Source of the DNA: Dyadobacter sp. CECT 9275
GTDB taxonomy: Bacteria > Bacteroidota > Bacteroidia > Cytophagales > Spirosomataceae
Direction: 5' to 3'
Assembly (NCBI RefSeq): GCF_907164905.1
Contig: NZ_CAJRAF010000002.1
Location: 3,472,001 to 3,536,000, forward strand
DNA length: 64,000 nucleotides
Shown here one piece after another: positions 1-64,000 of this stretch (its first letter is position 1; each line of letters starts with the position of its first letter). The notes under the pieces are model-generated. The model saw only the letters and a list, made by a program, of their open reading frames with translations. It was not told where the DNA came from and did not search any database. The position numbers and the translations under genes were made by a program.

Positions 1-1
1 A

Positions 2-358
2 GTCTCGGTAGGTGTTGCACTTATCTCGGCCATTGCAGCTTACGTCATGTATGTGTCCAAAGCCTCAGTACCTGCTCCGGACACAACGGAAAAATCAGGT
101 TTACAGAAACTGATTTACAACAAATATTATGTGGACGAACTCTATGATACTGTTTTTGTAAAACCCGTTAAAATGCTTTCCAATATCTTGTACAGTGCAG
201 GAGAGTTTGTCATCGACCTGTTTGTTTACGCAGCTGTAAAACTGGTTAATCTGCTTTCCGGATTGCTGAAGAAAACACAAACGGGATCTGTGGGAGATTA
301 TGTATTTGCTATGGTGCTGGGGATTGTTGCACTTTTGTTCTGGAAACTTTTGCTCTGA
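2..358 (+). CDS. nuoL: NADH-quinone oxidoreductase subunit L, C-terminal fragment
   Basis: This is the last 118 codons of the antiporter-like NuoL subunit of respiratory complex I; the gene begins before the window. The visible part holds the end of one membrane helix, a soluble stretch with the NuoL-typical NKYYVDELYD motif, then amphipathic and hydrophobic segments ending in a final membrane helix and a leucine-rich C-terminus. The reading frame is open from base 2. nuoM follows 49 bases later and then nuoN, the usual order at the end of a nuo operon. The family assignment rests on the C-terminal motif and the gene order, and both agree. Confidence 0.93.
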   Translation, partial: VSVGVALISAIAAYVMYVSKASVPAPDTTEKSGLQKLIYNKYYVDELYDTVFVKPVKMLSNILYSAGEFVIDLFVYAAVKLVNLLSGLLKKTQTGSVGDYVFAMVLGIVALLFWKLLL

Positions 359-407
359 TTTTGTTGATATACCGTTCACATTTGTTGCTGACCGTTGACC
401 TGAAAAT

Positions 408-1853
408 ATGCTTACTCTATTTCTTATACTTTTACCAATTGCCGCCGGCCTCATTACCTTCCTTGTTGGTGACCGTCTTGCAAAGCAGGTAGCACTCATT
501 GGCGGACTGGCTGAACTGGCCCTTGCAGCTTCGGTATGGTCTCAGTTTGACCCTTCTGCCGGTATTCAATTCTCTTTCAGATACAACTGGCTGGCATCAG
601 GAAGCATTTCGTTTGCAGGCGGTATTGATGGTATAAGTATGCTGCTTGTATTGCTGACCACTTTCCTCACCCCTCTGATCATACTTTCTGCATTTGGCAA
701 CAATTATAAAAATACAGCTTCCTTTTACGCACTGATCCTTTTCATGGAAGCAGCGCTCATAGGGGTATTTACGGCAACAGATGCATTCCTTTTCTATCTT
801 TTCTTTGAAGCCGCGCTGATTCCCGTTTATTTCCTGGCGGCAGTCTGGGGCGGGGAAAACAGGCTGAAAGTTACATTCAAGTTTTTTATCTATACCATTT
901 TCGGAAGCCTCTTCATGTTTGTTGCGCTGGTATACCTGTACTATCAGACACCCGGTGCACACTCTTCGGAGATTCGCGCATTGTACGGCCTCCAGCTCAG
1001 TCCTTTAAGCCAAGGCTTCGTTTTCTGGGCATTCTTCATTGCCTTTGCTATTAAAATGCCTTTGTTTCCCTTCCATACCTGGCAACCCGATACCTACACC
1101 GAGTCTCCTACCCCGGCAACCATGTTACTTTCTGGTATTATGCTGAAAATGGGGGTATATGGGCTGATCCGTTTGCTGCTGCCCATTGTTCCGGAAGCGC
1201 TGGGTTCCTGGGGAATTGTCGCTGTCATATTATCGGTAATAGGGATTATATATGGATCCATTATCGCGATTCAGCAAAGTGATATGAAGCGGCTGATCGC
1301 CTATTCATCCTTTGCACACGTGGGGCTGATGGCCGCGGGTGTGTTTTCCTCCTCTGCCAACGGCCTGCAGGGAGCCCTGATTCAGATGCTTGCGCACGGT
1401 ATCAATGTAGTTGGCTTGTTTTTCATTATTGATATTATCTACGCCCGCACCAAAACAAGGTACCTGGACCAGCTCGGGGGTATCAGTCAGAGCGCTTCTC
1501 ATTTAAGTGTTTACTTTATGATACTGCTACTGGGAAGTGTGGCATTACCTCTTACAAATGGCTTTGTTGGTGAATTCCTGCTGCTTTCCAGCGTATTTCA
1601 TTACGACCATTGGCTAGGTGCTATTGCCGGTCTGACGATCATACTGGGTTCTGTTTATATGCTGAGATTATTTCAGAAGTCGATGTTCGGACCGAAATCC
1701 AAGTGGGTGGAAGGCTTTCAGGATTTAACGCTTAAGGAAAGAGCTGTTTTGTTGCCGCTAATCATTATGGTTTTCTGGATTGGTATTTACCCCAACACCT
1801 TCCTGAAACTCACAGAACCGGCTGTTAATCAACTGTTAACACTTGTGAAGTAA
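408..1853 (+). CDS. nuoM: NADH-quinone oxidoreductase subunit M
   Basis: A 481-residue, almost wholly hydrophobic protein, the normal length for the NuoM proton-pumping subunit of complex I (about 14 membrane helices). The conserved functional residues of the family are recognisable: the helix-5 glutamate in FLFYLFFEAALIP, and a lysine in the segment AFAIKMPLFPFHTWQPD, followed by the SPTPATMLLSGIMLKMG motif typical of proton-translocating Nqo13/NuoM proteins. It is the second gene of the visible nuoL-nuoM-nuoN operon, with 49 and 65 bases to its neighbours. It acts in the cytoplasmic membrane as one of three antiporter-like modules. Confidence 0.97.
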   Translation: MLTLFLILLPIAAGLITFLVGDRLAKQVALIGGLAELALAASVWSQFDPSAGIQFSFRYNWLASGSISFAGGIDGISMLLVLLTTFLTPLIILSAFGNNYKNTASFYALILFMEAALIGVFTATDAFLFYLFFEAALIPVYFLAAVWGGENRLKVTFKFFIYTIFGSLFMFVALVYLYYQTPGAHSSEIRALYGLQLSPLSQGFVFWAFFIAFAIKMPLFPFHTWQPDTYTESPTPATMLLSGIMLKMGVYGLIRLLLPIVPEALGSWGIVAVILSVIGIIYGSIIAIQQSDMKRLIAYSSFAHVGLMAAGVFSSSANGLQGALIQMLAHGINVVGLFFIIDIIYARTKTRYLDQLGGISQSASHLSVYFMILLLGSVALPLTNGFVGEFLLLSSVFHYDHWLGAIAGLTIILGSVYMLRLFQKSMFGPKSKWVEGFQDLTLKERAVLLPLIIMVFWIGIYPNTFLKLTEPAVNQLLTLVK

Positions 1854-1918
1854 TCAGTGAGATATCCGGACTATGTACCGGTTGTCTGTATTAAAATGAT
1901 AAACGATAAATAATAGAT

Positions 1919-3316
1919 ATGTATCCCATTATCCTGTTGTCAGTTCTTGGAGTCGTGACACTGTTTCTAGGGTTCTCGAAATCGAAGAATGTTTTATTGC
2001 CTTCTGTTCTGTTTTTTCTGATCGTTGCTTTGGCGGGTAACTTCATTGAATGGAACCAGGGTCCCCTGCTTTACTTTTATGACATGTTCAGGGTGGACAA
2101 CCTCACATTGGCATTCAACGGGATTGTGCTGGTTTCAGCATTTATGATCGTGGCAATATCCGGTGGCTTTCGCGACAACTCAGATTCCGAACCGGCTGAA
2201 TACTATGCTCTGATGTTATTTTCAATTGTTGGTGCCATTATGATGATCGGATTTGAACACCTGATCATGCTTTTCATCGGCATTGAAATCCTTTCTGTTG
2301 CCATGTACGTCCTCACCGGAAGCAACAAACGAAATTTACGCTCCAATGAGGCCGCATTGAAATACTTCCTGATGGGTGCTTTTGCTACCGGATTCATCCT
2401 TTTTGGAATAACACTCATCTACGGTGCAACTGGCTCGTTCAAACTGAGCCAGATACAGTCTTTTGTCACCATTACCAATACCGCAGCACCTTCCTATCTG
2501 CTTTACGCGGGTCTGATGCTCCTACTGATCGGTATGCTGTTTAAAGTTTCGGCAGCACCCTTTCACTTCTGGACACCCGACGTTTACGAAGGAGCACCAA
2601 CCATCTTCACAGCATTCATGTCCACCATTGTTAAGACAGCAGGCTTTGCTGCCATTTACCGGTTGCTGGATCATTCCTTTGGAAGTGCTTACAGTTTTTG
2701 GGGCATTGTGATTGCTGCCATTTCCGTGCTGACACTCGTTGTGGGAAATATCGGAGCAGCCGGGCAAAGCAGTTTCAAACGGATGCTTGCTTATTCAGGT
2801 ATATCACATGCCGGTTACATGCTGATCGCCATCACTGCTTTCACCAGGCCATCCGAGAACGCCATCGTCTTTTATTCGATCGCTTATTCTCTTTCCACGA
2901 TATGCGCCTTCGCAGTGCTCATGCTTGTTTCAAAAGAGAAGACCGTCGAAGGCCAGCCATTTGAACATTATGATGCTTTCAACGGCCTGTCTAAAAAGAA
3001 TCCTTTACTAGCGTTTGTCATGACAGTTTCTATGCTGTCGCTGGCAGGTATACCTCTGACTGCCGGTTTTTGGGGCAAATTTATGGTCTTCAGCAGCGCT
3101 GCTGAAAGAGGTATCATCTGGATTGCAGTAATCGCGGTACTTATGTCCACAGTCGGAATATATTATTACTTCCGGGTCATTATTGCGTCTTATCTTAAAG
3201 AGGGGAATCTGATTCAGATACGGATCGCTCCTTTTTATCAGATCATACTGGTTGTAGCTACCTTTATAACGCTCTTATTAGGTTTAGCTCCTGGTTTGCT
3301 GGAGGGTATCATTTAA
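1919..3316 (+). CDS. nuoN: NADH-quinone oxidoreductase subunit N
   Basis: A 465-residue multi-helix membrane protein matching NuoN, the antiporter-like complex I subunit that sits nearest NuoM's partners in the membrane arm. Family motifs are visible: a glutamate in the LFIGIEILSVAMYVLTG helix, and the channel lysine region KVSAAPFHFWTPDVYEG, followed by a second lysine in STIVKTAGFAA. It is the last gene of the nuo operon in this window; a strong intrinsic terminator starts 21 bases after its stop. The start codon is ATG and the spacing from nuoM is short, so translation from a common transcript is likely. Confidence 0.97.
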   Translation: MYPIILLSVLGVVTLFLGFSKSKNVLLPSVLFFLIVALAGNFIEWNQGPLLYFYDMFRVDNLTLAFNGIVLVSAFMIVAISGGFRDNSDSEPAEYYALMLFSIVGAIMMIGFEHLIMLFIGIEILSVAMYVLTGSNKRNLRSNEAALKYFLMGAFATGFILFGITLIYGATGSFKLSQIQSFVTITNTAAPSYLLYAGLMLLLIGMLFKVSAAPFHFWTPDVYEGAPTIFTAFMSTIVKTAGFAAIYRLLDHSFGSAYSFWGIVIAAISVLTLVVGNIGAAGQSSFKRMLAYSGISHAGYMLIAITAFTRPSENAIVFYSIAYSLSTICAFAVLMLVSKEKTVEGQPFEHYDAFNGLSKKNPLLAFVMTVSMLSLAGIPLTAGFWGKFMVFSSAAERGIIWIAVIAVLMSTVGIYYYFRVIIASYLKEGNLIQIRIAPFYQIILVVATFITLLLGLAPGLLEGII

Positions 3317-3337
3317 TGCAAAAAACTCGTTTTCTAA

Positions 3338-3366
3338 AGGAGGCTTAGAACGAGCCTCCTTTTTTT
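3338..3366 (+). terminator. Intrinsic terminator after nuoN
   Basis: AGGAGGCT and AGCCTCCT form a perfect 8-bp stem around a 7-base loop, followed directly by six T. It lies 21 bases past the nuoN stop and separates the complex I operon from the downstream sugar dehydratase gene. Confidence 0.88.
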
Positions 3367-3490
3367 GTAATGTTTAATACTGGCACGACAATTATACAGT
3401 ATTAATTATCTATCGGAGAATAATTTTAAGTATGCTTCTGTATATTTGGTGTTCGCACGCATTCCTATGTAACTCTTTGACCCGTTAAGA

Positions 3491-5482
3491 ATGATTGCTA
3501 AATCTATAGAATTCTTATTCACCAAAGTACTGGAGAGTTACCAGCATCGTTTCGTATCACGCCGTCTCATACTTTCTATCGATCTCGTAATCGTCACATT
3601 TTCCTTTTTGCTGGCATGCACGTTAAGGTTTAATTTCAATTTTGACGACATCCCCTGGCGTATGTATCAGTACTTCCTGCTGATACTGCTACTGGTAAGG
3701 TCCGCTTTTTTTATCTTTTACAGGTCTTATTACGGAATTGTCAGGCATACGAGCATGGAAGATATCAAGATCATCTTCCAGACCGTCAGTTCAAGTACGT
3801 TGATGATTGCTTCATTTTCCGGGCTTGTATACTACTTTTCCGGAAACGTTTATCTGTACATACCTGTTTCCGTACTCCTTATTGAATATTTCATCTGTCT
3901 TTTCCTGCTGATCGCCAGCAGGTTTTTTGTTAAATCGATGTATGTCGATATCATGAAAGGGACCAAAAGGCAATCCGTGCAATCTGTGATCATTTATGGT
4001 GCCGGGTCGCTGGGTATCATTACGAAAAATGCCCTGCTACAGGAGGCCGGAAAATATGAGATCAAATGTTTTATTGACGACAACCCAACCCTTACCAACA
4101 ACTCGGTTGAAGGCGTGCGGGTATTTGACCTGCCTACCGCACTACAGAGATTTGTCGAGGGGCAGGGGGCAGTTCCCCAGATTATTCTGGCGGTGCAGAG
4201 TATATCCTCAGCAAGAAAAAAAGAACTCGCCGAGTTGTTTCTAAAATATAATATTGTGATGCGCATTGTTCCGTCCACGATTCAGTGGATGAATGGAACG
4301 TTTAACAGTGAACAAATCAGGAACATTAAAATTGAGGATCTGCTGGAGCGGGAACAGATCATTTTGCATGATGAAAACATCCGGGCACAGATCACCGGGA
4401 AAAGGATAATGATCACAGGTGCGGCAGGGTCTATCGGAAGTGAGCTCACCCGTCAGATTTCGGTTTATGCCCCGGCAGAGCTTTATCTGCTCGATCAGTC
4501 GGAGTCTGGCCTGTACGATCTGGAGTTTGATATCCAGCAGAACCTGGACAAGAAAACAAAAATGTCCGTCCATTCCGTGGTTTGTGATGTGAAGGATGTC
4601 GTTCGCATGCATACCGTTTTTGAGGAGGCGCGTCCCGAAATTGTTTTTCATACCGCTGCATACAAACACGTGCCCCTGATGGAAAAATTTCCGTATGAGG
4701 CGGTAAAAACAAATGTGCTGGGAACCAAAACCGTTGCAGACCTCAGTGCCAAATTTAAGGTAGAAGAATTTGTTTTCGTATCTACCGATAAGGCCGTAAA
4801 CCCAACCAACGTAATGGGTGCTTCCAAGCGGCTGGCAGAAATATATCTTCAGGATTTAAACAGTAACCCAAATATAAAAACCCGCTACATAGTCACCCGT
4901 TTTGGTAACGTGTTGGGCTCCAACGGGTCAGTGGTTCCCCTTTTCAAAAAACAAATCCAGGCGGGCGGCCCTGTGACCGTAACGCATCCGGAAATCATAA
5001 GGTATTTTATGACGATCAGCGAAGCCTGCCAGCTGGTACTGGAAGCCGGGGCAATGGGTATGGGTGGCGAAATTTTTGTTTTCGATATGGGCGAGGCTGT
5101 CAGGATTCAGGATCTTGCCCGCAAAATGATCCAGCTCTCGGGTTATATCGTGGATAAGGATATCTCCATCTCTTATACCGGCTTACGTCCCGGCGAGAAA
5201 TTATATGAAGAACTTCTGGCCGACCACGAGCATAATATTCAGACGCATCATCCAAAAATCATGATTGCCCGCATGCAGCCAATGGATTTGTCGGGTATAC
5301 GTGAAAAAATTTCTCTGCTTTCTTTAGCCATGCAGTCTGCGGATGCAGAACAGATTGTAGCCCTTCTGAAAGCATGTATACCGGAATTTATAAGTAATAA
5401 TTCGGTCTTCGAGAAACTTGACATAAAGCCCGATCATAAAATCGGAAAGTCGACCTTACCTTGGCAGAAATCCAGTGTCTGA
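3491..5482 (+). CDS. Membrane-bound NDP-sugar epimerase/4,6-dehydratase, CapD/WbpM type
   Basis: This 663-residue protein has the architecture of large UDP-GlcNAc-type 4,6-dehydratases that make precursors for surface glycans. Four to five hydrophobic segments lie in roughly the first 150 residues, then a CoA-binding-like Rossmann unit with a GAGSLGI glycine motif near residue 170, then the catalytic SDR domain starting with ITGAAGSIGSE near residue 307. The active-site signature is STDKAVNPTNVMGASKR near residue 430, where the usual SDR tyrosine is replaced by methionine; this is characteristic of the FlaA1/PglF/WbpM group. It stands alone here, with no sugar transferases adjacent. Its 3' end overlaps the convergent esterase gene by 27 bases. 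The exact substrate cannot be read from sequence. Confidence 0.9.
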   Translation: MIAKSIEFLFTKVLESYQHRFVSRRLILSIDLVIVTFSFLLACTLRFNFNFDDIPWRMYQYFLLILLLVRSAFFIFYRSYYGIVRHTSMEDIKIIFQTVSSSTLMIASFSGLVYYFSGNVYLYIPVSVLLIEYFICLFLLIASRFFVKSMYVDIMKGTKRQSVQSVIIYGAGSLGIITKNALLQEAGKYEIKCFIDDNPTLTNNSVEGVRVFDLPTALQRFVEGQGAVPQIILAVQSISSARKKELAELFLKYNIVMRIVPSTIQWMNGTFNSEQIRNIKIEDLLEREQIILHDENIRAQITGKRIMITGAAGSIGSELTRQISVYAPAELYLLDQSESGLYDLEFDIQQNLDKKTKMSVHSVVCDVKDVVRMHTVFEEARPEIVFHTAAYKHVPLMEKFPYEAVKTNVLGTKTVADLSAKFKVEEFVFVSTDKAVNPTNVMGASKRLAEIYLQDLNSNPNIKTRYIVTRFGNVLGSNGSVVPLFKKQIQAGGPVTVTHPEIIRYFMTISEACQLVLEAGAMGMGGEIFVFDMGEAVRIQDLARKMIQLSGYIVDKDISISYTGLRPGEKLYEELLADHEHNIQTHHPKIMIARMQPMDLSGIREKISLLSLAMQSADAEQIVALLKACIPEFISNNSVFEKLDIKPDHKIGKSTLPWQKSSV

Positions 5483-6352
5483 CATCCAAGCCAGATTTCG
5501 TCCGAACCATTCTGCAAAAGCTGGCCTTTTAAGGTACCCGTGTTCCCCCCTGGCATAAATATGCATTTCTGACAAAACCTTATTCGCTGTTAACGCTTCA
5601 TAAAACAGGATACTGTGGGCAACAGGAACCACAGTGTCATCACTGGCGTGGGTTATGAAAGCTGGTGGCGTCTTTGACGTTACCTGAAATTCGTTTGAAA
5701 AATAACGCTGCTGGCCTGAGGATGTAGCAGATCCCAACAAATTCTTGGCGGATCCGACATGTCCTATCCCGTCCATGAAACTGATGACCGGATAAACCAG
5801 AATCATAAAGTCGGGGCGCAGACTTGTTTTGTTTTTATTTTCTATGAAAGTACTGTCAAAGTGCGTTCCGGCAGTGGCTGCCAGATGCCCTCCTGCGGAG
5901 AAACCCATTACCCCTATTTTCAGAGGGTCCAATTTCCAGCCCGTTGAATTCTCACGGATTGTTTTTATAGCCTGCTGAACATCCTGCAACGGGCCGACCG
6001 CCTGGTTCTGCATGTGCTTACTGTCTGGCAGCCGGTATTTCAGTACAAATGCTGTAACCCCGGCTTCGTTAAAGGCCTTAGCCACCTGGTACCCTTCCCT
6101 GTCGATCACCAGTACGCCGTAGCCGCCCCCCGGGCAAATGATGACGGATGTACCATTTGCCTTTCCTGCTGGCGGTGTAAAAATCGTTAAGGTCGGATGA
6201 GAAACTTTTCTTGCCACTCCATCTTTGATAACCTCTTCATCGGCTGCGCCTTTAGCCCCCGGAATTTCACCAGGATACAGATCCATTACCTTTTGGCTAT
6301 ATGCCACGCCCGAAATCATCACGACTCCAAGGGCAATCAAAAATTTTCTCAT
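5456..6352 (-). CDS. Secreted alpha/beta-hydrolase, acetyl/feruloyl esterase-like
   Basis: A 298-residue protein with a signal peptide (MRKFLIALGVVMISGVAYSQ) and an alpha/beta-hydrolase fold of the carbohydrate-esterase type. The oxyanion-hole motif is ICPGGGYG near residue 72, the nucleophile elbow GFSAGG near residue 150, an acid candidate in HASDDTVVP, and the histidine in GEHGYL. Such enzymes often remove acetyl or aryl esters from sugars, but the substrate here is unknown. It follows the short-chain dehydrogenase by 21 bases on the same strand, so the two are probably co-transcribed. Its 3' end overlaps the convergent dehydratase gene by 27 bases. Confidence 0.85.
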   Translation of the reverse strand: MRKFLIALGVVMISGVAYSQKVMDLYPGEIPGAKGAADEEVIKDGVARKVSHPTLTIFTPPAGKANGTSVIICPGGGYGVLVIDREGYQVAKAFNEAGVTAFVLKYRLPDSKHMQNQAVGPLQDVQQAIKTIRENSTGWKLDPLKIGVMGFSAGGHLAATAGTHFDSTFIENKNKTSLRPDFMILVYPVISFMDGIGHVGSAKNLLGSATSSGQQRYFSNEFQVTSKTPPAFITHASDDTVVPVAHSILFYEALTANKVLSEMHIYARGEHGYLKRPAFAEWFGRNLAWMSDTGFLPR

Positions 6353-6373
6353 CCGGATATTTTCAGAAATATA

Positions 6374-7159
6374 CTATTCGCTGATCGCACGATCCAGGTG
6401 AACATAACCGCCATCCACATGAATAAGCTGCCCGGTGGTGTGGCTGGAACGTACGGATAAAAGGAAGACCGCCATATTTGCAATTTCCTCCGCAGTGGTC
6501 ATGCGGTTTTCCAAAGGAATTTTGCTCACAATGGAAGCAAGTTTCTCCTTAGGATTTGGAAGAGTCTGTATCCATTTCTCATACAGCGGTGTATAGCACT
6601 CCGCAACAATTACGGCATTGACACGGATTCCAAATGGCAACAATTCAACTGCCCATTCGCGGGTGAGTGCGTTTCTTCCTCCGTTTGCAGCCGCATACGC
6701 CGAAGTTCCTCCCTGCCCTGTTTCAGCGGTTTTCGAACCTATATTCAAAATTGCGCCCCGCGATTTCTTAAGAGCAGGAAGTGCATGATGCGCTATCAGA
6801 TAATAATGGATGAGGTTACTGTGCAAGCTTTGCATAAACTTTTCGTAACTGCCTTTTTCCAGCCCCACACCATCATTTACACCGGCGTTATTCACAAGGC
6901 CATCAATGCTTCCGAAAGTATCCAGCACGGTATCCACCACTTTTGCGCATTCCTGCGGGTCAGACAGCTCCGCCGTAACCTGAAACGCACGGTATCCCTC
7001 TTCTTCTATTTCCGAAACAGCCTGCTGGTTATCCGCTCCGTTACGGCCGATGATCACCGGTACGGCCCCTTCCTTTGCTAATACGCCCGCTATTCCGCGG
7101 CCAATTCCCTTTGCCCCTCCCGTAACGATGATAATCTTGTCCTTTAATTCCAAATCCAT
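6374..7159 (-). CDS. Short-chain dehydrogenase with Tyr-x3-Asn active-site variant (L-fucose dehydrogenase-like)
   Basis: A 261-residue classical SDR. The cofactor motif TGGAKGIG lies near residue 14, NNAG near residue 90, and the C-terminus ends in the usual GGYVHLD strand. The catalytic segment reads YAAANGG near residue 155: tyrosine is present, but the lysine normally four residues later is asparagine. The flanking sequence (ALTREWAVELLPFGIRVNAV) resembles sugar dehydrogenases of the L-fucose dehydrogenase group, which I recall can carry this change. It is the first gene of a probable pair with the downstream secreted esterase. The substrate is inferred only from resemblance. Confidence 0.82.
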   Translation of the reverse strand: MDLELKDKIIIVTGGAKGIGRGIAGVLAKEGAVPVIIGRNGADNQQAVSEIEEEGYRAFQVTAELSDPQECAKVVDTVLDTFGSIDGLVNNAGVNDGVGLEKGSYEKFMQSLHSNLIHYYLIAHHALPALKKSRGAILNIGSKTAETGQGGTSAYAAANGGRNALTREWAVELLPFGIRVNAVIVAECYTPLYEKWIQTLPNPKEKLASIVSKIPLENRMTTAEEIANMAVFLLSVRSSHTTGQLIHVDGGYVHLDRAISE

Positions 7160-7598
7160 GATACCTGTTGTTCTAATTTTTTTCTAATAATGATAAATGA
7201 TACTATTTCTTAACTTTCAGCTGCCTATCGTTCTGATACACTTTTTAAACCGCATTATAGCAGAAACAGGCTATCCCGGGCACATTCATATTAAGGCTCC
7301 GACTGCGGGAATTTACCGTATAGGCTGCCGGATTGTACCAGCTCTTTCCTTCTAAATGCATATCTGAGAATTGCATCATTCTATGTTTATTGTGTTAATA
7401 TCATTAATTTAATATAATATTTACAAGAAAATAAAATTATGTTTGTCGCCCGTTTACTTCATGAAATGCAAAAAATTAGTTAGTTTTGTGTACTATCCGA
7501 AAGTTACACTAGTTTCTTTGATGAGTGATATATCGAATTATTGAACTCTTTTTTACTATAATGACTTTCCCTTTACAAATAAAAACTGATTGAAGAGA
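7160..7598. other. AT-rich intergenic region between divergent genes
   Basis: This 439-base gap separates the leftward dehydrogenase from the rightward hydrolase, so it should contain promoters for both. I see one TAnnTTTG box (TAGTTTTG, 7481-7488, plus strand) about 110 bases before the hydrolase start, without a convincing upstream -33 element. I see no reading frame of note, RNA gene or repeat. Confidence 0.5.
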
Positions 7599-8372
7599 AT
7601 GAAATATTCAATACATGCCGAAGGCAAGTTTCAATTTATCGACGAAGGAAAAGGCGAAACGTTGCTCCTTTTACATGGCCTTTTCGGTGCCTTGAGTAAT
7701 TGGGATGGTATTATTGACGGATTTTCTTCCCGCTTCCGGGTAATTATCCCTTTGCTTCCCATTTATGAACTGCCTCCGCGCGAGGCCGGGCTGGAAGCAC
7801 TGCTGGCATTTCTGGAAGATTTTGTTTCATTTAAGAATCTGACAAATGTAACCGTCATCGGAAACTCTCTGGGCGGACATATAGGGTTGTTGTATACCTT
7901 AAAAAATCAGGACAATGTGGTCCGGCTTGTTCTGACAGGCAGTTCAGGGCTTTTCGAAAACTCGATGGGCGGCTCGTTCCCCAAAAGAGGAAGTTATGAA
8001 TATATTAAGGAAAGGGTTGCTTATACCTTTTACGACCCCGCAGTGGCAACAAAAGATCTGATCGACGAAGTTTTTGAAACCACATCGAGTATTCCAAAGT
8101 GTATGAGTATTGTAGGGATAGCCAAATCCGCTCAGCGGCACAACCTTGCAAAAGATCTGCATGAGATAAAAGTTCCGACTTTGCTCGTCTGGGGACTGAA
8201 TGATACAATCACCCCACCACATGTGGGGTATGAATTCAACCGTCTGATTGAGGGTTCTGAACTTTATTTTATTGATAAATGCTGCCACGCTCCCATGATG
8301 GAGCATCCGCAGGAATTTAATACCATCCTGGAAAGCTTTTTAGAAAAACATATTTCGGTTCCGGTCGAATAA
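7599..8372 (+). CDS. Alpha/beta-fold hydrolase
   Basis: A 257-residue cytoplasmic alpha/beta hydrolase without a signal peptide. The family features are LLLHGLFG (oxyanion hole) near residue 26, the nucleophile elbow GNSLGGH near residue 92, the acidic residue in WGLNDTITPP and the histidine in CCHAPMMEHP. The ATG at 7599 is preferred over an upstream TTG because the domain begins immediately after it. A compact intrinsic terminator follows the stop, so it is probably a monocistronic unit. The substrate cannot be assigned; lipase, esterase or C-C hydrolase activity are all possible for this fold. Confidence 0.85.
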   Translation: MKYSIHAEGKFQFIDEGKGETLLLLHGLFGALSNWDGIIDGFSSRFRVIIPLLPIYELPPREAGLEALLAFLEDFVSFKNLTNVTVIGNSLGGHIGLLYTLKNQDNVVRLVLTGSSGLFENSMGGSFPKRGSYEYIKERVAYTFYDPAVATKDLIDEVFETTSSIPKCMSIVGIAKSAQRHNLAKDLHEIKVPTLLVWGLNDTITPPHVGYEFNRLIEGSELYFIDKCCHAPMMEHPQEFNTILESFLEKHISVPVE

Positions 8373-8378
8373 TTTTTT

Positions 8379-8402
8379 AAAGAGCCTGCTGGCTCTTTTT
8401 TT
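8379..8402 (+). terminator. Intrinsic terminator after the hydrolase gene
   Basis: AAAGAGCC and GGCTCTTT form an 8-bp stem closing a TGCT loop, running into a T tract. It starts 7 bases past the stop codon of the hydrolase. Confidence 0.88.
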
Positions 8403-8481
8403 ATAGGAAATAATATCTTTTACATACGAAAGTTGACACATATTCAGTTTTTTTATAGCTTCGGCTAAACGACACCAAATT

Positions 8482-9153
8482 ATGATTGCCACCTCCTTGA
8501 TAAATCCTATGATCCCAGCGCTCAAGCTTACCGACACGGTAAGCATGGCACTAGACTGGATGGATGAGTTTGAGGTAAAGCAACTGGTTGTCGTAGATGC
8601 AGGAAGTTACAAAGGCATTGTTTCCGAAGATATTCTGTTTGACTTCACCGACAGTTCGCAGCCACTCACCAAAATAATCATTCAGCACGAAGATATCTTC
8701 GCATTGGAAGATCAGCATACTTATGAGCTACTACGGCTGGTCAACGAATTCGGACTGGCTGTCGTTCCTGTGTTACACGACGACCGTACCTTTGCTGGTA
8801 CCATTATCGCCACCGATCTTGTCGAACGTTTCGTTAATGATCTGGGTATTCAGGAAAAAGGTGCCGTTCTGGTACTGAAAATTGCTGAAAGAGATTACTC
8901 CCTGTCCGAAATAAGCCGGCTTGTGGAGTCCAACGGCACCAAAATTCTGAGCAGTTACTATTCGTCCGGTGATTCGATGCGGCCCGTTTCCGATGCCCGT
9001 CTTACCCTAAAGTTAAACCGTACGCACATTACACCTTTAATTGCTACGCTGGAAAGGTTCGGATATGATATTGAAGAGGCTCATGCCAATGATCCGATCG
9101 AAAGCGTTGACCAGGAACGGCTTGATATGCTGCTTCGCTACCTGGCCACCTGA
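8482..9153 (+). CDS. CBS-domain protein with C-terminal ACT-like region
   Basis: A 223-residue soluble protein. Residues 1-120 hold two CBS-type repeats (MALDWMDEFEVKQLVVVDAG with YKGIVSEDILFDF, then LLRLVNEFGLAVVPV with FAGTIIATDLVERF), a module that usually binds adenine nucleotides. Residues 135-215 (GAVLVLKIAERDYSLSEISR) look like an ACT-type regulatory domain. It lies 107 bases upstream of NAD kinase on the same strand, an arrangement I recall from other Cytophagales. A nucleotide-sensing role tied to NAD(P) supply is inference only. Confidence 0.8.
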   Translation: MIATSLINPMIPALKLTDTVSMALDWMDEFEVKQLVVVDAGSYKGIVSEDILFDFTDSSQPLTKIIIQHEDIFALEDQHTYELLRLVNEFGLAVVPVLHDDRTFAGTIIATDLVERFVNDLGIQEKGAVLVLKIAERDYSLSEISRLVESNGTKILSSYYSSGDSMRPVSDARLTLKLNRTHITPLIATLERFGYDIEEAHANDPIESVDQERLDMLLRYLAT

Positions 9154-9260
9154 TACCTTGCACTTAATTTTATTTCTTCCTTCAAAAGCCGGGACTGTTT
9201 TTGAATCGGTATTTTTGCCCGTATCTTTCGGGTGAAACAAGCTCACTTAGATTTTCTTTC

Positions 9261-10136
9261 ATGAAAATTGCAATTCACGGACGGAATTTTAATGATTCTG
9301 CCCGCCCGTTTATCGAAAACATGTTCCATGAACTGGCAAAGAGGCAAATTGAAGTTCAGCTATCCCTGCCTTTTCGCTCCTTTCTGGACAAAAACGGTAT
9401 ATCTCATTTTTCCACGTTGGTTTATGACAAGCCCGAAGAGCTTTTCGATGCACGCCTCGTAGTGAGCATGGGTGGTGACGGAACGCTGCTTGAAACAATT
9501 TCACACGTTGGAAAAAGACAGATCCCCGCTATAGGGATCAACGTGGGTCGTTTGGGATTTCTGGCCACGGTTCCTCCTGAAAGGATTTCGGACATGATCA
9601 CTGCCCTGGAAGTAGGCGAATTTAAAATTGATGAAAGATCCCTGGTTGCCATCGAATCTAATATCGATTTATTCGACGGGCTTAATTTCGGGCTAAACGA
9701 TTTTACGATCACCAAAACGGATACTTCGTCCATGATCACGGTCCATACCTATCTGAACGAGGAGTTCCTGAATTCATACTGGGCCGACGGCCTCATCGTT
9801 TCCACGCCAACAGGCTCAACAGGATACTCGCTAAGCTGCGGCGGACCGGTACTGGTACCCCATTCTCAGAATTTTATCGTAACGCCCATCAGTCCCCATA
9901 ACCTCAACGTACGCCCGCTGGTGGTGGAAGATACCGCTGTCATACGTCTTGAAGTGAAAAGCAGAAGCAGCAACTTTCTGATTTCCCTCGACGCCCGCTC
10001 ACGGGTGGTGGACGAAAACACGCAACTGACGGTCCGGAAAGCTAATTTTACAGCACGGCTCATCAAAATGCTCGACGACAGTTTCCTTAACACATTGCGA
10101 AGCAAACTTTCGTGGGGCCTTGATATGCGGAACTAA
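9261..10136 (+). CDS. nadK: NAD kinase
   Basis: A 291-residue ATP-NAD kinase that phosphorylates NAD to NADP in the cytoplasm. The signature GGDGT is in VVSMGGDGTLLE near residue 70, followed by NVGRLGFLA and the NAD-binding GSTGYSLSCGGP motif near residue 190; the order and spacing match the family. The ATG at 9261 is chosen because the conserved first strand (MKIAIHGR) starts there; an upstream in-frame start would only add non-conserved residues. It follows the CBS protein and precedes the dipeptide epimerase by 40 bases, so 8482-12308 may form one long operon. Confidence 0.96.
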   Translation: MKIAIHGRNFNDSARPFIENMFHELAKRQIEVQLSLPFRSFLDKNGISHFSTLVYDKPEELFDARLVVSMGGDGTLLETISHVGKRQIPAIGINVGRLGFLATVPPERISDMITALEVGEFKIDERSLVAIESNIDLFDGLNFGLNDFTITKTDTSSMITVHTYLNEEFLNSYWADGLIVSTPTGSTGYSLSCGGPVLVPHSQNFIVTPISPHNLNVRPLVVEDTAVIRLEVKSRSSNFLISLDARSRVVDENTQLTVRKANFTARLIKMLDDSFLNTLRSKLSWGLDMRN

Positions 10137-10176
10137 TTACCTGGTACTCTAAAGTAATAATCTGGCAGATTTATAT

Positions 10177-11187
10177 ATGCAACTTCTTTTTCATCCGTTT
10201 GACCTCCATCTGAAACATACCTTTACCATTGCCCACGATTCGCGGGATATCCAGAAAACGCTCGTTGTGGAATTACGGGACGGCGATTTCCGCGGATTCG
10301 GTGAAGCAACTGCCAATCCTTATTATGGCATAACCGTTGACAACATGATGGACGCATTGGCCGGGGCCAGAGTTCTGGTTGAAAAAGGGCGATTCTCCAG
10401 CGCAGAGGAGCTATGGGATCATGTTCATCCGGTATTACAATCCAACTCATTTGCGCAGTGTGCGTTGGACGAGGCCGCACACGACCTTTTTGCCAAACAA
10501 AACGGGCAGAAATTATACAAAAGCTGGGGCTTGTCAATCGACCGCAATCCGCTCACCAATTTTACAATTGGAATAGATACCGTTGAAAAAATGGTATCTA
10601 AAATGAAAGAACTTCCCTGGCCCATTTACAAAATAAAACTCGGGACGGATGACGATCTGAAGATCGTCAGAGAGCTCAGAAAAAATACTGATGCCATTTT
10701 CCGTGTGGATGCCAACTGTGCCTGGACGGCAGAACAGGCTATTGCCTTTGCCCCGGAGCTGAAGCAGCTCGGAGTGGAATTCATAGAACAGCCTCTGGCA
10801 GCAGATGATACCGCAGGGATGAAAAAAGTGTTCGCAGAAAGCGCTTTGCCGGTGATCGCAGACGAAAGCTGTATTCTGGAATCAGATGTAAAAAAGTGCC
10901 ATGGCCTGTTCCACGGCGTGAACATAAAACTCACCAAATGCGGAGGCCTTACTCCTGCGAAAAGGATGATTGCAGAAGCCAGGTCACTGGGAATGAAAAC
11001 GATGGTGGGATGCATGACTGAAACCAGCGTAGGTATCTCTGCTATTGCGCACCTGCTTCCCCTGCTGGATTATGTGGATATGGACGGCTCACTGCTTATC
11101 CGGAATGATCCGGCTTCGGGTGTTACCTTTGATTTTGGCAAAGTAATTTATTCCGCGGAAAACGGAACCGGCGCCGTATTGAAATAA
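10177..11187 (+). CDS. L-Ala-D/L-Glu-type dipeptide epimerase
   Basis: A 336-residue member of the enolase superfamily, muconate-lactonizing subgroup. The KxK-type catalytic lysines appear in IYKIKLGTDDD near residue 152. Metal ligands are in FRVDANCAW, FIEQPLA and VIADESC, and the second catalytic lysine is in NIKLTKCGG near residue 252. This set matches bacterial L-Ala-D/L-Glu epimerases involved in murein peptide recycling, although related dipeptide specificities exist. The PLP enzyme gene begins 26 bases later on the same strand. Confidence 0.9.
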   Translation: MQLLFHPFDLHLKHTFTIAHDSRDIQKTLVVELRDGDFRGFGEATANPYYGITVDNMMDALAGARVLVEKGRFSSAEELWDHVHPVLQSNSFAQCALDEAAHDLFAKQNGQKLYKSWGLSIDRNPLTNFTIGIDTVEKMVSKMKELPWPIYKIKLGTDDDLKIVRELRKNTDAIFRVDANCAWTAEQAIAFAPELKQLGVEFIEQPLAADDTAGMKKVFAESALPVIADESCILESDVKKCHGLFHGVNIKLTKCGGLTPAKRMIAEARSLGMKTMVGCMTETSVGISAIAHLLPLLDYVDMDGSLLIRNDPASGVTFDFGKVIYSAENGTGAVLK

Positions 11188-11213
11188 CTTAACACCTGCT
11201 TTCGATTATTTCA

Positions 11214-12308
11214 ATGATCTACCCAACAAACCAGCTCCCTGGCAGGAAAGTGATAATGACGGACGGAGCGGAATATCTTTGGTTCAGCGGAACCGACTAC
11301 CTCGGTATGGGCCACCATCAGGCTTATAAAGAATTCTTAAAACAGGGATTTTCGAGATACGGTACCCATTTTGGCAGTTCCAGGAATAACAGCCTTCGTC
11401 TGGAAATATATGAGGAAACCGAGACACTGTTTGCCGGATACGCGGGGGCCCCTGCCTCACTTCTGGTATCTTCAGGCATGTGGGCAGGCCAGCTGGTACT
11501 TAAGGAAATAGAATCAATCGCAGGAAATTCAACAGCTGATTTGGCGAAGGAGCGCATCCGGTATCATTACGCACCTGGATCACACCCCGCTATCTGGGGA
11601 AACAATTTCTGTAGTAACAATCTTGCCTGGCAGCAATGGGCTTCGCGAACGATACAGGAAATCCGGGAAAACCCGGATCATATCCATATTGTTTGCTCCG
11701 ATGCCGTTGGTTCTCCCTGGGTAGCGAAACATGATTTTTCCCTGTTTTCCGATCTTCCCCGGTCCCAAAATATTTGGTTTGTAGTGGATGATTCACACGG
11801 GATTGGGGTAACAGGTGATAACGGAAAAGGTATTTATTCACCGCTTGACAAATTGCAGCAAAATAGTATTGTCGTAGCCTCTCTCAACAAAGGTATGGGG
11901 ATTCCTGCAGGCGTAATTTTAGCGGCTCAGGATATCCTTGACAGACTCCGCCAATCTCCCTGGTTTGCAGGTGCGTCTCCTTCCGTGCCCGCTTACATAT
12001 ATGCCTTCAGGGAACTGCTCCTGGCCAATGCGTATCAGGAATGTTACGAAAAAATGATCACCAATATCCGGTATTTTGCCGATGCGCTAACTAGTTCCGG
12101 TCTTTTTGTCGGAATAGCGGATTATGCCGTCATGTGCAGCCGGAATATATCCCTTTTTGACTATCTGCTGACAAACGGGATATTCGCTTCCTGTTTTTCA
12201 TATCCCCTCCCTACAGACGAACCTGTAACCAGGCTGGCCATTTCAGCATTACACGAAAAAGAAGACCTCGACCGGTTGGCCGAGGTCTGTATTCACTTTG
12301 AAAGTTAA
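11214..12308 (+). CDS. PLP-dependent class I/II aminotransferase family protein (KBL/AONS-like)
   Basis: A 364-residue fold-type I PLP protein resembling alpha-oxoamine synthases. The aspartate and histidine of VVDDSHGIGVTG, near residue 190, contact PLP in this family, and SLNKGMGIPAG near residue 225 supplies the Schiff-base lysine. The glycine-rich segment LVSSGMWAGQL fits the phosphate-binding region. It is slightly shorter than 8-amino-7-oxononanoate synthase or glycine C-acetyltransferase, so a specific reaction is not assigned. It is likely co-transcribed with the dipeptide epimerase, which hints at amino-acid or peptide metabolism. It ends 14 bases before the convergent tatC stop. Confidence 0.82.
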   Translation: MIYPTNQLPGRKVIMTDGAEYLWFSGTDYLGMGHHQAYKEFLKQGFSRYGTHFGSSRNNSLRLEIYEETETLFAGYAGAPASLLVSSGMWAGQLVLKEIESIAGNSTADLAKERIRYHYAPGSHPAIWGNNFCSNNLAWQQWASRTIQEIRENPDHIHIVCSDAVGSPWVAKHDFSLFSDLPRSQNIWFVVDDSHGIGVTGDNGKGIYSPLDKLQQNSIVVASLNKGMGIPAGVILAAQDILDRLRQSPWFAGASPSVPAYIYAFRELLLANAYQECYEKMITNIRYFADALTSSGLFVGIADYAVMCSRNISLFDYLLTNGIFASCFSYPLPTDEPVTRLAISALHEKEDLDRLAEVCIHFES

Positions 12309-12322
12309 GTTCCCTTCATGGA

Positions 12323-13201
12323 TCAGGAATCCCTTCCGTCCAATTTGGCAAGTCGTTTCTCTTCCCTGAGTTTTTCCCTTTCCACCCTGGCCGAAACCAG
12401 AATACTTACTTCATAAAGCAGGAACAAAGGAATTGCTACCAGGATCTGGCTGTAGATATCCGGTGAAGGAGTAATGATAGCCGCTACAATCAGGATAACG
12501 ATGATAGAATGCTTCCGGTACTCTCTCATGAACCCTGGCGTTAATACACCTACTCTTGAAAGCACATATACCACAACTGGAAGCTGGAACGCCACACCGC
12601 AGGCCAAAGTTAAAGTTGCCACCAGCGAGATATAAGAGGATAAGCTGAATTCATTGATGATCGACTCGTCGAGCGTAAAATTGGCGAGGAAGTTCATCGC
12701 CAGAGGTGTGACGATGTAATAGCCAAAAAACACGCCGGAAAAGAAAAGGAATGTCACATAAAATACAGCACCACGAGCGGACCGTCTCTCATAGGACCGA
12801 AGGCCCGGTTTGATGAAACGCCAGATTTCCCAGAATGCGTAGGGAAAAGCAAACACCAGTCCGGCAATAACAGCCGATGTCATACTCATCGTAAACTGAT
12901 CTCCCACTCCGATGGCCTGGAGCTTGAAATTCAGCGCCTTAATACACAATTCGTCGTAACCCACTTTATCCGCCAGCTTACAAAGCATCCTGTAAGTCCA
13001 GAAGTCGGGCTGCGAAGGTGCAATGATAACATAGTGATAAATTTCCTTAATATAGACAAAAGAAAGTATGGCGAATACCAGAATCGAAGCTCCTGCCCTG
13101 ATCACATGCCACCTTAACTCTTCCAGATGCCCGAGAAACGACATCTCTTTCCCTTCTTCTCCTTCTTCTTCTTCGTTATCAAATTCCTGATCTAGAGGCA
13201 T
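12323..13201 (-). CDS. tatC: Twin-arginine translocase subunit TatC
   Basis: A 292-residue six-helix membrane protein that recognises twin-arginine signal peptides and exports folded proteins. Family marks are the early MSFLGHLEELRWHV segment near residue 20, with the conserved glutamate, and the FPYAFWEIWRFIKPGLRSYER stretch in the middle. It has an acidic N-terminal tail (EFDNEEEEGEEGKE) and a charged C-terminal tail, so it is longer than the E. coli protein. No tatA/B lies next to it. It converges on the PLP enzyme with only 14 bases between the stops. Confidence 0.95.
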   Translation of the reverse strand: MPLDQEFDNEEEEGEEGKEMSFLGHLEELRWHVIRAGASILVFAILSFVYIKEIYHYVIIAPSQPDFWTYRMLCKLADKVGYDELCIKALNFKLQAIGVGDQFTMSMTSAVIAGLVFAFPYAFWEIWRFIKPGLRSYERRSARGAVFYVTFLFFSGVFFGYYIVTPLAMNFLANFTLDESIINEFSLSSYISLVATLTLACGVAFQLPVVVYVLSRVGVLTPGFMREYRKHSIIVILIVAAIITPSPDIYSQILVAIPLFLLYEVSILVSARVEREKLREEKRLAKLDGRDS

Positions 13202-13358
13202 ACTTTTAAAATAATACTTGAAGACCTGTAATGTTTTTGCAGGATAATTCCCGCATCCATACTACCGGTACACCCGTTTTTACTAATGTTAATTAAATGC
13301 TACCTACGTGTAAATAACAGGATGCGATTATTTTACTTCCCATTAAATGAAATTACTT

Positions 13359-13387
13359 AAAAAAACCCGCCGGATATTCGACGGGTT
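13359..13387 (-). terminator. Intrinsic terminator after pdhA
   Basis: Read on the minus strand, AACCCGTC pairs with GGCGGGTT (one G-T pair) around an 8-base loop and runs into seven T. It lies 25 bases past the pdhA stop. Confidence 0.85.
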
Positions 13388-13411
13388 ACGGTATAATTTT
13401 CCTGTCCTGGA

Positions 13412-14443
13412 TCAATCCATTACGAAAGGATAATCATTTTCCACATACACGTCTGTATATGCTTCGGATGCATCCGGAAATTCTGACTCTTCCGCAAATT
13501 GTACTGATTCAGCAACGATATCCTTTACTTTTTTGTCAACTGCCTCCAGTTCCTCTTCTGTTGCAAGCTTATTTTCCAGTATTACTGCACGGATCTGTTC
13601 AATCGGATCACGGTGTTTGTACTCTTCCACTTCCTCCTTGCTACGATATTTCTGAGGATCAGACATCGAATGTCCGCGGTAACGGTAGGTCCGGAATTCC
13701 AGGAAGGTAGGTCCGTCACCTTTACGTGCACGTTCTGCTGCTCTGGAAACAGCTTCGTGAATGGCTTCAACACTCATGCCATCCACTGGTTCAGAAGGAA
13801 TGTCATATGCCTCTCCCAGTGTATAAAGCTCCGTAACATTGGATGAGCGCGCCACCGAAGTTCCCATGGCATAACCATTGTTTTCAACAACGAATATCAC
13901 GGGCAGTTTCCAGCTCATGGCCATGTTCAGCGCTTCGTGAAATGCTCCCTGGCGAATTGCTCCGTCACCAAAATAACAGATACACAGGTTGCCGGTTTTA
14001 TTGTATTTCTCTGCAAATGCAATACCTGCACCCAGCGGAATCTGTGCACCTACGATACCGTGCCCTCCAATAAAGTTATTTTCCTTATCGAAAATGTGCA
14101 TGGAACCGCCTTTTCCCTTAGTAGTACCGGTTTTTTTACCATACAACTCTGCCATAATCGCTTTTGGATCCGTGCCCAGTGCCAGCGGAATGCCATGATC
14201 GCGATACGCGGTGATATACTTATCTCCCTTTGTCAGCGCTGTAACCGCGCCGGAAGAACAGGCTTCCTGGCCGATATAAAGGTGACAAAAACCACGGATT
14301 TTCTGCTGGCCGTAAAGCTGACCGGCTTTCTCTTCAAAACGTCGTTGTAAAAGCATATTCTCGAACCAGAACAAATATTGTTCTTTCGGATGCTGTAATT
14401 TTTTGGAGGCTGCTGCTTTCTTTTTTTCAGTAACGGTGGCCAT
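13412..14443 (-). CDS. pdhA: Pyruvate dehydrogenase E1 component, alpha subunit
   Basis: A 343-residue E1-alpha of the 2-oxoacid dehydrogenase family, most like pyruvate dehydrogenase. The thiamine diphosphate motif starts at CYFGDGA near residue 170 and closes with VVENNGYAMGTS about 30 residues later. The substrate-channel and phosphorylation-loop-like segment YRYRGHSMSDPQKYR is present near residue 265. The alpha-only subunit implies that the beta subunit is encoded elsewhere; it is not in this window. The N-terminus has an alanine/lysine-rich extension. It is transcribed away from recF, with 128 bases between the divergent starts. Confidence 0.94.
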   Translation of the reverse strand: MATVTEKKKAAASKKLQHPKEQYLFWFENMLLQRRFEEKAGQLYGQQKIRGFCHLYIGQEACSSGAVTALTKGDKYITAYRDHGIPLALGTDPKAIMAELYGKKTGTTKGKGGSMHIFDKENNFIGGHGIVGAQIPLGAGIAFAEKYNKTGNLCICYFGDGAIRQGAFHEALNMAMSWKLPVIFVVENNGYAMGTSVARSSNVTELYTLGEAYDIPSEPVDGMSVEAIHEAVSRAAERARKGDGPTFLEFRTYRYRGHSMSDPQKYRSKEEVEEYKHRDPIEQIRAVILENKLATEEELEAVDKKVKDIVAESVQFAEESEFPDASEAYTDVYVENDYPFVMD

Positions 14444-14571
14444 GTATTTGGTTCTCGTTTATAAAGACAGAACTTTGTCTTAAAGTTAGTGGTTTGAACA
14501 GAGTCTGTTTTTTGCCGTACTCACGCAAATGATTTGCGAAAATAAGCATAAACTATATAACAAAGAAGTTC

Positions 14572-15657
14572 ATGTGGCTAGAAAAGCTCCATCTTACATA
14601 CTTTAAGAGTTATGAGGAGCGGGTGTTTACGTTTGGAGAACATGTAAACTGTATCATTGGCGAAAATGGAAGCGGTAAAACCAACCTTTTGGACGCGATT
14701 TATTTCCTTACGCTCACCAAAAGTGCTTTTCATAATCAGGATGCCCTGGGTATCCGGCATTCGGCAGATTTTTTTTTGATCGATGGTATTTTTTCAGATC
14801 TGGGCAGACATACACAAATTACCTGCAGCCTCCAGCGTGGACAGCGTAAAGTTTTTATGGCCGACAAAAAAAACTATGACCGCCTCAGCGAGCATATCGG
14901 CCTTTTTCCATTAGTACTGATTGCCCCCAATGATACCGACCTGATCCGCGACGGCAGTGAGGAGCGCCGCCGGTTTTTTGATGGCGTACTGGCGCAAGCC
15001 ACACCGGGTTATCTCAACGATTTTTTGCAGTACAATAAAATTCTGGCACAGCGCAATGGCCTGCTCAAACTTTTCGGCGAAAGGAATTATCTTGATGAAG
15101 ACCTTCTGGAAACTTATGATGAGCCGTTGATCTATCTGTCGCAAAGTATTTACGCGCACCGGAAAGCCTTCATGGATCGGTTCATGCCGCTTTTCAGAAA
15201 ACATTATGCTTTTTTGAGCAGTGAAAGAGAAGAGGTTGATATCTCCTACGAAAGTGAGCTCGCCGGCGTGGATTTCCCGGCGGCATTCAGGAAAAACCGT
15301 TCCAGAGACCTGTACGCGCAAAGAACCGGAAAAGGCGCGCATAAGGATGAGTTTGTATTTGAAATCGATGGTGTTACCCTCAAAAAATTCGGATCACAAG
15401 GGCAACAAAAATCCTTTGTTATTGCCCTGAAACTGGCTCAGTTTGAGCTATTGAAAGCCGAAAAAGAAAAAACGCCCATCCTGTTGCTGGATGATATCTT
15501 TGACAAGCTGGATGACAGAAGAATCCACAAACTGATTGAACTGATCGATATCGGATTTCTCGGGCAGGTATTTATCACCGACGCTCGCCCCGAACGCTCC
15601 GAAAAAATCCTAGAAAGGGTACAAGCCGATGTGCGTTTTTTCGAGATCAGTAAGTGA
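14572..15657 (+). CDS. recF: DNA replication/repair protein RecF
   Basis: A 361-residue SMC-like ATPase that helps load RecA at gaps. Walker A is GENGSGKTN near residue 33, the ABC signature region is FGSQGQQKSFVIALKLAQ near residue 266, and Walker B is ILLLDDIFDKLD near residue 303, followed by the D-loop. It begins at the conserved MWLEKLHLTYFKSY. It is not beside dnaA, dnaN or gyrB here, but flanked by divergent pdhA and convergent manC, a common separation in Bacteroidota. Confidence 0.96.
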   Translation: MWLEKLHLTYFKSYEERVFTFGEHVNCIIGENGSGKTNLLDAIYFLTLTKSAFHNQDALGIRHSADFFLIDGIFSDLGRHTQITCSLQRGQRKVFMADKKNYDRLSEHIGLFPLVLIAPNDTDLIRDGSEERRRFFDGVLAQATPGYLNDFLQYNKILAQRNGLLKLFGERNYLDEDLLETYDEPLIYLSQSIYAHRKAFMDRFMPLFRKHYAFLSSEREEVDISYESELAGVDFPAAFRKNRSRDLYAQRTGKGAHKDEFVFEIDGVTLKKFGSQGQQKSFVIALKLAQFELLKAEKEKTPILLLDDIFDKLDDRRIHKLIELIDIGFLGQVFITDARPERSEKILERVQADVRFFEISK

Positions 15658-15731
15658 TGCACTCACCTGCTGGCTTATCTCATTTCATTAACAGATCATA
15701 CCGTCCTTTTCCCTTCCCATCTTAAAATCCA

Positions 15732-16799
15732 CTACACATATTTCGGATCCAGTTCCTTTGCCTCATTTACGAATTCCTTTACCTTTTGCTCATCCTCTTT
15801 TCGGCAGATCAGCAACACCCCGTCGTATTCGGCTACAATGAAGCCATCCAGCCCATTGATCACCACCAGCTTGTCTTTGGGTGTTTTGATGATCGAATTG
15901 GTTGTATTGTATAATAACAGGTTCCCGTCGGTAACATTCTGATTTTCATCTTTTTCGGATACTTCATAAAGCGATTTCCAGGTGCCCAGATCCGACCAGC
16001 CAAAACTGCTCAGCACCACATGGACGTTCTCTGCCTTTTCCATAATACCGTTGTCGATGGATATGCTTCCGCAATGCTGATAAGCTCTGCCGATAAACGC
16101 CTCTTCGGAATCCTGGTAGTAATGCGGAATCCCGCTCTCAAAAATTTCGGCGATATCCGGCTGGAACGATCCGATCGCCTTTTTAAAGGCGTTGATATTC
16201 CAGACAAAAATTCCGGCATTCCAGACAAAGTCTCCGCTTTCCAGAAATTTTATGGCCAAGTCCAGGTGTGGTTTTTCGGTAAACGATTTTACACGTTTGA
16301 TCGTGAGTTTATCAGGTATATACTGAATGTAACCATATCCCGTGTCGGGTCTTGTAGGCTGTATCCCCAGCGTCACCAGGATATCTTCGTTCCTGGTGGC
16401 ACCAAGTGCGATCCTGATGGTATCCTTAAAAGTTTCTTCTTTCAGAATGATATGATCGGCCGGAGCCACAACTACGTTAGCGGCCGGATCTCTGGCTGCT
16501 ATTTTGTAACACGCATAAGCAATACAGGGTGCTGTATTACGCCTGTGAGGTTCCAGCAGGATCTGGTCGTCCGTAAGGGCAGGCAGTTGCTCTTTCACCA
16601 GTTCCTTATATTCCTGACTTGTAACAATATATACATTTTCTACTGGGCAAACCCCCTCGAAACGATCAACCGTTTGTTGTAAAAGCGTTCGTCCCGTCCC
16701 CAAAACATCGTGAAACTGTTTTGGAAAGTTAGTCCTGCTAAATGGCCAGAACCTCGAACCCACTCCCCCAGCCATTATAATTACATACGTATTTTGCAT
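15732..16799 (-). CDS. manC: Mannose-1-phosphate guanylyltransferase
   Basis: A 355-residue nucleotidyltransferase that makes GDP-mannose for surface glycans. The nucleotide-binding motif MAGGVGSRFWPFSR is at residues 9-22, with the pyrophosphorylase lysine in FPKQF, then VAPADHII, FTEKPHLD and FVWNAGIFVW. It has the guanylyltransferase domain and short C-terminal segment but no cupin isomerase domain. The ATG at 16799 is preferred because the conserved strand starts three residues later. A minus-strand TAGCTTTG box at 16834-16841 is a possible promoter element, 35 bases upstream. Confidence 0.93.
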   Translation of the reverse strand: MQNTYVIIMAGGVGSRFWPFSRTNFPKQFHDVLGTGRTLLQQTVDRFEGVCPVENVYIVTSQEYKELVKEQLPALTDDQILLEPHRRNTAPCIAYACYKIAARDPAANVVVAPADHIILKEETFKDTIRIALGATRNEDILVTLGIQPTRPDTGYGYIQYIPDKLTIKRVKSFTEKPHLDLAIKFLESGDFVWNAGIFVWNINAFKKAIGSFQPDIAEIFESGIPHYYQDSEEAFIGRAYQHCGSISIDNGIMEKAENVHVVLSSFGWSDLGTWKSLYEVSEKDENQNVTDGNLLLYNTTNSIIKTPKDKLVVINGLDGFIVAEYDGVLLICRKEDEQKVKEFVNEAKELDPKYV

Positions 16800-17095
16800 T
16801 GTGGAAATATTTGTTGCTATCAAACCAATAATACAAAGCTAAACATTAAAGTTTTACCATCACTCCCTTCCCCATACCCTCAGCCTGCGAAAATCTATTT
16901 ATTCACTGACACTCCCGAAAAAAGTACCGATCAGGTATTGAACCGGGCAAAAGTTCTTCCCGTAATAACTTCCTAAATGATGCTGCATCCAACATTCCAC
17001 ATTTAAGTGATGATTCAAAGAAATTATTGAAATATAAGACGAATATTTTGTTAAAACATCTAACTTGCTGCGTACAACTTCAACAACTACCAACC

Positions 17096-20000
17096 ATGTA
17101 TGCTACATTTTTAAAACTGCTGATGATCCTGCCACTGCTTCTGTTTGGCGGGCTGTCTTACGGACAAATAACGCTTACCGGTACCGTAACGGAAGAATCT
17201 ACAAATGAGCCGCTTATCGGAGTAAACCTTCAGATCAAAGGCAAAGTTATCGGGACAACAAGTAATGCACACGGTCATTTCAGTTTCACAAGTTCCACAC
17301 TACCTCCTTTCGTACTCGTCGTATCCTCGGTAGGGTTTGCAACCCAGGAAATAAATATTTCCGCCGGACAGACCAACGTTGACATCAAGATGAAGGAACA
17401 GGCCGTTCTGGGGCGGGAGCTGATTGTTTCAGCATCCAGGGTCGAAGAAAGTGTGATGAAGTCACCGGTTTCGATTGAGAAGATCGATATCCGGACCATT
17501 CGTGAGACGCCGCAGGCCTCCTTTTACGACGCGTTACAAAACCTGAAAGGTATTGAAATGAGTACCCAGTCGCTCACATTCCGGTCCGTAAGTACCAGGG
17601 GGTTTGGTGCCAACGGAAATACGCGGGTTGTTCAGATGATCGATGGCATGGATAACCAGGCACCAGGTCTGAACTTCCCAGTCGGCAACATTGCAGGTAT
17701 GCCGGAGCTGGATGTCGAAAGTGTGGAAGTACTTCCTGGCGCCGCCTCTGCGTTATACGGCCCCAATGCCATAAACGGCATCATCCTGATGAACAGCAAG
17801 TCGCCTTTTACCTATCAGGGATTGAGTGCTTATGGGAAAACCGGAATCATGTCTGCCTCTAACAGAGATCAAAAAAACACCCCTTTCTACGACTTCGGGA
17901 TCCGTTATGCCAAAGCTTTCAACAACAAAATAGCTTTTAAGGTAAACGCCTCCTATCTGACTGCAAAAGACTGGCAGGCAACAGATTACCGGGACCAAAG
18001 CCTGCTGAACGGCACTACGCTTGAAAACAATAATATGAACGTCATGAAAAATCCCAGGTATGACGGAGTCAATTATTTTGGTGATGCGGACGTAGGTGCA
18101 AATGTTTACAACGTATTGTATGCAAACGGGTTACCCGGAGATGGAACCAACGGCACTTCTGGTGCACTTGGAATTATTTATTCCACCAAAATTCCCCAGG
18201 CCGGGAATATTACGCTTCCTCAGCTGCTGGGCGGGCAAACCCCTCAGGACCAATTGCGGATTGCCCGGGATATATTTGGCAAAGTAGTTCCGCAGTATTA
18301 CCTCAGCGCACCCGGCTATGCAGAGAATTCACTTACCAACTATCCCGCCAAAAGCCTGAAACTGAATGCTTCCTTACATTACCGGATCAATGATAACATT
18401 GAAGCCATTCTGCAGGTCAATTGGGGGAAAGGTTCTGCCGTTTACACAGGCGCCGACCGTTACAACATCCAAAATTTTACCATAGGACAATACAAAGCCG
18501 AAATCCGTGGCAGCAATTTCTTTGTCAGGGCCTACACCACCCGCGAAAATTCGGGCGACGCCCATGCACTAGGTGTATTGGGAAGCCTGCTGAGCAAACG
18601 CTATCTTGAAGCCACGCTGGGTGCTGCTCTGCCCTCCTTTCTGAATACTGCCATTACCCAGTATGGAGGAGCACTTTTACAGGCCTACCAGACAGCACTC
18701 GCCGGAGGAACTCCACAGCAACAAGCTCTACAAATGGCGTATCAAACGGCTAACAATTATGCCACAGCCAATAATGTGCAGTGGATGAATACAGCAGTGG
18801 CACCCGCCGTAACCGCAGCCAACGGCCTATACCTGCCGGGAGGAAGTCAGTTTCAGTCCGCCATTTCCGAAATCAAAAAAGCACCTATCCCGAACGGTGC
18901 CAGGTTCCTGGACAAATCTAATCTGTATCATGCCGAACTGATGTACAATTTCAGCAAGATCATCAACCCCAAAACACTTGAGATTGTTGTAGGTGGTAAC
19001 TATCGCCAGTACGACCTCAATTCGGAAGGGACATTATTTGAAACACAGGATGGTACGCCGGAGGGAAAAGAATTTAATATCAATGAATACGGTGCCTATG
19101 CCCAAGGTTCAAAAAATTTCAACGACATTTTCAAACTGACTGCATCGGTCAGGTATGACAAAAACGAAAATTTCAAAGGACAGTTCAGTCCGCGGATTTC
19201 AGGGGTTCTTACAGTGGCCAGGGACCATAATTTCCGTTTATCCTTTCAGCGAGGATTCCGAATACCAACGACTCAGAATCAGTATATTAACCTCAATACT
19301 CCGACGGTCAGGCTGGTGGGAGGTCTGCCACTTTTCCGGGATAAGTACAACATGACGGGTAATCCGGTGTATGCGCAAACCGATATCACGCAGGCAGCAA
19401 TCCAGAACGGGACACTGAAACCGTATCAGTTTAAAGAATGGCAGCCTGAGCGCGTAGAAACTTACGAAATAGGATACAAAGGAGCCGTGGCCAATAAATT
19501 GTATGTCGACGCTTTTTATTATTACAACCGTTTTCTAAGCTTCGATGGCGTACAGGTAGTACTTCAGAAAAAAGATATGAATGGCCCCGTTACCGACTTG
19601 CTGGATCCCTCCAAAAGAAACGTATTCAGTTTTCCTGTTAATGCAGGACAGATCGTCAAAAATTCGGGATGGGGATTTGGTCTGGAGTATGTGCTCGGAA
19701 AAGGATACACCTTCAATGGAAATGTAACACAGAACATGCTGAATAACGGTAAAGAACTGAAACAGAATGACCCCTCTTTTGTTTCCTTTTTCAACTCTCC
19801 CAAATACCGGTTTAATCTGGGGCTTGCCAACAGGGATATTAACAGAACCGGCTGGGGTTTTGGCCTCACTTTCCGGTACCAGACCGAAATGGTATGGCAC
19901 GCTACTGTTGCCAGCATAGCCGCAAATCTTGCCGATCAAACGGTCATTCCTTCCTATTCAACCCTCGATGCACAGATCAGCAAAAAGATTTCATCCATCA

Positions 20001-20122
20001 AGTCGATCATCAAAGTGGGAGGCACTAACCTCACAGGGAAGTTGTATACCACCGGCTGGGCCAACCCATCCGTAGGAGCCATGTATTATGTATCTATTAC
20101 TTTTGACGAATTGCTGAATTAA
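17096..20122 (+). CDS. TonB-dependent outer-membrane receptor with carboxypeptidase-like domain
   Basis: About 1,008 residues. A signal peptide ends in LSYGQ, followed by a CarboxypepD_reg-like beta domain (TLTGTVTEESTNEPLIGVNL, residues 24-105), a TonB plug domain (SVSTRGFGANGNTRVVQMIDG and VEVLPGAASALYGPNAINGI), and a long beta-barrel ending in YYVSITFDELLN. This is the SusC-like layout, but there is no SusD partner next to it, so a sugar substrate cannot be claimed. The ATG at 17096 gives a clean signal peptide; an upstream in-frame ATG would add a hydrophilic extension. A hairpin terminator follows. Confidence 0.92.
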   Translation: MYATFLKLLMILPLLLFGGLSYGQITLTGTVTEESTNEPLIGVNLQIKGKVIGTTSNAHGHFSFTSSTLPPFVLVVSSVGFATQEINISAGQTNVDIKMKEQAVLGRELIVSASRVEESVMKSPVSIEKIDIRTIRETPQASFYDALQNLKGIEMSTQSLTFRSVSTRGFGANGNTRVVQMIDGMDNQAPGLNFPVGNIAGMPELDVESVEVLPGAASALYGPNAINGIILMNSKSPFTYQGLSAYGKTGIMSASNRDQKNTPFYDFGIRYAKAFNNKIAFKVNASYLTAKDWQATDYRDQSLLNGTTLENNNMNVMKNPRYDGVNYFGDADVGANVYNVLYANGLPGDGTNGTSGALGIIYSTKIPQAGNITLPQLLGGQTPQDQLRIARDIFGKVVPQYYLSAPGYAENSLTNYPAKSLKLNASLHYRINDNIEAILQVNWGKGSAVYTGADRYNIQNFTIGQYKAEIRGSNFFVRAYTTRENSGDAHALGVLGSLLSKRYLEATLGAALPSFLNTAITQYGGALLQAYQTALAGGTPQQQALQMAYQTANNYATANNVQWMNTAVAPAVTAANGLYLPGGSQFQSAISEIKKAPIPNGARFLDKSNLYHAELMYNFSKIINPKTLEIVVGGNYRQYDLNSEGTLFETQDGTPEGKEFNINEYGAYAQGSKNFNDIFKLTASVRYDKNENFKGQFSPRISGVLTVARDHNFRLSFQRGFRIPTTQNQYINLNTPTVRLVGGLPLFRDKYNMTGNPVYAQTDITQAAIQNGTLKPYQFKEWQPERVETYEIGYKGAVANKLYVDAFYYYNRFLSFDGVQVVLQKKDMNGPVTDLLDPSKRNVFSFPVNAGQIVKNSGWGFGLEYVLGKGYTFNGNVTQNMLNNGKELKQNDPSFVSFFNSPKYRFNLGLANRDINRTGWGFGLTFRYQTEMVWHATVASIAANLADQTVIPSYSTLDAQISKKISSIKSIIKVGGTNLTGKLYTTGWANPSVGAMYYVSITFDELLN

Positions 20123-20163
20123 TTTGATTAACAATCGAAAAAAGTAACGATTCCCAGTTACAA

Positions 20164-20192
20164 GGGAGGCTGGGGCTCTGGCCTCCCTTTTA
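20164..20192 (+). terminator. Intrinsic terminator after the TonB receptor gene
   Basis: GGGAGGC and GCCTCCC form a 7-bp stem around a 10-base loop, followed by CTTTTATTT-like sequence. It sits between the convergent TonB receptor and upp, and its T tract touches the upp stop codon. Confidence 0.75.
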
Positions 20193-20834
20193 TTTGGGCC
20201 CGAAGGAGAGATCTCCCGCATCACCCAGGCCGGGCACAATGTAATATTGTTCGTTTAATTTTTCATCCACAGCACCAAGCCACAGTCTGCATTGCGGCAT
20301 TCTGCTCTGAAGAAAATTGACTCCTTCCGCACTGGCTATCACCGCTGCGATATGCGTTTGAGAAGGAATACCAAAACGGAGCAAGGCGTGGTATACCTTT
20401 TCCAGCGACCTCCCCGTAGCAAGCATAGGATCCATGAGTATCAGTGTTTTACCGGTAAGGTCAGGGCTGGTGATGTAATCCATCTCCACCTCGAAATCAT
20501 CCTCGTCGCTGATATGATGCCCTCTGTATGCGCCGATAAAGGCATTGTCGGCGTGGTCAAAAATATTCAGGAAACCTTGGTGCAGTGGCAAACCTGCCCT
20601 GAGAATTGTACCCAGTACCACCGGCTGCAGCAAAGATCTCGACGAGGCTACTCCAAGTGGTGTTTCTACCTTTCCGGTACGAAAAGTAAGCGTTTTAGAA
20701 ATTTCGTAAGCCAGCAATTCTCCAATTCGTTCAATATTACGCCTAAACCGCATTCTGTCCTTCTGACTGTTGAAATCACGTAATTCGGCCAAATAGTGGT
20801 CAGCAATAGAAGGTTTTTGGGAAAGTAAATACAT
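20190..20834 (-). CDS. upp: Uracil phosphoribosyltransferase
   Basis: A 214-residue salvage enzyme converting uracil and PRPP to UMP. The PRPP-binding motif is LILMDPMLATGRSL near residue 128, the C-terminal uracil-recognition region is near YIVPGLGDAGDLSFG, and the R-A-G-L-P-L-HQG segment near residue 78 is typical of Upp. It is convergent with the TonB receptor and divergent from the outer-membrane protein gene. Confidence 0.95.
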   Translation of the reverse strand: MYLLSQKPSIADHYLAELRDFNSQKDRMRFRRNIERIGELLAYEISKTLTFRTGKVETPLGVASSRSLLQPVVLGTILRAGLPLHQGFLNIFDHADNAFIGAYRGHHISDEDDFEVEMDYITSPDLTGKTLILMDPMLATGRSLEKVYHALLRFGIPSQTHIAAVIASAEGVNFLQSRMPQCRLWLGAVDEKLNEQYYIVPGLGDAGDLSFGPK

Positions 20835-20961
20835 AACTTTAAGGGTTTTTTAGGCTCAACTATGCAAGATAATACAAATTCATTGACGTAATTTGAAACA
20901 TTTGTTTCCAGGATCGTCTGCAGGAATCCCAATATATGTGAAGAATCTACTTTTACAACCT

Positions 20962-22695
20962 ATGTATCAAAGATTTAAAGAGTGGTTGTCGTTTTTATTT
21001 TTCGTACTGATTGCAACAACTTTTACCCAGGCTCAAAGTTCTTTTATACCACTCAATGACGACTACTACCACCTGATCGACAGACTTGAAATAAAAAGAG
21101 GAAAACTTTCTGAGGGGTTTCATTCCAATGTAAAGCCTTTCGAAAGAAAGGCGGTAGTTGCTCTGACAGACTCCATCCTGAGGGAAGGTAATGTTAAATT
21201 AACCTCCAGGGACTGGGAAACCATTGACTATCTCCGCGAGGATAGCTGGGAATGGACGGGCGGTTCCGCTGCAACGGACTCTGTCAGGTATAACAAACTG
21301 GCCAGGCTTGGATGGAGGAAATCACTTCCGGACGGCCAAAAGAGAAAGTTTTGGGAACATGCCGCAGACCTTTACGGAAAACACAATAAAGACTGGGACC
21401 TTCATTTCAATTTTGTTACTACAAACTTCATCGGTAAAGACAATGACTCCGATACCAGCCGTACCTTGTGGTTCACTGGCCGGGGTGTGGAGATCAGGGG
21501 AATGATCAACGACAAGCTGGGATTTTATACTTTTGTTTCAGACAATCAGGGACGGTTTCCAAGGTATGTAAGGGACTTTTCACCGCAGTACAGCTTCCCG
21601 GGTGAGGGCCTGGCCAAGTACACCAAAAACCAGGGAACCGATTTTCTCTCCGCAAGGGGATATATCACTTTTCGTCCGCTAAAAAGTGTCAATGTAAAAT
21701 TCGGGCATGACTACAACGTGTTCGGAAGCGGTTACCGGTCTTTGATTTTATCGGATAACAGCAGCCCCTATCTCTTCCTGAGGCTGGATACCCAGCTGGG
21801 CCGTTTTCATTATACCAACCTGTGGACCAGCATGTTGGATAGTGACGTAAAGGATGGACTACGTGGCAAGAAATTCGGAGCCATTCACCATTTAAGTTTG
21901 AACCTGACCGACAAAATCAACCTTGGAATTTTTGAAGCGGAGGTATTCAGCAGGGATTCGGTCGGTGGTGGTTATGATCTTAACTATCTTAATCCGATTA
22001 TATTTTACAGATATATCGAGTCCTATATAGGAAGCCAGGACAATGCGCTGTTAGGACTGGATTTCAGATGGCTGGTAGGGAAAAAAGCTTCTATTTACAG
22101 TCAGTTCATTCTCGACGAATTCCTGACCAGGTATATGTTCAACGGCAGTAAGTCGTGGACCAACAAGTACAGCTTTCAGCTGGGTACAAAATACGTTGAC
22201 GCTTTCGGAATTCCCAACCTGGATATTCAGGCGGAATACAATCTGGTAAGGCCTTATACCTACTCCCACAAGGATTTGGGGCGCAACTATGCACATTACG
22301 GTCAGTCGCTCGCACACCCTTTGGGTGCCAATTTCAGAGAATTCGTTGGTATCGCACGTTACAAAGCTACTTCCCGGCTTTCTGTTTATGGTACATTGAT
22401 GTTTGCCTCGCAGGGCAGGGATTCTCTTTTCACCGACAGGAGTTTCGGAGGTGATGTCATGAAAAGCTATGAACTGAGGTACACAGATGAAGGAAATAAG
22501 CTGGGGCAGGGTATCTCCACTAAAACGGCTTCGCTGGATCTGAGGCTCTCTTATTCACTCGCACATAATTTATTTCTGGACGGACGCCTGCTTGTTCGCA
22601 ACGTAGCTTCACCAGAACCACGTTATGATGCCAGGACAAGTGTATTTTCGCTGGCTATTCGTTATAACATGGCTTACCGGCAACAGACTTACTGA
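20962..22695 (+). CDS. Putative outer-membrane beta-barrel protein (Wzi/RemB-like)
   Basis: About 577 residues with a signal peptide (hydrophobic stretch ending in FTQAQ) and a body of alternating, aromatic-rich beta strands ending in VFSLAIRYNMAY, typical of an outer-membrane barrel. The pattern is similar to proteins annotated as capsule-assembly Wzi family or gliding protein RemB in Bacteroidota, but I cannot separate these from sequence alone. The ATG at 20962 gives a standard signal peptide. The nadC gene starts 51 bases later on the same strand. Confidence 0.68.
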   Translation: MYQRFKEWLSFLFFVLIATTFTQAQSSFIPLNDDYYHLIDRLEIKRGKLSEGFHSNVKPFERKAVVALTDSILREGNVKLTSRDWETIDYLREDSWEWTGGSAATDSVRYNKLARLGWRKSLPDGQKRKFWEHAADLYGKHNKDWDLHFNFVTTNFIGKDNDSDTSRTLWFTGRGVEIRGMINDKLGFYTFVSDNQGRFPRYVRDFSPQYSFPGEGLAKYTKNQGTDFLSARGYITFRPLKSVNVKFGHDYNVFGSGYRSLILSDNSSPYLFLRLDTQLGRFHYTNLWTSMLDSDVKDGLRGKKFGAIHHLSLNLTDKINLGIFEAEVFSRDSVGGGYDLNYLNPIIFYRYIESYIGSQDNALLGLDFRWLVGKKASIYSQFILDEFLTRYMFNGSKSWTNKYSFQLGTKYVDAFGIPNLDIQAEYNLVRPYTYSHKDLGRNYAHYGQSLAHPLGANFREFVGIARYKATSRLSVYGTLMFASQGRDSLFTDRSFGGDVMKSYELRYTDEGNKLGQGISTKTASLDLRLSYSLAHNLFLDGRLLVRNVASPEPRYDARTSVFSLAIRYNMAYRQQTY

Positions 22696-22746
22696 CAACT
22701 ACATTTTAAAAGATCCTGGTCTTTTAAAAAATATCTGTTCATTCAC

Positions 22747-23622
22747 ATGACTTCAACAATTGAAACCGACCCACATCAGATCAAGGATTTAATTCACCTG
22801 GCACTGCTGGAAGACATCGGTGACGGAGATCATTCTTCTTTATCCTGTGTACCCGAAGGTGCTACAAAAAGGGCCCGTTTGCTCGTAAAACAAGACGGTA
22901 TACTGGCCGGTGTGGAAGTAGCCCTGATTATTTTTGAAGAAACCGCCAGACAATATGGCCACAAACCGCTTGAAATTAAAGTGTTACTTCCAGACGGTTC
23001 CGAAGTCAAAAAGGGCGACGTGGTATTAACGGCTGAAGGAAGCGCCAGACTGATCCTGAAAGCGGAGAGGCTGGTACTGAACATCATGCAGAGAATGAGC
23101 GGTATTGCAACCTATACACGCCAGATGGCGGCGCTGGTCAGCGATTTACCTGTAAAGCTGCTCGATACACGCAAAACCACTCCCAATTTCCGGCTGTTTG
23201 AAAAAATGGCAACAAAAATCGGAGGGGCCGTCAACCATCGGATGGGACTCTACGACATGATCATGCTAAAAGATAACCATGTTGATTATGCGGGTGGGAT
23301 AGAACAGGCCATTCTGAGAAGCAATGAATATCGGAAAAAAACGGGAAAGTCGCTTAAGATCGAAATAGAAACCAGGAATCTGAACGAGGTAGACGAGGTA
23401 TTGAGAGTGGGGAAAGTGGATATCATCATGCTGGATAATTTTAACCTGGCAGATTTAAGCGAAGCCGTGAAGCGGATCGCAGGAAGATTTGAAACCGAAG
23501 CATCGGGAAACATTACAGAAAAAACACTTCGTGAAGTAGCGCTTACGGGCGTCGACGGGGTTTCGAGCGGTGCACTCACACACCAGGCCCGAAGCCTTGA
23601 CCTGAGCCTGAAGGCCTTCTGA
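22747..23622 (+). CDS. nadC: Nicotinate-nucleotide pyrophosphorylase (carboxylating)
   Basis: A 291-residue quinolinate phosphoribosyltransferase of de novo NAD synthesis. Diagnostic segments are LLEDIGDGDHSS near residue 20, NIMQRMSGIATYT near residue 112, LLDTRKTTPNFR near residue 138 (phosphate and substrate binding), GGAVNHRMGLYDMIMLKDNH near residue 160, and the C-terminal VDGVSSGALTHQ. It follows the outer-membrane protein gene and is followed after 16 bases by a strong hairpin-T-tract that overlaps the start of the next gene. Confidence 0.96.
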   Translation: MTSTIETDPHQIKDLIHLALLEDIGDGDHSSLSCVPEGATKRARLLVKQDGILAGVEVALIIFEETARQYGHKPLEIKVLLPDGSEVKKGDVVLTAEGSARLILKAERLVLNIMQRMSGIATYTRQMAALVSDLPVKLLDTRKTTPNFRLFEKMATKIGGAVNHRMGLYDMIMLKDNHVDYAGGIEQAILRSNEYRKKTGKSLKIEIETRNLNEVDEVLRVGKVDIIMLDNFNLADLSEAVKRIAGRFETEASGNITEKTLREVALTGVDGVSSGALTHQARSLDLSLKAF

Positions 23623-23638
23623 GCCTTAAACCCCCAAC

Positions 23639-23678
23639 AAGCGTATGCAAATACTTTTAAAGCTGGCATACGCTTTTT
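23639..23678 (+). terminator. Intrinsic terminator after nadC, overlapping the next start codon
   Basis: AAGCGTATGC (23639-23648) and GCATACGCTT (23666-23675) form a perfect 10-bp stem around a 17-base loop, followed by a five-T tract. The ATG used for the next gene (23645) lies in the left arm, so either the true start of that gene is downstream or this hairpin acts as an attenuator. Confidence 0.8.
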
Positions 23679-25762
23679 CTCCTGCGGAATACCTTGCTTC
23701 TGCGTTTATTTTTTGCTGTATCTTCTTCCCTGCTTCATTAAAAGCGCAGGAGCCACCCCGGCCTGAAATTGATATCAATACCTTCATTCAGAACCTCCTG
23801 CCAATTCCAACAGAAGATGCGGATTATACAGATGTGTATGAAGCTCTTTTTCAGCTGTACACCAATCCGCTAGACCTTAATCAAGCCACTCGTGACGAGT
23901 TATCCGCGGTTTTTGTATTATCAGAAATTCAGCTAAATGCATTTATCGATTACAGGGAAAAATCAGGGGCCCTGCTCTCTCTTTATGAGCTACAGGCCAT
24001 CCCCGGCTTTGACCTTACAACCATTGGCAAGCTGCTTCCATTTGTGACCGTTGAGCCACGGCAAATCACACTGAGAGAATCCTTCAAGAATCCTACCCAG
24101 CATTTTCTGCTGCTGCGTTCAGCAAAGTTACTGGAGCAACAGAAGGGATATTCCTCTTTGGACTCTACTTCACGGTCGGCCACCCGGTATGCCGGTAAAC
24201 CATGGAACGGTTATGCCAGATACCGTTATGCCCGCGCCGGAGTTTACAGCCTGGGTTTCACTTTTGAGAAAGACGGAGGAGAAGTTTTTTGGGACTGGAA
24301 GCCTAAGAACCAGATTTTCGGGATCGATTTTACTTCCTTTCATGCCCAGATTATGAACAGGGGGCAGCTTAAAAACTTAATCATTGGTGACTTTCAGATG
24401 CAGGCTGGGCAGGGCTTGGTGATGGCAGCCGGCTTTTCACTGGGGAAAGGCTCCGAGGTGATCCGGACGACGTATCGTAGTACTCTGGGACTCAAACCTT
24501 ACACTTCTGTTCTGGAAGCCAATTTTTTCCGTGGCATGGCAGCCACTTTTGCCTTTCACAGCCAATTGGAAATGACAACCTTTTACTCCCTTACCCGCCG
24601 TGACGCCAGTCTGGATAATACAGCGGATGATCCAGACGCGGTTGTTGTTTCCTCCCTGCTGGTTTCGGGGTACCATCGTACGGCTGCCGAGCGTGCCAAA
24701 CACGGAACCATTCCTGAACAAAATGCAGGGCTACATTTTATTTATAAAATGCCCTCCCATAACGGCCAGCTGGGACTTACGATACTAAATACCCACTACG
24801 GAACTTCACTCCGCAAAAAAGATGTACCCTATAACCGCTTTGAATTCACAGGCAACAATAACCTGATCTTTGGTTTACACGGTGATTATCACTGGCAGAA
24901 TTTCCATTTTTTTGGTGAAGCCGCACGCTCCCAGAGCGGAGGTACCGGGGCTGTCGGCGGATGGATAGCTGGCCTAGGGAAGACGCTGGATTTCACCATG
25001 TTGTTTCGCCGCTACGATAAAGATTTCCACTCCCAGTATGGAAACGCTCTGGCAGAAGCGACCCGCCCTATCAACGAAACCGGTATGTACTGGGGACTTC
25101 GTTATATGCCGAACCGGAAATGGCAGTTCAGCGGGTTTTATGATTACTTCAGATTCCCCTGGCTGAAGTATCAGGTGAATGCCCCGTCGGACGGTCATGA
25201 TATTTTTCTTCATTCCTTATGGAAACCCAGCAAAAAATTGAACACCTATTTGCTGTTTCATGAAAAACACAAACAGCGAAATGCCCCGGAAAGTGATGCT
25301 AATGTTATTCCGGTGGTCAACTCGGTCAGGCGGACAATTATGTTTAATCTTGAATATGAAATACCGCTGAAGTATGCTATCCGGACACGTGTTCAATATG
25401 GTGACCTCCGTTATGAAGGCGGCTCCAAATCAGCAGGTTTTACTGTAGTTCAGGACGTCACCCGGCATTTTCCAAAATTTGAAATCAGTGCCCGGATTGC
25501 CTTTTTCAAAACAGACAATTATGATTCGCGCCAGTATGTTTACGAAAAAGATATGTTATACGCCTTTACCATTCCTGCATATTACGATACAGGAACGCGG
25601 CATTACCTGATCTTGAAATATAATCTGTCCAAAAAAATGAAAGTCTGGGTTCGCTGGTCGCAAACCAGGTACAGTAATCTGGAAAAAATCAGTTCGGGAC
25701 TCAGTGAGATTCAGGGAGATACCCGAAGTGAAGTAAAAATGCAGATGATGTATCAGTTTTGA
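23645..25762 (+). CDS. Helix-hairpin-helix protein with C-terminal beta-barrel-like region
   Basis: About 705 residues. A hydrophobic signal-like segment (to about residue 35, ending SLKAQ) is followed by a ComEA-type helix-hairpin-helix unit near residues 75-130 (PLDLNQATRDELSAVF, then LSLYELQAIPGFD) and then a long beta-rich region of aromatic, alternating strands ending in MQMMYQF, like an outer-membrane barrel. Similar HHH-plus-barrel proteins occur widely in Bacteroidota without a proven function; a link to DNA at the cell surface is only a guess. The start codon is uncertain because the ATG sits inside the terminator hairpin; a TTG near 23694 is an alternative but gives a poor signal peptide. 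Confidence 0.75.
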   Translation: MQILLKLAYAFSPAEYLASAFIFCCIFFPASLKAQEPPRPEIDINTFIQNLLPIPTEDADYTDVYEALFQLYTNPLDLNQATRDELSAVFVLSEIQLNAFIDYREKSGALLSLYELQAIPGFDLTTIGKLLPFVTVEPRQITLRESFKNPTQHFLLLRSAKLLEQQKGYSSLDSTSRSATRYAGKPWNGYARYRYARAGVYSLGFTFEKDGGEVFWDWKPKNQIFGIDFTSFHAQIMNRGQLKNLIIGDFQMQAGQGLVMAAGFSLGKGSEVIRTTYRSTLGLKPYTSVLEANFFRGMAATFAFHSQLEMTTFYSLTRRDASLDNTADDPDAVVVSSLLVSGYHRTAAERAKHGTIPEQNAGLHFIYKMPSHNGQLGLTILNTHYGTSLRKKDVPYNRFEFTGNNNLIFGLHGDYHWQNFHFFGEAARSQSGGTGAVGGWIAGLGKTLDFTMLFRRYDKDFHSQYGNALAEATRPINETGMYWGLRYMPNRKWQFSGFYDYFRFPWLKYQVNAPSDGHDIFLHSLWKPSKKLNTYLLFHEKHKQRNAPESDANVIPVVNSVRRTIMFNLEYEIPLKYAIRTRVQYGDLRYEGGSKSAGFTVVQDVTRHFPKFEISARIAFFKTDNYDSRQYVYEKDMLYAFTIPAYYDTGTRHYLILKYNLSKKMKVWVRWSQTRYSNLEKISSGLSEIQGDTRSEVKMQMMYQF

Positions 25763-25798
25763 GTAACTATTTTTGCAGCACTTTTGAAATCCCGCATC

Positions 25799-27946
25799 AT
25801 GCCCGTTCATAAATCAGACGCTTTAAAAAAATATTTTGGATACGATTCTTTCCGTCCGCAGCAGGCCGAAATTATTGACAATGTTATGGCGGATAAGGAT
25901 TGCCTGGTACTGATGCCGACGGGAGGGGGAAAATCCATCTGTTTTCAGATACCGGCCATTCTGCGCCCCGGGCTGACCGTCGTTATTTCTCCGCTGATCG
26001 CCCTGATGAAAGATCAGGTGGAAGCACTGAAAGGCAATGGGATTCCTGCCGCATTTCTTAACAGTACTTTATCCGCCACCGAAGCCGATCAGATTATGTG
26101 GCAGGCAAAACTCGGCGAACTCAAATTACTCTATATCGCTCCGGAACGGTTGTTCTCCGGAAATACTTTTGATTTCCTCCGAAGCTGGAACGTGGGCCTC
26201 TTCGCCATTGATGAATCACATTGTATTTCTTCCTGGGGACACGACTTCCGACCGGAATATCGCCAGCTGAATGCGCTGAAAAAACATTTTCCCAATATTC
26301 CCATCATCGCGCTCACTGCCACTGCCGACAGAGTCACACGCCGCGACATCCTGAAACAACTTGGTATTGAACATGCTGAAACTTTTGTGGCCAGCTTTGA
26401 CCGGCCCAATCTTAACCTGACGGTATCTCCCGGCAGAAAAAGGATTGAACAGATCAGGCGTTTTATTTCCAAGCACGAAAATAAGGCGGGTATTATTTAT
26501 TGCCTGAGCCGCAAGGGGACCGAAACGGTAGCTACCAGTTTGAAAAACGCGGGATTTAAGGCTGAATATTATCACGCCGGGATGGGAGCAGAACAGCGGT
26601 CCAAAGTACAGGAGCAATTTTTAAAAGATGATATCCAGATCATCGTCGCCACAATTGCTTTTGGAATGGGTATTGATAAATCCAACGTGCGGTGGATCAT
26701 TCATTACAATCTGCCTTCCAATGTCGAAAGCTTCTACCAGGAAATAGGGCGGGCGGGGCGAGACGGGTCTCCGGCAGATACTGTATTATTTTACAGTTAC
26801 ATGGACATCATCACCAGGCAGGATATGATCAACCAAACGGAACAGCCTGAAATTCAGAAAGAAGTGCTGCATGCAAAACTCAACCGGATGAAGCAATATG
26901 CCGAAGCGGATATTTGCCGCCGCAGGATATTGTTAAGTTATTTCAACGAAGCCGTTGACCAGGACTGTGGAAATTGTGATGTATGCCGCAATCCCAGAAC
27001 CCGTTTTGACGCCACGATCATTGCACAAAAAGCACTTTCGGGAATTGCCCGGACAGACCAGAAAGTAGCGATGGGTATGCTGATCGATATTTTAAGAGGA
27101 AGCCGCAACCGTAATATTCTTCAGCATGGCTATGACCGGCTGCCGACCTTCGGCGTAGGCGCAGACCTGCGTGCAGAAGAGTGGGCCGAATACATCATCC
27201 AGCTACTGAACTCCGGAGTGATAGATATTGCCTATGATGAGGCACATGCCTTTAAATTAAACCCGGTAAGCCGCCAGGTGCTGAAAGGCGAGCGCAGCGT
27301 GGAGCTTGTGAAATTCATCCCGCTGTCGGAACGGAAAGCGAAGGAAGAATTAATTCCACAGGAAAAACCGAAGCAGGAAATTGTCAGAGATGCCCTTTTT
27401 GAGCGGCTGAGGTTATTGAGAAAACAAATGGCAGACGCCATGGCTGTTCCCCCCTACGTAATTTTCAGCGACGCTACCCTGTCCGAAATGGCCCAAAAGC
27501 GCCCTGTTTCCGAAGCGCAGATGAAAACTGTTTCAGGTATAGGTGCTGAAAAATACCGGCGGTACGGGGAAGTCTTTATCAATGAGATATTATCGTTTGA
27601 CAAAGTTAACCCACCCGCAAAAACCAGGCTGGCAAAAGGCATGACTTACACCGAAACCCTGGAATTATTTACAGAAGGCTATTCGGTGAAGGTAATTGCT
27701 GAAAAACGTGGACTAAGTACAGTTACCATACTCTCACATTTGATAAAGCTCAAAGACGATGGCCACGAGATAAACCTGAAAGCACTGATAGACGACCAAT
27801 CGTATCAGACCATCACAAAAGCTGCACAGGAAATGAACATCCGCAAAGACGATGCCTTAAAGCCTTTGTTTGAATTACTAAACGAGCAGTTCGACTACGG
27901 CCAGATAAGGCTGGCACTGGTGATCATGGAGGAAGGTTATCACTAA
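25799..27946 (+). CDS. recQ: ATP-dependent DNA helicase RecQ with extra C-terminal HTH domain
   Basis: About 715 residues. The order is superfamily 2 helicase core with the Q-motif FRPQQ, Walker A MPTGGGKS, DESH box, SAT-like TATAD and motif VI QEIGRAGRDG; then the zinc-binding cysteine set around DICRRRILLSYF and CGNCDVC; an RQC winged helix; an HRDC domain (RLRLLRKQMADAM); and a final helix-turn-helix region (LFTEGYSVKVIAEKRGLS) of the type found in long RecQ proteins. It unwinds DNA in recombinational repair. The ATG at 25799 is chosen over an upstream TTG. It follows the HHH protein by 36 bases. Confidence 0.95.
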   Translation: MPVHKSDALKKYFGYDSFRPQQAEIIDNVMADKDCLVLMPTGGGKSICFQIPAILRPGLTVVISPLIALMKDQVEALKGNGIPAAFLNSTLSATEADQIMWQAKLGELKLLYIAPERLFSGNTFDFLRSWNVGLFAIDESHCISSWGHDFRPEYRQLNALKKHFPNIPIIALTATADRVTRRDILKQLGIEHAETFVASFDRPNLNLTVSPGRKRIEQIRRFISKHENKAGIIYCLSRKGTETVATSLKNAGFKAEYYHAGMGAEQRSKVQEQFLKDDIQIIVATIAFGMGIDKSNVRWIIHYNLPSNVESFYQEIGRAGRDGSPADTVLFYSYMDIITRQDMINQTEQPEIQKEVLHAKLNRMKQYAEADICRRRILLSYFNEAVDQDCGNCDVCRNPRTRFDATIIAQKALSGIARTDQKVAMGMLIDILRGSRNRNILQHGYDRLPTFGVGADLRAEEWAEYIIQLLNSGVIDIAYDEAHAFKLNPVSRQVLKGERSVELVKFIPLSERKAKEELIPQEKPKQEIVRDALFERLRLLRKQMADAMAVPPYVIFSDATLSEMAQKRPVSEAQMKTVSGIGAEKYRRYGEVFINEILSFDKVNPPAKTRLAKGMTYTETLELFTEGYSVKVIAEKRGLSTVTILSHLIKLKDDGHEINLKALIDDQSYQTITKAAQEMNIRKDDALKPLFELLNEQFDYGQIRLALVIMEEGYH

Positions 27947-27970
27947 ATTTGACTAGCCGAAAGTCGCGTT

Positions 27971-28142
27971 AGGGACGTAAGCTTTGTAGAAAAAGATAAT
28001 CATCGTTCGAAGTACGGTGTGCCGTAGGTACACAACAGGAGTATTCTAAGGCATTGTTTTGTACATAAGGCACAAGGGATCTATTTTCTGATGTAATATG
28101 CTACAAAGCTTAGGTCCTTGACGAGACGGGAATCAGAAAATA
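27971..28142. repeat. Intergenic nested inverted repeats between recQ and the RidA gene
   Basis: This 172-base block lies in a 466-base gap without a gene. The outer arms at 27971-27989 and 28101-28119 match over 17 of 19 bases when one is inverted (core TAAGCTTTGTAG). A second perfect 11-bp pair, TATTTTCTGAT (28082-28092) and ATCAGAAAATA (28132-28142), interlocks with the first, so the two stems are partly exclusive. The sequence between includes GTGCCGTAGGTAC, which recalls dispersed intergenic repeats of Cytophagales. It may be a MITE/REP-like element or a structured RNA. The remainder of the gap to 28412 shows nothing else clear. Confidence 0.55.
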
Positions 28143-28412
28143 ACCCTGAAATCTATTCCGGATGATGAGTAAACAGAATCCCAAATGGTCATATTTTCGG
28201 AGTCTGAAATGAACAAAGGCCTGTTCGGTACTGCTTATCCGCGGCCAGCTGAGCCAATTTCAGATCTTTGATTCCAGACTCGAATTCCCTGGCGAAATCG
28301 CCTGCAATGCAAACCCGAATTCAGGTTATTCAGATAATTTTTGTGCTGCCGATGTTATTAAATGCCGCCTGCTAATATCTTTACCTGAAGTATTCACGAA
28401 ATTTTTAATTAA

Positions 28413-28796
28413 ATGCCAAGACAAAATATCCTTTCCGGCTCTCCCTGGGAAGACAAAATGGGTTACTGCCGTGCAGTAAGGATCGGTAATATTGTGGAAG
28501 TAGCCGGAACCGTAGCCATTGTGGACGGTGAAAAAGTGAGAGCCGACGACGCCTACGCACAAACCAACAACATTATTGAGCGGATTGCCAAGGTACTGGA
28601 AGATGCGGGTGTAAGCCTGAGTGATGTGATCCGTACGAGGATTTTCACAACGGATATCAACTACTTTGATGATATCGCCCGGGCACACGGTGATTATTTC
28701 CGTGATATAAAACCCACAACGGGTATATACGAAATCAGCAAGCTTGTTTCGCCTGATTACCTGGTAGAGATTGAGTTCACAGCTGTGGTTGCGTAA
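28413..28796 (+). CDS. RidA/YjgF family protein
   Basis: A 127-residue member of the YjgF/YER057c/UK114 superfamily, small trimeric enzymes or binders that often hydrolyse reactive enamine/imine intermediates. The domain spans the whole protein: GYCRAVRIGNIVEVAGTVA near the start, LEDAGVSLSDVIRTRIFTTD in the middle with the conserved arginine, and a C-terminal LVEIEFTAVV strand. Some archetypal RidA motifs differ, so it may belong to a subfamily without deaminase activity. It stands alone on the plus strand. Confidence 0.85.
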   Translation: MPRQNILSGSPWEDKMGYCRAVRIGNIVEVAGTVAIVDGEKVRADDAYAQTNNIIERIAKVLEDAGVSLSDVIRTRIFTTDINYFDDIARAHGDYFRDIKPTTGIYEISKLVSPDYLVEIEFTAVVA

Positions 28797-28893
28797 AGTA
28801 AATTATTGAGGGTCAAATGAATTTGTTCCGGAGATGGATTTTGAAATTTCCGGAATATTTAGGCCCAATATCTTTTTCTTCTGAATTTCCTCG

Positions 28894-28901
28894 TAAATTT
28901 G
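28894..28901 (+). promoter_or_regulatory. Possible Bacteroidota -7 box upstream of asd
   Basis: TAAATTTG matches the TAnnTTTG consensus 81 bases before the asd start codon. No clear -33 TTG element is visible at the expected distance, so support is moderate to weak. Confidence 0.33.
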
Positions 28902-28981
28902 CGGCACTTTTGCTATCCCTTCTAAAACCGGAGAAGCAGAAGTGCTGAATCATTTATATTCCATTTAATCCTAATGCAAGA

Positions 28982-29992
28982 ATGAAAATCGCAGTAGTAG
29001 GCGCTACCGGTCTGGTAGGCAGCGAAATCCTCAAAGTGCTCGAAGAGCGTAATTTCCCGGTGACGGAATTGTTGGCCGTTGCATCTGAAAGATCTGTTGG
29101 TAAGGAAGTTACATTCAAGGGTAAACAGATAAAGGTGATCGGCTTTGAAGATGCTATTGCTGCAAAACCTGAGATTGCGATCTTCTCCGCTGGCGGAGGT
29201 ACCTCTCTGGAACTTGCTCCTCAGTTTGCCGCTGCAGGAATTACGGTTATAGATAACTCATCGGCTTGGCGGATGGACGTTACCAAAAAGCTGGTAGTAC
29301 CCGAAATCAACGCCAAAACTTTAACCAAGGAAGACAAGATCATTGCAAATCCTAACTGCTCAACCATCCAGATGGTGGTTGTACTGAATCCTTTGCATGA
29401 AAAATATAAAGTGAAACGTGTGGTGGTATCCACCTACCAGTCAGTAACCGGAACGGGAAAAGCGGCTGTGGATCAGTTATTTTCGGAGCGTGTGGGAGAT
29501 CACAGCAAATCCAAAGTATATCCGCATCAGATTGACCTGAACGTACTGCCACATATTGACTCTTTCCTGGATAACGGTTATACCAAAGAAGAAATGAAGA
29601 TGACCAATGAAACCAAAAAGATCATTGGTGACGATAGTATTGCAGTGACCGCCACAACGGTTAGAATTCCTACGATCGGAGGTCATTCTGAGGCAGTTAA
29701 TATTGAGTTCGAAAACGAGTTTGACCTGGAAGAGGTTCGTCAGATACTGAGAGAGGCTGAAGGTGTTGTTATTCAGGACGACCCTAAGAATTTCCTGTAT
29801 CCAATGCCGCTCACAGCTCACGGCAAGGACGAAACTTTTGTAGGACGCATCCGTCGGGATGAATCCCAGCCTAAAACTTTAAATCTGTGGATCGTTGCGG
29901 ATAACCTTCGCAAAGGTGCCGCCACCAATGCTGTCCAGATTGCCGAGTATCTGGTAAAACATGAACTGGTTGCAGTACCTCAGGAGGCTTAA
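28982..29992 (+). CDS. asd: Aspartate-semialdehyde dehydrogenase
   Basis: A 336-residue enzyme reducing aspartyl phosphate to the semialdehyde for lysine, diaminopimelate, methionine and threonine synthesis. The NADP-binding motif is VVGATGLVGSEIL at the N-terminus. The catalytic cysteine is in NPNCSTIQMV near residue 130, and the substrate region RIPTIGGHSEAVNIEF with its histidine lies near residue 230. The ATG at 28982 fits the conserved first strand. It is convergent with nuoD. Confidence 0.96.
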   Translation: MKIAVVGATGLVGSEILKVLEERNFPVTELLAVASERSVGKEVTFKGKQIKVIGFEDAIAAKPEIAIFSAGGGTSLELAPQFAAAGITVIDNSSAWRMDVTKKLVVPEINAKTLTKEDKIIANPNCSTIQMVVVLNPLHEKYKVKRVVVSTYQSVTGTGKAAVDQLFSERVGDHSKSKVYPHQIDLNVLPHIDSFLDNGYTKEEMKMTNETKKIIGDDSIAVTATTVRIPTIGGHSEAVNIEFENEFDLEEVRQILREAEGVVIQDDPKNFLYPMPLTAHGKDETFVGRIRRDESQPKTLNLWIVADNLRKGAATNAVQIAEYLVKHELVAVPQEA

Positions 29993-30014
29993 TATCTCCT
30001 TGTAATGATTTTGG

Positions 30015-30060
30015 AAACCACTTTATTCTGAAGGTATCCTTCCGGATGAAGTGGTTTTCT
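30015..30060. terminator. Hairpin between convergent asd and nuoD
   Basis: AAACCACTT (30015-30023) and AAGTGGTTT (30049-30057) pair over 9 bases, with a smaller GAAGG/CCTTC hairpin in the loop and a short T run after the right arm. It is likely to end asd transcription and might serve both directions. Confidence 0.6.
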
Positions 30061-30069
30061 ATGAAAGGC

Positions 30070-31287
30070 TTATCGGTCTACTTCTCCCATGACCATATCA
30101 ATGGATCCAATAATGGCGACCAGGTCGGCAATTAAGGCTCCTTTGGAAAGTTCTCCGATGGCCGAAAGGTTATTAAAGGAGCACGCCCGGGCCTTGCATC
30201 GCACAGGGATATCCGAGCGGCCGTCGGTGCGGAAGAAAAAGCCCAGTTCTCCTTTAGGGTTTTCGGCCCGGACATAAAAATCCATGGCTTTGGGGCGTAT
30301 CTTTTTGGGAACCATTGCCTGCGGATCAAAATCGGAAGTTCTTTTATAATTTCCCATCAGCTGTTGCAGGCTTTGTTCTATGATTTTTACAGATTCCCGA
30401 CATTCCACAACACGTACCCAGGTACGGTCCCAGCAGTCACCGGTTTTCCCCATTTTTCCTTCGCCAATGGGTACTTCAAAATCAATATCTGGGTATACCG
30501 AGTAACCGTCTACTTTCCGAAGGTCATATCTCAGCCCTGAACCCCGGAGCATGGGGCCCGTACAACCGTAATTAATGGCAACCGGCAATGGCAAAACGCC
30601 AACATTGGCCGTTCTTTGGATAAATATTTTATTGTCTATTACAAGCTGCTGCAATTCGTCCAGCTTGGGTTTGAGGTATTGTATAAACTCAAGGCAGCGC
30701 TCTTCAAAACCTACGGGCAGATCATAAAATAACCCGCCAATCCAGATATAATTATAAAGCATCCGCGCACCGCAAATCCATTCCAGCAGGCGCAGGATCT
30801 GCTCACGGTCACGCATCATCCAAAGGAATGGCGTGTAGGCCCCGATATCCATGGCATAAGATCCCAGTGCCACAAAGTGAGAAGCCAGCCTGTTGAGTTC
30901 CGCCGTTACTACCCGAATATATTCAATCCGTTTCGGAATATCATTTTCAATCCCCAGCATACGTTCCACGCCCATTACATATGCATGCTCCGAATTCATG
31001 GCAGCTACATAATCCAGACGATCCACATAGGGGATGATCTGATTAAAAGGCAACGCCTCCGCGTGTTTCTCAAAACATCGGTGCAAATATCCCAGGTGCG
31101 GTACCACATCCACAATCACCTCTCCGTCCGTAACCACCTCCAGCCGCAGTACACCGTGCGTGGAAGGATGCTGCGGTCCTATGTTCAGTACCATTTCTTC
31201 GGTCCTGAGATTTTCCGGCTTATATTTGGTAGGTACCGAAACCGCCATATGTTCCGGGCGGTACTCGTATTGGATTTTATTACTCAT
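30070..31287 (-). CDS. nuoD: NADH-quinone oxidoreductase subunit D, isolated copy
   Basis: About 405 residues. This is the 49-kDa subunit of complex I that helps form the quinone site. Signature sequences are LNIGPQHPSTHGVLRL near residue 35, LEWICGARMLYNYIWIGG near residue 165, and the C-terminal SIDMVMGEVDR. The ATG at 31287 (MSNKIQYEYRPEHM) is preferred over an upstream start that would add a hydrophobic tail. It is separated by about 27 kb from the nuoLMN genes in this window and follows the glycosidase-like lipoprotein gene on the same strand. Whether another nuoD exists in the main operon cannot be seen. Confidence 0.93.
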   Translation of the reverse strand: MSNKIQYEYRPEHMAVSVPTKYKPENLRTEEMVLNIGPQHPSTHGVLRLEVVTDGEVIVDVVPHLGYLHRCFEKHAEALPFNQIIPYVDRLDYVAAMNSEHAYVMGVERMLGIENDIPKRIEYIRVVTAELNRLASHFVALGSYAMDIGAYTPFLWMMRDREQILRLLEWICGARMLYNYIWIGGLFYDLPVGFEERCLEFIQYLKPKLDELQQLVIDNKIFIQRTANVGVLPLPVAINYGCTGPMLRGSGLRYDLRKVDGYSVYPDIDFEVPIGEGKMGKTGDCWDRTWVRVVECRESVKIIEQSLQQLMGNYKRTSDFDPQAMVPKKIRPKAMDFYVRAENPKGELGFFFRTDGRSDIPVRCKARACSFNNLSAIGELSKGALIADLVAIIGSIDMVMGEVDR

Positions 31288-31372
31288 GCAGGATGTTACG
31301 GTCAGCGGGATATGCAACAAATATACGAACAAAAGGGAGGCCTCCCCGGTTCGGCCCAATCACCTGATCGGA

Positions 31373-32941
31373 TCAGAAACGGATCACCTTTTGATCCTGT
31401 ATTTCAACCTTCAGTGGCCCAACCGGTCTTCCTTCGTTATGCAGCCTGTCCACCGCAGTGATGTAGTATACATATCTTTTCCCGTTCTGCACGGTTGCAT
31501 CCACAAAGTGCTCTCCTTCGTAACACAAAGCGACGATATTCCTTGGGTCGTGAGCTGTTGGTTTTTCATCAGGGGCAAAGCGGTAAATGACATAATACCA
31601 GGCACTTTCTCCATCCGAGGCAGGGTCTGGTTTCTCCCAGAAGAGCTCAAGGCCCTGTGGCAAGAGAGTCGCCTTCAGATTTTTAGGACTTAACGGTGCG
31701 ATACGGTCCTTCCAGGGCATAGTGGGAACCAGGGCCGGATAACGAAAAAGTTCTGTCCTCAGGGAATCAACAAAACCCAGGCTATTGTTTTTTAACGATC
31801 TGGAACTAAAAAAAATAGCCCCGTCGCTTTCATTCTCTCTGAGGTATCTGATCTGGTTCGGCAGCTCCGAAGGGTTGGCCCAGGTTTTATCCTTCTCTTT
31901 GTACCCTACCCGGTAAGCACCCAAGCCTACATAAAAATGCCGTCCATAACTATTTTCAATCCACCAGTCCACCATGTTACGGTAGGGAACCCTGGCAAAA
32001 CCGGAGGAGAAATACAATTGCGGCGCAATGTAGTCGACCCACCCCTCCTTCGCCCATTTCCGGCTATCGGCAAAAAGATCGTCATAGGAGGCCAGTGCGC
32101 CATAGGTTTTGGACCCCTCCGCATCGGAATCCTTATTCCGCCATACGCCAAATGGGCTGATCCCGAATTTTAACTTGGGCTTTACTTCCTGCAGGGCATC
32201 ATGGATCTGCTTTACGAGCATATTGATGTTATGCCTTCTCCAGTCTGCCTTGCTTTCAAAATCCTGCCCGTATTTGCTAAAAGCCTCCTCGTCGTGGATT
32301 ACCTCTCCGGCCACTGCATAAGGATAAAAATAATCGTCAAAATGAATTCCGTCGATATCATAATTTTTTGCCACATTGACCGTCACATCCGTAATAAACT
32401 GCCTTACCTCCGGTATTCCGAAGTTGAACAGCTTATAACCATCATAACTCAGTATCCATTCAGGATGTTTGCGGCTGATATTTTCGGAGGAGATACTCTT
32501 TGCCGATTTGTGAACCAGCCTGTTGAGGTTAAGCCAGGCGTGGAATTCAAGGCCTCTTCTGTGTGACTCCCTGATCATGAAGTCCATCGGGTCCCATAAA
32601 GGGCTTGGCTGGCGGCCCTGCAACCCGGTGAGCCATTCAGACCATGGTTCAGCACTTTTAGCATAAAATGCGTCTCCGGCCGCTCTTACCTGGACAAAAA
32701 CTGCGTTCATACCGTTTTTTTTATGAAAGTCCAGCAGATTCGAAAATTCTTCCCGCTGTTCGTCCGGCATAAGATTTTTACTGCTCGGCCAATCGATGTT
32801 ATCGACAGTGGCAATCCAGACGGCTCTGAATTCCCTTTTAGGGGGAGCATCACTTTCAACGTCCGCGCTCTGAGCCTTACAACCGCAAAGAGAAAATAAA
32901 CTCAATATTAATGAAAGCGTACAAGCCTGAATTTTTTTCAC
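31373..32941 (-). CDS. Lipoprotein of the family-10-like glycoside hydrolase group (GHL10/DUF187)
   Basis: About 522 residues from a GTG start at 32941, chosen because it directly precedes a lipoprotein signal (KKIQACTLSLILSL with lipobox LCGC). The mature part is a TIM-barrel of the GHL10 type: FRAVWIATVDNIDWPS, then GIHFDDYFYPY, FGISPFGVWRN and VDYIAPQLYF, followed near residue 420 by a fibronectin-like C-terminal domain (APLSPKNLKATLLPQGLELF). Related proteins are thought to act on glycans at the envelope; substrate unknown. It is 85 bases upstream of nuoD on the same strand, an unexpected neighbour. Confidence 0.85.
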   Translation of the reverse strand: MKKIQACTLSLILSLFSLCGCKAQSADVESDAPPKREFRAVWIATVDNIDWPSSKNLMPDEQREEFSNLLDFHKKNGMNAVFVQVRAAGDAFYAKSAEPWSEWLTGLQGRQPSPLWDPMDFMIRESHRRGLEFHAWLNLNRLVHKSAKSISSENISRKHPEWILSYDGYKLFNFGIPEVRQFITDVTVNVAKNYDIDGIHFDDYFYPYAVAGEVIHDEEAFSKYGQDFESKADWRRHNINMLVKQIHDALQEVKPKLKFGISPFGVWRNKDSDAEGSKTYGALASYDDLFADSRKWAKEGWVDYIAPQLYFSSGFARVPYRNMVDWWIENSYGRHFYVGLGAYRVGYKEKDKTWANPSELPNQIRYLRENESDGAIFFSSRSLKNNSLGFVDSLRTELFRYPALVPTMPWKDRIAPLSPKNLKATLLPQGLELFWEKPDPASDGESAWYYVIYRFAPDEKPTAHDPRNIVALCYEGEHFVDATVQNGKRYVYYITAVDRLHNEGRPVGPLKVEIQDQKVIRF

Positions 32942-33166
32942 TAGAAAACCAATGCAAAATGTTAATCTGACCAAAGTAACGTAATTTGGTCCAAAGTTAG
33001 CCCAGAACATCCGAATTTTGTAAATGGGGTAAATAAACATATACCTGTCTATTGTTATTCTGAATTATTTTTCTGGATATTTATTGTGTAATTACAAGGA
33101 AATTTTGTGTGATATCTGAATTTGTTATTTGTCAGACCGCTATAACGCTTTAACCTGTATCCGATA

Positions 33167-34981
33167 TTGGAACCATTTGTCAAAACCACTAAAAAAAATG
33201 TCCTCTTTGAGGTTGCATGGGAAGTTTGCAACCAGGTAGGAGGAATTTACACTGTTATAAGGACCAAGGTGCCTGCAATGGTTGAAAAGTGGGAGGAAAA
33301 TTACTTTTTACTTGGGCCCTACTTTGAGAAAAAAGCTTCATCAGAATTTGAATCAATAACAGACCTGGACGATTCTCCCGCCGGCCGTATCGTACGACGG
33401 ATGCGAGAGATGGGCTATGCTGTTTATTATGGTTACTGGCTGGTTACCGGCAAACCCCGTGTGATACTTTTTGACCTGGACAGCGTTACCAAAGACCTGG
33501 ACGGGATCAAGTACAACCTGTGGGAAAGAAACCGGATTCCCACCATTAACGTAGAGCATCTGGTTAATCAAACCTTGTGCTTTGGTGAAATGGTAAGGAT
33601 TTTCCTGAAAGAATATGCCGAGGAAAATGCAAAGAGAGAAGAAATTTTCGCGCAGTTTCATGAGTGGATGGCCAGCAGCGGCCTGCCCGATCTGAAAAAA
33701 GATAACGCCAAAATTGCTATCACATTCACCACGCACGCCACCATGCTGGGCCGGTATCTGGCGCAGAATGTGGACGGATTTTACAGTAAGCTTCCTTTCT
33801 TTGACTGGGAGCAGGAAGCCCGCAATTACAATATCGTGGCCCAGGCTTCCATTGAAAGGCAGGCAGCACTTAACGCGCACGTACTCACTACGGTGAGCGA
33901 CGTTACCGCAAGGGAATGTGAAGTGTTCCTGGGGCGCATGCCTGACCTGGTAACCCCTAACGGCCTGAACGTGGTCCGTTTTCAGGCAGTTCATGAATTT
34001 CAAAATCTGCATTTAAAATACAAGGAGCGGATTCATGAGTTTGTATTAGGGCACTTTTTTCCGAGTTATTCTTTTGATCTGGATAAAACCCTCTATTTCT
34101 TCACTTCCGGGCGTTATGAATATAGTAACAAAGGGTATGACCTTACCCTGGAAGCACTGGCGAGGCTAAACTGGAAAATGGTACAGGCAGGGATGGACAT
34201 GACCGTGGTCATGTTCATCGTTACCAAGCAGCCCTATTATTCTGTGAATCCGGATGTACTGCAGTCCCGGGCGGTGCTCAATGAACTTCAGGAAACCTGC
34301 ACGGCTATTGAAAAAGAGGTTGGCGAAAAATTGTTCCTGGCGACAGCTTCCGGTGCAGATCACAAAATGCCCGATCTTAATAATTTTGTAGATGAGTACT
34401 GGCGTCTGCGCCTTCGGCGTACCATCCAGAGCTGGAAAACGGAGAAACTCCCCGCCTTTGTCACTCACGACCTGAAGGAAGAAGACGGTATTACTGAATT
34501 CTGCCGGAAGGCCAATCTGGTGAATAATGAAAGGGATCGTGTTAAAATCGTTTATCACCCTGATTTTATCTCTTCCACTAATCCTCTTTTTGGTCTGGAC
34601 TACGGCCAGTTTGTGCGGGGTTGCCATCTTGGCGTTTTCCCAAGTTATTATGAACCATGGGGTTACACCCCGCTCGAATGCGTCGTTCGCGGGGTACCTA
34701 CCGTCACCAGCGACCTTTCGGGCTTTGGAGATTATATCATGCAGATCATGCGTGACTACGAAAACCGGGGCATTTATGTAATTAACCGCAAATCCCAGAC
34801 CTACTCTCAGGCTGCGGACCAGTTGGCTGATATCCTTTTCAAATTTGTAAAAATGCAGCGCCGCGACCGTATCATGCAGCGGAACCGGGTGGAGAATATT
34901 TCTGATGTATTCGACTGGATGAACCTGCGCTCTTACTATGATACTGCGCACGATCTCGCCGCCAAGCGCAAAAAGCCCTGA
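33167..34981 (+). CDS. Glycogen synthase, GT3 (eukaryote-like) family
   Basis: About 604 residues, resembling the GT3 glycogen synthases of fungi and animals rather than bacterial GT5 GlgA. The N-terminal Rossmann half has EVAWEVCNQVGGIYTVIRTK with the sugar-nucleotide glycine motif, and the C-terminal half has the catalytic FPSYYEPWGYTPLECVVRG segment with the conserved acidic residues. The frame can only start at TTG (33167), since an upstream stop lies at 33143-33145 and the next ATG is well inside the domain. It stands alone, without branching enzyme or phosphorylase, and ends before a clear terminator. Confidence 0.88.
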   Translation: MEPFVKTTKKNVLFEVAWEVCNQVGGIYTVIRTKVPAMVEKWEENYFLLGPYFEKKASSEFESITDLDDSPAGRIVRRMREMGYAVYYGYWLVTGKPRVILFDLDSVTKDLDGIKYNLWERNRIPTINVEHLVNQTLCFGEMVRIFLKEYAEENAKREEIFAQFHEWMASSGLPDLKKDNAKIAITFTTHATMLGRYLAQNVDGFYSKLPFFDWEQEARNYNIVAQASIERQAALNAHVLTTVSDVTARECEVFLGRMPDLVTPNGLNVVRFQAVHEFQNLHLKYKERIHEFVLGHFFPSYSFDLDKTLYFFTSGRYEYSNKGYDLTLEALARLNWKMVQAGMDMTVVMFIVTKQPYYSVNPDVLQSRAVLNELQETCTAIEKEVGEKLFLATASGADHKMPDLNNFVDEYWRLRLRRTIQSWKTEKLPAFVTHDLKEEDGITEFCRKANLVNNERDRVKIVYHPDFISSTNPLFGLDYGQFVRGCHLGVFPSYYEPWGYTPLECVVRGVPTVTSDLSGFGDYIMQIMRDYENRGIYVINRKSQTYSQAADQLADILFKFVKMQRRDRIMQRNRVENISDVFDWMNLRSYYDTAHDLAAKRKKP

Positions 34982-35003
34982 TCGTACCATTATCCCTTTC
35001 AGC

Positions 35004-35040
35004 AAGCCCGGCTTATCAGCACAGATAACCCGGGCTTTTT
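35004..35040 (+). terminator. Intrinsic terminator after glycogen synthase
   Basis: AAGCCCGG (35004-35011) and CCGGGCTT (35029-35036) form an 8-bp stem with a T tract following. It lies 23 bases past the stop. Confidence 0.85.
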
Positions 35041-35198
35041 GATTAACCGCCATGGTATGGCCGAGGCCTTCCGATTTGCCCGATCTGCTTTACAAACAGC
35101 GCTGCTAATCAAATACCTTCATGAGATCTGCCGCTTTATCTTTTCTTTCCTGAAAAAAATCTACACCTTCACAAACAATTAGACAATATAAATTGGCA

Positions 35199-36032
35199 AT
35201 GAATTACATAGAAGTTGATCTGCAGGCCGACTCCGATTTTACGGAAATATTAATGGCCGAACTGGGAGAAATCGGTTTTGAATCCTTTGTTGAAACAGAT
35301 GAAGGGTTACTGGCTTACATCCAGGAAAATGATTTCAGCGAAAACCGTATGAACGAACTGATCGGTAAATACCAGGATCTGACGACAATAGCAATATCCT
35401 GGAAATCGTTAGAAAGAAAGAACTGGAACGAGGAATGGGAAAAAAGTTATGAACCCATTGAGGTAGGAGATCAGGTACGTGTCCGTGCAACTTTTCATGA
35501 CCCGGACCCCTCTTTCACCTACGACCTTCTCATTCAGCCCAAAATGTCGTTTGGTACTGGGCACCACGAAACCACCTGGCTTGTCATGAATGAGCAGCTT
35601 AGCCTTCCTCATCAGGGGCTTAGCGTGATGGACGTTGGCTGTGGTACCGGAATCCTGACCATTCTGGCCTATAAGCTGGGTGCTGTAAAAATGCTTGGAT
35701 TTGATATTGACGAATGGGCTGTGGAGAATACCAGGGAGAATTTCGAAATGAACGATCTGCCCGAAGAAGCAGAAGTTTTTATGGGAACCATTAAGGATGT
35801 ACCGGCCTCACGGATGTTTGGCGGTATACTGGCCAACATCAATCGAAATATATTACTCAGCGAAATACCTAAATACGTAAAACATCTGGAGCCCGGCGGC
35901 TGGCTTGTGACCAGCGGATTTTACGAAACCGACCAGCGTGACATTGAAAATTGCGCTCTGGAAAACGGTTTGAAAAAAGTAAGGTCGAACACACGCAATC
36001 AATGGGCAACCGTTGTATTTGAGAAACTATAA
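35199..36032 (+). CDS. prmA: Ribosomal protein L11 methyltransferase
   Basis: A 277-residue SAM-dependent methyltransferase that trimethylates ribosomal protein L11. The family features are the N-terminal NYIEVDLQADSDFTEILMAELGE region, the FGTGHHETTWLV segment near residue 120, and the SAM motif VMDVGCGTGILTI near residue 142, followed by the substrate-side ANINRNILL. The ATG at 35199 is preferred over a TTG six bases upstream. It precedes the large envelope protein by 70 bases on the same strand. Confidence 0.94.
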   Translation: MNYIEVDLQADSDFTEILMAELGEIGFESFVETDEGLLAYIQENDFSENRMNELIGKYQDLTTIAISWKSLERKNWNEEWEKSYEPIEVGDQVRVRATFHDPDPSFTYDLLIQPKMSFGTGHHETTWLVMNEQLSLPHQGLSVMDVGCGTGILTILAYKLGAVKMLGFDIDEWAVENTRENFEMNDLPEEAEVFMGTIKDVPASRMFGGILANINRNILLSEIPKYVKHLEPGGWLVTSGFYETDQRDIENCALENGLKKVRSNTRNQWATVVFEKL

Positions 36033-36102
36033 TTTATCCCGGCCAAACATCGTTTCAGCTTTAAACGGACTGGCACAGAAACCGTTGGGATTTAGATAAA
36101 CT

Positions 36103-39100
36103 ATGAAACACATTACTATCTGCCTGATTCTTTCCCTGGGAGTTTTTACAGGACCTGTTCTGATGGCCCAAAACCTGAAGGCCGCCCAGGATCCCGCACA
36201 ATTTATGGTGCAGGTAAAAAAGCTGATGGATGGAAGCCGCAATCCGCAGTATATGAAGGCAGCAGCACAGTTGGACAGCGTTTGGCTGAGCGGCGTTTCC
36301 TCTGCCCAGCAGGCAAAATTTATTTCAGTGGTAGGAACCCAGTTCGCAAAAGGGCAGAAGGCCGGGCCGGTACTTTTTCTCCTGCTTCGCAACGCACATA
36401 CATTCACCCGGCAATCTCCTGCCCAGTTGGACGGCTTCCTGGATCTTGCGGTACAGGCAGGCGAAAAATACGATTCCAAAACTTTCCAGAAGGTACTCGA
36501 AACAGTAAAGACAATCAGCGAAACCAATAAGTTATACAGCGCCAAATACAATTCACTATACCTGTTGGAAGGCACATATCAGTACCGTTTTGACACAACA
36601 AATGCTGGTACAGCCAGCGCCGACGCCAAGTTAGCGGCGGCCAATGACAGCTGGGATACTCCTGTAGATTCCAATTTTGTGATCGCCCCGGTCTCCAATC
36701 CCCTGCCCGCGATCTCAGGTGCCATACTTGAACTTAAAAATGCTGTTTTCGCCATGGTAACCGCTGGCGACTCCGCTGTTTTCGGGCCCGCCAATGGGAG
36801 TGTCTCTTTAAAAGACGGCATTTTTGTAGGACAAAATGGGAAATTCACCTGGGAAGTGGCCGGCAATCCTGATATATATGCGGATCTGGATAAATATTCC
36901 TTCAACATCACTCAGCCGAGGATCCTGGCAGAAAATGTGACCATTCACCATGACACCAAACTGGCGGCTCCTGTAAAGGGGACGCTCGAATACCGTGGTA
37001 TTAAAAAAATCAAAAATCAACCTCCACCTTACCCGCGCTTCGTATCTAACGGAACAGACGCCCGTCTCAAGGAATCCAGCAGGAACATTCAGTACAAAGG
37101 CGGCTTTACATTAATAGGTACCGATGTTTACAGCTCTTCCCTGAGCGGACATCCCTCTGTAATTACAGTTGCATACAAAGAGAAACCGGCTTTCAAGGTT
37201 GTCAGTACCAAGTTTCAACTGAAAGACTCCGTTTTCAATGCTCCGCTGGCTTATTTCTCCATGCCCCTGGGAGAAGACTCTCTGTATCATCCGGGCATAA
37301 GGTTCAAGTACAACGATACCGAAGGGCAGCTCAGGCTTGAGCGCGCCGACAAGACGGATTTTGCCCCGCTGCCCTATAAAGATACCTACCACAAAATGGA
37401 TATCTGGTCGCAGGCGATGCGCTGGAATTTCCCTAATAACAAGGTAGAATTTTATCGCATTGATGGCAAGCAGGTAGTACCCGTTAAACTGGAATCTTTT
37501 GATTTTTTTAAAAAGGAACGTATTAAGGATATCAGCAAGGAATATGGTTTTCAGCCTTTGCTAATGGCCGCTAATTATACCCAGACCGAAAAAAAGCAAG
37601 GATTCCTGGCCGAAGAACTGGCGGTTAAATTCAAACAGAATCCCAAAATCCTGAGACGCACCATGGAGCGGCTTTCGCTGGAAGGTTACTTCATCTATGA
37701 CAAAGTCACAGATCAGTTTGCGTTGAGTAAAAAAGGCATTTTGTATGTCCTGGCCAATCTGGAAAAAACTGATTACGATAATTTCCAGATCACCTCGCAG
37801 TACACCGCCAATAATGAAATTGCCAATGCCACGATCAATCTGTCAGATACCCTGCTGACGGTACTTGGTGTTTCGCGGTTCGTTATCAGTGACAGCCTTA
37901 AGATTTATGCCGTGCCCGCCGACAAAAAAGTCGTGATCGGGAAAAACCGTAATTTTACGGTGAACGGCCAGCTTGTAGCATCCAATTACCAGTTCCGGGG
38001 CCAGAACCTTAAGTTTGATTATAAACAGTTTTTTGTAAACGTCAGCCCTACGGATTCCATTACTTTCACGCCGAGGGAAAAATATGCCAAGGGCCAGCAA
38101 AGCGAAGTGGGCGGACACGTCAAATATGAAAAAGGGGGAACATTTTACCTGAGTGACCCCTCGAATAAATCAGGGATACTGAAAGGAAAAAAATCTCCCA
38201 GGCTGGTCGTCCCCGATGGCATGATCGTTTATTTCGATCAGCCAGAGCGCGGTACGCTTCTCTACCCCAGAGAGGTATTCTTCAAAATCCCGAAAATAGA
38301 CATGGACGGATTGGATAAGCGCGATGTCATTTTTGGAGGTACATTTAACGCCAATGGCATTATTCCGCCGATCCAGACCATCCTGAAAAGTATGCCTGAC
38401 AACTCCCTGGGATTTGAATATAAAGCCCCGCCTGTTGAAATGAAAATTTATGACGGAAAGGCCATGGCTAAGTTCACAGATACCCTGACGATGGATAATT
38501 CCGGTCTTCACTCCAGCGCCATTCTGCGGTATCTGTCGGCCTCCATCACCGCTAAGAAAGTACACCTCGGCTCTGATTCCCTTTATGCAACCGGCGAAAT
38601 GGCCAGTATCAAGGAAGCGGTAATAGGCAAAGGGTACTTCCCCGCCGTAGACTTGAAAGATTATGCTTTACAATGGTTCCCCACGGCAGACAGCATGCTG
38701 ATCAATACACAGGGGAAATCTTTTGCCTTTCATAAAGGGACTACCAACCTCGAAGGAAGCCTGTTACTACGATCGTCGGGTCTTTACGGCAATGGAAAAC
38801 TCAAACGTGCCGATTCCGAAATTTCTTCAGCAGATATTAAATTCAACAAAGAAGGCTTTCTTGCTAACAAGTCGTTGTTCTCCATTCATACGAGCGGCGC
38901 CAACGCGGGCAAAAAACTGCTGACGGGTAAAAACGTCAATATTGATTTTAACTTTAAAACAGGTATTGCCAGTTTCCTCACAGACGAGTCGGGCTTCGGG
39001 ACTGATTCTTCCGGAATGGATATCCCCACGGCATCTTACCGGACCTTAATCGGTTCGGCCAAATGGGATATGACCAAAAAAACAATCCTGATGAAAGGAT

Positions 39101-40779
39101 TTGGAGAAACTTCGTCCTATACTTCCACTGCCCCCGAACAGGAAGGGCTCTCCTTCCAGGGGTCGGAAGCCATATATGATATCGAAAAAGTTACGCTTAA
39201 CGTCAAAGGAGTTCCTTATATACAGACCGCTGACGTAAAAATCATCCCCGACAAAGGTTATGTTGCCATAGACGGCAAGGGAAAGATTAGCCCCTTGAAA
39301 AACGCACGCATCGAAATTGACACACTCAATACGTCTCACCGGATGCGCGACGCCAATATCCGGATTGACTCCCGAAATCATTTTGAGGGTTCAGCCACTT
39401 ACCAGTACATCACAGCACGTAAGGATACCTTCAATGTTAAAATGCAGAATTTTGAACTGAGGGAAATTGAAACCGCCACAGCGGGCCGGAAGTCTCGGCC
39501 CGACAATACCAATGCTGCGCCGGTTAAATTCTATACTACTGCCCGCGCTGATATCAAGGAAACAGAAAACCTCTTCCTTTCACCACGCATCCAGTTCAAG
39601 GGCGGTATCAACCTTATTGCCTATCAACCGTCTCTGAAGCTCGACGGTTTTGTGAAACCTGTACTGAAATTCAGAAAAGATTTTCAATCTTCCTGGATTG
39701 TCTATAATGAGTCTCCGGGGGAAACGGTGGCAATCAAAATTGACAAAAATCTTAAAAATGAGCATGAGATCCCCCTATCGGTGGGTTTACATTATAATGA
39801 AGCAAGAGGAATGTACATGTCATTTTTATCTCCAAAAGATTCCGACGGTGACGAGGATATATATACAGCAAGCGGCGCCCTCAATTTTGATGAGGAAAGC
39901 AAAGCCTTCAAAGTAACCCCTCCTCCGGGCGCCGACGGGCTGATAGATGAAGCAAATACTTTAAAATTTGATGATAAAACAGGTCTGGCTACTTTTTCAG
40001 GCCCTTTTAAATTTATCGGGTCCGATTGGCTAAAATCCACCGGTTCGGCGGAAGTACAGGTAGACAGTGCCCGGTTTTCCTTTAATGCACTGCTTATTCT
40101 GCAAATGGCCGGATTGGAACCGGTACTCCAGCCGCTGGCTGCAAAAATCGTTGAAACCAACCTGGAAGAACAAAACAGTACCGCCGCGGACGACGACGCA
40201 GATCAGCTGAATGCCAAATTATCGGCCCTCATCGGCCCCAAAGCCACGGATGCCTACGTAAAATTAACTGCAGCAGGATACAAACCCCTCTATGACGCCT
40301 CGCCGCTTTTGGATGCACCCATGGTACTGTCCAATGTTAACCTCCGCTGGTCTGCCGCACATGGCGCGTATTATTCACAAGGCCCGATTGGCGTGGCACA
40401 TTTTGGGAAAAACAATATCAACGCTCAGATGGAAGGCGTCATGGAGATCCGCAGAACCGCAGAAGGCGACGAGTTCAGCTTGTATCTGCAGGCTTCTCCG
40501 GATATCTGGTACTATTTTGATTACCGTCAGGACGAGATCGGCGTGGTATCCTCTCAAGTCGATTTCAACGATCAGCTCACGGCTAAATCAAAGAGCGGCA
40601 AATCTAAAATGGCGCTCGTATCCCTCGGCGTAGAAGAAAAAGATATGTTCGTTAACCGGTTTGATGATTTTTACCAGCCTGCCGTGAAAAAAGCGAAACT
40701 CGTGAAAGCAACTGCCAAGAAAAAGGTAGCTCCCGCAGCCGAAAAGAAGAAAAAAGAAGAACAAGCAGACGGCTTCTGA
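36103..40779 (+). CDS. Very large secreted envelope protein of unknown function
   Basis: A 1,558-residue protein that I do not recognise as a named family. A signal peptide (MKHITICLILSLGVFTGPVLMAQ) is followed by a mainly helical region of about 150 residues with TPR-like character. Next comes a very long beta-rich body with recurring D/N-K-D strands and phrases such as ADVKIIPDKGYVAIDGKG, which recall OstA/LPS-transport-like beta-jellyroll repeats. An internal helical insert is around residues 480-540. The C-terminal 40 residues are rich in lysine, alanine and glutamate (KKKVAPAAEKKKKEEQ). No membrane helix is visible after the signal, so a periplasmic or surface location is likely. A role in envelope lipid or polysaccharide transport is a guess only. 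Confidence 0.7.
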   Translation: MKHITICLILSLGVFTGPVLMAQNLKAAQDPAQFMVQVKKLMDGSRNPQYMKAAAQLDSVWLSGVSSAQQAKFISVVGTQFAKGQKAGPVLFLLLRNAHTFTRQSPAQLDGFLDLAVQAGEKYDSKTFQKVLETVKTISETNKLYSAKYNSLYLLEGTYQYRFDTTNAGTASADAKLAAANDSWDTPVDSNFVIAPVSNPLPAISGAILELKNAVFAMVTAGDSAVFGPANGSVSLKDGIFVGQNGKFTWEVAGNPDIYADLDKYSFNITQPRILAENVTIHHDTKLAAPVKGTLEYRGIKKIKNQPPPYPRFVSNGTDARLKESSRNIQYKGGFTLIGTDVYSSSLSGHPSVITVAYKEKPAFKVVSTKFQLKDSVFNAPLAYFSMPLGEDSLYHPGIRFKYNDTEGQLRLERADKTDFAPLPYKDTYHKMDIWSQAMRWNFPNNKVEFYRIDGKQVVPVKLESFDFFKKERIKDISKEYGFQPLLMAANYTQTEKKQGFLAEELAVKFKQNPKILRRTMERLSLEGYFIYDKVTDQFALSKKGILYVLANLEKTDYDNFQITSQYTANNEIANATINLSDTLLTVLGVSRFVISDSLKIYAVPADKKVVIGKNRNFTVNGQLVASNYQFRGQNLKFDYKQFFVNVSPTDSITFTPREKYAKGQQSEVGGHVKYEKGGTFYLSDPSNKSGILKGKKSPRLVVPDGMIVYFDQPERGTLLYPREVFFKIPKIDMDGLDKRDVIFGGTFNANGIIPPIQTILKSMPDNSLGFEYKAPPVEMKIYDGKAMAKFTDTLTMDNSGLHSSAILRYLSASITAKKVHLGSDSLYATGEMASIKEAVIGKGYFPAVDLKDYALQWFPTADSMLINTQGKSFAFHKGTTNLEGSLLLRSSGLYGNGKLKRADSEISSADIKFNKEGFLANKSLFSIHTSGANAGKKLLTGKNVNIDFNFKTGIASFLTDESGFGTDSSGMDIPTASYRTLIGSAKWDMTKKTILMKGFGETSSYTSTAPEQEGLSFQGSEAIYDIEKVTLNVKGVPYIQTADVKIIPDKGYVAIDGKGKISPLKNARIEIDTLNTSHRMRDANIRIDSRNHFEGSATYQYITARKDTFNVKMQNFELREIETATAGRKSRPDNTNAAPVKFYTTARADIKETENLFLSPRIQFKGGINLIAYQPSLKLDGFVKPVLKFRKDFQSSWIVYNESPGETVAIKIDKNLKNEHEIPLSVGLHYNEARGMYMSFLSPKDSDGDEDIYTASGALNFDEESKAFKVTPPPGADGLIDEANTLKFDDKTGLATFSGPFKFIGSDWLKSTGSAEVQVDSARFSFNALLILQMAGLEPVLQPLAAKIVETNLEEQNSTAADDDADQLNAKLSALIGPKATDAYVKLTAAGYKPLYDASPLLDAPMVLSNVNLRWSAAHGAYYSQGPIGVAHFGKNNINAQMEGVMEIRRTAEGDEFSLYLQASPDIWYYFDYRQDEIGVVSSQVDFNDQLTAKSKSGKSKMALVSLGVEEKDMFVNRFDDFYQPAVKKAKLVKATAKKKVAPAAEKKKKEEQADGF

Positions 40780-40844
40780 TCTCTCTTTGTAGTAATTGTT
40801 TGACAGTGTCCGAATATTATCTTAATTTTGTATTTGCGGTTCTG

Positions 40845-40875
40845 TTTGCTAAATCCGGGCTTTATTGTATATTTG
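40845..40875 (+). promoter_or_regulatory. Bacteroidota-type promoter upstream of plsY
   Basis: TTTG at 40845-40848 and TATATTTG at 40868-40875 match the -33 and -7 (TAnnTTTG) elements of the primary Bacteroidota sigma factor with a 19-base spacer. The plsY start codon lies 45 bases downstream of the box. Confidence 0.55.
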
Positions 40876-40919
40876 AAATCTGCTTATTCAAGTTCAAATT
40901 AATCGCCGAATAGTACAAA

Positions 40920-41579
40920 ATGAGTGTTGCCTTATTTATATTTACAATTGTTGCCGCTTACTTGCTAGGCTCTATCCCAAGTTCAGTCTGGTACGGAATT
41001 GGTTACTTCGGTATTGATGTCAGAAAATACGGCAGCGGAAACGCAGGTGCAACCAATACCTTCAGGGTACTGGGCAAAAGAGCAGGTACAGTTGTGATGC
41101 TGATAGATGTACTGAAAGGCTGGACAGCAACCTGCCTTGCTTCTCTCCTGTTTTATATGGGGACCATCGGTCAAACCGAGCTTTTGATGTACAAGATCCT
41201 CTTCGGCATTATTGCGATTATTGGGCATATTTTCCCTGTTTTTGTTGGCTTTAAAGGCGGAAAAGGCATTGCCACGCTTTTAGGAATGGTACTGGCCATT
41301 CATCCTGAACTTGCCCTTGTTTGTATTACAATTTTCCTGCTGACGCTGATCGCTTCGCAATACGTTTCGTTAAGTTCGATACTGGCCACGCTGGCATTTC
41401 CGGTACTTTCCTGGGCAGGCCTTTTTGGACATCCTGAGCCGCTACTTATTGTTTTTGGGTTTGTTATGTTCCTGCTTGTGGTACTAACACATCAGAAAAA
41501 TATAATAAGGCTGGTCAACGGAAATGAAAACCGTGTCAATCTGTTTTCTAAATCCAAATCAGGCAGGACTCATTCATAA
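40920..41579 (+). CDS. plsY: Glycerol-3-phosphate acyltransferase PlsY
   Basis: A 219-residue, five-helix membrane enzyme that acylates glycerol-3-phosphate with acyl phosphate at the start of phospholipid synthesis. The three family motifs are present: LLGSIPSSVWYG near residue 15, the glycine-rich YGSGNAGATN near residue 38, and FKGGKGIATLLG near residue 110. A strong intrinsic terminator follows, so it is probably a single-gene transcript. Confidence 0.96.
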   Translation: MSVALFIFTIVAAYLLGSIPSSVWYGIGYFGIDVRKYGSGNAGATNTFRVLGKRAGTVVMLIDVLKGWTATCLASLLFYMGTIGQTELLMYKILFGIIAIIGHIFPVFVGFKGGKGIATLLGMVLAIHPELALVCITIFLLTLIASQYVSLSSILATLAFPVLSWAGLFGHPEPLLIVFGFVMFLLVVLTHQKNIIRLVNGNENRVNLFSKSKSGRTHS

Positions 41580-41606
41580 CTACGGCCGGATCACCAGAAA
41601 TTCCCA

Positions 41607-41640
41607 CCCCTAAGGTCCTTACCTTAGGGGTTTATTTTTT
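41607..41640 (+). terminator. Intrinsic terminator after plsY
   Basis: CCCCTAAGGT and ACCTTAGGGG form a perfect 10-bp stem with a CCTT loop, followed by TTTATTTTTT. This is one of the clearest terminators in the window. Confidence 0.93.
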
Positions 41641-41690
41641 AACTTGGCTCCCTTAAAGTAAATACTCTTTCGCATCAATAAAACCGGATA

Positions 41691-43052
41691 ATGAATACTT
41701 ATATTGAACAAAACAAGGATCGCTTTTTGAATGAACTACTGGAGTTGCTCAGGATACCTTCCGTCAGCGCTGATTCCAAATTTAAGGGTGACATGATTGC
41801 CGCAGCGGAATACGTCAAAAAAAGTATACTGCAGGCTGGTGCCGACAAAGCCGAAATTTATGAAACTGCCGGACATCCGGTGGTGTATGGTGAAAAAATC
41901 ATAGATCCGTCCTTGCCCACTGTTCTGATTTATGGCCATTATGATGTACAGCCAGCAGATCCTTATGACCTTTGGGATTCTCCGCCATTTGAGCCGGTTA
42001 TTAAAAATGAACGCATTTACGCCCGTGGCGCCTGTGACGACAAAGGCCAGTTTTATATGCACATCAAGGCACTGGAAACGATGATCGCCACCGGGTCCCT
42101 CACCTGCAACGTCAAAATGATGATCGAAGGCGAAGAGGAAATAGGCTCGGATAATCTTGAAACTTTTGTAAAGGCGCACCGTGACCTGCTGAAATGTGAT
42201 ACCATCCTTATTTCTGATACCAGCATCATTGCCAATGATGTGCCGTCCATTGAAACAGGGCTAAGAGGTCTAACCTATGTGGAGGTTGAGGTAGTGGGTG
42301 CCAACCGTGATCTGCATTCCGGTGTTTATGGCGGAGGCGTTGCCAACCCGATCAATATCTTATGTGAGATGATCGCGTCAATGAAAGATGAAAATGGGCA
42401 TATTACCATTCCCGGGTTTTATGACAAGGTGGTTGATCTGTCGGAAGAGGAACGCAACGCATTGAATTCTGCCCCTTTTGATCTGGACGAGTACAAGCGT
42501 GACCTTGGTATTGATGATATTACCGGAGAAAAAGGATATACAACCATTGAAAGAACCTCCGTCAGGCCCACGCTTGATGTAAACGGCATCTGGGGAGGTT
42601 ATATCGGAGAAGGAGCTAAAACCGTTCTGCCCTCCAAAGCAAACGCTAAAATTTCCATGCGCCTGGTACCTCACCAGACCGACAAGGAAATATGTGAATT
42701 ATTTAGCCGTCATTTCGAATCCATTGCGCCGGCATCGGTGAAAGTGAAAGTAACACCCCATCATGGCGGCCTTCCTTATGTAACCCCTACCGACTCGGTT
42801 GAATACAGAGCAGCCGAACTTGCCATGGAAGAATCGTTCGGCAAAAAACCGATTCCTACCCGGGGCGGCGGCAGTATCCCGATTGTAGCTCTCTTTGAGC
42901 AGGAATTGGGCCGGAAAAGTATACTGATGGGCTTTGGGCTCGATATTGACTCCCTACATTCTCCCAACGAAAGTTACGGCCTTTTCAACTACTACAAGGG
43001 CATTGAAACCATACCCCTGTTTTTTAAACATTATGCGGAGCTGAAAAAATAA
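41691..43052 (+). CDS. M20-family dipeptidase/metallopeptidase
   Basis: A 453-residue cytoplasmic zinc peptidase of the M20 family. Metal and catalytic residues are visible: YGHYDVQPADP near residue 82 (His, Asp), RGACDDKGQ (bridging Asp), MIEGEEEIGS near residue 145 (catalytic Glu-Glu), an aspartate in ISDTSI, and the C-terminal histidine in DSLHSPNE. The dimerisation domain is inserted between. Related enzymes cleave dipeptides; exact specificity is not visible. Confidence 0.9.
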   Translation: MNTYIEQNKDRFLNELLELLRIPSVSADSKFKGDMIAAAEYVKKSILQAGADKAEIYETAGHPVVYGEKIIDPSLPTVLIYGHYDVQPADPYDLWDSPPFEPVIKNERIYARGACDDKGQFYMHIKALETMIATGSLTCNVKMMIEGEEEIGSDNLETFVKAHRDLLKCDTILISDTSIIANDVPSIETGLRGLTYVEVEVVGANRDLHSGVYGGGVANPINILCEMIASMKDENGHITIPGFYDKVVDLSEEERNALNSAPFDLDEYKRDLGIDDITGEKGYTTIERTSVRPTLDVNGIWGGYIGEGAKTVLPSKANAKISMRLVPHQTDKEICELFSRHFESIAPASVKVKVTPHHGGLPYVTPTDSVEYRAAELAMEESFGKKPIPTRGGGSIPIVALFEQELGRKSILMGFGLDIDSLHSPNESYGLFNYYKGIETIPLFFKHYAELKK

Positions 43053-43112
43053 TGGGTTGGGGCAGTTGACAGTCCAATTTCTGTGAACTGCCCTCTTAAA
43101 ATTATAAACCGG

Positions 43113-44339
43113 TCAACGCTTCCTCCGCTGCTCCCGACGTAGTTTTTTAAGATTCTCAATCGCTTTTTTGGCCTCCTTATTCTGGCTCGACTTTCTGTCC
43201 GCTTTGTCGTCTGCCAGTTTATAGTACCTCAAGGCCTCGTCGTAGTTCTTTTTCATTTCGGCTATCTTGCCAAGCCCCAGCAAAGACGAAACGTAATACC
43301 CGGCGTTGAGGGAATTGGTTTTCACGGAAAAATCAATCGCTTTCTGGTAAAACTGTGCAGCTAAATCGTACTCTTTATGATACTGCATATTGTAGTAGGC
43401 CAACACATAAGCCGCGTTTCTCCCGCTGACTCCCTCATAACCCGGCATACCCTTTTCAATTTTGTCAAGGATATTCCGGGCCGCCTCAGTTGCTTCTGCC
43501 ATTTTTCCCGTAACGAAAGCCGTACGACAAAAATACCTTTCAAAATAGGGGTTATTTGGAAAAGTCTGCCACATATACCTGGCCATTTCATAGGCTTTGG
43601 TATATTCATTTTCCATGCTGTAAATCTGCAGAAGAAAATAACGGGCTTCCACACGGGTGTAAAAAGCATTGTTGGCAACCTGCTCGAGCTGTTTTTCACC
43701 CAGTTTTTTATTCCCCTTAGGAAAAAGGGCCATCACCGGTTTCAGGATCGGGTATTCCTTAGGTACCCACTCTGCATAGTAGTTATACAGCCCGTCGCCA
43801 AATAACAACTCAGGCGAAAGGTCCCCGTTTCCCTTACATACTTCAAAGTACTTCAAAGATTTTTTGCCGGCAAAAGCGGCTTTGGTCCAGCTCTCTCTTT
43901 CTGCATATAATCTTCCCTTAAAGGCATAGGCCGCAGCAAGAAAAAAGGCAGGCTCTATTTTGTTTTTTTCGTCGTCATATAATTTCTCTGCCAGCACAAT
44001 GGTGGAATCCATATGTAACAGAAACTTATCGTCATACTGTTCATTGTCTGTGTTCGGAACAATTTTCCACCATTCTGCCAGGCCTAGCAAAAAATGAGGC
44101 ATAGGATGCTTGGGATACCTGTACTTTAGCCAGCGGAATTCCACATCGGCCTCTTCAAACCTATAGTTGTACAACATATTAATCGCTTCCGACGACTCTA
44201 TCTGCACACCAGGGTTTTTGAGCACCATATCATACTTCTTATCCAGCTCGGCTGATGAATAAAGCTGAGCAAAAGCCGGTACTGAAAATAGCATCACGGC
44301 CACATAGATCATCCATATTCTCTTTAGTCCAATCTTCAT
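43113..44339 (-). CDS. Secreted TPR-like protein
   Basis: About 408 residues with a signal peptide (MKIGLKRIWMIYVAVMLFSVPAFAQ) and a body of paired helices compatible with tetratricopeptide repeats: YRFEEADVEFRWLKYRYPKHP, EYTKAYEMARYMWQTFPNNP, and EYDLAAQFYQKAIDF in turn, ending in a basic tail (LKKLRREQRRKR). It likely acts as a periplasmic scaffold; no enzymatic motif is seen. The ATG at 44339 starts the signal peptide directly. It is divergent from hpt. Confidence 0.78.
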   Translation of the reverse strand: MKIGLKRIWMIYVAVMLFSVPAFAQLYSSAELDKKYDMVLKNPGVQIESSEAINMLYNYRFEEADVEFRWLKYRYPKHPMPHFLLGLAEWWKIVPNTDNEQYDDKFLLHMDSTIVLAEKLYDDEKNKIEPAFFLAAAYAFKGRLYAERESWTKAAFAGKKSLKYFEVCKGNGDLSPELLFGDGLYNYYAEWVPKEYPILKPVMALFPKGNKKLGEKQLEQVANNAFYTRVEARYFLLQIYSMENEYTKAYEMARYMWQTFPNNPYFERYFCRTAFVTGKMAEATEAARNILDKIEKGMPGYEGVSGRNAAYVLAYYNMQYHKEYDLAAQFYQKAIDFSVKTNSLNAGYYVSSLLGLGKIAEMKKNYDEALRYYKLADDKADRKSSQNKEAKKAIENLKKLRREQRRKR

Positions 44340-44382
44340 ATCAGGGGTAAAATCTGTCATTAGTAACGCCGGTTTTTTATTT

Positions 44383-44390
44383 TACGTTTG
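44383..44390 (+). promoter_or_regulatory. Possible Bacteroidota -7 box upstream of hpt
   Basis: TACGTTTG matches TAnnTTTG and lies 57 bases before the hpt ATG, in the short divergent gap. No clear -33 element. Confidence 0.3.
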
Positions 44391-44446
44391 CCGGCAAGCT
44401 GGTTTTTGAAAAAAGAGTTAATATTGAAGTCTTAGAAAATAAAGTT

Positions 44447-44977
44447 ATGATAACGATACTCGATAAAACTTTTGTCCCCTTCATTTCGCGGAGCAACATC
44501 GAAAGCCGCATTGCCGAAATGGCGGTGCAAATTAGTAAAGATTATGAAGGTAAGTCTCCCCTATTTATTATAGTGCTCAACGGAGCTTTCCTTTTTGCGT
44601 CAGAGCTTTTAAAAAATGTTTCGCTTCCCTGCCAAATCACTTTTGTAAGGCTGGCCTCCTATCAGCAAACAGAAACTACCGGACAAGTACGTCAGATCAT
44701 AGGGCTGGAAGAACAAATTACCGGGAAAGACGTGGTGATTGTCGAGGATATCGTTGATACCGGGCTTACAATGAACCAGCTCCTGGAGCAGATACAAGCG
44801 CTGCAGCCTGCTTCGGTGGAGATCGCTACGCTGCTTCACAAACCGGAGGCGATCCGCAAGCCTGTCAGCATGCGGTATATTGGCTTTGAAATAGAAAATC
44901 GTTTTGTAGTAGGATACGGTCTTGATTATGACGGGCTCGGCCGGAACGAAGATGCCCTGTACGTTTTAAGTGAATAA
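44447..44977 (+). CDS. hpt: Hypoxanthine phosphoribosyltransferase
   Basis: A 176-residue purine-salvage enzyme converting hypoxanthine or guanine to IMP or GMP. The PRPP-binding motif is VVIVEDIVDTGLTM near residue 100. The first-loop region PLFIIVLNGAFLFASELL and the C-terminal FVVGYGLDYDGLGRN, which contacts the base and PRPP, are characteristic. It is followed after 43 bases by the muramidase gene on the same strand. Confidence 0.95.
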   Translation: MITILDKTFVPFISRSNIESRIAEMAVQISKDYEGKSPLFIIVLNGAFLFASELLKNVSLPCQITFVRLASYQQTETTGQVRQIIGLEEQITGKDVVIVEDIVDTGLTMNQLLEQIQALQPASVEIATLLHKPEAIRKPVSMRYIGFEIENRFVVGYGLDYDGLGRNEDALYVLSE

Positions 44978-45020
44978 CCTGCTTTTTAACATATTCTGAA
45001 TATGATCCCGTCCTATTAAT

Positions 45021-45854
45021 ATGATCAAACTCCAGCTAAGATCAAAAGGAGATGCCGTGGCTATGCTGCAGGAACTGCTCAATGAGTTTGGCTACGAAAT
45101 TATAGTCAACGGAAAGTTTGATGCAGCCACTGATATGGTCGTGAGAGACTTTCAGAAAAGCAACGGGCTGGTGAGCGATGGTATCGTATATACCAAAACA
45201 TGGACCAAACTTATCAATAACGCGCCGGTCGATCTCAGCCAGATGGACGCCTGGTTCCTAAAGGAGCAGGACATTAAGGATGCCGCCGAACAGCTTGAGA
45301 TTGAGGTGGCTGTGGTAAAAGCAGTTAATGAAGTGGAAAGCAGCGGAAGAGGTTACCTGATAGACGGCCGGGTAAAACTCTTGTTTGAAGGACATATTTT
45401 CTGGCAGCAGCTAATGGCCAGAGACATCAACCCTGTCCCCCTGGTTTCGGGTAATGAAACGGTGCTTTACCCCAAATGGACCAAAAAATTTTACCTGGGC
45501 GGCAAATCCGAATATTCCCGGCTGAACAAAGCAATAGCCATTCGTGACGAGGCAAAAGTAGCAGAAGCCGCCTATGCCTCTGCATCCTGGGTCCTTTACC
45601 AGATCATGGGCTTTCATTACAACTCACTTGGTTACACCGAGATCATGCAGTTTGTAGCCGAAATGAAAGAAAGTGAGGGTAATCAGCTGAAAATATTTTC
45701 AAAATTCCTGCAAGTAAACAACCTGACCAAATACCTTAAGAAAAAACAATGGGCCGAGTTTGCAAAACGTTACAACGGAGAGGGTTACAAAGAAAATAAG
45801 TATGACGTAAAACTGGAAAAAGCTTACAAAAAGTATAAGGCTTTGGAAAGCTAA
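45021..45854 (+). CDS. Peptidoglycan-binding N-acetylmuramidase
   Basis: A 277-residue two-domain protein. Residues 1-70 are a peptidoglycan-binding type 1 module (LRSKGDAVAMLQELLNEFGY, then FDAATDMVVRDFQKSNGLVSDG). Residues 85-270 match the N-acetylmuramidase domain, with the likely catalytic glutamate in KAVNEVESSGRGYL and the conserved LLFEGHIFWQQL. No signal peptide is visible, so export, if it occurs, needs another route (such as phage-like lysis or a secretion apparatus). Similar proteins occur both in phages and chromosomes. Confidence 0.85.
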   Translation: MIKLQLRSKGDAVAMLQELLNEFGYEIIVNGKFDAATDMVVRDFQKSNGLVSDGIVYTKTWTKLINNAPVDLSQMDAWFLKEQDIKDAAEQLEIEVAVVKAVNEVESSGRGYLIDGRVKLLFEGHIFWQQLMARDINPVPLVSGNETVLYPKWTKKFYLGGKSEYSRLNKAIAIRDEAKVAEAAYASASWVLYQIMGFHYNSLGYTEIMQFVAEMKESEGNQLKIFSKFLQVNNLTKYLKKKQWAEFAKRYNGEGYKENKYDVKLEKAYKKYKALES

Positions 45855-45915
45855 AAGTTATCAGGACAACAGATTGCCGGAATGAATACATTTCTTCATC
45901 TAAACATCAACAACT

Positions 45916-47316
45916 ATGCACATACAGTTTTTTGGAGCCGCCCGCACCGTGACGGGAAGTAAACACCTGATTACCACCGAAAAAGGCACTAAAATACTTT
46001 TGGATTGCGGCCTCTTTCAGGGGATACAAACCGACGAATTTAATCAGGAATTCGGTTTCAAACCGTCTGATATAGATTATGTTATCCTTTCCCATGCGCA
46101 TATTGATCACTCCGGTCTACTGCCCCGCCTGGTAAGGAAGGGATATAAGGGCCCTATTTACTGCACCTCGGCCACAGCTGATCTTTGTCGCATTATGCTT
46201 CTGGACAGTGCTCATATCCAGGAAAAAGATCTGGAACGTATCAACAAAAGGAGGCTCCGCCAGGGCCGCCCGCTACTGGAGGAATTGTACAATGCCCAAG
46301 ATGCCGAAAACACCATGGCCCTGCTGCAATCCGTTGCTTACGGGCAACCTTTCCATTTGGGAGACAATGCAGAAATCACCGTTGTACTCACAGATGCTGC
46401 GCATTTATTGGGAAGTGCTGCGGTGCACTTAACCATACCGGATAAGGGAACCTTTAAACAGTTGACCTTCACCGGCGACATAGGGCGGCCGGAAGACAGA
46501 ATCCTAAGAAAGCCAGATATTTTTCCACAAGCTGATATCATCATTTGCGAGTCTACCTACGGCGACAGGCTTCATGAAAAAGAGATCGATATGCACGCGC
46601 ACCTGCTTGAAGTTGTGAAAGCAACCTGTGTGGAACAAGGCGGAAAACTGATTATTCCTGCCTTCGCCATTGACCGCACACAGGAACTTATTTATGCGCT
46701 CGACCAGCTGTCCAGTTCCGGCCTGCTTCCGCGTATTCCTGTGTATATAGACAGCCCGCTAGCCATCCGTGCCACGCAGGTGATGAAGGAACATGACGAA
46801 TGCTTTAATCCTGAAATTCTGGATTATATAGAAAAAGACGGCGATGCTTTCGCCTTCCCTAATCTGAAATACATTTCCGCAGTAGAGCAGTCGATGGCGC
46901 TGAACGACTCACGAGAACCCTGTATCATCATTTCGGCATCCGGGATGGCGGAGGCGGGCCGTATCAAGCACCATATTAAGAATAACGTTGGCGATGTACG
47001 TTCGACGATCCTTCTGGTGGGATACGCTTCGCCTAATACTTTGGCAGGCGCTTTAAAAAGGGGGGATAAACAGGTAAATATTTTTGGCGAAACATTCGAC
47101 GTCAAATGCAAGGTATCCGTAATGGACTCCTTCTCCGGACATGGCGATTACAACGAAATGTTACGCTTTCTTTCCTGCCAGACCCCTTCCAGGGTAAAAA
47201 AAGTGTTTCTGGTACATGGTGAATACGAAACCCAGGTGGTTTTTAAACAGAAGCTGGAAGCCGTGGGTTTCAAGGACATAACCATTCCTGCCTTGTACCA
47301 GAATATAGAATGTTAG
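45916..47316 (+). CDS. MBL-fold beta-CASP RNA nuclease-like protein
   Basis: A 466-residue metallo-beta-lactamase fold protein with a beta-CASP insertion, like CPSF-73-type RNA processing nucleases. The metal motif is SHAHIDHSG near residue 58, with further ligands in DAAHLLGSAAV and FTGDIGRP. The beta-CASP motifs include IIISASGMAEAGRIKHH near residue 335, and the last histidine motif is SGHGDYNEM. It is the last core gene before the tRNA-Leu integration site. Confidence 0.9.
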   Translation: MHIQFFGAARTVTGSKHLITTEKGTKILLDCGLFQGIQTDEFNQEFGFKPSDIDYVILSHAHIDHSGLLPRLVRKGYKGPIYCTSATADLCRIMLLDSAHIQEKDLERINKRRLRQGRPLLEELYNAQDAENTMALLQSVAYGQPFHLGDNAEITVVLTDAAHLLGSAAVHLTIPDKGTFKQLTFTGDIGRPEDRILRKPDIFPQADIIICESTYGDRLHEKEIDMHAHLLEVVKATCVEQGGKLIIPAFAIDRTQELIYALDQLSSSGLLPRIPVYIDSPLAIRATQVMKEHDECFNPEILDYIEKDGDAFAFPNLKYISAVEQSMALNDSREPCIIISASGMAEAGRIKHHIKNNVGDVRSTILLVGYASPNTLAGALKRGDKQVNIFGETFDVKCKVSVMDSFSGHGDYNEMLRFLSCQTPSRVKKVFLVHGEYETQVVFKQKLEAVGFKDITIPALYQNIEC

Positions 47317-47342
47317 AAATTTTTATAAGTAATGTGGGCTAT

Positions 47343-49004
47343 TTACTTTGCATAAACACAATAATTACTATTTTTGCGCTCCCTGACTGCAAGCCGAAGT
47401 GGTGAAATTGGTAGACATGCACGTTTCAGGGGCGTGTGGGAGTGATCCCGTGCGGGTTCGAGTCCCGCCTTCGGTACTAAGCCGAACTTTTGTGAGAAAT
47501 CACTTAAAGTTCGGCTTTTTTCTTGTCCTAAATCACTGTTTATCTGAAAGATCAGAGCTGCTGCTTCATTGATTTTTGTGGTTCGATATCCACTTTCCGA
47601 AAACACCAGTTTTTCGGGGTATATCGAACCAATGATTTCACGCTTCTGATTTGTATCTGATCTTGTGTAGACAAGGTCGATGCTTGAAAGTGCGTTCACT
47701 GCCTTATCTAACATCTTTTGAAGATTTACAGGACTGTTGACACTCGTTGCCATCTCCGTTAAATTGGCTTCCAACCGCACAAGCTTTTCCTCAATTTCTG
47801 CTTTCATCGTCCGGTAGTCTTTTGGGTCAATATCAGAAGTCAACAAGAGTTCTCTTGCCTTACCAAGTTTACTATTCAGTGCATCGATCTGGTCGAGAAC
47901 ATGTTTCTTCTCGATTTGTGAATGCTTTGTCTGCCCGTTGAATGCTTTATTTACAGCCAGTTTAAAAAGCTCTGTCACACCTTTGTGAGGTTTAAACTTT
48001 TGAAGTTCTTTTACAAACTGATCGTTAACCACGCCGCATGTATATCTTGGCCCGCAGGAGGCCACACAGTGATAATAGTGGTACCTGCCGTTTCTGCCTT
48101 TCGAAGCGCTTGCCGTTAACAGCCTATGACAATTAGGACATTTCAGAAAACCCCGCAGCGGAAACATATCATTGGATATTTCTTTCACATTAGGCCGCTG
48201 TCTCTTCTTTTTTCCGTCAATCGAATCCTGTACTTCGTAAAACAGATTCTCGGATATCAGCGCTTCATGCTGCCCTTGCGCTAACCGGCTTTCTTCATCC
48301 TTGTAACCGGGTATGAAGATCTTACCGAAATAAAGCGGATTTTCGATTGCACGCCAGAAGCAGGTTTTGCTGCATCTGAGTCCTTTACGAACCGCCTGTC
48401 TTCTGACTTCTTCTACCGAATATATACCTTGCGCCAATTCTTCAAAGGCCCATTTTAAGACGGATGCCTGCGGCTGTTGTAGTGCGATGTATTTTCTGCC
48501 GCTTTCAGTGATCTTATTTATGTAACCCACCGGAGCTACACCCATATACCTGCCTTCCTTCCTAGCCCTTCTCATGCCGTGAAACGTATTGAGTGCCCGT
48601 CGGTCATTTTCCACTTCGGGTGCAGCCAGGTAAAAGGCCAGCATCATTTTATTTTCCGGAATAGAAAGATCCAGCGGCTGCTCAATGGCCTGGGGCTCCA
48701 CGCCCAACCTTCTAAGTATACTGATCATCTGGTAGGCATCGCCCGCGTTGCTGCTGAACCTGTCCCATTTGGTAAAAAGAACCAGATCCACCTTGCCTTT
48801 TGATTTTTTCAGGTCCAGGAGCAACTGTGACCATTGAGGGCGGTTGAAGGTTTTGGCCGAATGGTCTTCATAAATCACCTTTCTAACCTCAATATGATTG
48901 ATGCCACAATACTTTCTAAGCATTTCCTCCTGTCCTCTTTGGGAGTAGCCTTTATCTGCCTGCTCGTCCGTGCTGACACGGACATATAAATCTGCCGTTT
49001 TCAT
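47343..49004 (-). CDS. Large serine recombinase whose 3' end reads antisense through tRNA-Leu
   Basis: A 553-residue site-specific recombinase. The resolvase domain begins at DLYVRVSTDEQADKG, with the catalytic serine near residue 10. The recombinase domain spans about residues 155-265, followed by a zinc ribbon (CPNCHRLL ... HYYHCVASCG) near residue 300, and a coiled-coil motif (residues 360-440, KKHVLDQIDALNSKLGKARE). After residue about 509 (KFGLVP) the frame enters tRNA-Leu antisense (KAGLEPARDHSHTPL), so the last 44 or so residues are host-derived at the integration site. It likely catalysed integration at the tRNA. A 97-residue gene lies 44 bases upstream on the same strand. Confidence 0.93.
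   Translation of the reverse strand: MKTADLYVRVSTDEQADKGYSQRGQEEMLRKYCGINHIEVRKVIYEDHSAKTFNRPQWSQLLLDLKKSKGKVDLVLFTKWDRFSSNAGDAYQMISILRRLGVEPQAIEQPLDLSIPENKMMLAFYLAAPEVENDRRALNTFHGMRRARKEGRYMGVAPVGYINKITESGRKYIALQQPQASVLKWAFEELAQGIYSVEEVRRQAVRKGLRCSKTCFWRAIENPLYFGKIFIPGYKDEESRLAQGQHEALISENLFYEVQDSIDGKKKRQRPNVKEISNDMFPLRGFLKCPNCHRLLTASASKGRNGRYHYYHCVASCGPRYTCGVVNDQFVKELQKFKPHKGVTELFKLAVNKAFNGQTKHSQIEKKHVLDQIDALNSKLGKARELLLTSDIDPKDYRTMKAEIEEKLVRLEANLTEMATSVNSPVNLQKMLDKAVNALSSIDLVYTRSDTNQKREIIGSIYPEKLVFSESGYRTTKINEAAALIFQINSDLGQEKSRTLSDFSQKFGLVPKAGLEPARDHSHTPLKRACLPISPLRLAVRERKNSNYCVYAK
47393..47476 (+). tRNA. tRNA-Leu (CAG anticodon)
   Basis: An 84-base type II tRNA. The acceptor arms GCCGAAG and CTTCGGT pair (with one terminal G-T), the anticodon arm CACGT/GCGTG encloses TTCAGGG giving anticodon CAG, a long variable arm (GGGAGTGATCCC) follows, and the T arm is GCGGGTTCGAGTCCCGC. 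The discriminator is A and CCA is not encoded. The last four bases form the start of the 105-bp direct repeat, so this is the attachment target of the island. An antisense reading frame (the recombinase tail) covers the whole gene. Confidence 0.97.
47473..47577. repeat. 105-bp direct repeat, left copy (att-like junction)
   Basis: This segment matches 54988-55092 at 101 of 105 bases. It begins with the last four tRNA-Leu bases (GGTA), contains the tRNA terminator hairpin, and on the minus strand encodes 35 codons near the recombinase C-terminus. It marks the left boundary of a 7.5-kb insertion. Confidence 0.85.
47479..47521 (+). terminator. tRNA-Leu terminator, left copy
   Basis: AAGCCGAACTTT and AAAGTTCGGCTT form a perfect 12-bp stem; the loop contains a second small stem GTGA/TCAC around GAAA, and six T follow. 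On the minus strand there is no T tract, so it should not stop recombinase transcription. Confidence 0.88.
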
Positions 49005-49048
49005 CTCAATACAGTTACATCATCAATAATTAAATAAATCAGATTTAG

Positions 49049-49342
49049 TTACAAAACATCATCCTTTAAATCTTTAAGACATTGATTTACTGCTATATTA
49101 GCCAATTTTTCCAAAAATTCCAAGATTTTCTTAGCCTGACTTTCTGTTACTTCGAGTCCTTCACGCCTTAAAACTTCCACCGCTTTTTGTGGAGATACCC
49201 TCTCTTTTTCTATCGCCTCCATCCTGCTCACCATGTTTTGGACCAACATGCCGGAAAATAATCTTTGATGGCCAGCAAGATCTTCCCGCGATACTTTCCG
49301 GAATAAAAAGAATCTAATTTCTTCTTTTTTATAATTAGACAC
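49049..49342 (-). CDS. Small helical protein in operon with the recombinase
   Basis: A 97-residue, charged, mainly helical protein (NYKKEEIRFFLFRKVSRED, then SPQKAVEVLRREGLEVTES and KILEFLEKLANIAVNQ). I do not recognise a named family; the C-terminal half could be a helix-turn-helix. It is 44 bases upstream of the recombinase and probably co-transcribed. Small basic or helical partners of serine integrases often set recombination direction, but that role here is inference from position only. Confidence 0.6.
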   Translation of the reverse strand: MSNYKKEEIRFFLFRKVSREDLAGHQRLFSGMLVQNMVSRMEAIEKERVSPQKAVEVLRREGLEVTESQAKKILEFLEKLANIAVNQCLKDLKDDVL

Positions 49343-49380
49343 GGTCTGACATTCCTAAATCAGACCGTGCTGTTTAATAA

Positions 49381-49932
49381 TCAGTCCATAAAAACATGAC
49401 CTTCGTACTGTGAATAGCCATCTAAAAATAGGTCCCTTGCATAAGCTTCGTAATCAAAATATCTTTGCAACAGCTCGGGCACGTCTGAGAGCATTCCCGT
49501 ATCTTCAATGTACTGATAGGTAAACTCCAACTCCGGATCTTTCGATCGTGAAAAATAACCTTGGTAAGCATCTTCAAATCCTTGCAGTGTTTCATCTAAA
49601 TCATATCCGTTTGAGGGCCATGATACGATCTTGGAACAGTAAATCTCAAATGCCTCCGCGCGTTCCTCACCCATTTCATCCGTCAGTTCAAAGTACTTGA
49701 ATGTGTCCTCATGCAGACTGCATTCTGAAATCAGAAAATCCGGAATATATTCCCAATCCTGGAACATTAACTCAGGCAGAAATTCATTTCGGTGATATTC
49801 ATAGCAGTCCTTGTAGAACGCTTGGCTATCAGAGTAGTCTGAGAGATCAAACCATTTACCGAAAAGTGATCCGTCGTTATACTGCCCGTAAGTTCCAACA
49901 TAAATTTTTGGAATGTTTTCAAGATTTTTCAT
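49381..49932 (-). CDS. ardA: ArdA-like antirestriction protein
   Basis: A 183-residue, strongly acidic protein (many Asp/Glu, matching DNA-mimic antirestriction proteins). It begins with the ArdA-typical PKIYVGTYGQYNDGSLFGKWFDL, and has repeated acidic YxDxDEFLPEL-like segments such as ELMFQDWEYIP and SRYFDYEAYARDLFLDGY-like C-terminal residues. ArdA proteins protect incoming DNA from type I restriction enzymes. It sits in a recently acquired element beside the recombinase, which fits. Its 5' flank contains an exceptional folded region at 49996-50125. Confidence 0.88.
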   Translation of the reverse strand: MKNLENIPKIYVGTYGQYNDGSLFGKWFDLSDYSDSQAFYKDCYEYHRNEFLPELMFQDWEYIPDFLISECSLHEDTFKYFELTDEMGEERAEAFEIYCSKIVSWPSNGYDLDETLQGFEDAYQGYFSRSKDPELEFTYQYIEDTGMLSDVPELLQRYFDYEAYARDLFLDGYSQYEGHVFMD

Positions 49933-49995
49933 GATTGAAAGACTTTAAAAGTAGCTTAGCCCAGCGTTGTGCTCAGGGCAATCGCTATCTCCACT

Positions 49996-50125
49996 CAAAG
50001 AAAAAATGACGGGGTTCACCCCTTGGCTGCAAGAGTGGCCAGCGGTTTAAGGAGCGGCATTAAGCCGGGGGCGCCAAGCCGCGGTAAATAGCGGGCTACT
50101 CTTGTAGTCGTCATTTTTTGCTTTG
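49996..50125 (-). ncRNA. Multi-stem folded non-coding region upstream of ardA
   Basis: A 130-base segment closed by an outer perfect 11-bp stem (AAAAAATGACG at 50001-50011 with CGTCATTTTTT at 50109-50119), extended by CAAAG/CTTTG across a one-base bulge. Inside are GGGG-TTCA-CCCC (50011-50022), a 9-bp stem TGCAAGAGT/ACTCTTGTA (50028-50036 with 50098-50106), and GCGGC/GCCGC (50054-50058 with 50078-50082). It is GC-rich unlike its AT-rich flanks and has no good frame. It lies 64 bases upstream of ardA. It may be a structured RNA leader or a single-strand DNA promoter active after conjugative entry; the class and strand are inference. Confidence 0.5.
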
Positions 50126-50500
50126 TAACTTTCGTTGCTCTGACTGACAACCTGTGCGGCTGGTGCTTTTCTCAAAGCTTTGGACATTGCAGTTTAATCA
50201 TTCGAGATATTCTACAGAATTTAAAGTCTGACCAAGTTACCTTTCAATATTTTTGTCCTTTAGCAGATTCCAAGCCTGTTATGGTCATTATCTGACAAGG
50301 TTATATTCGAGCAGCAAAAGAACGCCGGAATTGAATACGCCATAGGTTGCTAACCCAACTTTTCTTTTTGGGCGTTACATCCACTCCACCAAGAGAGAAA
50401 TAAATTTAAGTATCCAAGATTCCGCATCCTCGTCAGGTTACTTTTCTCTACCCGAAAACGGGATTACTTCGCCATGCATAGTTTTTATATACCGAATCGT

Positions 50501-50508
50501 TAAATTTG
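50501..50508 (+). promoter_or_regulatory. Possible -7 box of the toxin-pair promoter
   Basis: TAAATTTG matches TAnnTTTG, 24 bases before the ATG at 50532. The -33 element is not clear (a GTTTTT stretch is at the expected place). Confidence 0.4.
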
Positions 50509-50531
50509 TAAGTAACCATAAAAGTAAGGGT

Positions 50532-50966
50532 ATGGCGGTCAAGGAAATGAGATATGAAAATGGGAGACTTTCGGGTCTTTTCATACCTATTGAAGATATA
50601 GAAGAACTTAAAGGCGACCTTAAAGGCGATTCACAATTTCTGAGTTATCTGGATGAAATTCTGTTCAAACAGCAGGAATCGGAATCGGCCTTACAGCAGC
50701 CTCTACCCAATGGTCTTTCTTTGCAGCAGACCAATGAAAGAACGGCGGAAGTAATCACAAATCTTCATAGAGAAGCCTTTTCCAAAGGAATCCCTATGTA
50801 TTACCGGGACGCCAGGGCAACTCCCCCCAAAGAATTTATCAGGGCTAACCCCGACGGTTCAGAGGATTTGGTCTCATTGGATCTTTCGACTGCTGACTAT
50901 ACCTTAATAAAACAGTTAGTGCCTAAGGGAAAAGGAAGTTGGGCGTTTGTGGTTGCGGACAGGTAA
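50532..50966 (+). CDS. Putative antitoxin partner of the zeta-like toxin
   Basis: A 144-residue soluble protein without a named family that I recognise. The N-terminal part (YENGRLSGLFIPIEDIEELKGDL) and the central helical part (TNERTAEVITNLHREAFSKG) are followed by a beta-hairpin-like segment IPMYYRDARATPPKEFIRAN and PDGSEDLVSLD. It ends 11 bases before the zeta toxin gene, in the same direction, the layout of toxin-antitoxin operons with the antitoxin first. Its function as antitoxin is inferred from position. Confidence 0.6.
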   Translation: MAVKEMRYENGRLSGLFIPIEDIEELKGDLKGDSQFLSYLDEILFKQQESESALQQPLPNGLSLQQTNERTAEVITNLHREAFSKGIPMYYRDARATPPKEFIRANPDGSEDLVSLDLSTADYTLIKQLVPKGKGSWAFVVADR

Positions 50967-50977
50967 TTTCTCTACTT

Positions 50978-51673
50978 ATGAAGCCGCAATTCTACATTCT
51001 AGGTGGTCCAAACGGAGCAGGAAAATCTACCGTAGGCCATTTACACGTTATTGCCGGTACCCATATTTTTAACGGTGACCTGATCTATGCTGCACTCCTC
51101 GAAAAATATCCTAATTACGACCCTGAGAAACTCAAGGGTGGCGTACCATCACAACTGGAAAAAGACAAGGCCGTAGCTATTTCCCAACAAAAGCATTTTG
51201 CCTTTGAAACAAATTATTCCACCGATCTGGCAAAAGAGCTCACCCAAGAGTTCAGGAGCAATGGTTATGAATCTACAATGATCTATTTTGGTATCGATGA
51301 CCTGGAAAGCTCGCTTTCCAGAGTTAAAGTGCGTGTGTCGCTCGGCGGACATGATGTCCGGTTAAAGGATATCGCCTTCAATTTTTCAGAGGGTATTGTT
51401 AGAGTCAAAAAGGATATCAGGATTTTTGATAACGTTTTGTTTGTTGACACAAGCACCCTAGGAAAAGCGTCCGTGATTGCTTCATATCGTAAAGACACAG
51501 GAGATCATCTAATTCTTCAAGAGGACGTCAATTGGTTTAACCTCAATTTCAGGGAACAGATAATAGAAATGGCTCTTCAAAAGAAAAAAGCTCTCAAAAC
51601 GCTGGAAAGGTTGCAAGCCGAAGAGGAAACATCAACCCAAAAAAAGCAAGGGAGAAAAGGGCCGAAGTTTTGA
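50978..51673 (+). CDS. Zeta-type toxin (UDP-sugar/nucleotide kinase-like P-loop protein)
   Basis: About 231 residues. The P-loop GGPNGAGKST is at residues 8-17, followed by the zeta-family FNGDLIYAALLEKYP (substrate-binding Asp) and FAFETNYSTDLAKEL segments, and a basic C-terminal tail (KKQGRKGPKF). Zeta toxins phosphorylate UDP-N-acetyl sugars or related targets and block cell-wall synthesis. The ATG at 50978 is chosen because the first conserved strand (FYILGGPNG) starts there. It is preceded by its putative antitoxin. Confidence 0.83.
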   Translation: MKPQFYILGGPNGAGKSTVGHLHVIAGTHIFNGDLIYAALLEKYPNYDPEKLKGGVPSQLEKDKAVAISQQKHFAFETNYSTDLAKELTQEFRSNGYESTMIYFGIDDLESSLSRVKVRVSLGGHDVRLKDIAFNFSEGIVRVKKDIRIFDNVLFVDTSTLGKASVIASYRKDTGDHLILQEDVNWFNLNFREQIIEMALQKKKALKTLERLQAEEETSTQKKQGRKGPKF

Positions 51674-51806
51674 GATTTTATCCTTGACGGAAATCAGAAT
51701 TTAAGACTCCACAACTCTAAACAGGAGACAATCTTATTTGACATTATTAGCAATCATCTGAAAAAATCTTATTAATATAAGACTCACAATACAATCCCAT
51801 TTATAT

Positions 51807-52268
51807 ATGCTAATTCAAGCTGCACAAAAAGACATTTTGCTCACATACTTCGTAACTGAATGTAAACTAGGTAAATGGACTGAAAGGGGGCTAGGTGAAC
51901 TCAATGAAAGCTTGGAAGAGGTTGATGAAGAGAAAGCTATGTATTTGTATTTTGAAAGGATAGGACTAATTAATTGCAGAGACAACGAATTTAGTTTTAT
52001 GAGTGTATCCTTCAAAGTCAATGTGGAAGCCCATGACTTCTACAATCGTGGAGGTTTCTACGGACAGGAAGATCTGTTTAAAAAGAACGTCGAAAAGCTT
52101 CTTTTGGAAGTTGAAAGATTAGAAATAATTGACTCATCTGGGTATTTCGGAGAAGTTGACCACCTGATTCCGTGGCAAATTGACCACCTAATTAACTGGC
52201 GGCCGGTAGTAGAAAATGCTAGTAGAAGCGATTCAAAATTAGTAAATAAAAGTTATAATTATTCGTAG
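51807..52268 (+). pseudogene. Unknown helical protein gene broken by the IS21 element
   Basis: The frame codes for 153 residues, but only about the first 110 (up to 52138) are native. The native part is acidic and helical (LGELNESLEEVDEEKAMYL, then HDFYNRGGFYGQEDLFKKN, ending in a coiled-coil-like VEKLLLEVERLE). The last 40 or so residues (DHLIPWQIDHLIN) are translated from the IS left end, so the original C-terminus is lost. The family is unknown. No continuation is recognisable after the IS. Confidence 0.65.
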
Positions 52269-53008
52269 CTGGTTTCGAGCTCCGTTTTTCGTTTTCTTCT
52301 CATTGATTCCCCCTTTAATTCAACCCGGTGTGCATCATGTACTATACGATCTAAAATGGCATCAGCAATGGTTTTTTCTCCTATTACTTCATGCCATTTG
52401 CTAACAGGCAACTGAGAAGTAATTATCAGGGATGTTTTTCCGTGCCTGTCTTCTATGATTTCCATCAGTGCTGCCCGGCTCTGGGCATCGAACGGCTGGA
52501 TACCAAAGTCGTCCAGGATAAGAAGTTGTTGCCGTTCTATTTTTGTAATTTCTTTGATATAGGATCCATCCGCCTTGGCCATTTTGAGTTTGGCAAACAA
52601 TTTGGGAGTACTGGCATACATTACGCGGTAGCCAAGTATACATGCCTGATGACCAATCGCAGATGCTACATAGCTTTTACCGATTCCGGTACTGCCTGTG
52701 ATCAGTAGGTTTTCATTTCGGCCAATAAAGGAGCATTCTGCTAGGCGCATGATCTGATTACGGTCAATACTTCTATCAGCATGATAGTGGATATTTTCGA
52801 CCATGGCCTTATAGCGGAACCGTGCGTACAAGATCTGGCGTTCGACCCGACGGTTATTTCTGTCATCCCATTCAGCGTCAACTAGATGAGCTAAAAGCTC
52901 ATCCGCCGTGTAATCATTAGTCTTTCCACTTTCCAGGCTACTTTTAAAGGCATGGAACATGCCGTAAAATTTTAGCTTGCGTAACTTTTCCAAAGTGTTT
53001 GTGTTCAT
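52259..53008 (-). CDS. istB: IS21-family ATP-binding helper protein IstB
   Basis: A 249-residue AAA+ ATPase that assists the IstA transposase. Walker A is GSTGIGKSYVA near residue 106, Walker B LLILDDFGIQP near residue 166, with the sensor region TSLIITSQLPVSKWHEVIG and the final basic motif. It follows istA with 21 bases between and uses an ATG start. Its stop lies inside the broken plus-strand gene's frame. Confidence 0.95.
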   Translation of the reverse strand: MNTNTLEKLRKLKFYGMFHAFKSSLESGKTNDYTADELLAHLVDAEWDDRNNRRVERQILYARFRYKAMVENIHYHADRSIDRNQIMRLAECSFIGRNENLLITGSTGIGKSYVASAIGHQACILGYRVMYASTPKLFAKLKMAKADGSYIKEITKIERQQLLILDDFGIQPFDAQSRAALMEIIEDRHGKTSLIITSQLPVSKWHEVIGEKTIADAILDRIVHDAHRVELKGESMRRKRKTELETSYE

Positions 53009-53029
53009 TTTTATTAATTGTTTAAAGGA

Positions 53030-54607
53030 TTATTGATAATAGTCTTCGCCTCTGATATTATCGTGTTTGGGCATGGGTAATTCGTCTGCAAACAGGCTGT
53101 CTTCATATTGATCCATATTTTTTTCCAGTATAGTCTGGATTGTTTTATAGTTGTAGATACCATAGCTTAAAGCCCTTTGGCACGCGCTGATCAGGCGTTG
53201 TTCACCAGCTTTCTTCGCAAAAGAGAGGATACCAATACAGGAGCGGTAGGCCTGTTCGGGATGCTGTTTGCGATCCAGGATTTTAAGAATATACAACCTG
53301 ACATCTTCATGGATCGAGGAAGCCCACTCCAAGAATCGATCTGGTGTCCAGTCTGTTACGAAGCGGTGTGTACTGGCCAGATGTTCTTTATCGGTAGAAT
53401 AATTATAGGGACTTTTAAGCCTTTTATGAAGGGCGATACGTTCGTAATGATAATATGCTTCAACCACAGAATTGGAATACAACAACTTGACTTTCTTGCC
53501 GATAAACCGGTATGGGACACTATAATAGTGCTTGTCAACGCTCAGGCAGACATGTCCGTTCTTCATTACAGTGGCATGTAGCTGTTTTTTGAACTCATAA
53601 TGCAGGATCGGAAGCGGGGCCAGAGCACTGCGCTCAATTTCTTCAAACTGGAGTCTGCGACTGTAATTACGGCCCCGAAGCAGTTGGTTATTATGAGCCT
53701 CGAGAGCAATCAATATAGCTGCGTTTAACTCTGTCAGTGAGTTGTAAACCTGCTTTCTTAAAGGCGCATAAATACGGCTGTAAACGATTTTGACAGCACC
53801 TTCCACCAACGCCTTATCTCTTGGCCGGTAAGCGCGTGCAGGTAATATCGTAGTCCCATAATGATCAGCAAAATCGGCAAAGGCCTCGTTCAGCGTAGGT
53901 TCGTATTTATTGCTTTTTATAACAGCAGCTTTAAGGTTATCCGGAACAATTGCTGCCGGCACACCACCGATATAATGAAGTGCATTCTCGCAAGCTGCGA
54001 TCAGATCTTCTTTTTGCTGGCTACTGACTGCTTCCACGTAAGTGAGTTGACTCGCTCCCAGGATAGCCACAAACACTTCAACCTCAGTTAATTCACCAGT
54101 CTCTTTATCTACAATACTTAATTTAACACCTGCAAAATCGATGTACAGCTTATCGCCGGCCTTATGGTCCTGATGCATCACAGGGTTAACGCGGGCCTTC
54201 CATTTGGTCAGATGAAAGCAAAACTGGGTATAAGCAAATCCTTCCGGAAATTCCTTTTTATAGGCTTCCCAAAGCATATGACGGGTAACACCTGTCCGTT
54301 TTAATTCTTTGTCTATTTGCGGAAAACAACGTTGCAGATTCAACAATCTGTCTTGCGGTGGCTGCTGTTTAACCGTTCCGAAAAAGTCATCCAGCTCTTT
54401 ATCATTCAGGCTGTTGATCTGTTCAAAGGTAAGTCCGCTCGCATCAAAAGTGGTCATGTACTTCTTAGCGGTATTGCGGGAAACACCTGTCTGTTCCGCT
54501 ATCCAGAGCTTGCTGCGGCCCTGGCTGTACATCCGTAAAATCTGTCTTATTTTGCTCATGCTGATTGTCGAATTGGCCATACCTTTTACACGATTGGTTC
54601 GTGCCAA
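53030..54607 (-). CDS. istA: IS21-family transposase IstA
   Basis: A 525-residue DDE transposase. An N-terminal helix-turn-helix (ISMSKIRQILRMYSQGRS and QTGVSRNTAKKYM) is followed by a DDE core with aspartates in LYIDFAGVKLSIVD near residue 150 and IVPDNLKAAV near residue 215, and a glutamate in the DKALVEGAVK motif near residue 265. A C-terminal basic domain completes it. The likely functional start may be a few codons inside (MANSTISMSK). It is intact. Confidence 0.95.
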   Translation of the reverse strand: MARTNRVKGMANSTISMSKIRQILRMYSQGRSKLWIAEQTGVSRNTAKKYMTTFDASGLTFEQINSLNDKELDDFFGTVKQQPPQDRLLNLQRCFPQIDKELKRTGVTRHMLWEAYKKEFPEGFAYTQFCFHLTKWKARVNPVMHQDHKAGDKLYIDFAGVKLSIVDKETGELTEVEVFVAILGASQLTYVEAVSSQQKEDLIAACENALHYIGGVPAAIVPDNLKAAVIKSNKYEPTLNEAFADFADHYGTTILPARAYRPRDKALVEGAVKIVYSRIYAPLRKQVYNSLTELNAAILIALEAHNNQLLRGRNYSRRLQFEEIERSALAPLPILHYEFKKQLHATVMKNGHVCLSVDKHYYSVPYRFIGKKVKLLYSNSVVEAYYHYERIALHKRLKSPYNYSTDKEHLASTHRFVTDWTPDRFLEWASSIHEDVRLYILKILDRKQHPEQAYRSCIGILSFAKKAGEQRLISACQRALSYGIYNYKTIQTILEKNMDQYEDSLFADELPMPKHDNIRGEDYYQ

Positions 54608-54644
54608 AAATATGGTTGATTCTACAGCATTTTCTAATCTCTCA

Positions 54645-54765
54645 GGTGGTCAGTTTACTCCGGAATCAGGTGGTCAGTTTGATCCGAAATGGGGTGGTCA
54701 ATTTCGCCCGGAACAGGTGGTCAGTTTAAACCGAATTGGGGTGGTCAGTTTCACCGAATTTTCCA
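54645..54765. repeat. Five tandem transposase-binding repeats at the IS right end
   Basis: GGTGGTCA units begin at 54645, 54669, 54693, 54716 and 54740 with 23-24-base spacing (two helical turns plus), the third reading GGTGGTCAATTT instead of GGTGGTCAGTTT. The last unit abuts the terminal inverted repeat. Confidence 0.85.
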
Positions 54766-54801
54766 ATTAAATGGCTCAAAAGCTTTAAATCTTCCAGCAA
54801 A

Positions 54802-54868
54802 TGGTTCGAGATTTGTCCCAGCGGGATCACACAAACGTCTTTGTCGTGATCCCGCTGGGATTCGAACC
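54802..54868. repeat. Inverted repeat built from a tRNA 3'-end-like sequence
   Basis: TCCCAGCGGGATCAC (54816-54830) and GTGATCCCGCTGGGA (54846-54860) are perfect 15-base inverted copies, extended by ACAAA/TTTGT with one bulged base to a 20-bp stem and tiny loop. The right half plus TTCGAACC (54861-54868) reads, on the minus strand, like a T-arm plus acceptor 3' strand of a tRNA; the left half has GGTTCGA (54803-54809) with an extra six-base insertion. It is not a full tRNA. It may be a leftover attachment site. Confidence 0.65.
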
Positions 54869-54987
54869 TTAAAAAAATCCACGGGGCATTGCCTAAAACA
54901 TTTCCCCTGTCAATACATCAATGTCTAAATAATTTGGATATTGTTTGTAAATCATCGAGGAATTGGTTCGACAACTGTTCGGGAAGG

Positions 54988-55092
54988 GGTACTAAGCCGA
55001 ACTTTTGTGAGAAATCACTTAAAGTTCGGCTTTTTTCTTGTCCTAAATCACTGTATATCTGAAAGATCAGCTCTGCCGCTTCATTGATTTTT
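54988..55092. repeat. 105-bp direct repeat, right copy
   Basis: Matches 47473-47577 with four substitutions. It begins GGTACTAAGCC and contains the same 12-bp terminator hairpin (54994-55032). On the minus strand it encodes a recombinase-like tail (KINEAAELIFQIYSDLG) with two amino-acid changes relative to the left copy and a synonymous change, so it is a remnant of a related recombinase gene rather than only a host att site. Confidence 0.85.
54994..55036 (+). terminator. Terminator hairpin, right copy
   Basis: The same AAGCCGAACTTT/AAAGTTCGGCTT stem as after tRNA-Leu, followed by six T. It has no adjacent upstream gene here; it would follow the tRNA again if the element were excised. Confidence 0.8.
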
Positions 55093-55103
55093 ACAGTCCC
55101 CCC

Positions 55104-55466
55104 CTATTTCAGAAACTCTTCTGGAATTGGGCTGCCTTTCAAGAGCTGCTTAACGTCTTCGATTTTATCCTGTACAGCTTTTGGCGCAACATAATGCTTC
55201 CCAGCGAAAGGATCTATCTTCTCCGCGAAACCTGTGATTTTCTTCTTCTTCAACTTAATAGCAGGCTTATGTTCTACGTATTCGATGTTAGCGTGTACAT
55301 CTCTGTTAGCAGAACCCAGTATAGTAACACCATCTACTCTTAAGCATTGTGCTGTAAGAGGTTTTGAAAGATCTGCTGCACATTTATAAGGCGTAAAACC
55401 ATCACGAAATATCAGCCTAGCTGTTGCTTGCTTCCTCTCTTCCGGTTGAAGTGTTTGATTAGTCAT
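55104..55466 (-). CDS. Small unknown protein downstream of the DUF6934-like gene
   Basis: A 120-residue protein without a family that I recognise. Recognisable phrases are TPYKCAADLSKPLTAQCLRVDG, a lysine-rich stretch (KLKKKKITGFAEK) and FAGKHYVAPKAVQDKIEDVKQLL. It starts 12 bases after the DUF6934-like gene on the same strand, so the two are probably one unit. It lies just outside the right repeat, within the accessory region. Confidence 0.65.
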   Translation of the reverse strand: MTNQTLQPEERKQATARLIFRDGFTPYKCAADLSKPLTAQCLRVDGVTILGSANRDVHANIEYVEHKPAIKLKKKKITGFAEKIDPFAGKHYVAPKAVQDKIEDVKQLLKGSPIPEEFLK

Positions 55467-55478
55467 GTTTTCTACTAT

Positions 55479-56015
55479 CTACACTTGTTCTTCTACTTCT
55501 TTCTTCAAACTTAACAAAAAGGCATCATAATTAGTGCGTTCTCTAAATATTTCCCATCTTCCTGTCCAGTTGGGATACTTACCTAGTATATTACCTTTAC
55601 CATCCTTATCAGCAACAAGTGCTCTGATATCATAATGCTGTGATAAGAAGTCGTGGTACTTATTTATCCCCATCTGGTATTTCCTAGTTCTCTTCCTTGG
55701 TAAATCATTGCCATCTTTATCTTTGATAACTGTACCTGCTGCTATTAGTGTTGCATCAGGGTTTTGTGCCAAGAACTCTAAGCCTATCACTCCTGCAGTT
55801 GCAAGTATCTTCTCATCATCACCGTTCTTCGTCTCGATCCTATCGCTCCATTTCCCTCTCTTGTCCAATACAAGTAGGGCCAGATTGAATATCTGCTTAT
55901 TTTCGAAGACCCGATCCACGGACACAAGCATCGGAAAATATCCATTTTCACCTTCGCTGTAAAAAAGGTATGCATTTTCACTTTGCTGTTCGGTCTGATA
56001 CCTTTCTAACTCCAT
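55479..56015 (-). CDS. DUF6934-like protein
   Basis: A 178-residue acidic-basic mixed protein. YLFYSEGENGYFPMLVSVDR, KILATAGVIGLEFLAQNPDA, and RTRKYQMGINKYHD with a C-terminal WEIFRERTNYDAFLLSL match my memory of DUF6934 proteins from Bacteroidota (in which RTRLYRMGI is the usual form). DUF6934 genes are typically followed by a small gene, as here. A toxin-antitoxin or defence-like role is conjecture from this recurrent pairing. Confidence 0.65.
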   Translation of the reverse strand: MELERYQTEQQSENAYLFYSEGENGYFPMLVSVDRVFENKQIFNLALLVLDKRGKWSDRIETKNGDDEKILATAGVIGLEFLAQNPDATLIAAGTVIKDKDGNDLPRKRTRKYQMGINKYHDFLSQHYDIRALVADKDGKGNILGKYPNWTGRWEIFRERTNYDAFLLSLKKEVEEQV

Positions 56016-56109
56016 GCCTTCGTTTTTGGAAATGAGATCCCAAATCTATGGAAAAAATCTCCCCATTTGCACTTTTCGATTGTCCCAGGGACACATACAC
56101 TCTATCCAT

Positions 56110-56117
56110 TAACTTTG
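56110..56117 (+). promoter_or_regulatory. Possible -7 box for the polysaccharide operon
   Basis: TAACTTTG fits TAnnTTTG and lies 37 bases before the GTG at 56155. No -33 element is found at 19-20 bases; a TTG at 56080-56082 is 27 bases away. It gives modest support. Confidence 0.33.
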
Positions 56118-56154
56118 GTAGGATTTTTGAAATTTACTGGATTTTCTTTATCTA

Positions 56155-57522
56155 GTGATTGTGAATCGAGATAACTTCCTTCTTGGCCTTGCCGGACTTC
56201 GATTGTCTGTAAAAAAAATTGCATATTCAATAATCTGCTGCGCCTGTCTATACGTTTCAGTCACTTTACTGTCTTGCAAAGACGAACAGAGAAATTCGGC
56301 GGCAAAAGTCCGCATTGTTCAATCTGACAATGGCTATGCTATTCTGCGCAATGGGAAAGTATTCGAGATTAAGGGAGCAAGCGGAACATCAAACTTCCAA
56401 ACGCTTCATGAGGCTGGCGGGAATTGTCTTCGTGTTTGGGACACACTGCACCTTCGCCAGATTCTAGACAGTGCGTACGCGAACGATATTGCGGTCATAG
56501 CAGGCCTTCCCATCCAAAATAGTGATCAGACCGAACTTTACAATGATCCTATTAAAACTTTAAGACAATTATCTAAATTTCAGTCAGTTATTGATAGACA
56601 TAAGAATCACCCCGCGCTTTTAATGTGGTGCCTGGGTAACGAGCTGGACTTTCCCTACAAACCTTCTTACAACAGTTTTTACGCTGCATTCAACGCGATC
56701 ACAAAAATGATCCGCCGGATAGACCCTGATCATCCGATCACCACCACCGTCATGAATTTTAATAAAAAATACATTACAAACATTCAGCTCCGCTGCGACA
56801 TTGATGTGGTTTCCTTTAATATTTTCAGCAATCTAGGCCTCCTGAGAAAAGATCTCAGCGAATTTTCATGGTTTTGGAACGGCCCCTATATGTTGTTGGA
56901 ATGGGGAACCGATGGGCCCTGGCCTGGATGCCAAAGCACTGCATGGGGCGCTTTCATTGAGTACCCAAGCAAAAAGAAGGCTGACATTATCCTACATCGT
57001 TACCGACAACACATGCCGCTGGAAGACCCTCGCCTGATAGGCAACTTTATATTTTTCTGGGGGAGCAAACAAGAAACTACCCATACCTGGTTCAGCATAT
57101 TTGATGAACACGGCAGAAAGTCGGAGCCTGTTGCAATAATGCAATACATTTGGAAGAGAACCCTTCCAGACGAGCACTATCCGCAGATCCGTTATATGCT
57201 GCTCAATCACAAGGGCGCCGGCGACAATATCTTACTCAATCCAGGACAAACAATGCTACCTGAACTGGTCATGCATGACAAAGACAGCGTCATGTCCGTC
57301 AATTGGGAAATATTCAAGGAGGATTGGTATAAAGAAAATGGACAAAACAATACGCGCAAGCTTATCCCTCTTGATACGAAATTTGAGACCGACGGGAAAC
57401 TTACCACTCTGTTTAAGTCGCCTATGGAGGAAGGCCCCTACCGTATTTTTGCAAAAATATATGACTACAATGGCAACTTCGCAACCTGCAATACGCCTTT
57501 CTATGTTATGAGTGATCGATGA
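56155..57522 (+). CDS. Glycosidase-like lipoprotein (GH2/GH5-type TIM barrel) of the polysaccharide locus
   Basis: About 455 residues from GTG 56155, or 439 from TTG 56203. A lipoprotein signal (KKIAYSIICCACLYVSVTLL with lipobox LLSC) is followed by a TIM barrel like the C-terminal domain of GH2 enzymes: GGNCLRVWDTLH, then HPALLMWCLGNELDFPY with the acid/base glutamate after LGN near residue 165, and PYMLLEWGTDGPWPG with the nucleophile glutamate near residue 245. A C-terminal Ig-like region follows (PYRIFAKIYDYNGNF). It is exported and likely acts on the glycan made by the downstream synthase, overlapping it by ATGA. The substrate is unknown. Confidence 0.8.
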   Translation: MIVNRDNFLLGLAGLRLSVKKIAYSIICCACLYVSVTLLSCKDEQRNSAAKVRIVQSDNGYAILRNGKVFEIKGASGTSNFQTLHEAGGNCLRVWDTLHLRQILDSAYANDIAVIAGLPIQNSDQTELYNDPIKTLRQLSKFQSVIDRHKNHPALLMWCLGNELDFPYKPSYNSFYAAFNAITKMIRRIDPDHPITTTVMNFNKKYITNIQLRCDIDVVSFNIFSNLGLLRKDLSEFSWFWNGPYMLLEWGTDGPWPGCQSTAWGAFIEYPSKKKADIILHRYRQHMPLEDPRLIGNFIFFWGSKQETTHTWFSIFDEHGRKSEPVAIMQYIWKRTLPDEHYPQIRYMLLNHKGAGDNILLNPGQTMLPELVMHDKDSVMSVNWEIFKEDWYKENGQNNTRKLIPLDTKFETDGKLTTLFKSPMEEGPYRIFAKIYDYNGNFATCNTPFYVMSDR

Positions 57523-60452
57523 GGCACATTTCAATCACACCTCCAACAAAGAAAGAGCTTATCACACTTCGGGTGATGATCTTGATTGGATGCGTTGCAA
57601 TAGTCTTTTTTCTTTACAGTGTTCTGAACCGCGCCGTGCACGGATACGCGCCGCTCTATTGGATGCTGATGGTAACGTTCCTTTTCACCTGCCTTAAACT
57701 GCTTTACGAATGGTACCTTTATCTTTATATTACTGTTCCAGCGACTCCACCACTGACCAGCGATTTCACGGTTGACGTATTCACAACTTTCTGTGCGGGT
57801 GAGCCTTATGAGATGATCCTGGAAACACTTAAGGCAGTTAAAGCAATCACCTATCCCCATGAAACCTACCTGTGTGATGAAGCAAATGATCCCTTCCTAA
57901 AAGAGGTTTGTCATCAGCTAGGCATTCATCATATCACCAGGACTTGTAAGACAGATGCAAAAGCAGGAAACATTAATAATGCCTTAAAACAGTCAGCGGG
58001 TGAGTTATGCCTCGTTCTGGACCCGGACCATGTCCCTGCTGCCGATTTTCTAGACCACGTTGTTCCACATTTCGTCAATCCTCAAATCGGTTATGTCCAG
58101 GTTGTCCAGGCTTACAGAAACGCAGACGAAAGTCTTATCGCCAAGGGGGCAGCCCAGCAGACCTACCAATTTTACGGGCCAATGATGATGACCATGAACA
58201 AGTATGGAACCGTACAGGCTATTGGCGCCAATTGCACCTTTAGACGAACTGCCCTTGATTCAATTGGCGGGCATGCAGCAGGTCTTGCAGAAGATTTACA
58301 CACCTCTATGCGCCTTCATGCGAAAGGATGGAAGTCGGTGTATGTGCCGGAAGTTGTAGCACGCGGGCTGGTGCCGTCGACGCTTTCTGCCTATTACAAG
58401 CAACAATTGAAATGGTCCAAAGGTGTTTTCGATCTATTTGTTACGACATATCCTAAACTGTTCAGCCAGTTTACCTGGAGGCAAAAACTGCATTATGCCT
58501 TGCTTCCGATGCATTACATGTCCGGCATAATTTACCTGATTAATTTTCTGATCCCGGTTATCGCACTTTGTTTTGGAGCAAGCCCTATGCACATGGATAT
58601 CTCCGAATTTGGTCTGGCTGTTTTTCCATTAACTGCATCCATTGTATTGATCCGGCTTTTTGTCCAATGGTGGGTGATGGAAGACGAAGAACGCGGTTTT
58701 CACATAGTTGGGGGTTTACTGCTGATCGGCAGCTGGTGGATATTTATTCTTGGCTTAATTTACACAATCGTCGGGAAAAAAGTGCCTTACGTGCCCACGC
58801 CCAAAGACGCAAATGAAGCCAACAACTGGCCGCTCAATATCCCTAATCTCATTGTGCTGGTTATTTCTGCTATCGCAATAAGTTACGGATTACTCACAGA
58901 CTGGAACCCTTACAATCTGGTCATGTCCGGTTTTGCCGGACTGAATTGCCTCTTTATGTGCTTTTCGATTGCGGCAAGCCGTCAGCAGCAGTTTCGGCTC
59001 TTGAGGGCAAATCATCGCTGGCTAGATGCACTGATGGGCCGGGTACAAGTTGTAAAAGGTATCTTATGGACGTTAAGGCGCCAGCTTTATACCGGCCTGC
59101 GCAACACATCCATGCTGGTCATGCTGCTGCTGCTCGGTGTCTGGATCTATAGCGCAAAGTTTAAGTTTCTGGGAAATGAACCGGGGTTTGACAGAAATGA
59201 AATTAATAAAATGCCCAGTCAGAACCCACCTGGAGATAATCCAAATAAAGCCGAAAAGCAGTATAATCAAGTCTCAATTGACCGCGGGTCTTGTCAAATA
59301 GATTCTAGTTCTTTGACTTCATTTACAGGAGCGCATGGAATAAATTATTTAAAAGGCTCTGATTGGAAAAACGAATATCAGGCGTTTACAAAAAAAGAAC
59401 TCGTCGCAGATTTTCAAGAAATGAAAAAGATTGGCATTAACACTGTCAAGTTCTACGGCCCAAGCTTTTACGATCATAATATACTCAGCGTTGCGGGCCA
59501 GCAAGGAATGAATCTTCATTATGGATTTTGGGTACCAGATAACCTTAACTTTGCAAAGGACAAACAAAGTTTAGAAGCGTTAACCCAAAAAATATTACGA
59601 GTCATAGGCAAGAATAAAGCAAACAAGAATATCATTTCCTGGAACCTTGGAAATCCTGTCTTTCAGAATTTGATCCTGTATCATCGGCAATCGGATCTGG
59701 TTCATCAGCAGGATGCATATCTTGTTTGGCTTAAAAAGCTGATTTTGCAAATGAAAAATGCTGATCCCACACGCGAGATCACATTAGACATTGAGGTATC
59801 TGAAAAGATGCTTGCCGTCGTTGCGAGGATAAGCGCTGCCATACCAGAAATCGGATCTTATGGACTCGTATATAACAATAACACGCCCGATTTTACCATC
59901 CCGACCCACTTTCCACATTTCATCAGTTACGCCGAATTCGATGTATATAATAAACTTTCGGATGATTCTGCCGGTATATTTATTTCAAATTGGCAGGATA
60001 AACATACTTATGAGCGTGTAAGTTTTGATGGGGTCAAAGACCAGGCTGGCCGCAAAAAAAATGTATTTTTAAAGCTTGCCGCCAAATGGAAAGGTGGCGA
60101 AGAACCAATGGAATCACCAAAAATCAAAATACTGAGACCCGCTGCCTCGACCGTTGCCGGCTCAGTTCTTGACTATCATGCAGTAATAAAAAGGGATGAA
60201 AATTGGTCGTTGGCAAAAAACATTAAGACCAATCTAAAATTTGAATGGAAGCTGGTGCAAATGGATGATTTCTTCAACCTCATTTCCTCGAAGGACGTGG
60301 GTAACGGCACTGATCTTAGCCTGCGAATACCCAATGATCCGCTCACTTACAGGCTTTACTTGTTTGTGCTCAATAATGACCTGGTGATAGATATTATTGA
60401 TTCCAGCCTCAACACACCGCTTACCCTGCCTGCCAAATCATCGGGCCGTTGA
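57519..60452 (+). CDS. Processive GT2 polysaccharide synthase fused to a degenerate periplasmic glycosidase-like domain
   Basis: A 977-residue protein. Two membrane helices (residues 20-75) precede a cellulose-synthase-like GT2 domain: first aspartate in VDVFTTFCAGE and CDEAND, DxD-type LDPDHVP near residue 168, AEDLHTSMRLHAKGW (the ED motif) near residue 258, and the QQLKWSKG motif (QxxKW) near residue 300. At least six further helices follow up to residue 545, then a periplasmic TIM-barrel-like domain (residues about 590-850) with IISWNLGNPVFQ, where the acid/base Glu after LGN is Pro, and an Ig-like tail. Starts at ATGA overlapping the lipoprotein. No PilZ domain or BcsB-like partner is present, so this is not a classical cellulose synthase. 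Confidence 0.85.
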   Translation: MRHISITPPTKKELITLRVMILIGCVAIVFFLYSVLNRAVHGYAPLYWMLMVTFLFTCLKLLYEWYLYLYITVPATPPLTSDFTVDVFTTFCAGEPYEMILETLKAVKAITYPHETYLCDEANDPFLKEVCHQLGIHHITRTCKTDAKAGNINNALKQSAGELCLVLDPDHVPAADFLDHVVPHFVNPQIGYVQVVQAYRNADESLIAKGAAQQTYQFYGPMMMTMNKYGTVQAIGANCTFRRTALDSIGGHAAGLAEDLHTSMRLHAKGWKSVYVPEVVARGLVPSTLSAYYKQQLKWSKGVFDLFVTTYPKLFSQFTWRQKLHYALLPMHYMSGIIYLINFLIPVIALCFGASPMHMDISEFGLAVFPLTASIVLIRLFVQWWVMEDEERGFHIVGGLLLIGSWWIFILGLIYTIVGKKVPYVPTPKDANEANNWPLNIPNLIVLVISAIAISYGLLTDWNPYNLVMSGFAGLNCLFMCFSIAASRQQQFRLLRANHRWLDALMGRVQVVKGILWTLRRQLYTGLRNTSMLVMLLLLGVWIYSAKFKFLGNEPGFDRNEINKMPSQNPPGDNPNKAEKQYNQVSIDRGSCQIDSSSLTSFTGAHGINYLKGSDWKNEYQAFTKKELVADFQEMKKIGINTVKFYGPSFYDHNILSVAGQQGMNLHYGFWVPDNLNFAKDKQSLEALTQKILRVIGKNKANKNIISWNLGNPVFQNLILYHRQSDLVHQQDAYLVWLKKLILQMKNADPTREITLDIEVSEKMLAVVARISAAIPEIGSYGLVYNNNTPDFTIPTHFPHFISYAEFDVYNKLSDDSAGIFISNWQDKHTYERVSFDGVKDQAGRKKNVFLKLAAKWKGGEEPMESPKIKILRPAASTVAGSVLDYHAVIKRDENWSLAKNIKTNLKFEWKLVQMDDFFNLISSKDVGNGTDLSLRIPNDPLTYRLYLFVLNNDLVIDIIDSSLNTPLTLPAKSSGR

Positions 60453-62123
60453 TAAGGTTTTTACAAAATGCTGAAAGGTTTGTTTGCTCACACTCCAGTC
60501 TGGAGCTGGAATATCACCCCAGACTTTGGGGTTATCGACTAGATTGAAATAGCTGACCCCTTTGATCTCGGGGGCATTACCAATGATTTTGGCCGCTTTT
60601 TCCAACCATCTTTTCTGGAAATCTTCCGGGCCCTTCACACCAAATTCAGTGATGAAGATTGGCTTCTTTACCAGCCGCATCCGGTAACGTTTGCGATTGT
60701 AAACGGTCTCGAAAGACTCCTGTTGCTCAGGATCTGTAATATTTTTATCAGGCAAACCGTATATGGCGATGCTGATGTAATCCACAACATCATCACCGGG
60801 CCACCATTCAATTGCGCCCCGGTCGCCAGCCGGCCCCCACACTTTTTTAATGCGCCTATTTTTTGACCCGTTAAAATGCATAAAATACCGAAAGGCTTTA
60901 ATATAGAGTACCGGATCCTGGCTCTGCCACGCATACCTGTGGATCGGGATCTCCATTTCGTGTGCAAAACGCAGGTAAACGGTGCGTTTACTGGTTGAAA
61001 GCACACGGTAGATCTCAGCAAACTCAGCATCATAAATGCCGTTAATAACATTGCTAAGCACATTTGAATCTTTTTTGACTGCTGCATTATGCCACGGCTC
61101 TACGCTCACAATTACGTCGTGCTGGCGAGAAACGATTGCATTGAAATCCCTTTCGAACTGCCCGTTCTGCACATTAATCAGATCAACAAAAACATGTTCT
61201 GCACCAATCAGTCCGGAATTGACCAGCAATTCTTTTGGATCATACACACCGACCAGCGGTGCTCCCCTCTGAGTAACCTTTGAAGTGCTTGCAGTGTCTT
61301 GTGTCTGATACAGAAGCTTAGCATTTAGCCGCGTACCTGCAGCAGCTTTTGCCAATGCCGCTTTAAGATCAGCCTCACTGCCGGTTCCTGCATTTATTAC
61401 AAGCACCGGCTTTCCAAACATCCGCATTCGCTGTATTTTCCGTCTGACATTCTCCTCAAGGTCCTTGACATCCGGGAAGGCAGTCGCTGCCGATTCTGAC
61501 TTACCGTTGATCGTCACGCTTATGTAGTCCACAAAAGCAGGTCCAGGCCAATATTCATCTGAACCAGGGTAACCCGCTGGCCCCCACACAAATTTTACCG
61601 CCGGAAAAACGGACTTAGCTAATTTACAAAAGTGATTAAATGCTTCAATGTAGTCATTTGGCGCCTGGTATTGCCAGGGATGCAGCTTCACAGGAACTTC
61701 CATCTCTGGATTCCAGCGCAAATAGATAGTACCAGACCTCTTCGCCAATGCCAGGCAAAACGCCTCGATCTTTGCGTCATAATCCCCTTCACGCACCTCT
61801 TCAAGCAAATTCGGTACCGAAGCAAAGTCGGTTCCCGGCATTAAAATAGTAATGATCAGATGCTCTGCTTGCGGGATTTGTGCAATCAATTTGTTGATTG
61901 ACCCCGCATCAGCGTGCTTATCAAGTTTCAAAAAGTAGTGTGAGAATGAATACGTCATTTTCTGCTCATTGAGCTCGAAAGTGCCAATGACAGGTTCATG
62001 AGATGTTGAGTCCAGAGAATCGCGGGATATTATGGAAGACGATTTCAATTTTTGAATGAAGAGAACCAGCAAAAATGTCGAAATAACCCCTGCTGAAATC
62101 ATTAAAATCCTGGAGATTTTCAT
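60438..62123 (-). CDS. Tandem GH26-like (mannanase-type) protein with a dead first domain
   Basis: About 561 residues from the ATG at 62123, with an N-terminal membrane anchor (ISRILMISAGVISTFLLVLF). Two GH26-like domains follow. The second (residues about 300-561) has the acid/base pattern YLRFAHEMEIPIHRYAW and nucleophile IFITEFGVKG. The first (residues about 40-295) has YLRWNPEMEVPVKLHPW, but the nucleophile position reads VLVINAGTGS without Glu, so it is probably a binding domain. GH26 enzymes cut beta-mannans or beta-1,3-glucans; specificity is unknown. It converges on the GT2 synthase with 15 bases of overlap. Confidence 0.8.
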   Translation of the reverse strand: MKISRILMISAGVISTFLLVLFIQKLKSSSIISRDSLDSTSHEPVIGTFELNEQKMTYSFSHYFLKLDKHADAGSINKLIAQIPQAEHLIITILMPGTDFASVPNLLEEVREGDYDAKIEAFCLALAKRSGTIYLRWNPEMEVPVKLHPWQYQAPNDYIEAFNHFCKLAKSVFPAVKFVWGPAGYPGSDEYWPGPAFVDYISVTINGKSESAATAFPDVKDLEENVRRKIQRMRMFGKPVLVINAGTGSEADLKAALAKAAAGTRLNAKLLYQTQDTASTSKVTQRGAPLVGVYDPKELLVNSGLIGAEHVFVDLINVQNGQFERDFNAIVSRQHDVIVSVEPWHNAAVKKDSNVLSNVINGIYDAEFAEIYRVLSTSKRTVYLRFAHEMEIPIHRYAWQSQDPVLYIKAFRYFMHFNGSKNRRIKKVWGPAGDRGAIEWWPGDDVVDYISIAIYGLPDKNITDPEQQESFETVYNRKRYRMRLVKKPIFITEFGVKGPEDFQKRWLEKAAKIIGNAPEIKGVSYFNLVDNPKVWGDIPAPDWSVSKQTFQHFVKTLSTAR

Positions 62124-62345
62124 ACTGTGACCCAACGTTTGTTACAGAAGCCAATTTAATGTTTTTAAAGTCGGATCGAATTATATGAGTGCCATTTAAT
62201 CAATAAAAACCTGGCAAGGGGAAAGCAGCATCCGATATTGCCTTAACATTCGGCTCCCCGCAACAATTAAAGATTGAAAAGTAACCGATTGATCCGTTCG
62301 AGCGGTTTTTTTTACTAGCTTTCGGACAACATTAATCCCACCAGT

Positions 62346-62762
62346 ATGAAGCGGTACGCGCTATTCTTGTTATTCGCCATTGTTTCTTGTAAAAAGGAAG
62401 CGAACCCCGACCTTGCAAACGGCTTCGTCGGCAATTATTACTTTAAAGAAAAGACGCCGCTTTCCGTCATCGAAACGATTTGGAAAATTTCCAGGATAGA
62501 CAACAACCACGTCAAGATAGCAATCGAAGAAAATACTGACTACGCGGATACCACACCAGATGAGCAGGAGGTTATGACGATGAATAATGTTTTCGTGGAA
62601 TTTCAGAACGCATTGATATTCAACAGCGAGTATGAATTAAATGGGAACAAGGGTCTGCTGACAGGTACTGCATTACTTCTGGGAGATACGCTCAGCTACG
62701 ATATCATTGCCACAGAAAAGGACGTTTCCCTAGCAATATCAAAGGTGGTTGTTCGGCGATAA
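62346..62762 (+). CDS. Small lipoprotein of unknown function
   Basis: A 138-residue lipoprotein precursor (signal MKRYALFLLFAIVSCKKE, lipobox IVSC). The mature part has strands that suggest a small beta-barrel or lipocalin-like domain (NGFVGNYYFKEKTPLSVIET, then LNGNKGLLTGTALLLGDTL). No family assigned. The 210-base region upstream contains a weak AACCG/CGGTT hairpin with T tract (62283-62314) and nothing else clear. Confidence 0.65.
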   Translation: MKRYALFLLFAIVSCKKEANPDLANGFVGNYYFKEKTPLSVIETIWKISRIDNNHVKIAIEENTDYADTTPDEQEVMTMNNVFVEFQNALIFNSEYELNGNKGLLTGTALLLGDTLSYDIIATEKDVSLAISKVVVRR

Positions 62763-62823
62763 TCTCCTGATTACCAATCTGATTCAATTGTGTTACATCA
62801 GGTTTGATAATAGATCCGCTAAT

Positions 62824-63243
62824 ATGAAAATAATCTGTTTTTTATGTTTTGCAGTATTTCTGTTTTCCTGCACAAAAAGGAACGTCCTGCATACCGAAAG
62901 TATTTTATCCGTACATCCGGTTTTTCAGGACACTTCTCACAATCACTGGCAAGGATATAGGGTCAAAAAAGAATTGATTCCGTATGATGTAAATAACGGT
63001 TATGTAAAAGAGTATTTGTCAAGAAATCTGAATAACATTAATTCCTTTAAAGAAGAAGAAAATTTAAGCCGGATAGCTGATAAAATTAAAAATAGCAAAA
63101 CCAATAAGTATTTTCCAATCAAGGTTATCCCGCTCAACGAGTTTGGCTATGTCCGATTAACAAATAACAAAACCATTCTTTACGGCCTGATGGGAAACTC
63201 AGCATTCATCGATTTAACCAATAATAAAGTATACATGAGATAA
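62824..63243 (+). CDS. Small lipoprotein of unknown function
   Basis: A 139-residue lipoprotein from the ATG at 62824 (signal MKIICFLCFAVFLFSC, lipobox LFSC). The upstream in-frame extension lacks signal features and is discarded. The mature part is lysine- and asparagine-rich with few hydrophobic stretches (NNINSFKEEENLSRIADK). No family recognised. It follows the previous lipoprotein by 61 bases and has much lower GC than its neighbours, suggesting acquisition. Confidence 0.6.
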   Translation: MKIICFLCFAVFLFSCTKRNVLHTESILSVHPVFQDTSHNHWQGYRVKKELIPYDVNNGYVKEYLSRNLNNINSFKEEENLSRIADKIKNSKTNKYFPIKVIPLNEFGYVRLTNNKTILYGLMGNSAFIDLTNNKVYMR

Positions 63244-63279
63244 ATGCTCCGCCCGTTGGTGTATTTTAAAGAATAACTT

Positions 63280-64000
63280 TTATTCAAAACGCCAGTTGAG
63301 GATATATCTTAAACCCCGGCTAAACCCTTGGATATAGGAATTTCCATGATCGTCATTCAGATGTTCGGTTTTGAATTTCAGGTGATTCTGGTCATGGGAT
63401 TGATAGAGGTACTTTCGGAAAATCGAAAAGTCTGCCTGCATATCTGCGGCCACATCCTCCATAAATCCATACGCCACATCAGAAGAAGCCAGGTAAAGTC
63501 TCTTTTTGTCCAGATTTTGCCGTAAAAGGGTATCCGTTTCGGAATACATATTTTTAAGACTGGGATCTGTGGCAAGGTAACCATCAAACATGGATGGGTT
63601 GGTTAAAAGTGTATGAACGACAAAAATACCTCCATGAGAATGCCCGGCAATATATCTTACCCCGCTTGTTTTAAAATTTTTCTCTATAAAAGGAAAAACT
63701 TCCGTTGACAGAAAGTCCGTAAAGTTTTTTGATTCACCTCCCATTTTTGCAGGCAGATAATCCCGTTTCCTTGCCTGAGGGTTTGGATTACTGATTCCCA
63801 CAATAAGCACTTTCGGTATTTTAGTTGTAATGTAAAAATACGAAATGATGCTTTGAGCCAAGGCAAATCGGTATTCAGCATCCAACACGTAAATTACCGG
63901 AAGGTTACCTGTCAAGGTATCATATCCGGGAGGTTTATTGATGTAGATTTCTCTCTCTTCCTGCAAAATCTTTGAATGCAGGGTTAATATTTCTCCTGTT
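63280..64000 (-). CDS. Esterase of the Fes/EstD-like alpha/beta hydrolase family, partial
   Basis: The visible 239 codons contain most of the hydrolase domain and the frame stays open to the window edge (upstream codons read TGEILTLHSKILQEER), so the N-terminus is missing. The domain starts with IYINKPPGYDTLTGNLPVIY, has the nucleophile elbow AGHSHGGIF, and a histidine in DDHGNSYI near the end. Such proteins (YbbA/IroE-like) hydrolyse esters including siderophore or peptide esters; which one cannot be told. No signal is visible in this fragment. Confidence 0.8.
   Translation of the reverse strand, partial: TGEILTLHSKILQEEREIYINKPPGYDTLTGNLPVIYVLDAEYRFALAQSIISYFYITTKIPKVLIVGISNPNPQARKRDYLPAKMGGESKNFTDFLSTEVFPFIEKNFKTSGVRYIAGHSHGGIFVVHTLLTNPSMFDGYLATDPSLKNMYSETDTLLRQNLDKKRLYLASSDVAYGFMEDVAADMQADFSIFRKYLYQSHDQNHLKFKTEHLNDDHGNSYIQGFSRGLRYILNWRFE

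Follow-up and report, generated by a model that had tools for sequence, protein, structure and literature searches.

A putative beta-glucan synthesis-and-remodelling cassette of a GT2 synthase with GH158 and GH26 proteins recurs in Bacteroidota

The window, by which we mean the whole stretch of 64,000 nucleotides analysed here (Dyadobacter sp. CECT 9275, contig NZ_CAJRAF010000002.1, positions 3,472,001 to 3,536,000), lies in a genome of 7.23 Mb and carries three adjoining genes, termed A, B and C, whose nearest named protein relatives are from Dyadobacter. An earlier note had proposed that these genes make, process and cut one beta-linked glycan, and the three open reading frames which it described are present. 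Genes A and B overlap by 4 bases, while B and C are convergent and overlap by 15 bases. The features, with strand, are as follows.

56155-57522, plus strand: gene A, an open reading frame of 455 aa with a GTG start
56641-56643, plus strand: catalytic E163 of A, in the motif GNE
56899-56901, plus strand: catalytic E249 of A, in the motif LEWG
57519-60452, plus strand: gene B, an open reading frame of 977 aa
58401-58415, plus strand: motif QQLKW of B, at the QxxRW position
59316-60428, plus strand: C-terminal GH158-fold domain of B, from fold comparison
59655-59657, plus strand: Pro713 of B, replacing a catalytic Glu
59928-59930, plus strand: Tyr804 of B, replacing a catalytic Glu
60438-62135, minus strand: gene C, 565 aa from a TTG, or 561 aa from an in-frame ATG at 62123
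60441-61289, minus strand: second GH26 domain of C, with the GH26 fold and catalytic pair
60957-60959, minus strand: catalytic E389 of C (numbered from the ATG)
60645-60647, minus strand: catalytic E493 of C (numbered from the ATG)
61292-62020 (limits approximate), minus strand: first GH26-like domain of C, poorly covered by the fold search
61392-61394, minus strand: Asn at the nucleophile place of the first domain of C

A cassette larger than these three genes was considered and rejected by clustering the open reading frames of the window and of 29 loci from relatives; only the A/B/C cluster was present in 30/30 loci, the clusters that came after it were in at most 11 of the 30, and those listed (at least 3 loci) were all without the window. 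The stretch to the left of the cassette looks mobile, because a large serine recombinase and an ArdA antirestriction protein lie there at 47343-49932. A zeta-toxin-like kinase (50532-51673; Pfam 24.2 bits against a cut-off of 22.3) overlaps a small upstream gene without a Pfam match, and the two are a possible toxin-antitoxin pair. An IS21-type element (IstB-like ATPase and rve transposase, 52259-54607) is found about 1.5 kb upstream of the cassette, and a DUF6934 protein is encoded at 55479-56015, divergent from gene A.

Sequence comparison assigns gene A to GH158, a beta-1,3-glucanase family, as a lipoprotein-like member. Its best PDB match was 9oro (E 5.4e-54, residues 50-450), and a literature search found no paper behind the 9oro structures; BuGH158, the endo-laminarinase of Bacteroides uniformis (6pal), was matched with E 5.2e-44 over residues 54-452, and the alignment of A to beta-1,3-glucanases runs end to end. 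In addition to this homology, A has the acid/base Glu after an Asn and the nucleophile Glu of the family, namely E163 and E249, whose columns hold Glu in 74 of 74 rows when the window is aligned with 73 standalone relatives. In BuGH158 the catalytic pair is E137 and E220, and the enzyme lost its activity when either was mutated (PMC7157763, in excerpt). The hydrophobic N-terminus of A ends in LLSC, lipobox-like by eye, and with the glutamate pair this bears out the earlier description of a glycosidase-like lipoprotein with both catalytic glutamates. A conserved surface-export signal was also sought, but the CKDEQ that follows the lipobox in the window is not kept in the listed relatives. Pfam called GH2_C on gene A with 36.2 bits; GH2 is the nearest Pfam profile, yet sequence comparison puts GH158 first, and GH2 was rejected as the family of A. 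A search of its own genome with A yielded only A.

Gene B appears from its sequence to be a BcsA-like processive GT2 that has one additional membrane helix and, at its C-terminus, a domain of GH158 fold. Its GT2 domains score above the Pfam cut-offs. The cellulose synthase motif Q(Q/R)xRW is absent from B, and QQ[LIV]KW was found instead in 109 of 109 B sequences. Against the curated CelA/BcsA equivalog (UDP-forming cellulose synthase), B reached 167.7 bits where the cut-off is 699.1, and identities as a cellulose, PNAG or NodC synthase were rejected, lying far under the curated cut-offs. No PilZ or GH17 domain was detected in B by Pfam, a search of the whole genome gave no PilZ match (the control search was positive in 5 of 14 genomes), and no BcsB or export channel was present at the locus. 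The earlier claim that these partners are missing thus agrees with the genome search for PilZ, and holds for BcsB and an export channel at the level of the locus.

The C-terminal domain of B has the GH158 fold but not the catalytic Glu pair, and both Glu were kept in just 10 of 53 fused homologues. The earlier note had called this domain GH2-like, an assignment that we replace, GH158 being the better family by sequence and by fold and the GH2 likeness a clan effect: the match to Pfam GH2_C is 20.4 bits, just under the cut-off of 21, and while a GH2 barrel tied with GH158 within 1 Z unit, it did so over a shorter span, and the fold comparison ranked GH158 first. The view of B as a processive-type GT2 with a C-terminal hydrolase-like domain is retained, but with QQLKW in place of QxxRW and with a domain devoid of catalytic Glu.

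Gene C is predicted to be a membrane-anchored tandem GH26, with one N-terminal hydrophobic helix and two GH26-like halves. Against Pfam GH26 it scored 16.4 bits, under the cut-off of 20.2; the second half clearly matches GH26 structures, and the first half resembles the second in sequence. Both catalytic motifs of the second domain were found in 19 of 19 C sequences, and its best fold matches were to the CtLic26 lichenase (GH26, PDB 2cip and 2bv9), about 4 Z units above the next enzyme type. CtLic26 shares the fold and catalytic motifs of this second domain, whereas identity is 21% and C differs in its membrane anchor and its tandem build, the first half of which is inactive. At the nucleophile place of that first half, Glu occurs in none of the 19 sequences. 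The earlier account of C as convergent, anchored and tandem GH26-like stands, but with a first GH26 lacking its nucleophile.

Recurrence of the trio, which the earlier note had set as its test, was found. Gene B is present in 28 of 99 related genomes (own included); A is present in all 28 of these and in one of the 71 genomes without B (G088), and full-length C in 21 of the 28 and none of the 71, a 22nd C match (G070) being left out of the count as the GH26 part of B. Since the genomes are related, these co-occurrences are not independent events. Around B, A was present in 29 of 29 loci of relatives (27 other genomes), the exceptions in arrangement being one locus where A is in pieces (L059) and one where it lies one gene away (L053). 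C lies beside B in 18 of the 29; it is located away from B in G001 and G007, and in G007 it adjoins a second A.

A scan of genome contigs with the GT2 part was used to widen the comparison, and the best 80 of 384 relatives (named Bacteroidota loci) were kept, some of which repeat species of the 99-genome set (e.g. L063, L072 and L137). A standalone GH158 was found near the synthase in 74 of the 80 loci (73 by rule and L086 by tblastn), at a distance within 428 bp in 68 of 73 and of 2.3-3.0 kb in 5 of 73. As for the remaining loci, the synthase itself carries a fused, intact GH158 in L111 and L112, a GH158 fragment is left in L098, no GH158 was seen in L065 and L102, and the contig of L100 extends for just some 400 bases in the direction in which its relatives have A. 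When genomes were sampled evenly across the phylum, the synthase was present in 16 of 395 (the window's own genome counted among them), and in 13 of 171 genera. The distances among A and among B sequences correlate over 41 loci with r 0.90, a value reached in none of 2000 permutations and which includes species relatedness. Among the loci of unexpected kinship, L136, L052 and L140 have matching neighbours in both A and B, and L130 does not. Chitinophaga japonensis (L128, 8597-18841) carries two A-B units in tandem. In Fibrisoma limi (L070) the A-B pair is on plasmid pFLIM01, and the pair can thus sit on a mobile replicon. A record titled Flavobacterium sp. SUN052 (L071) holds a Spirosoma-like A-B pair with 75% identity to the query, which is either a transfer or a mislabelled record.

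Relatives were also found in which a single protein combines GT2, GH26 and GH158, and the domains that have decayed differ among them. Sorted by rule, the 80 loci comprise 27 with GT2 alone, 24 with GT2-GH26, 26 with GT2-GH26-GH158-like, 2 with GT2-GH158-like and one unread (L086); among the 27, L100-L102 are cut or broken and the rest are mostly Pontibacter. GH26 exceeded the Pfam cut-off within 2 of 5 scanned long homologues. Both catalytic Glu were present in 18 of 63 fused GH26 rows. In Chitinophagaceae both GH26 Glu were kept in 13 of 15 rows and the GH158 acid/base in 0 of 15, while nine MAG rows kept both GH158 Glu and none of them the GH26 acid/base; Pontibacter vulgaris (L114) keeps all four. 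It could be envisaged that C supplies GH26 activity wherever the fused copy is dead, but four genomes (G049, G051, G055 and G071), with a fused GH26 lacking the nucleophile and no C found, rule out C as a universal supplier, and GH26 activity is thus not always needed, a point that weighs against the remodelling set proposed below. A quick GT2 tree, with architecture labels based on length alone (L101 bears the label GT2 alone but is truncated by its contig end), places the window type inside a supported group that includes triple fusions (SH-aLRT 98), making loss of an internal GH26 likely. A quick GH158 tree joins long branches and is used only for its grouping of standalone rows, all 43 of which are set apart together by a branch (support 100); the fused rows were not resolved into one origin.

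That the genes are neighbours by chance or shared history only is a reading to which we give almost no weight. It could draw on the relatedness of the compared genomes and on the species shared between the two sets, but A is single-copy in its genome and yet adjacent, fusions occur, and the pairing stays while the relative orientation varies, GH158 and synthase being on the same strand in 19 of 73 loci and on opposite strands in 54.

Instead, we think that the three genes probably form a membrane-bound beta-glucan synthesis-and-remodelling set, the product of which would most likely be a beta-1,3-containing glucan, all-1,3 or mixed 1,3;1,4, because the two intact hydrolases belong to or resemble beta-1,3- and mixed-linkage-glucan families. 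In operons for exopolysaccharide synthases, hydrolases are described as highly conserved members, and in one case the polymer was inferred from what its hydrolase cuts (PMC7710045, in excerpt). Laminarin is the preferred substrate of BuGH158, which acts weakly on mixed-linkage glucan (PMC7157763, in excerpt), and GH158 alone is thus no argument for a mixed linkage. As to sugar, linkage, topology, direction of flow and final place of the product, we infer the following scheme. On the cytoplasmic side, B would polymerise an activated sugar, for which UDP-glucose is the likeliest candidate, and the chain would pass through the membrane channel of B itself, as its homology to BcsA suggests. It would emerge beside the GH158-fold domain, a dead domain that probably holds or guides it, and A and the inner-membrane-anchored C, through its lichenase-like second GH26, would then cut or transglycosylate it, so that remodelling would be placed outside the inner membrane. 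Since the domain of B is without both Glu, only A and the second GH26 of C are left to do any cutting. The single glycan of the earlier note is supported, in that joint recurrence and fusions argue for a shared glycan. It is unlikely that B makes some other beta-linked polymer, such as cellulose, mannan or an aminosugar polymer, with the specificities of GH26 and GH158 shifted: lichenases head the fold list of C by the margin given above, and A aligns over its whole length with beta-1,3-glucanases.

GH158 is known from laminarin-use loci (PMC7157763, in excerpt), and A and C might digest foreign beta-glucans, B being a neighbour with another role. Seven of the 29 loci, of Dyadobacter type (L036, L038, L039, L040, L041, L044 and L045), have a TonB-receptor (SusC-like) gene and a SusD-like gene beyond a GntR regulator adjoining A, as assigned by Pfam on L036 and by ORF cluster on the others; such a pair would fit a catabolic locus and counts against a synthetic one. 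However, no SusC/SusD-type neighbours were found in the examined part of the window or, by ORF cluster, in the other 22 loci, GH26 and GH158 in relatives are covalently part of the synthase, A and C were never found without B save A in G088, and C has a membrane anchor. We thus consider a catabolic role quite improbable.

The synthetic reading itself can be drawn with another end point. A and C might mainly be transglycosylases, limiting or closing short, perhaps cyclic, periplasmic beta-glucans of the osmoregulated type, with nothing exported; synthase and linkage would be the same, and product and place different. GH17 and GH26 are retaining enzymes of the clan GH-A type, which counts in favour of this version, as does the membrane anchor of C and the lack of a recurrent export gene beside the cassette in 30 loci. 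GH158 is of the same retaining type (PMC7157763, in excerpt), and the same mode has been proposed for pseudomonad GH17-GT2 proteins, in which GT2 would make a beta-1,3-glucan and the periplasmic GH17 cut and cyclise it (PMC10237404, in excerpt). In contrast, A is lipoprotein-like and could be on the cell surface. The version as a whole is possible, though we would not put it ahead of remodelling as set out above; periplasmic glucan and exopolysaccharide are about as likely as each other.

The comparison with GH17-GT2 proteins, made in the earlier note, is apt. As far as described in the excerpt of PMC10237404, these 'Orphan'/NdvB proteins likewise join a BcsA-like GT2 to a periplasmic TIM-barrel glycosidase domain and are orphan synthases without Bcs partners; GH17 is, however, N-terminal there, whereas in the present family GH158 and GH26 sit at the C-terminus or in proteins of their own, some of them have decayed, and the hosts are Bacteroidota. 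B is not a GT2 fused to GH17, and the likeness is one of working only. BcsA with BcsZ, and clostridial CcsA with CcsZ, also pair a processive GT2 with a cognate hydrolase gene, but of GH8 or GH5 rather than GH158 or GH26 (PMC7710045, in excerpt), and B has no PilZ match and lies far under the CelA cut-off. The mixed-linkage synthases BgsA (S. meliloti) and RiGT2 (Romboutsia ilealis) are BcsA-like GT2s with possibly the same product type; RiGT2 is set apart, by its description, by QRDRW and PilZ as against QQxKW and no PilZ (PMC10374906, in excerpt). BuGH158 and GH158(Pro) (9oro series) share family, fold and catalytic pair with A and the fold with the domain of B, whereas BuGH158 belongs to a laminarin-use locus and the domain of B is without the pair. 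In the open-access literature we found no publication that connects a GT2 with GH158, either by fusion or as a pair; the excerpt of PMC11005184 names GH158 in a list of families. A processive synthase with a cognate glycosidase is already known; by that search, what is new lies in the families of the partners, the decay of domains and the QQxKW motif.

More broadly, the cassette may represent a Bacteroidota-wide family of QQxKW beta-glucan synthases, beta-1,3 or mixed-linkage, that captured fused or adjacent GH26 and GH158, with an active GH158 kept in nearly every lineage and the other captured glycosidase domains decayed into non-catalytic chain guides; on this proposal we are evenly balanced. 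The cassette names a candidate synthase and cognate enzymes for a beta-glucan in a large set of Bacteroidota from soil and fresh water, and the question of the product thereby becomes a direct experiment. It would stand as a parallel, built from different enzyme families, to the pseudomonad GH17-GT2 arrangement as described in PMC10237404 (in excerpt), and its series of fused, decayed and separate glycosidases lets one ask what role a dead glycosidase plays at the mouth of a polymer channel.
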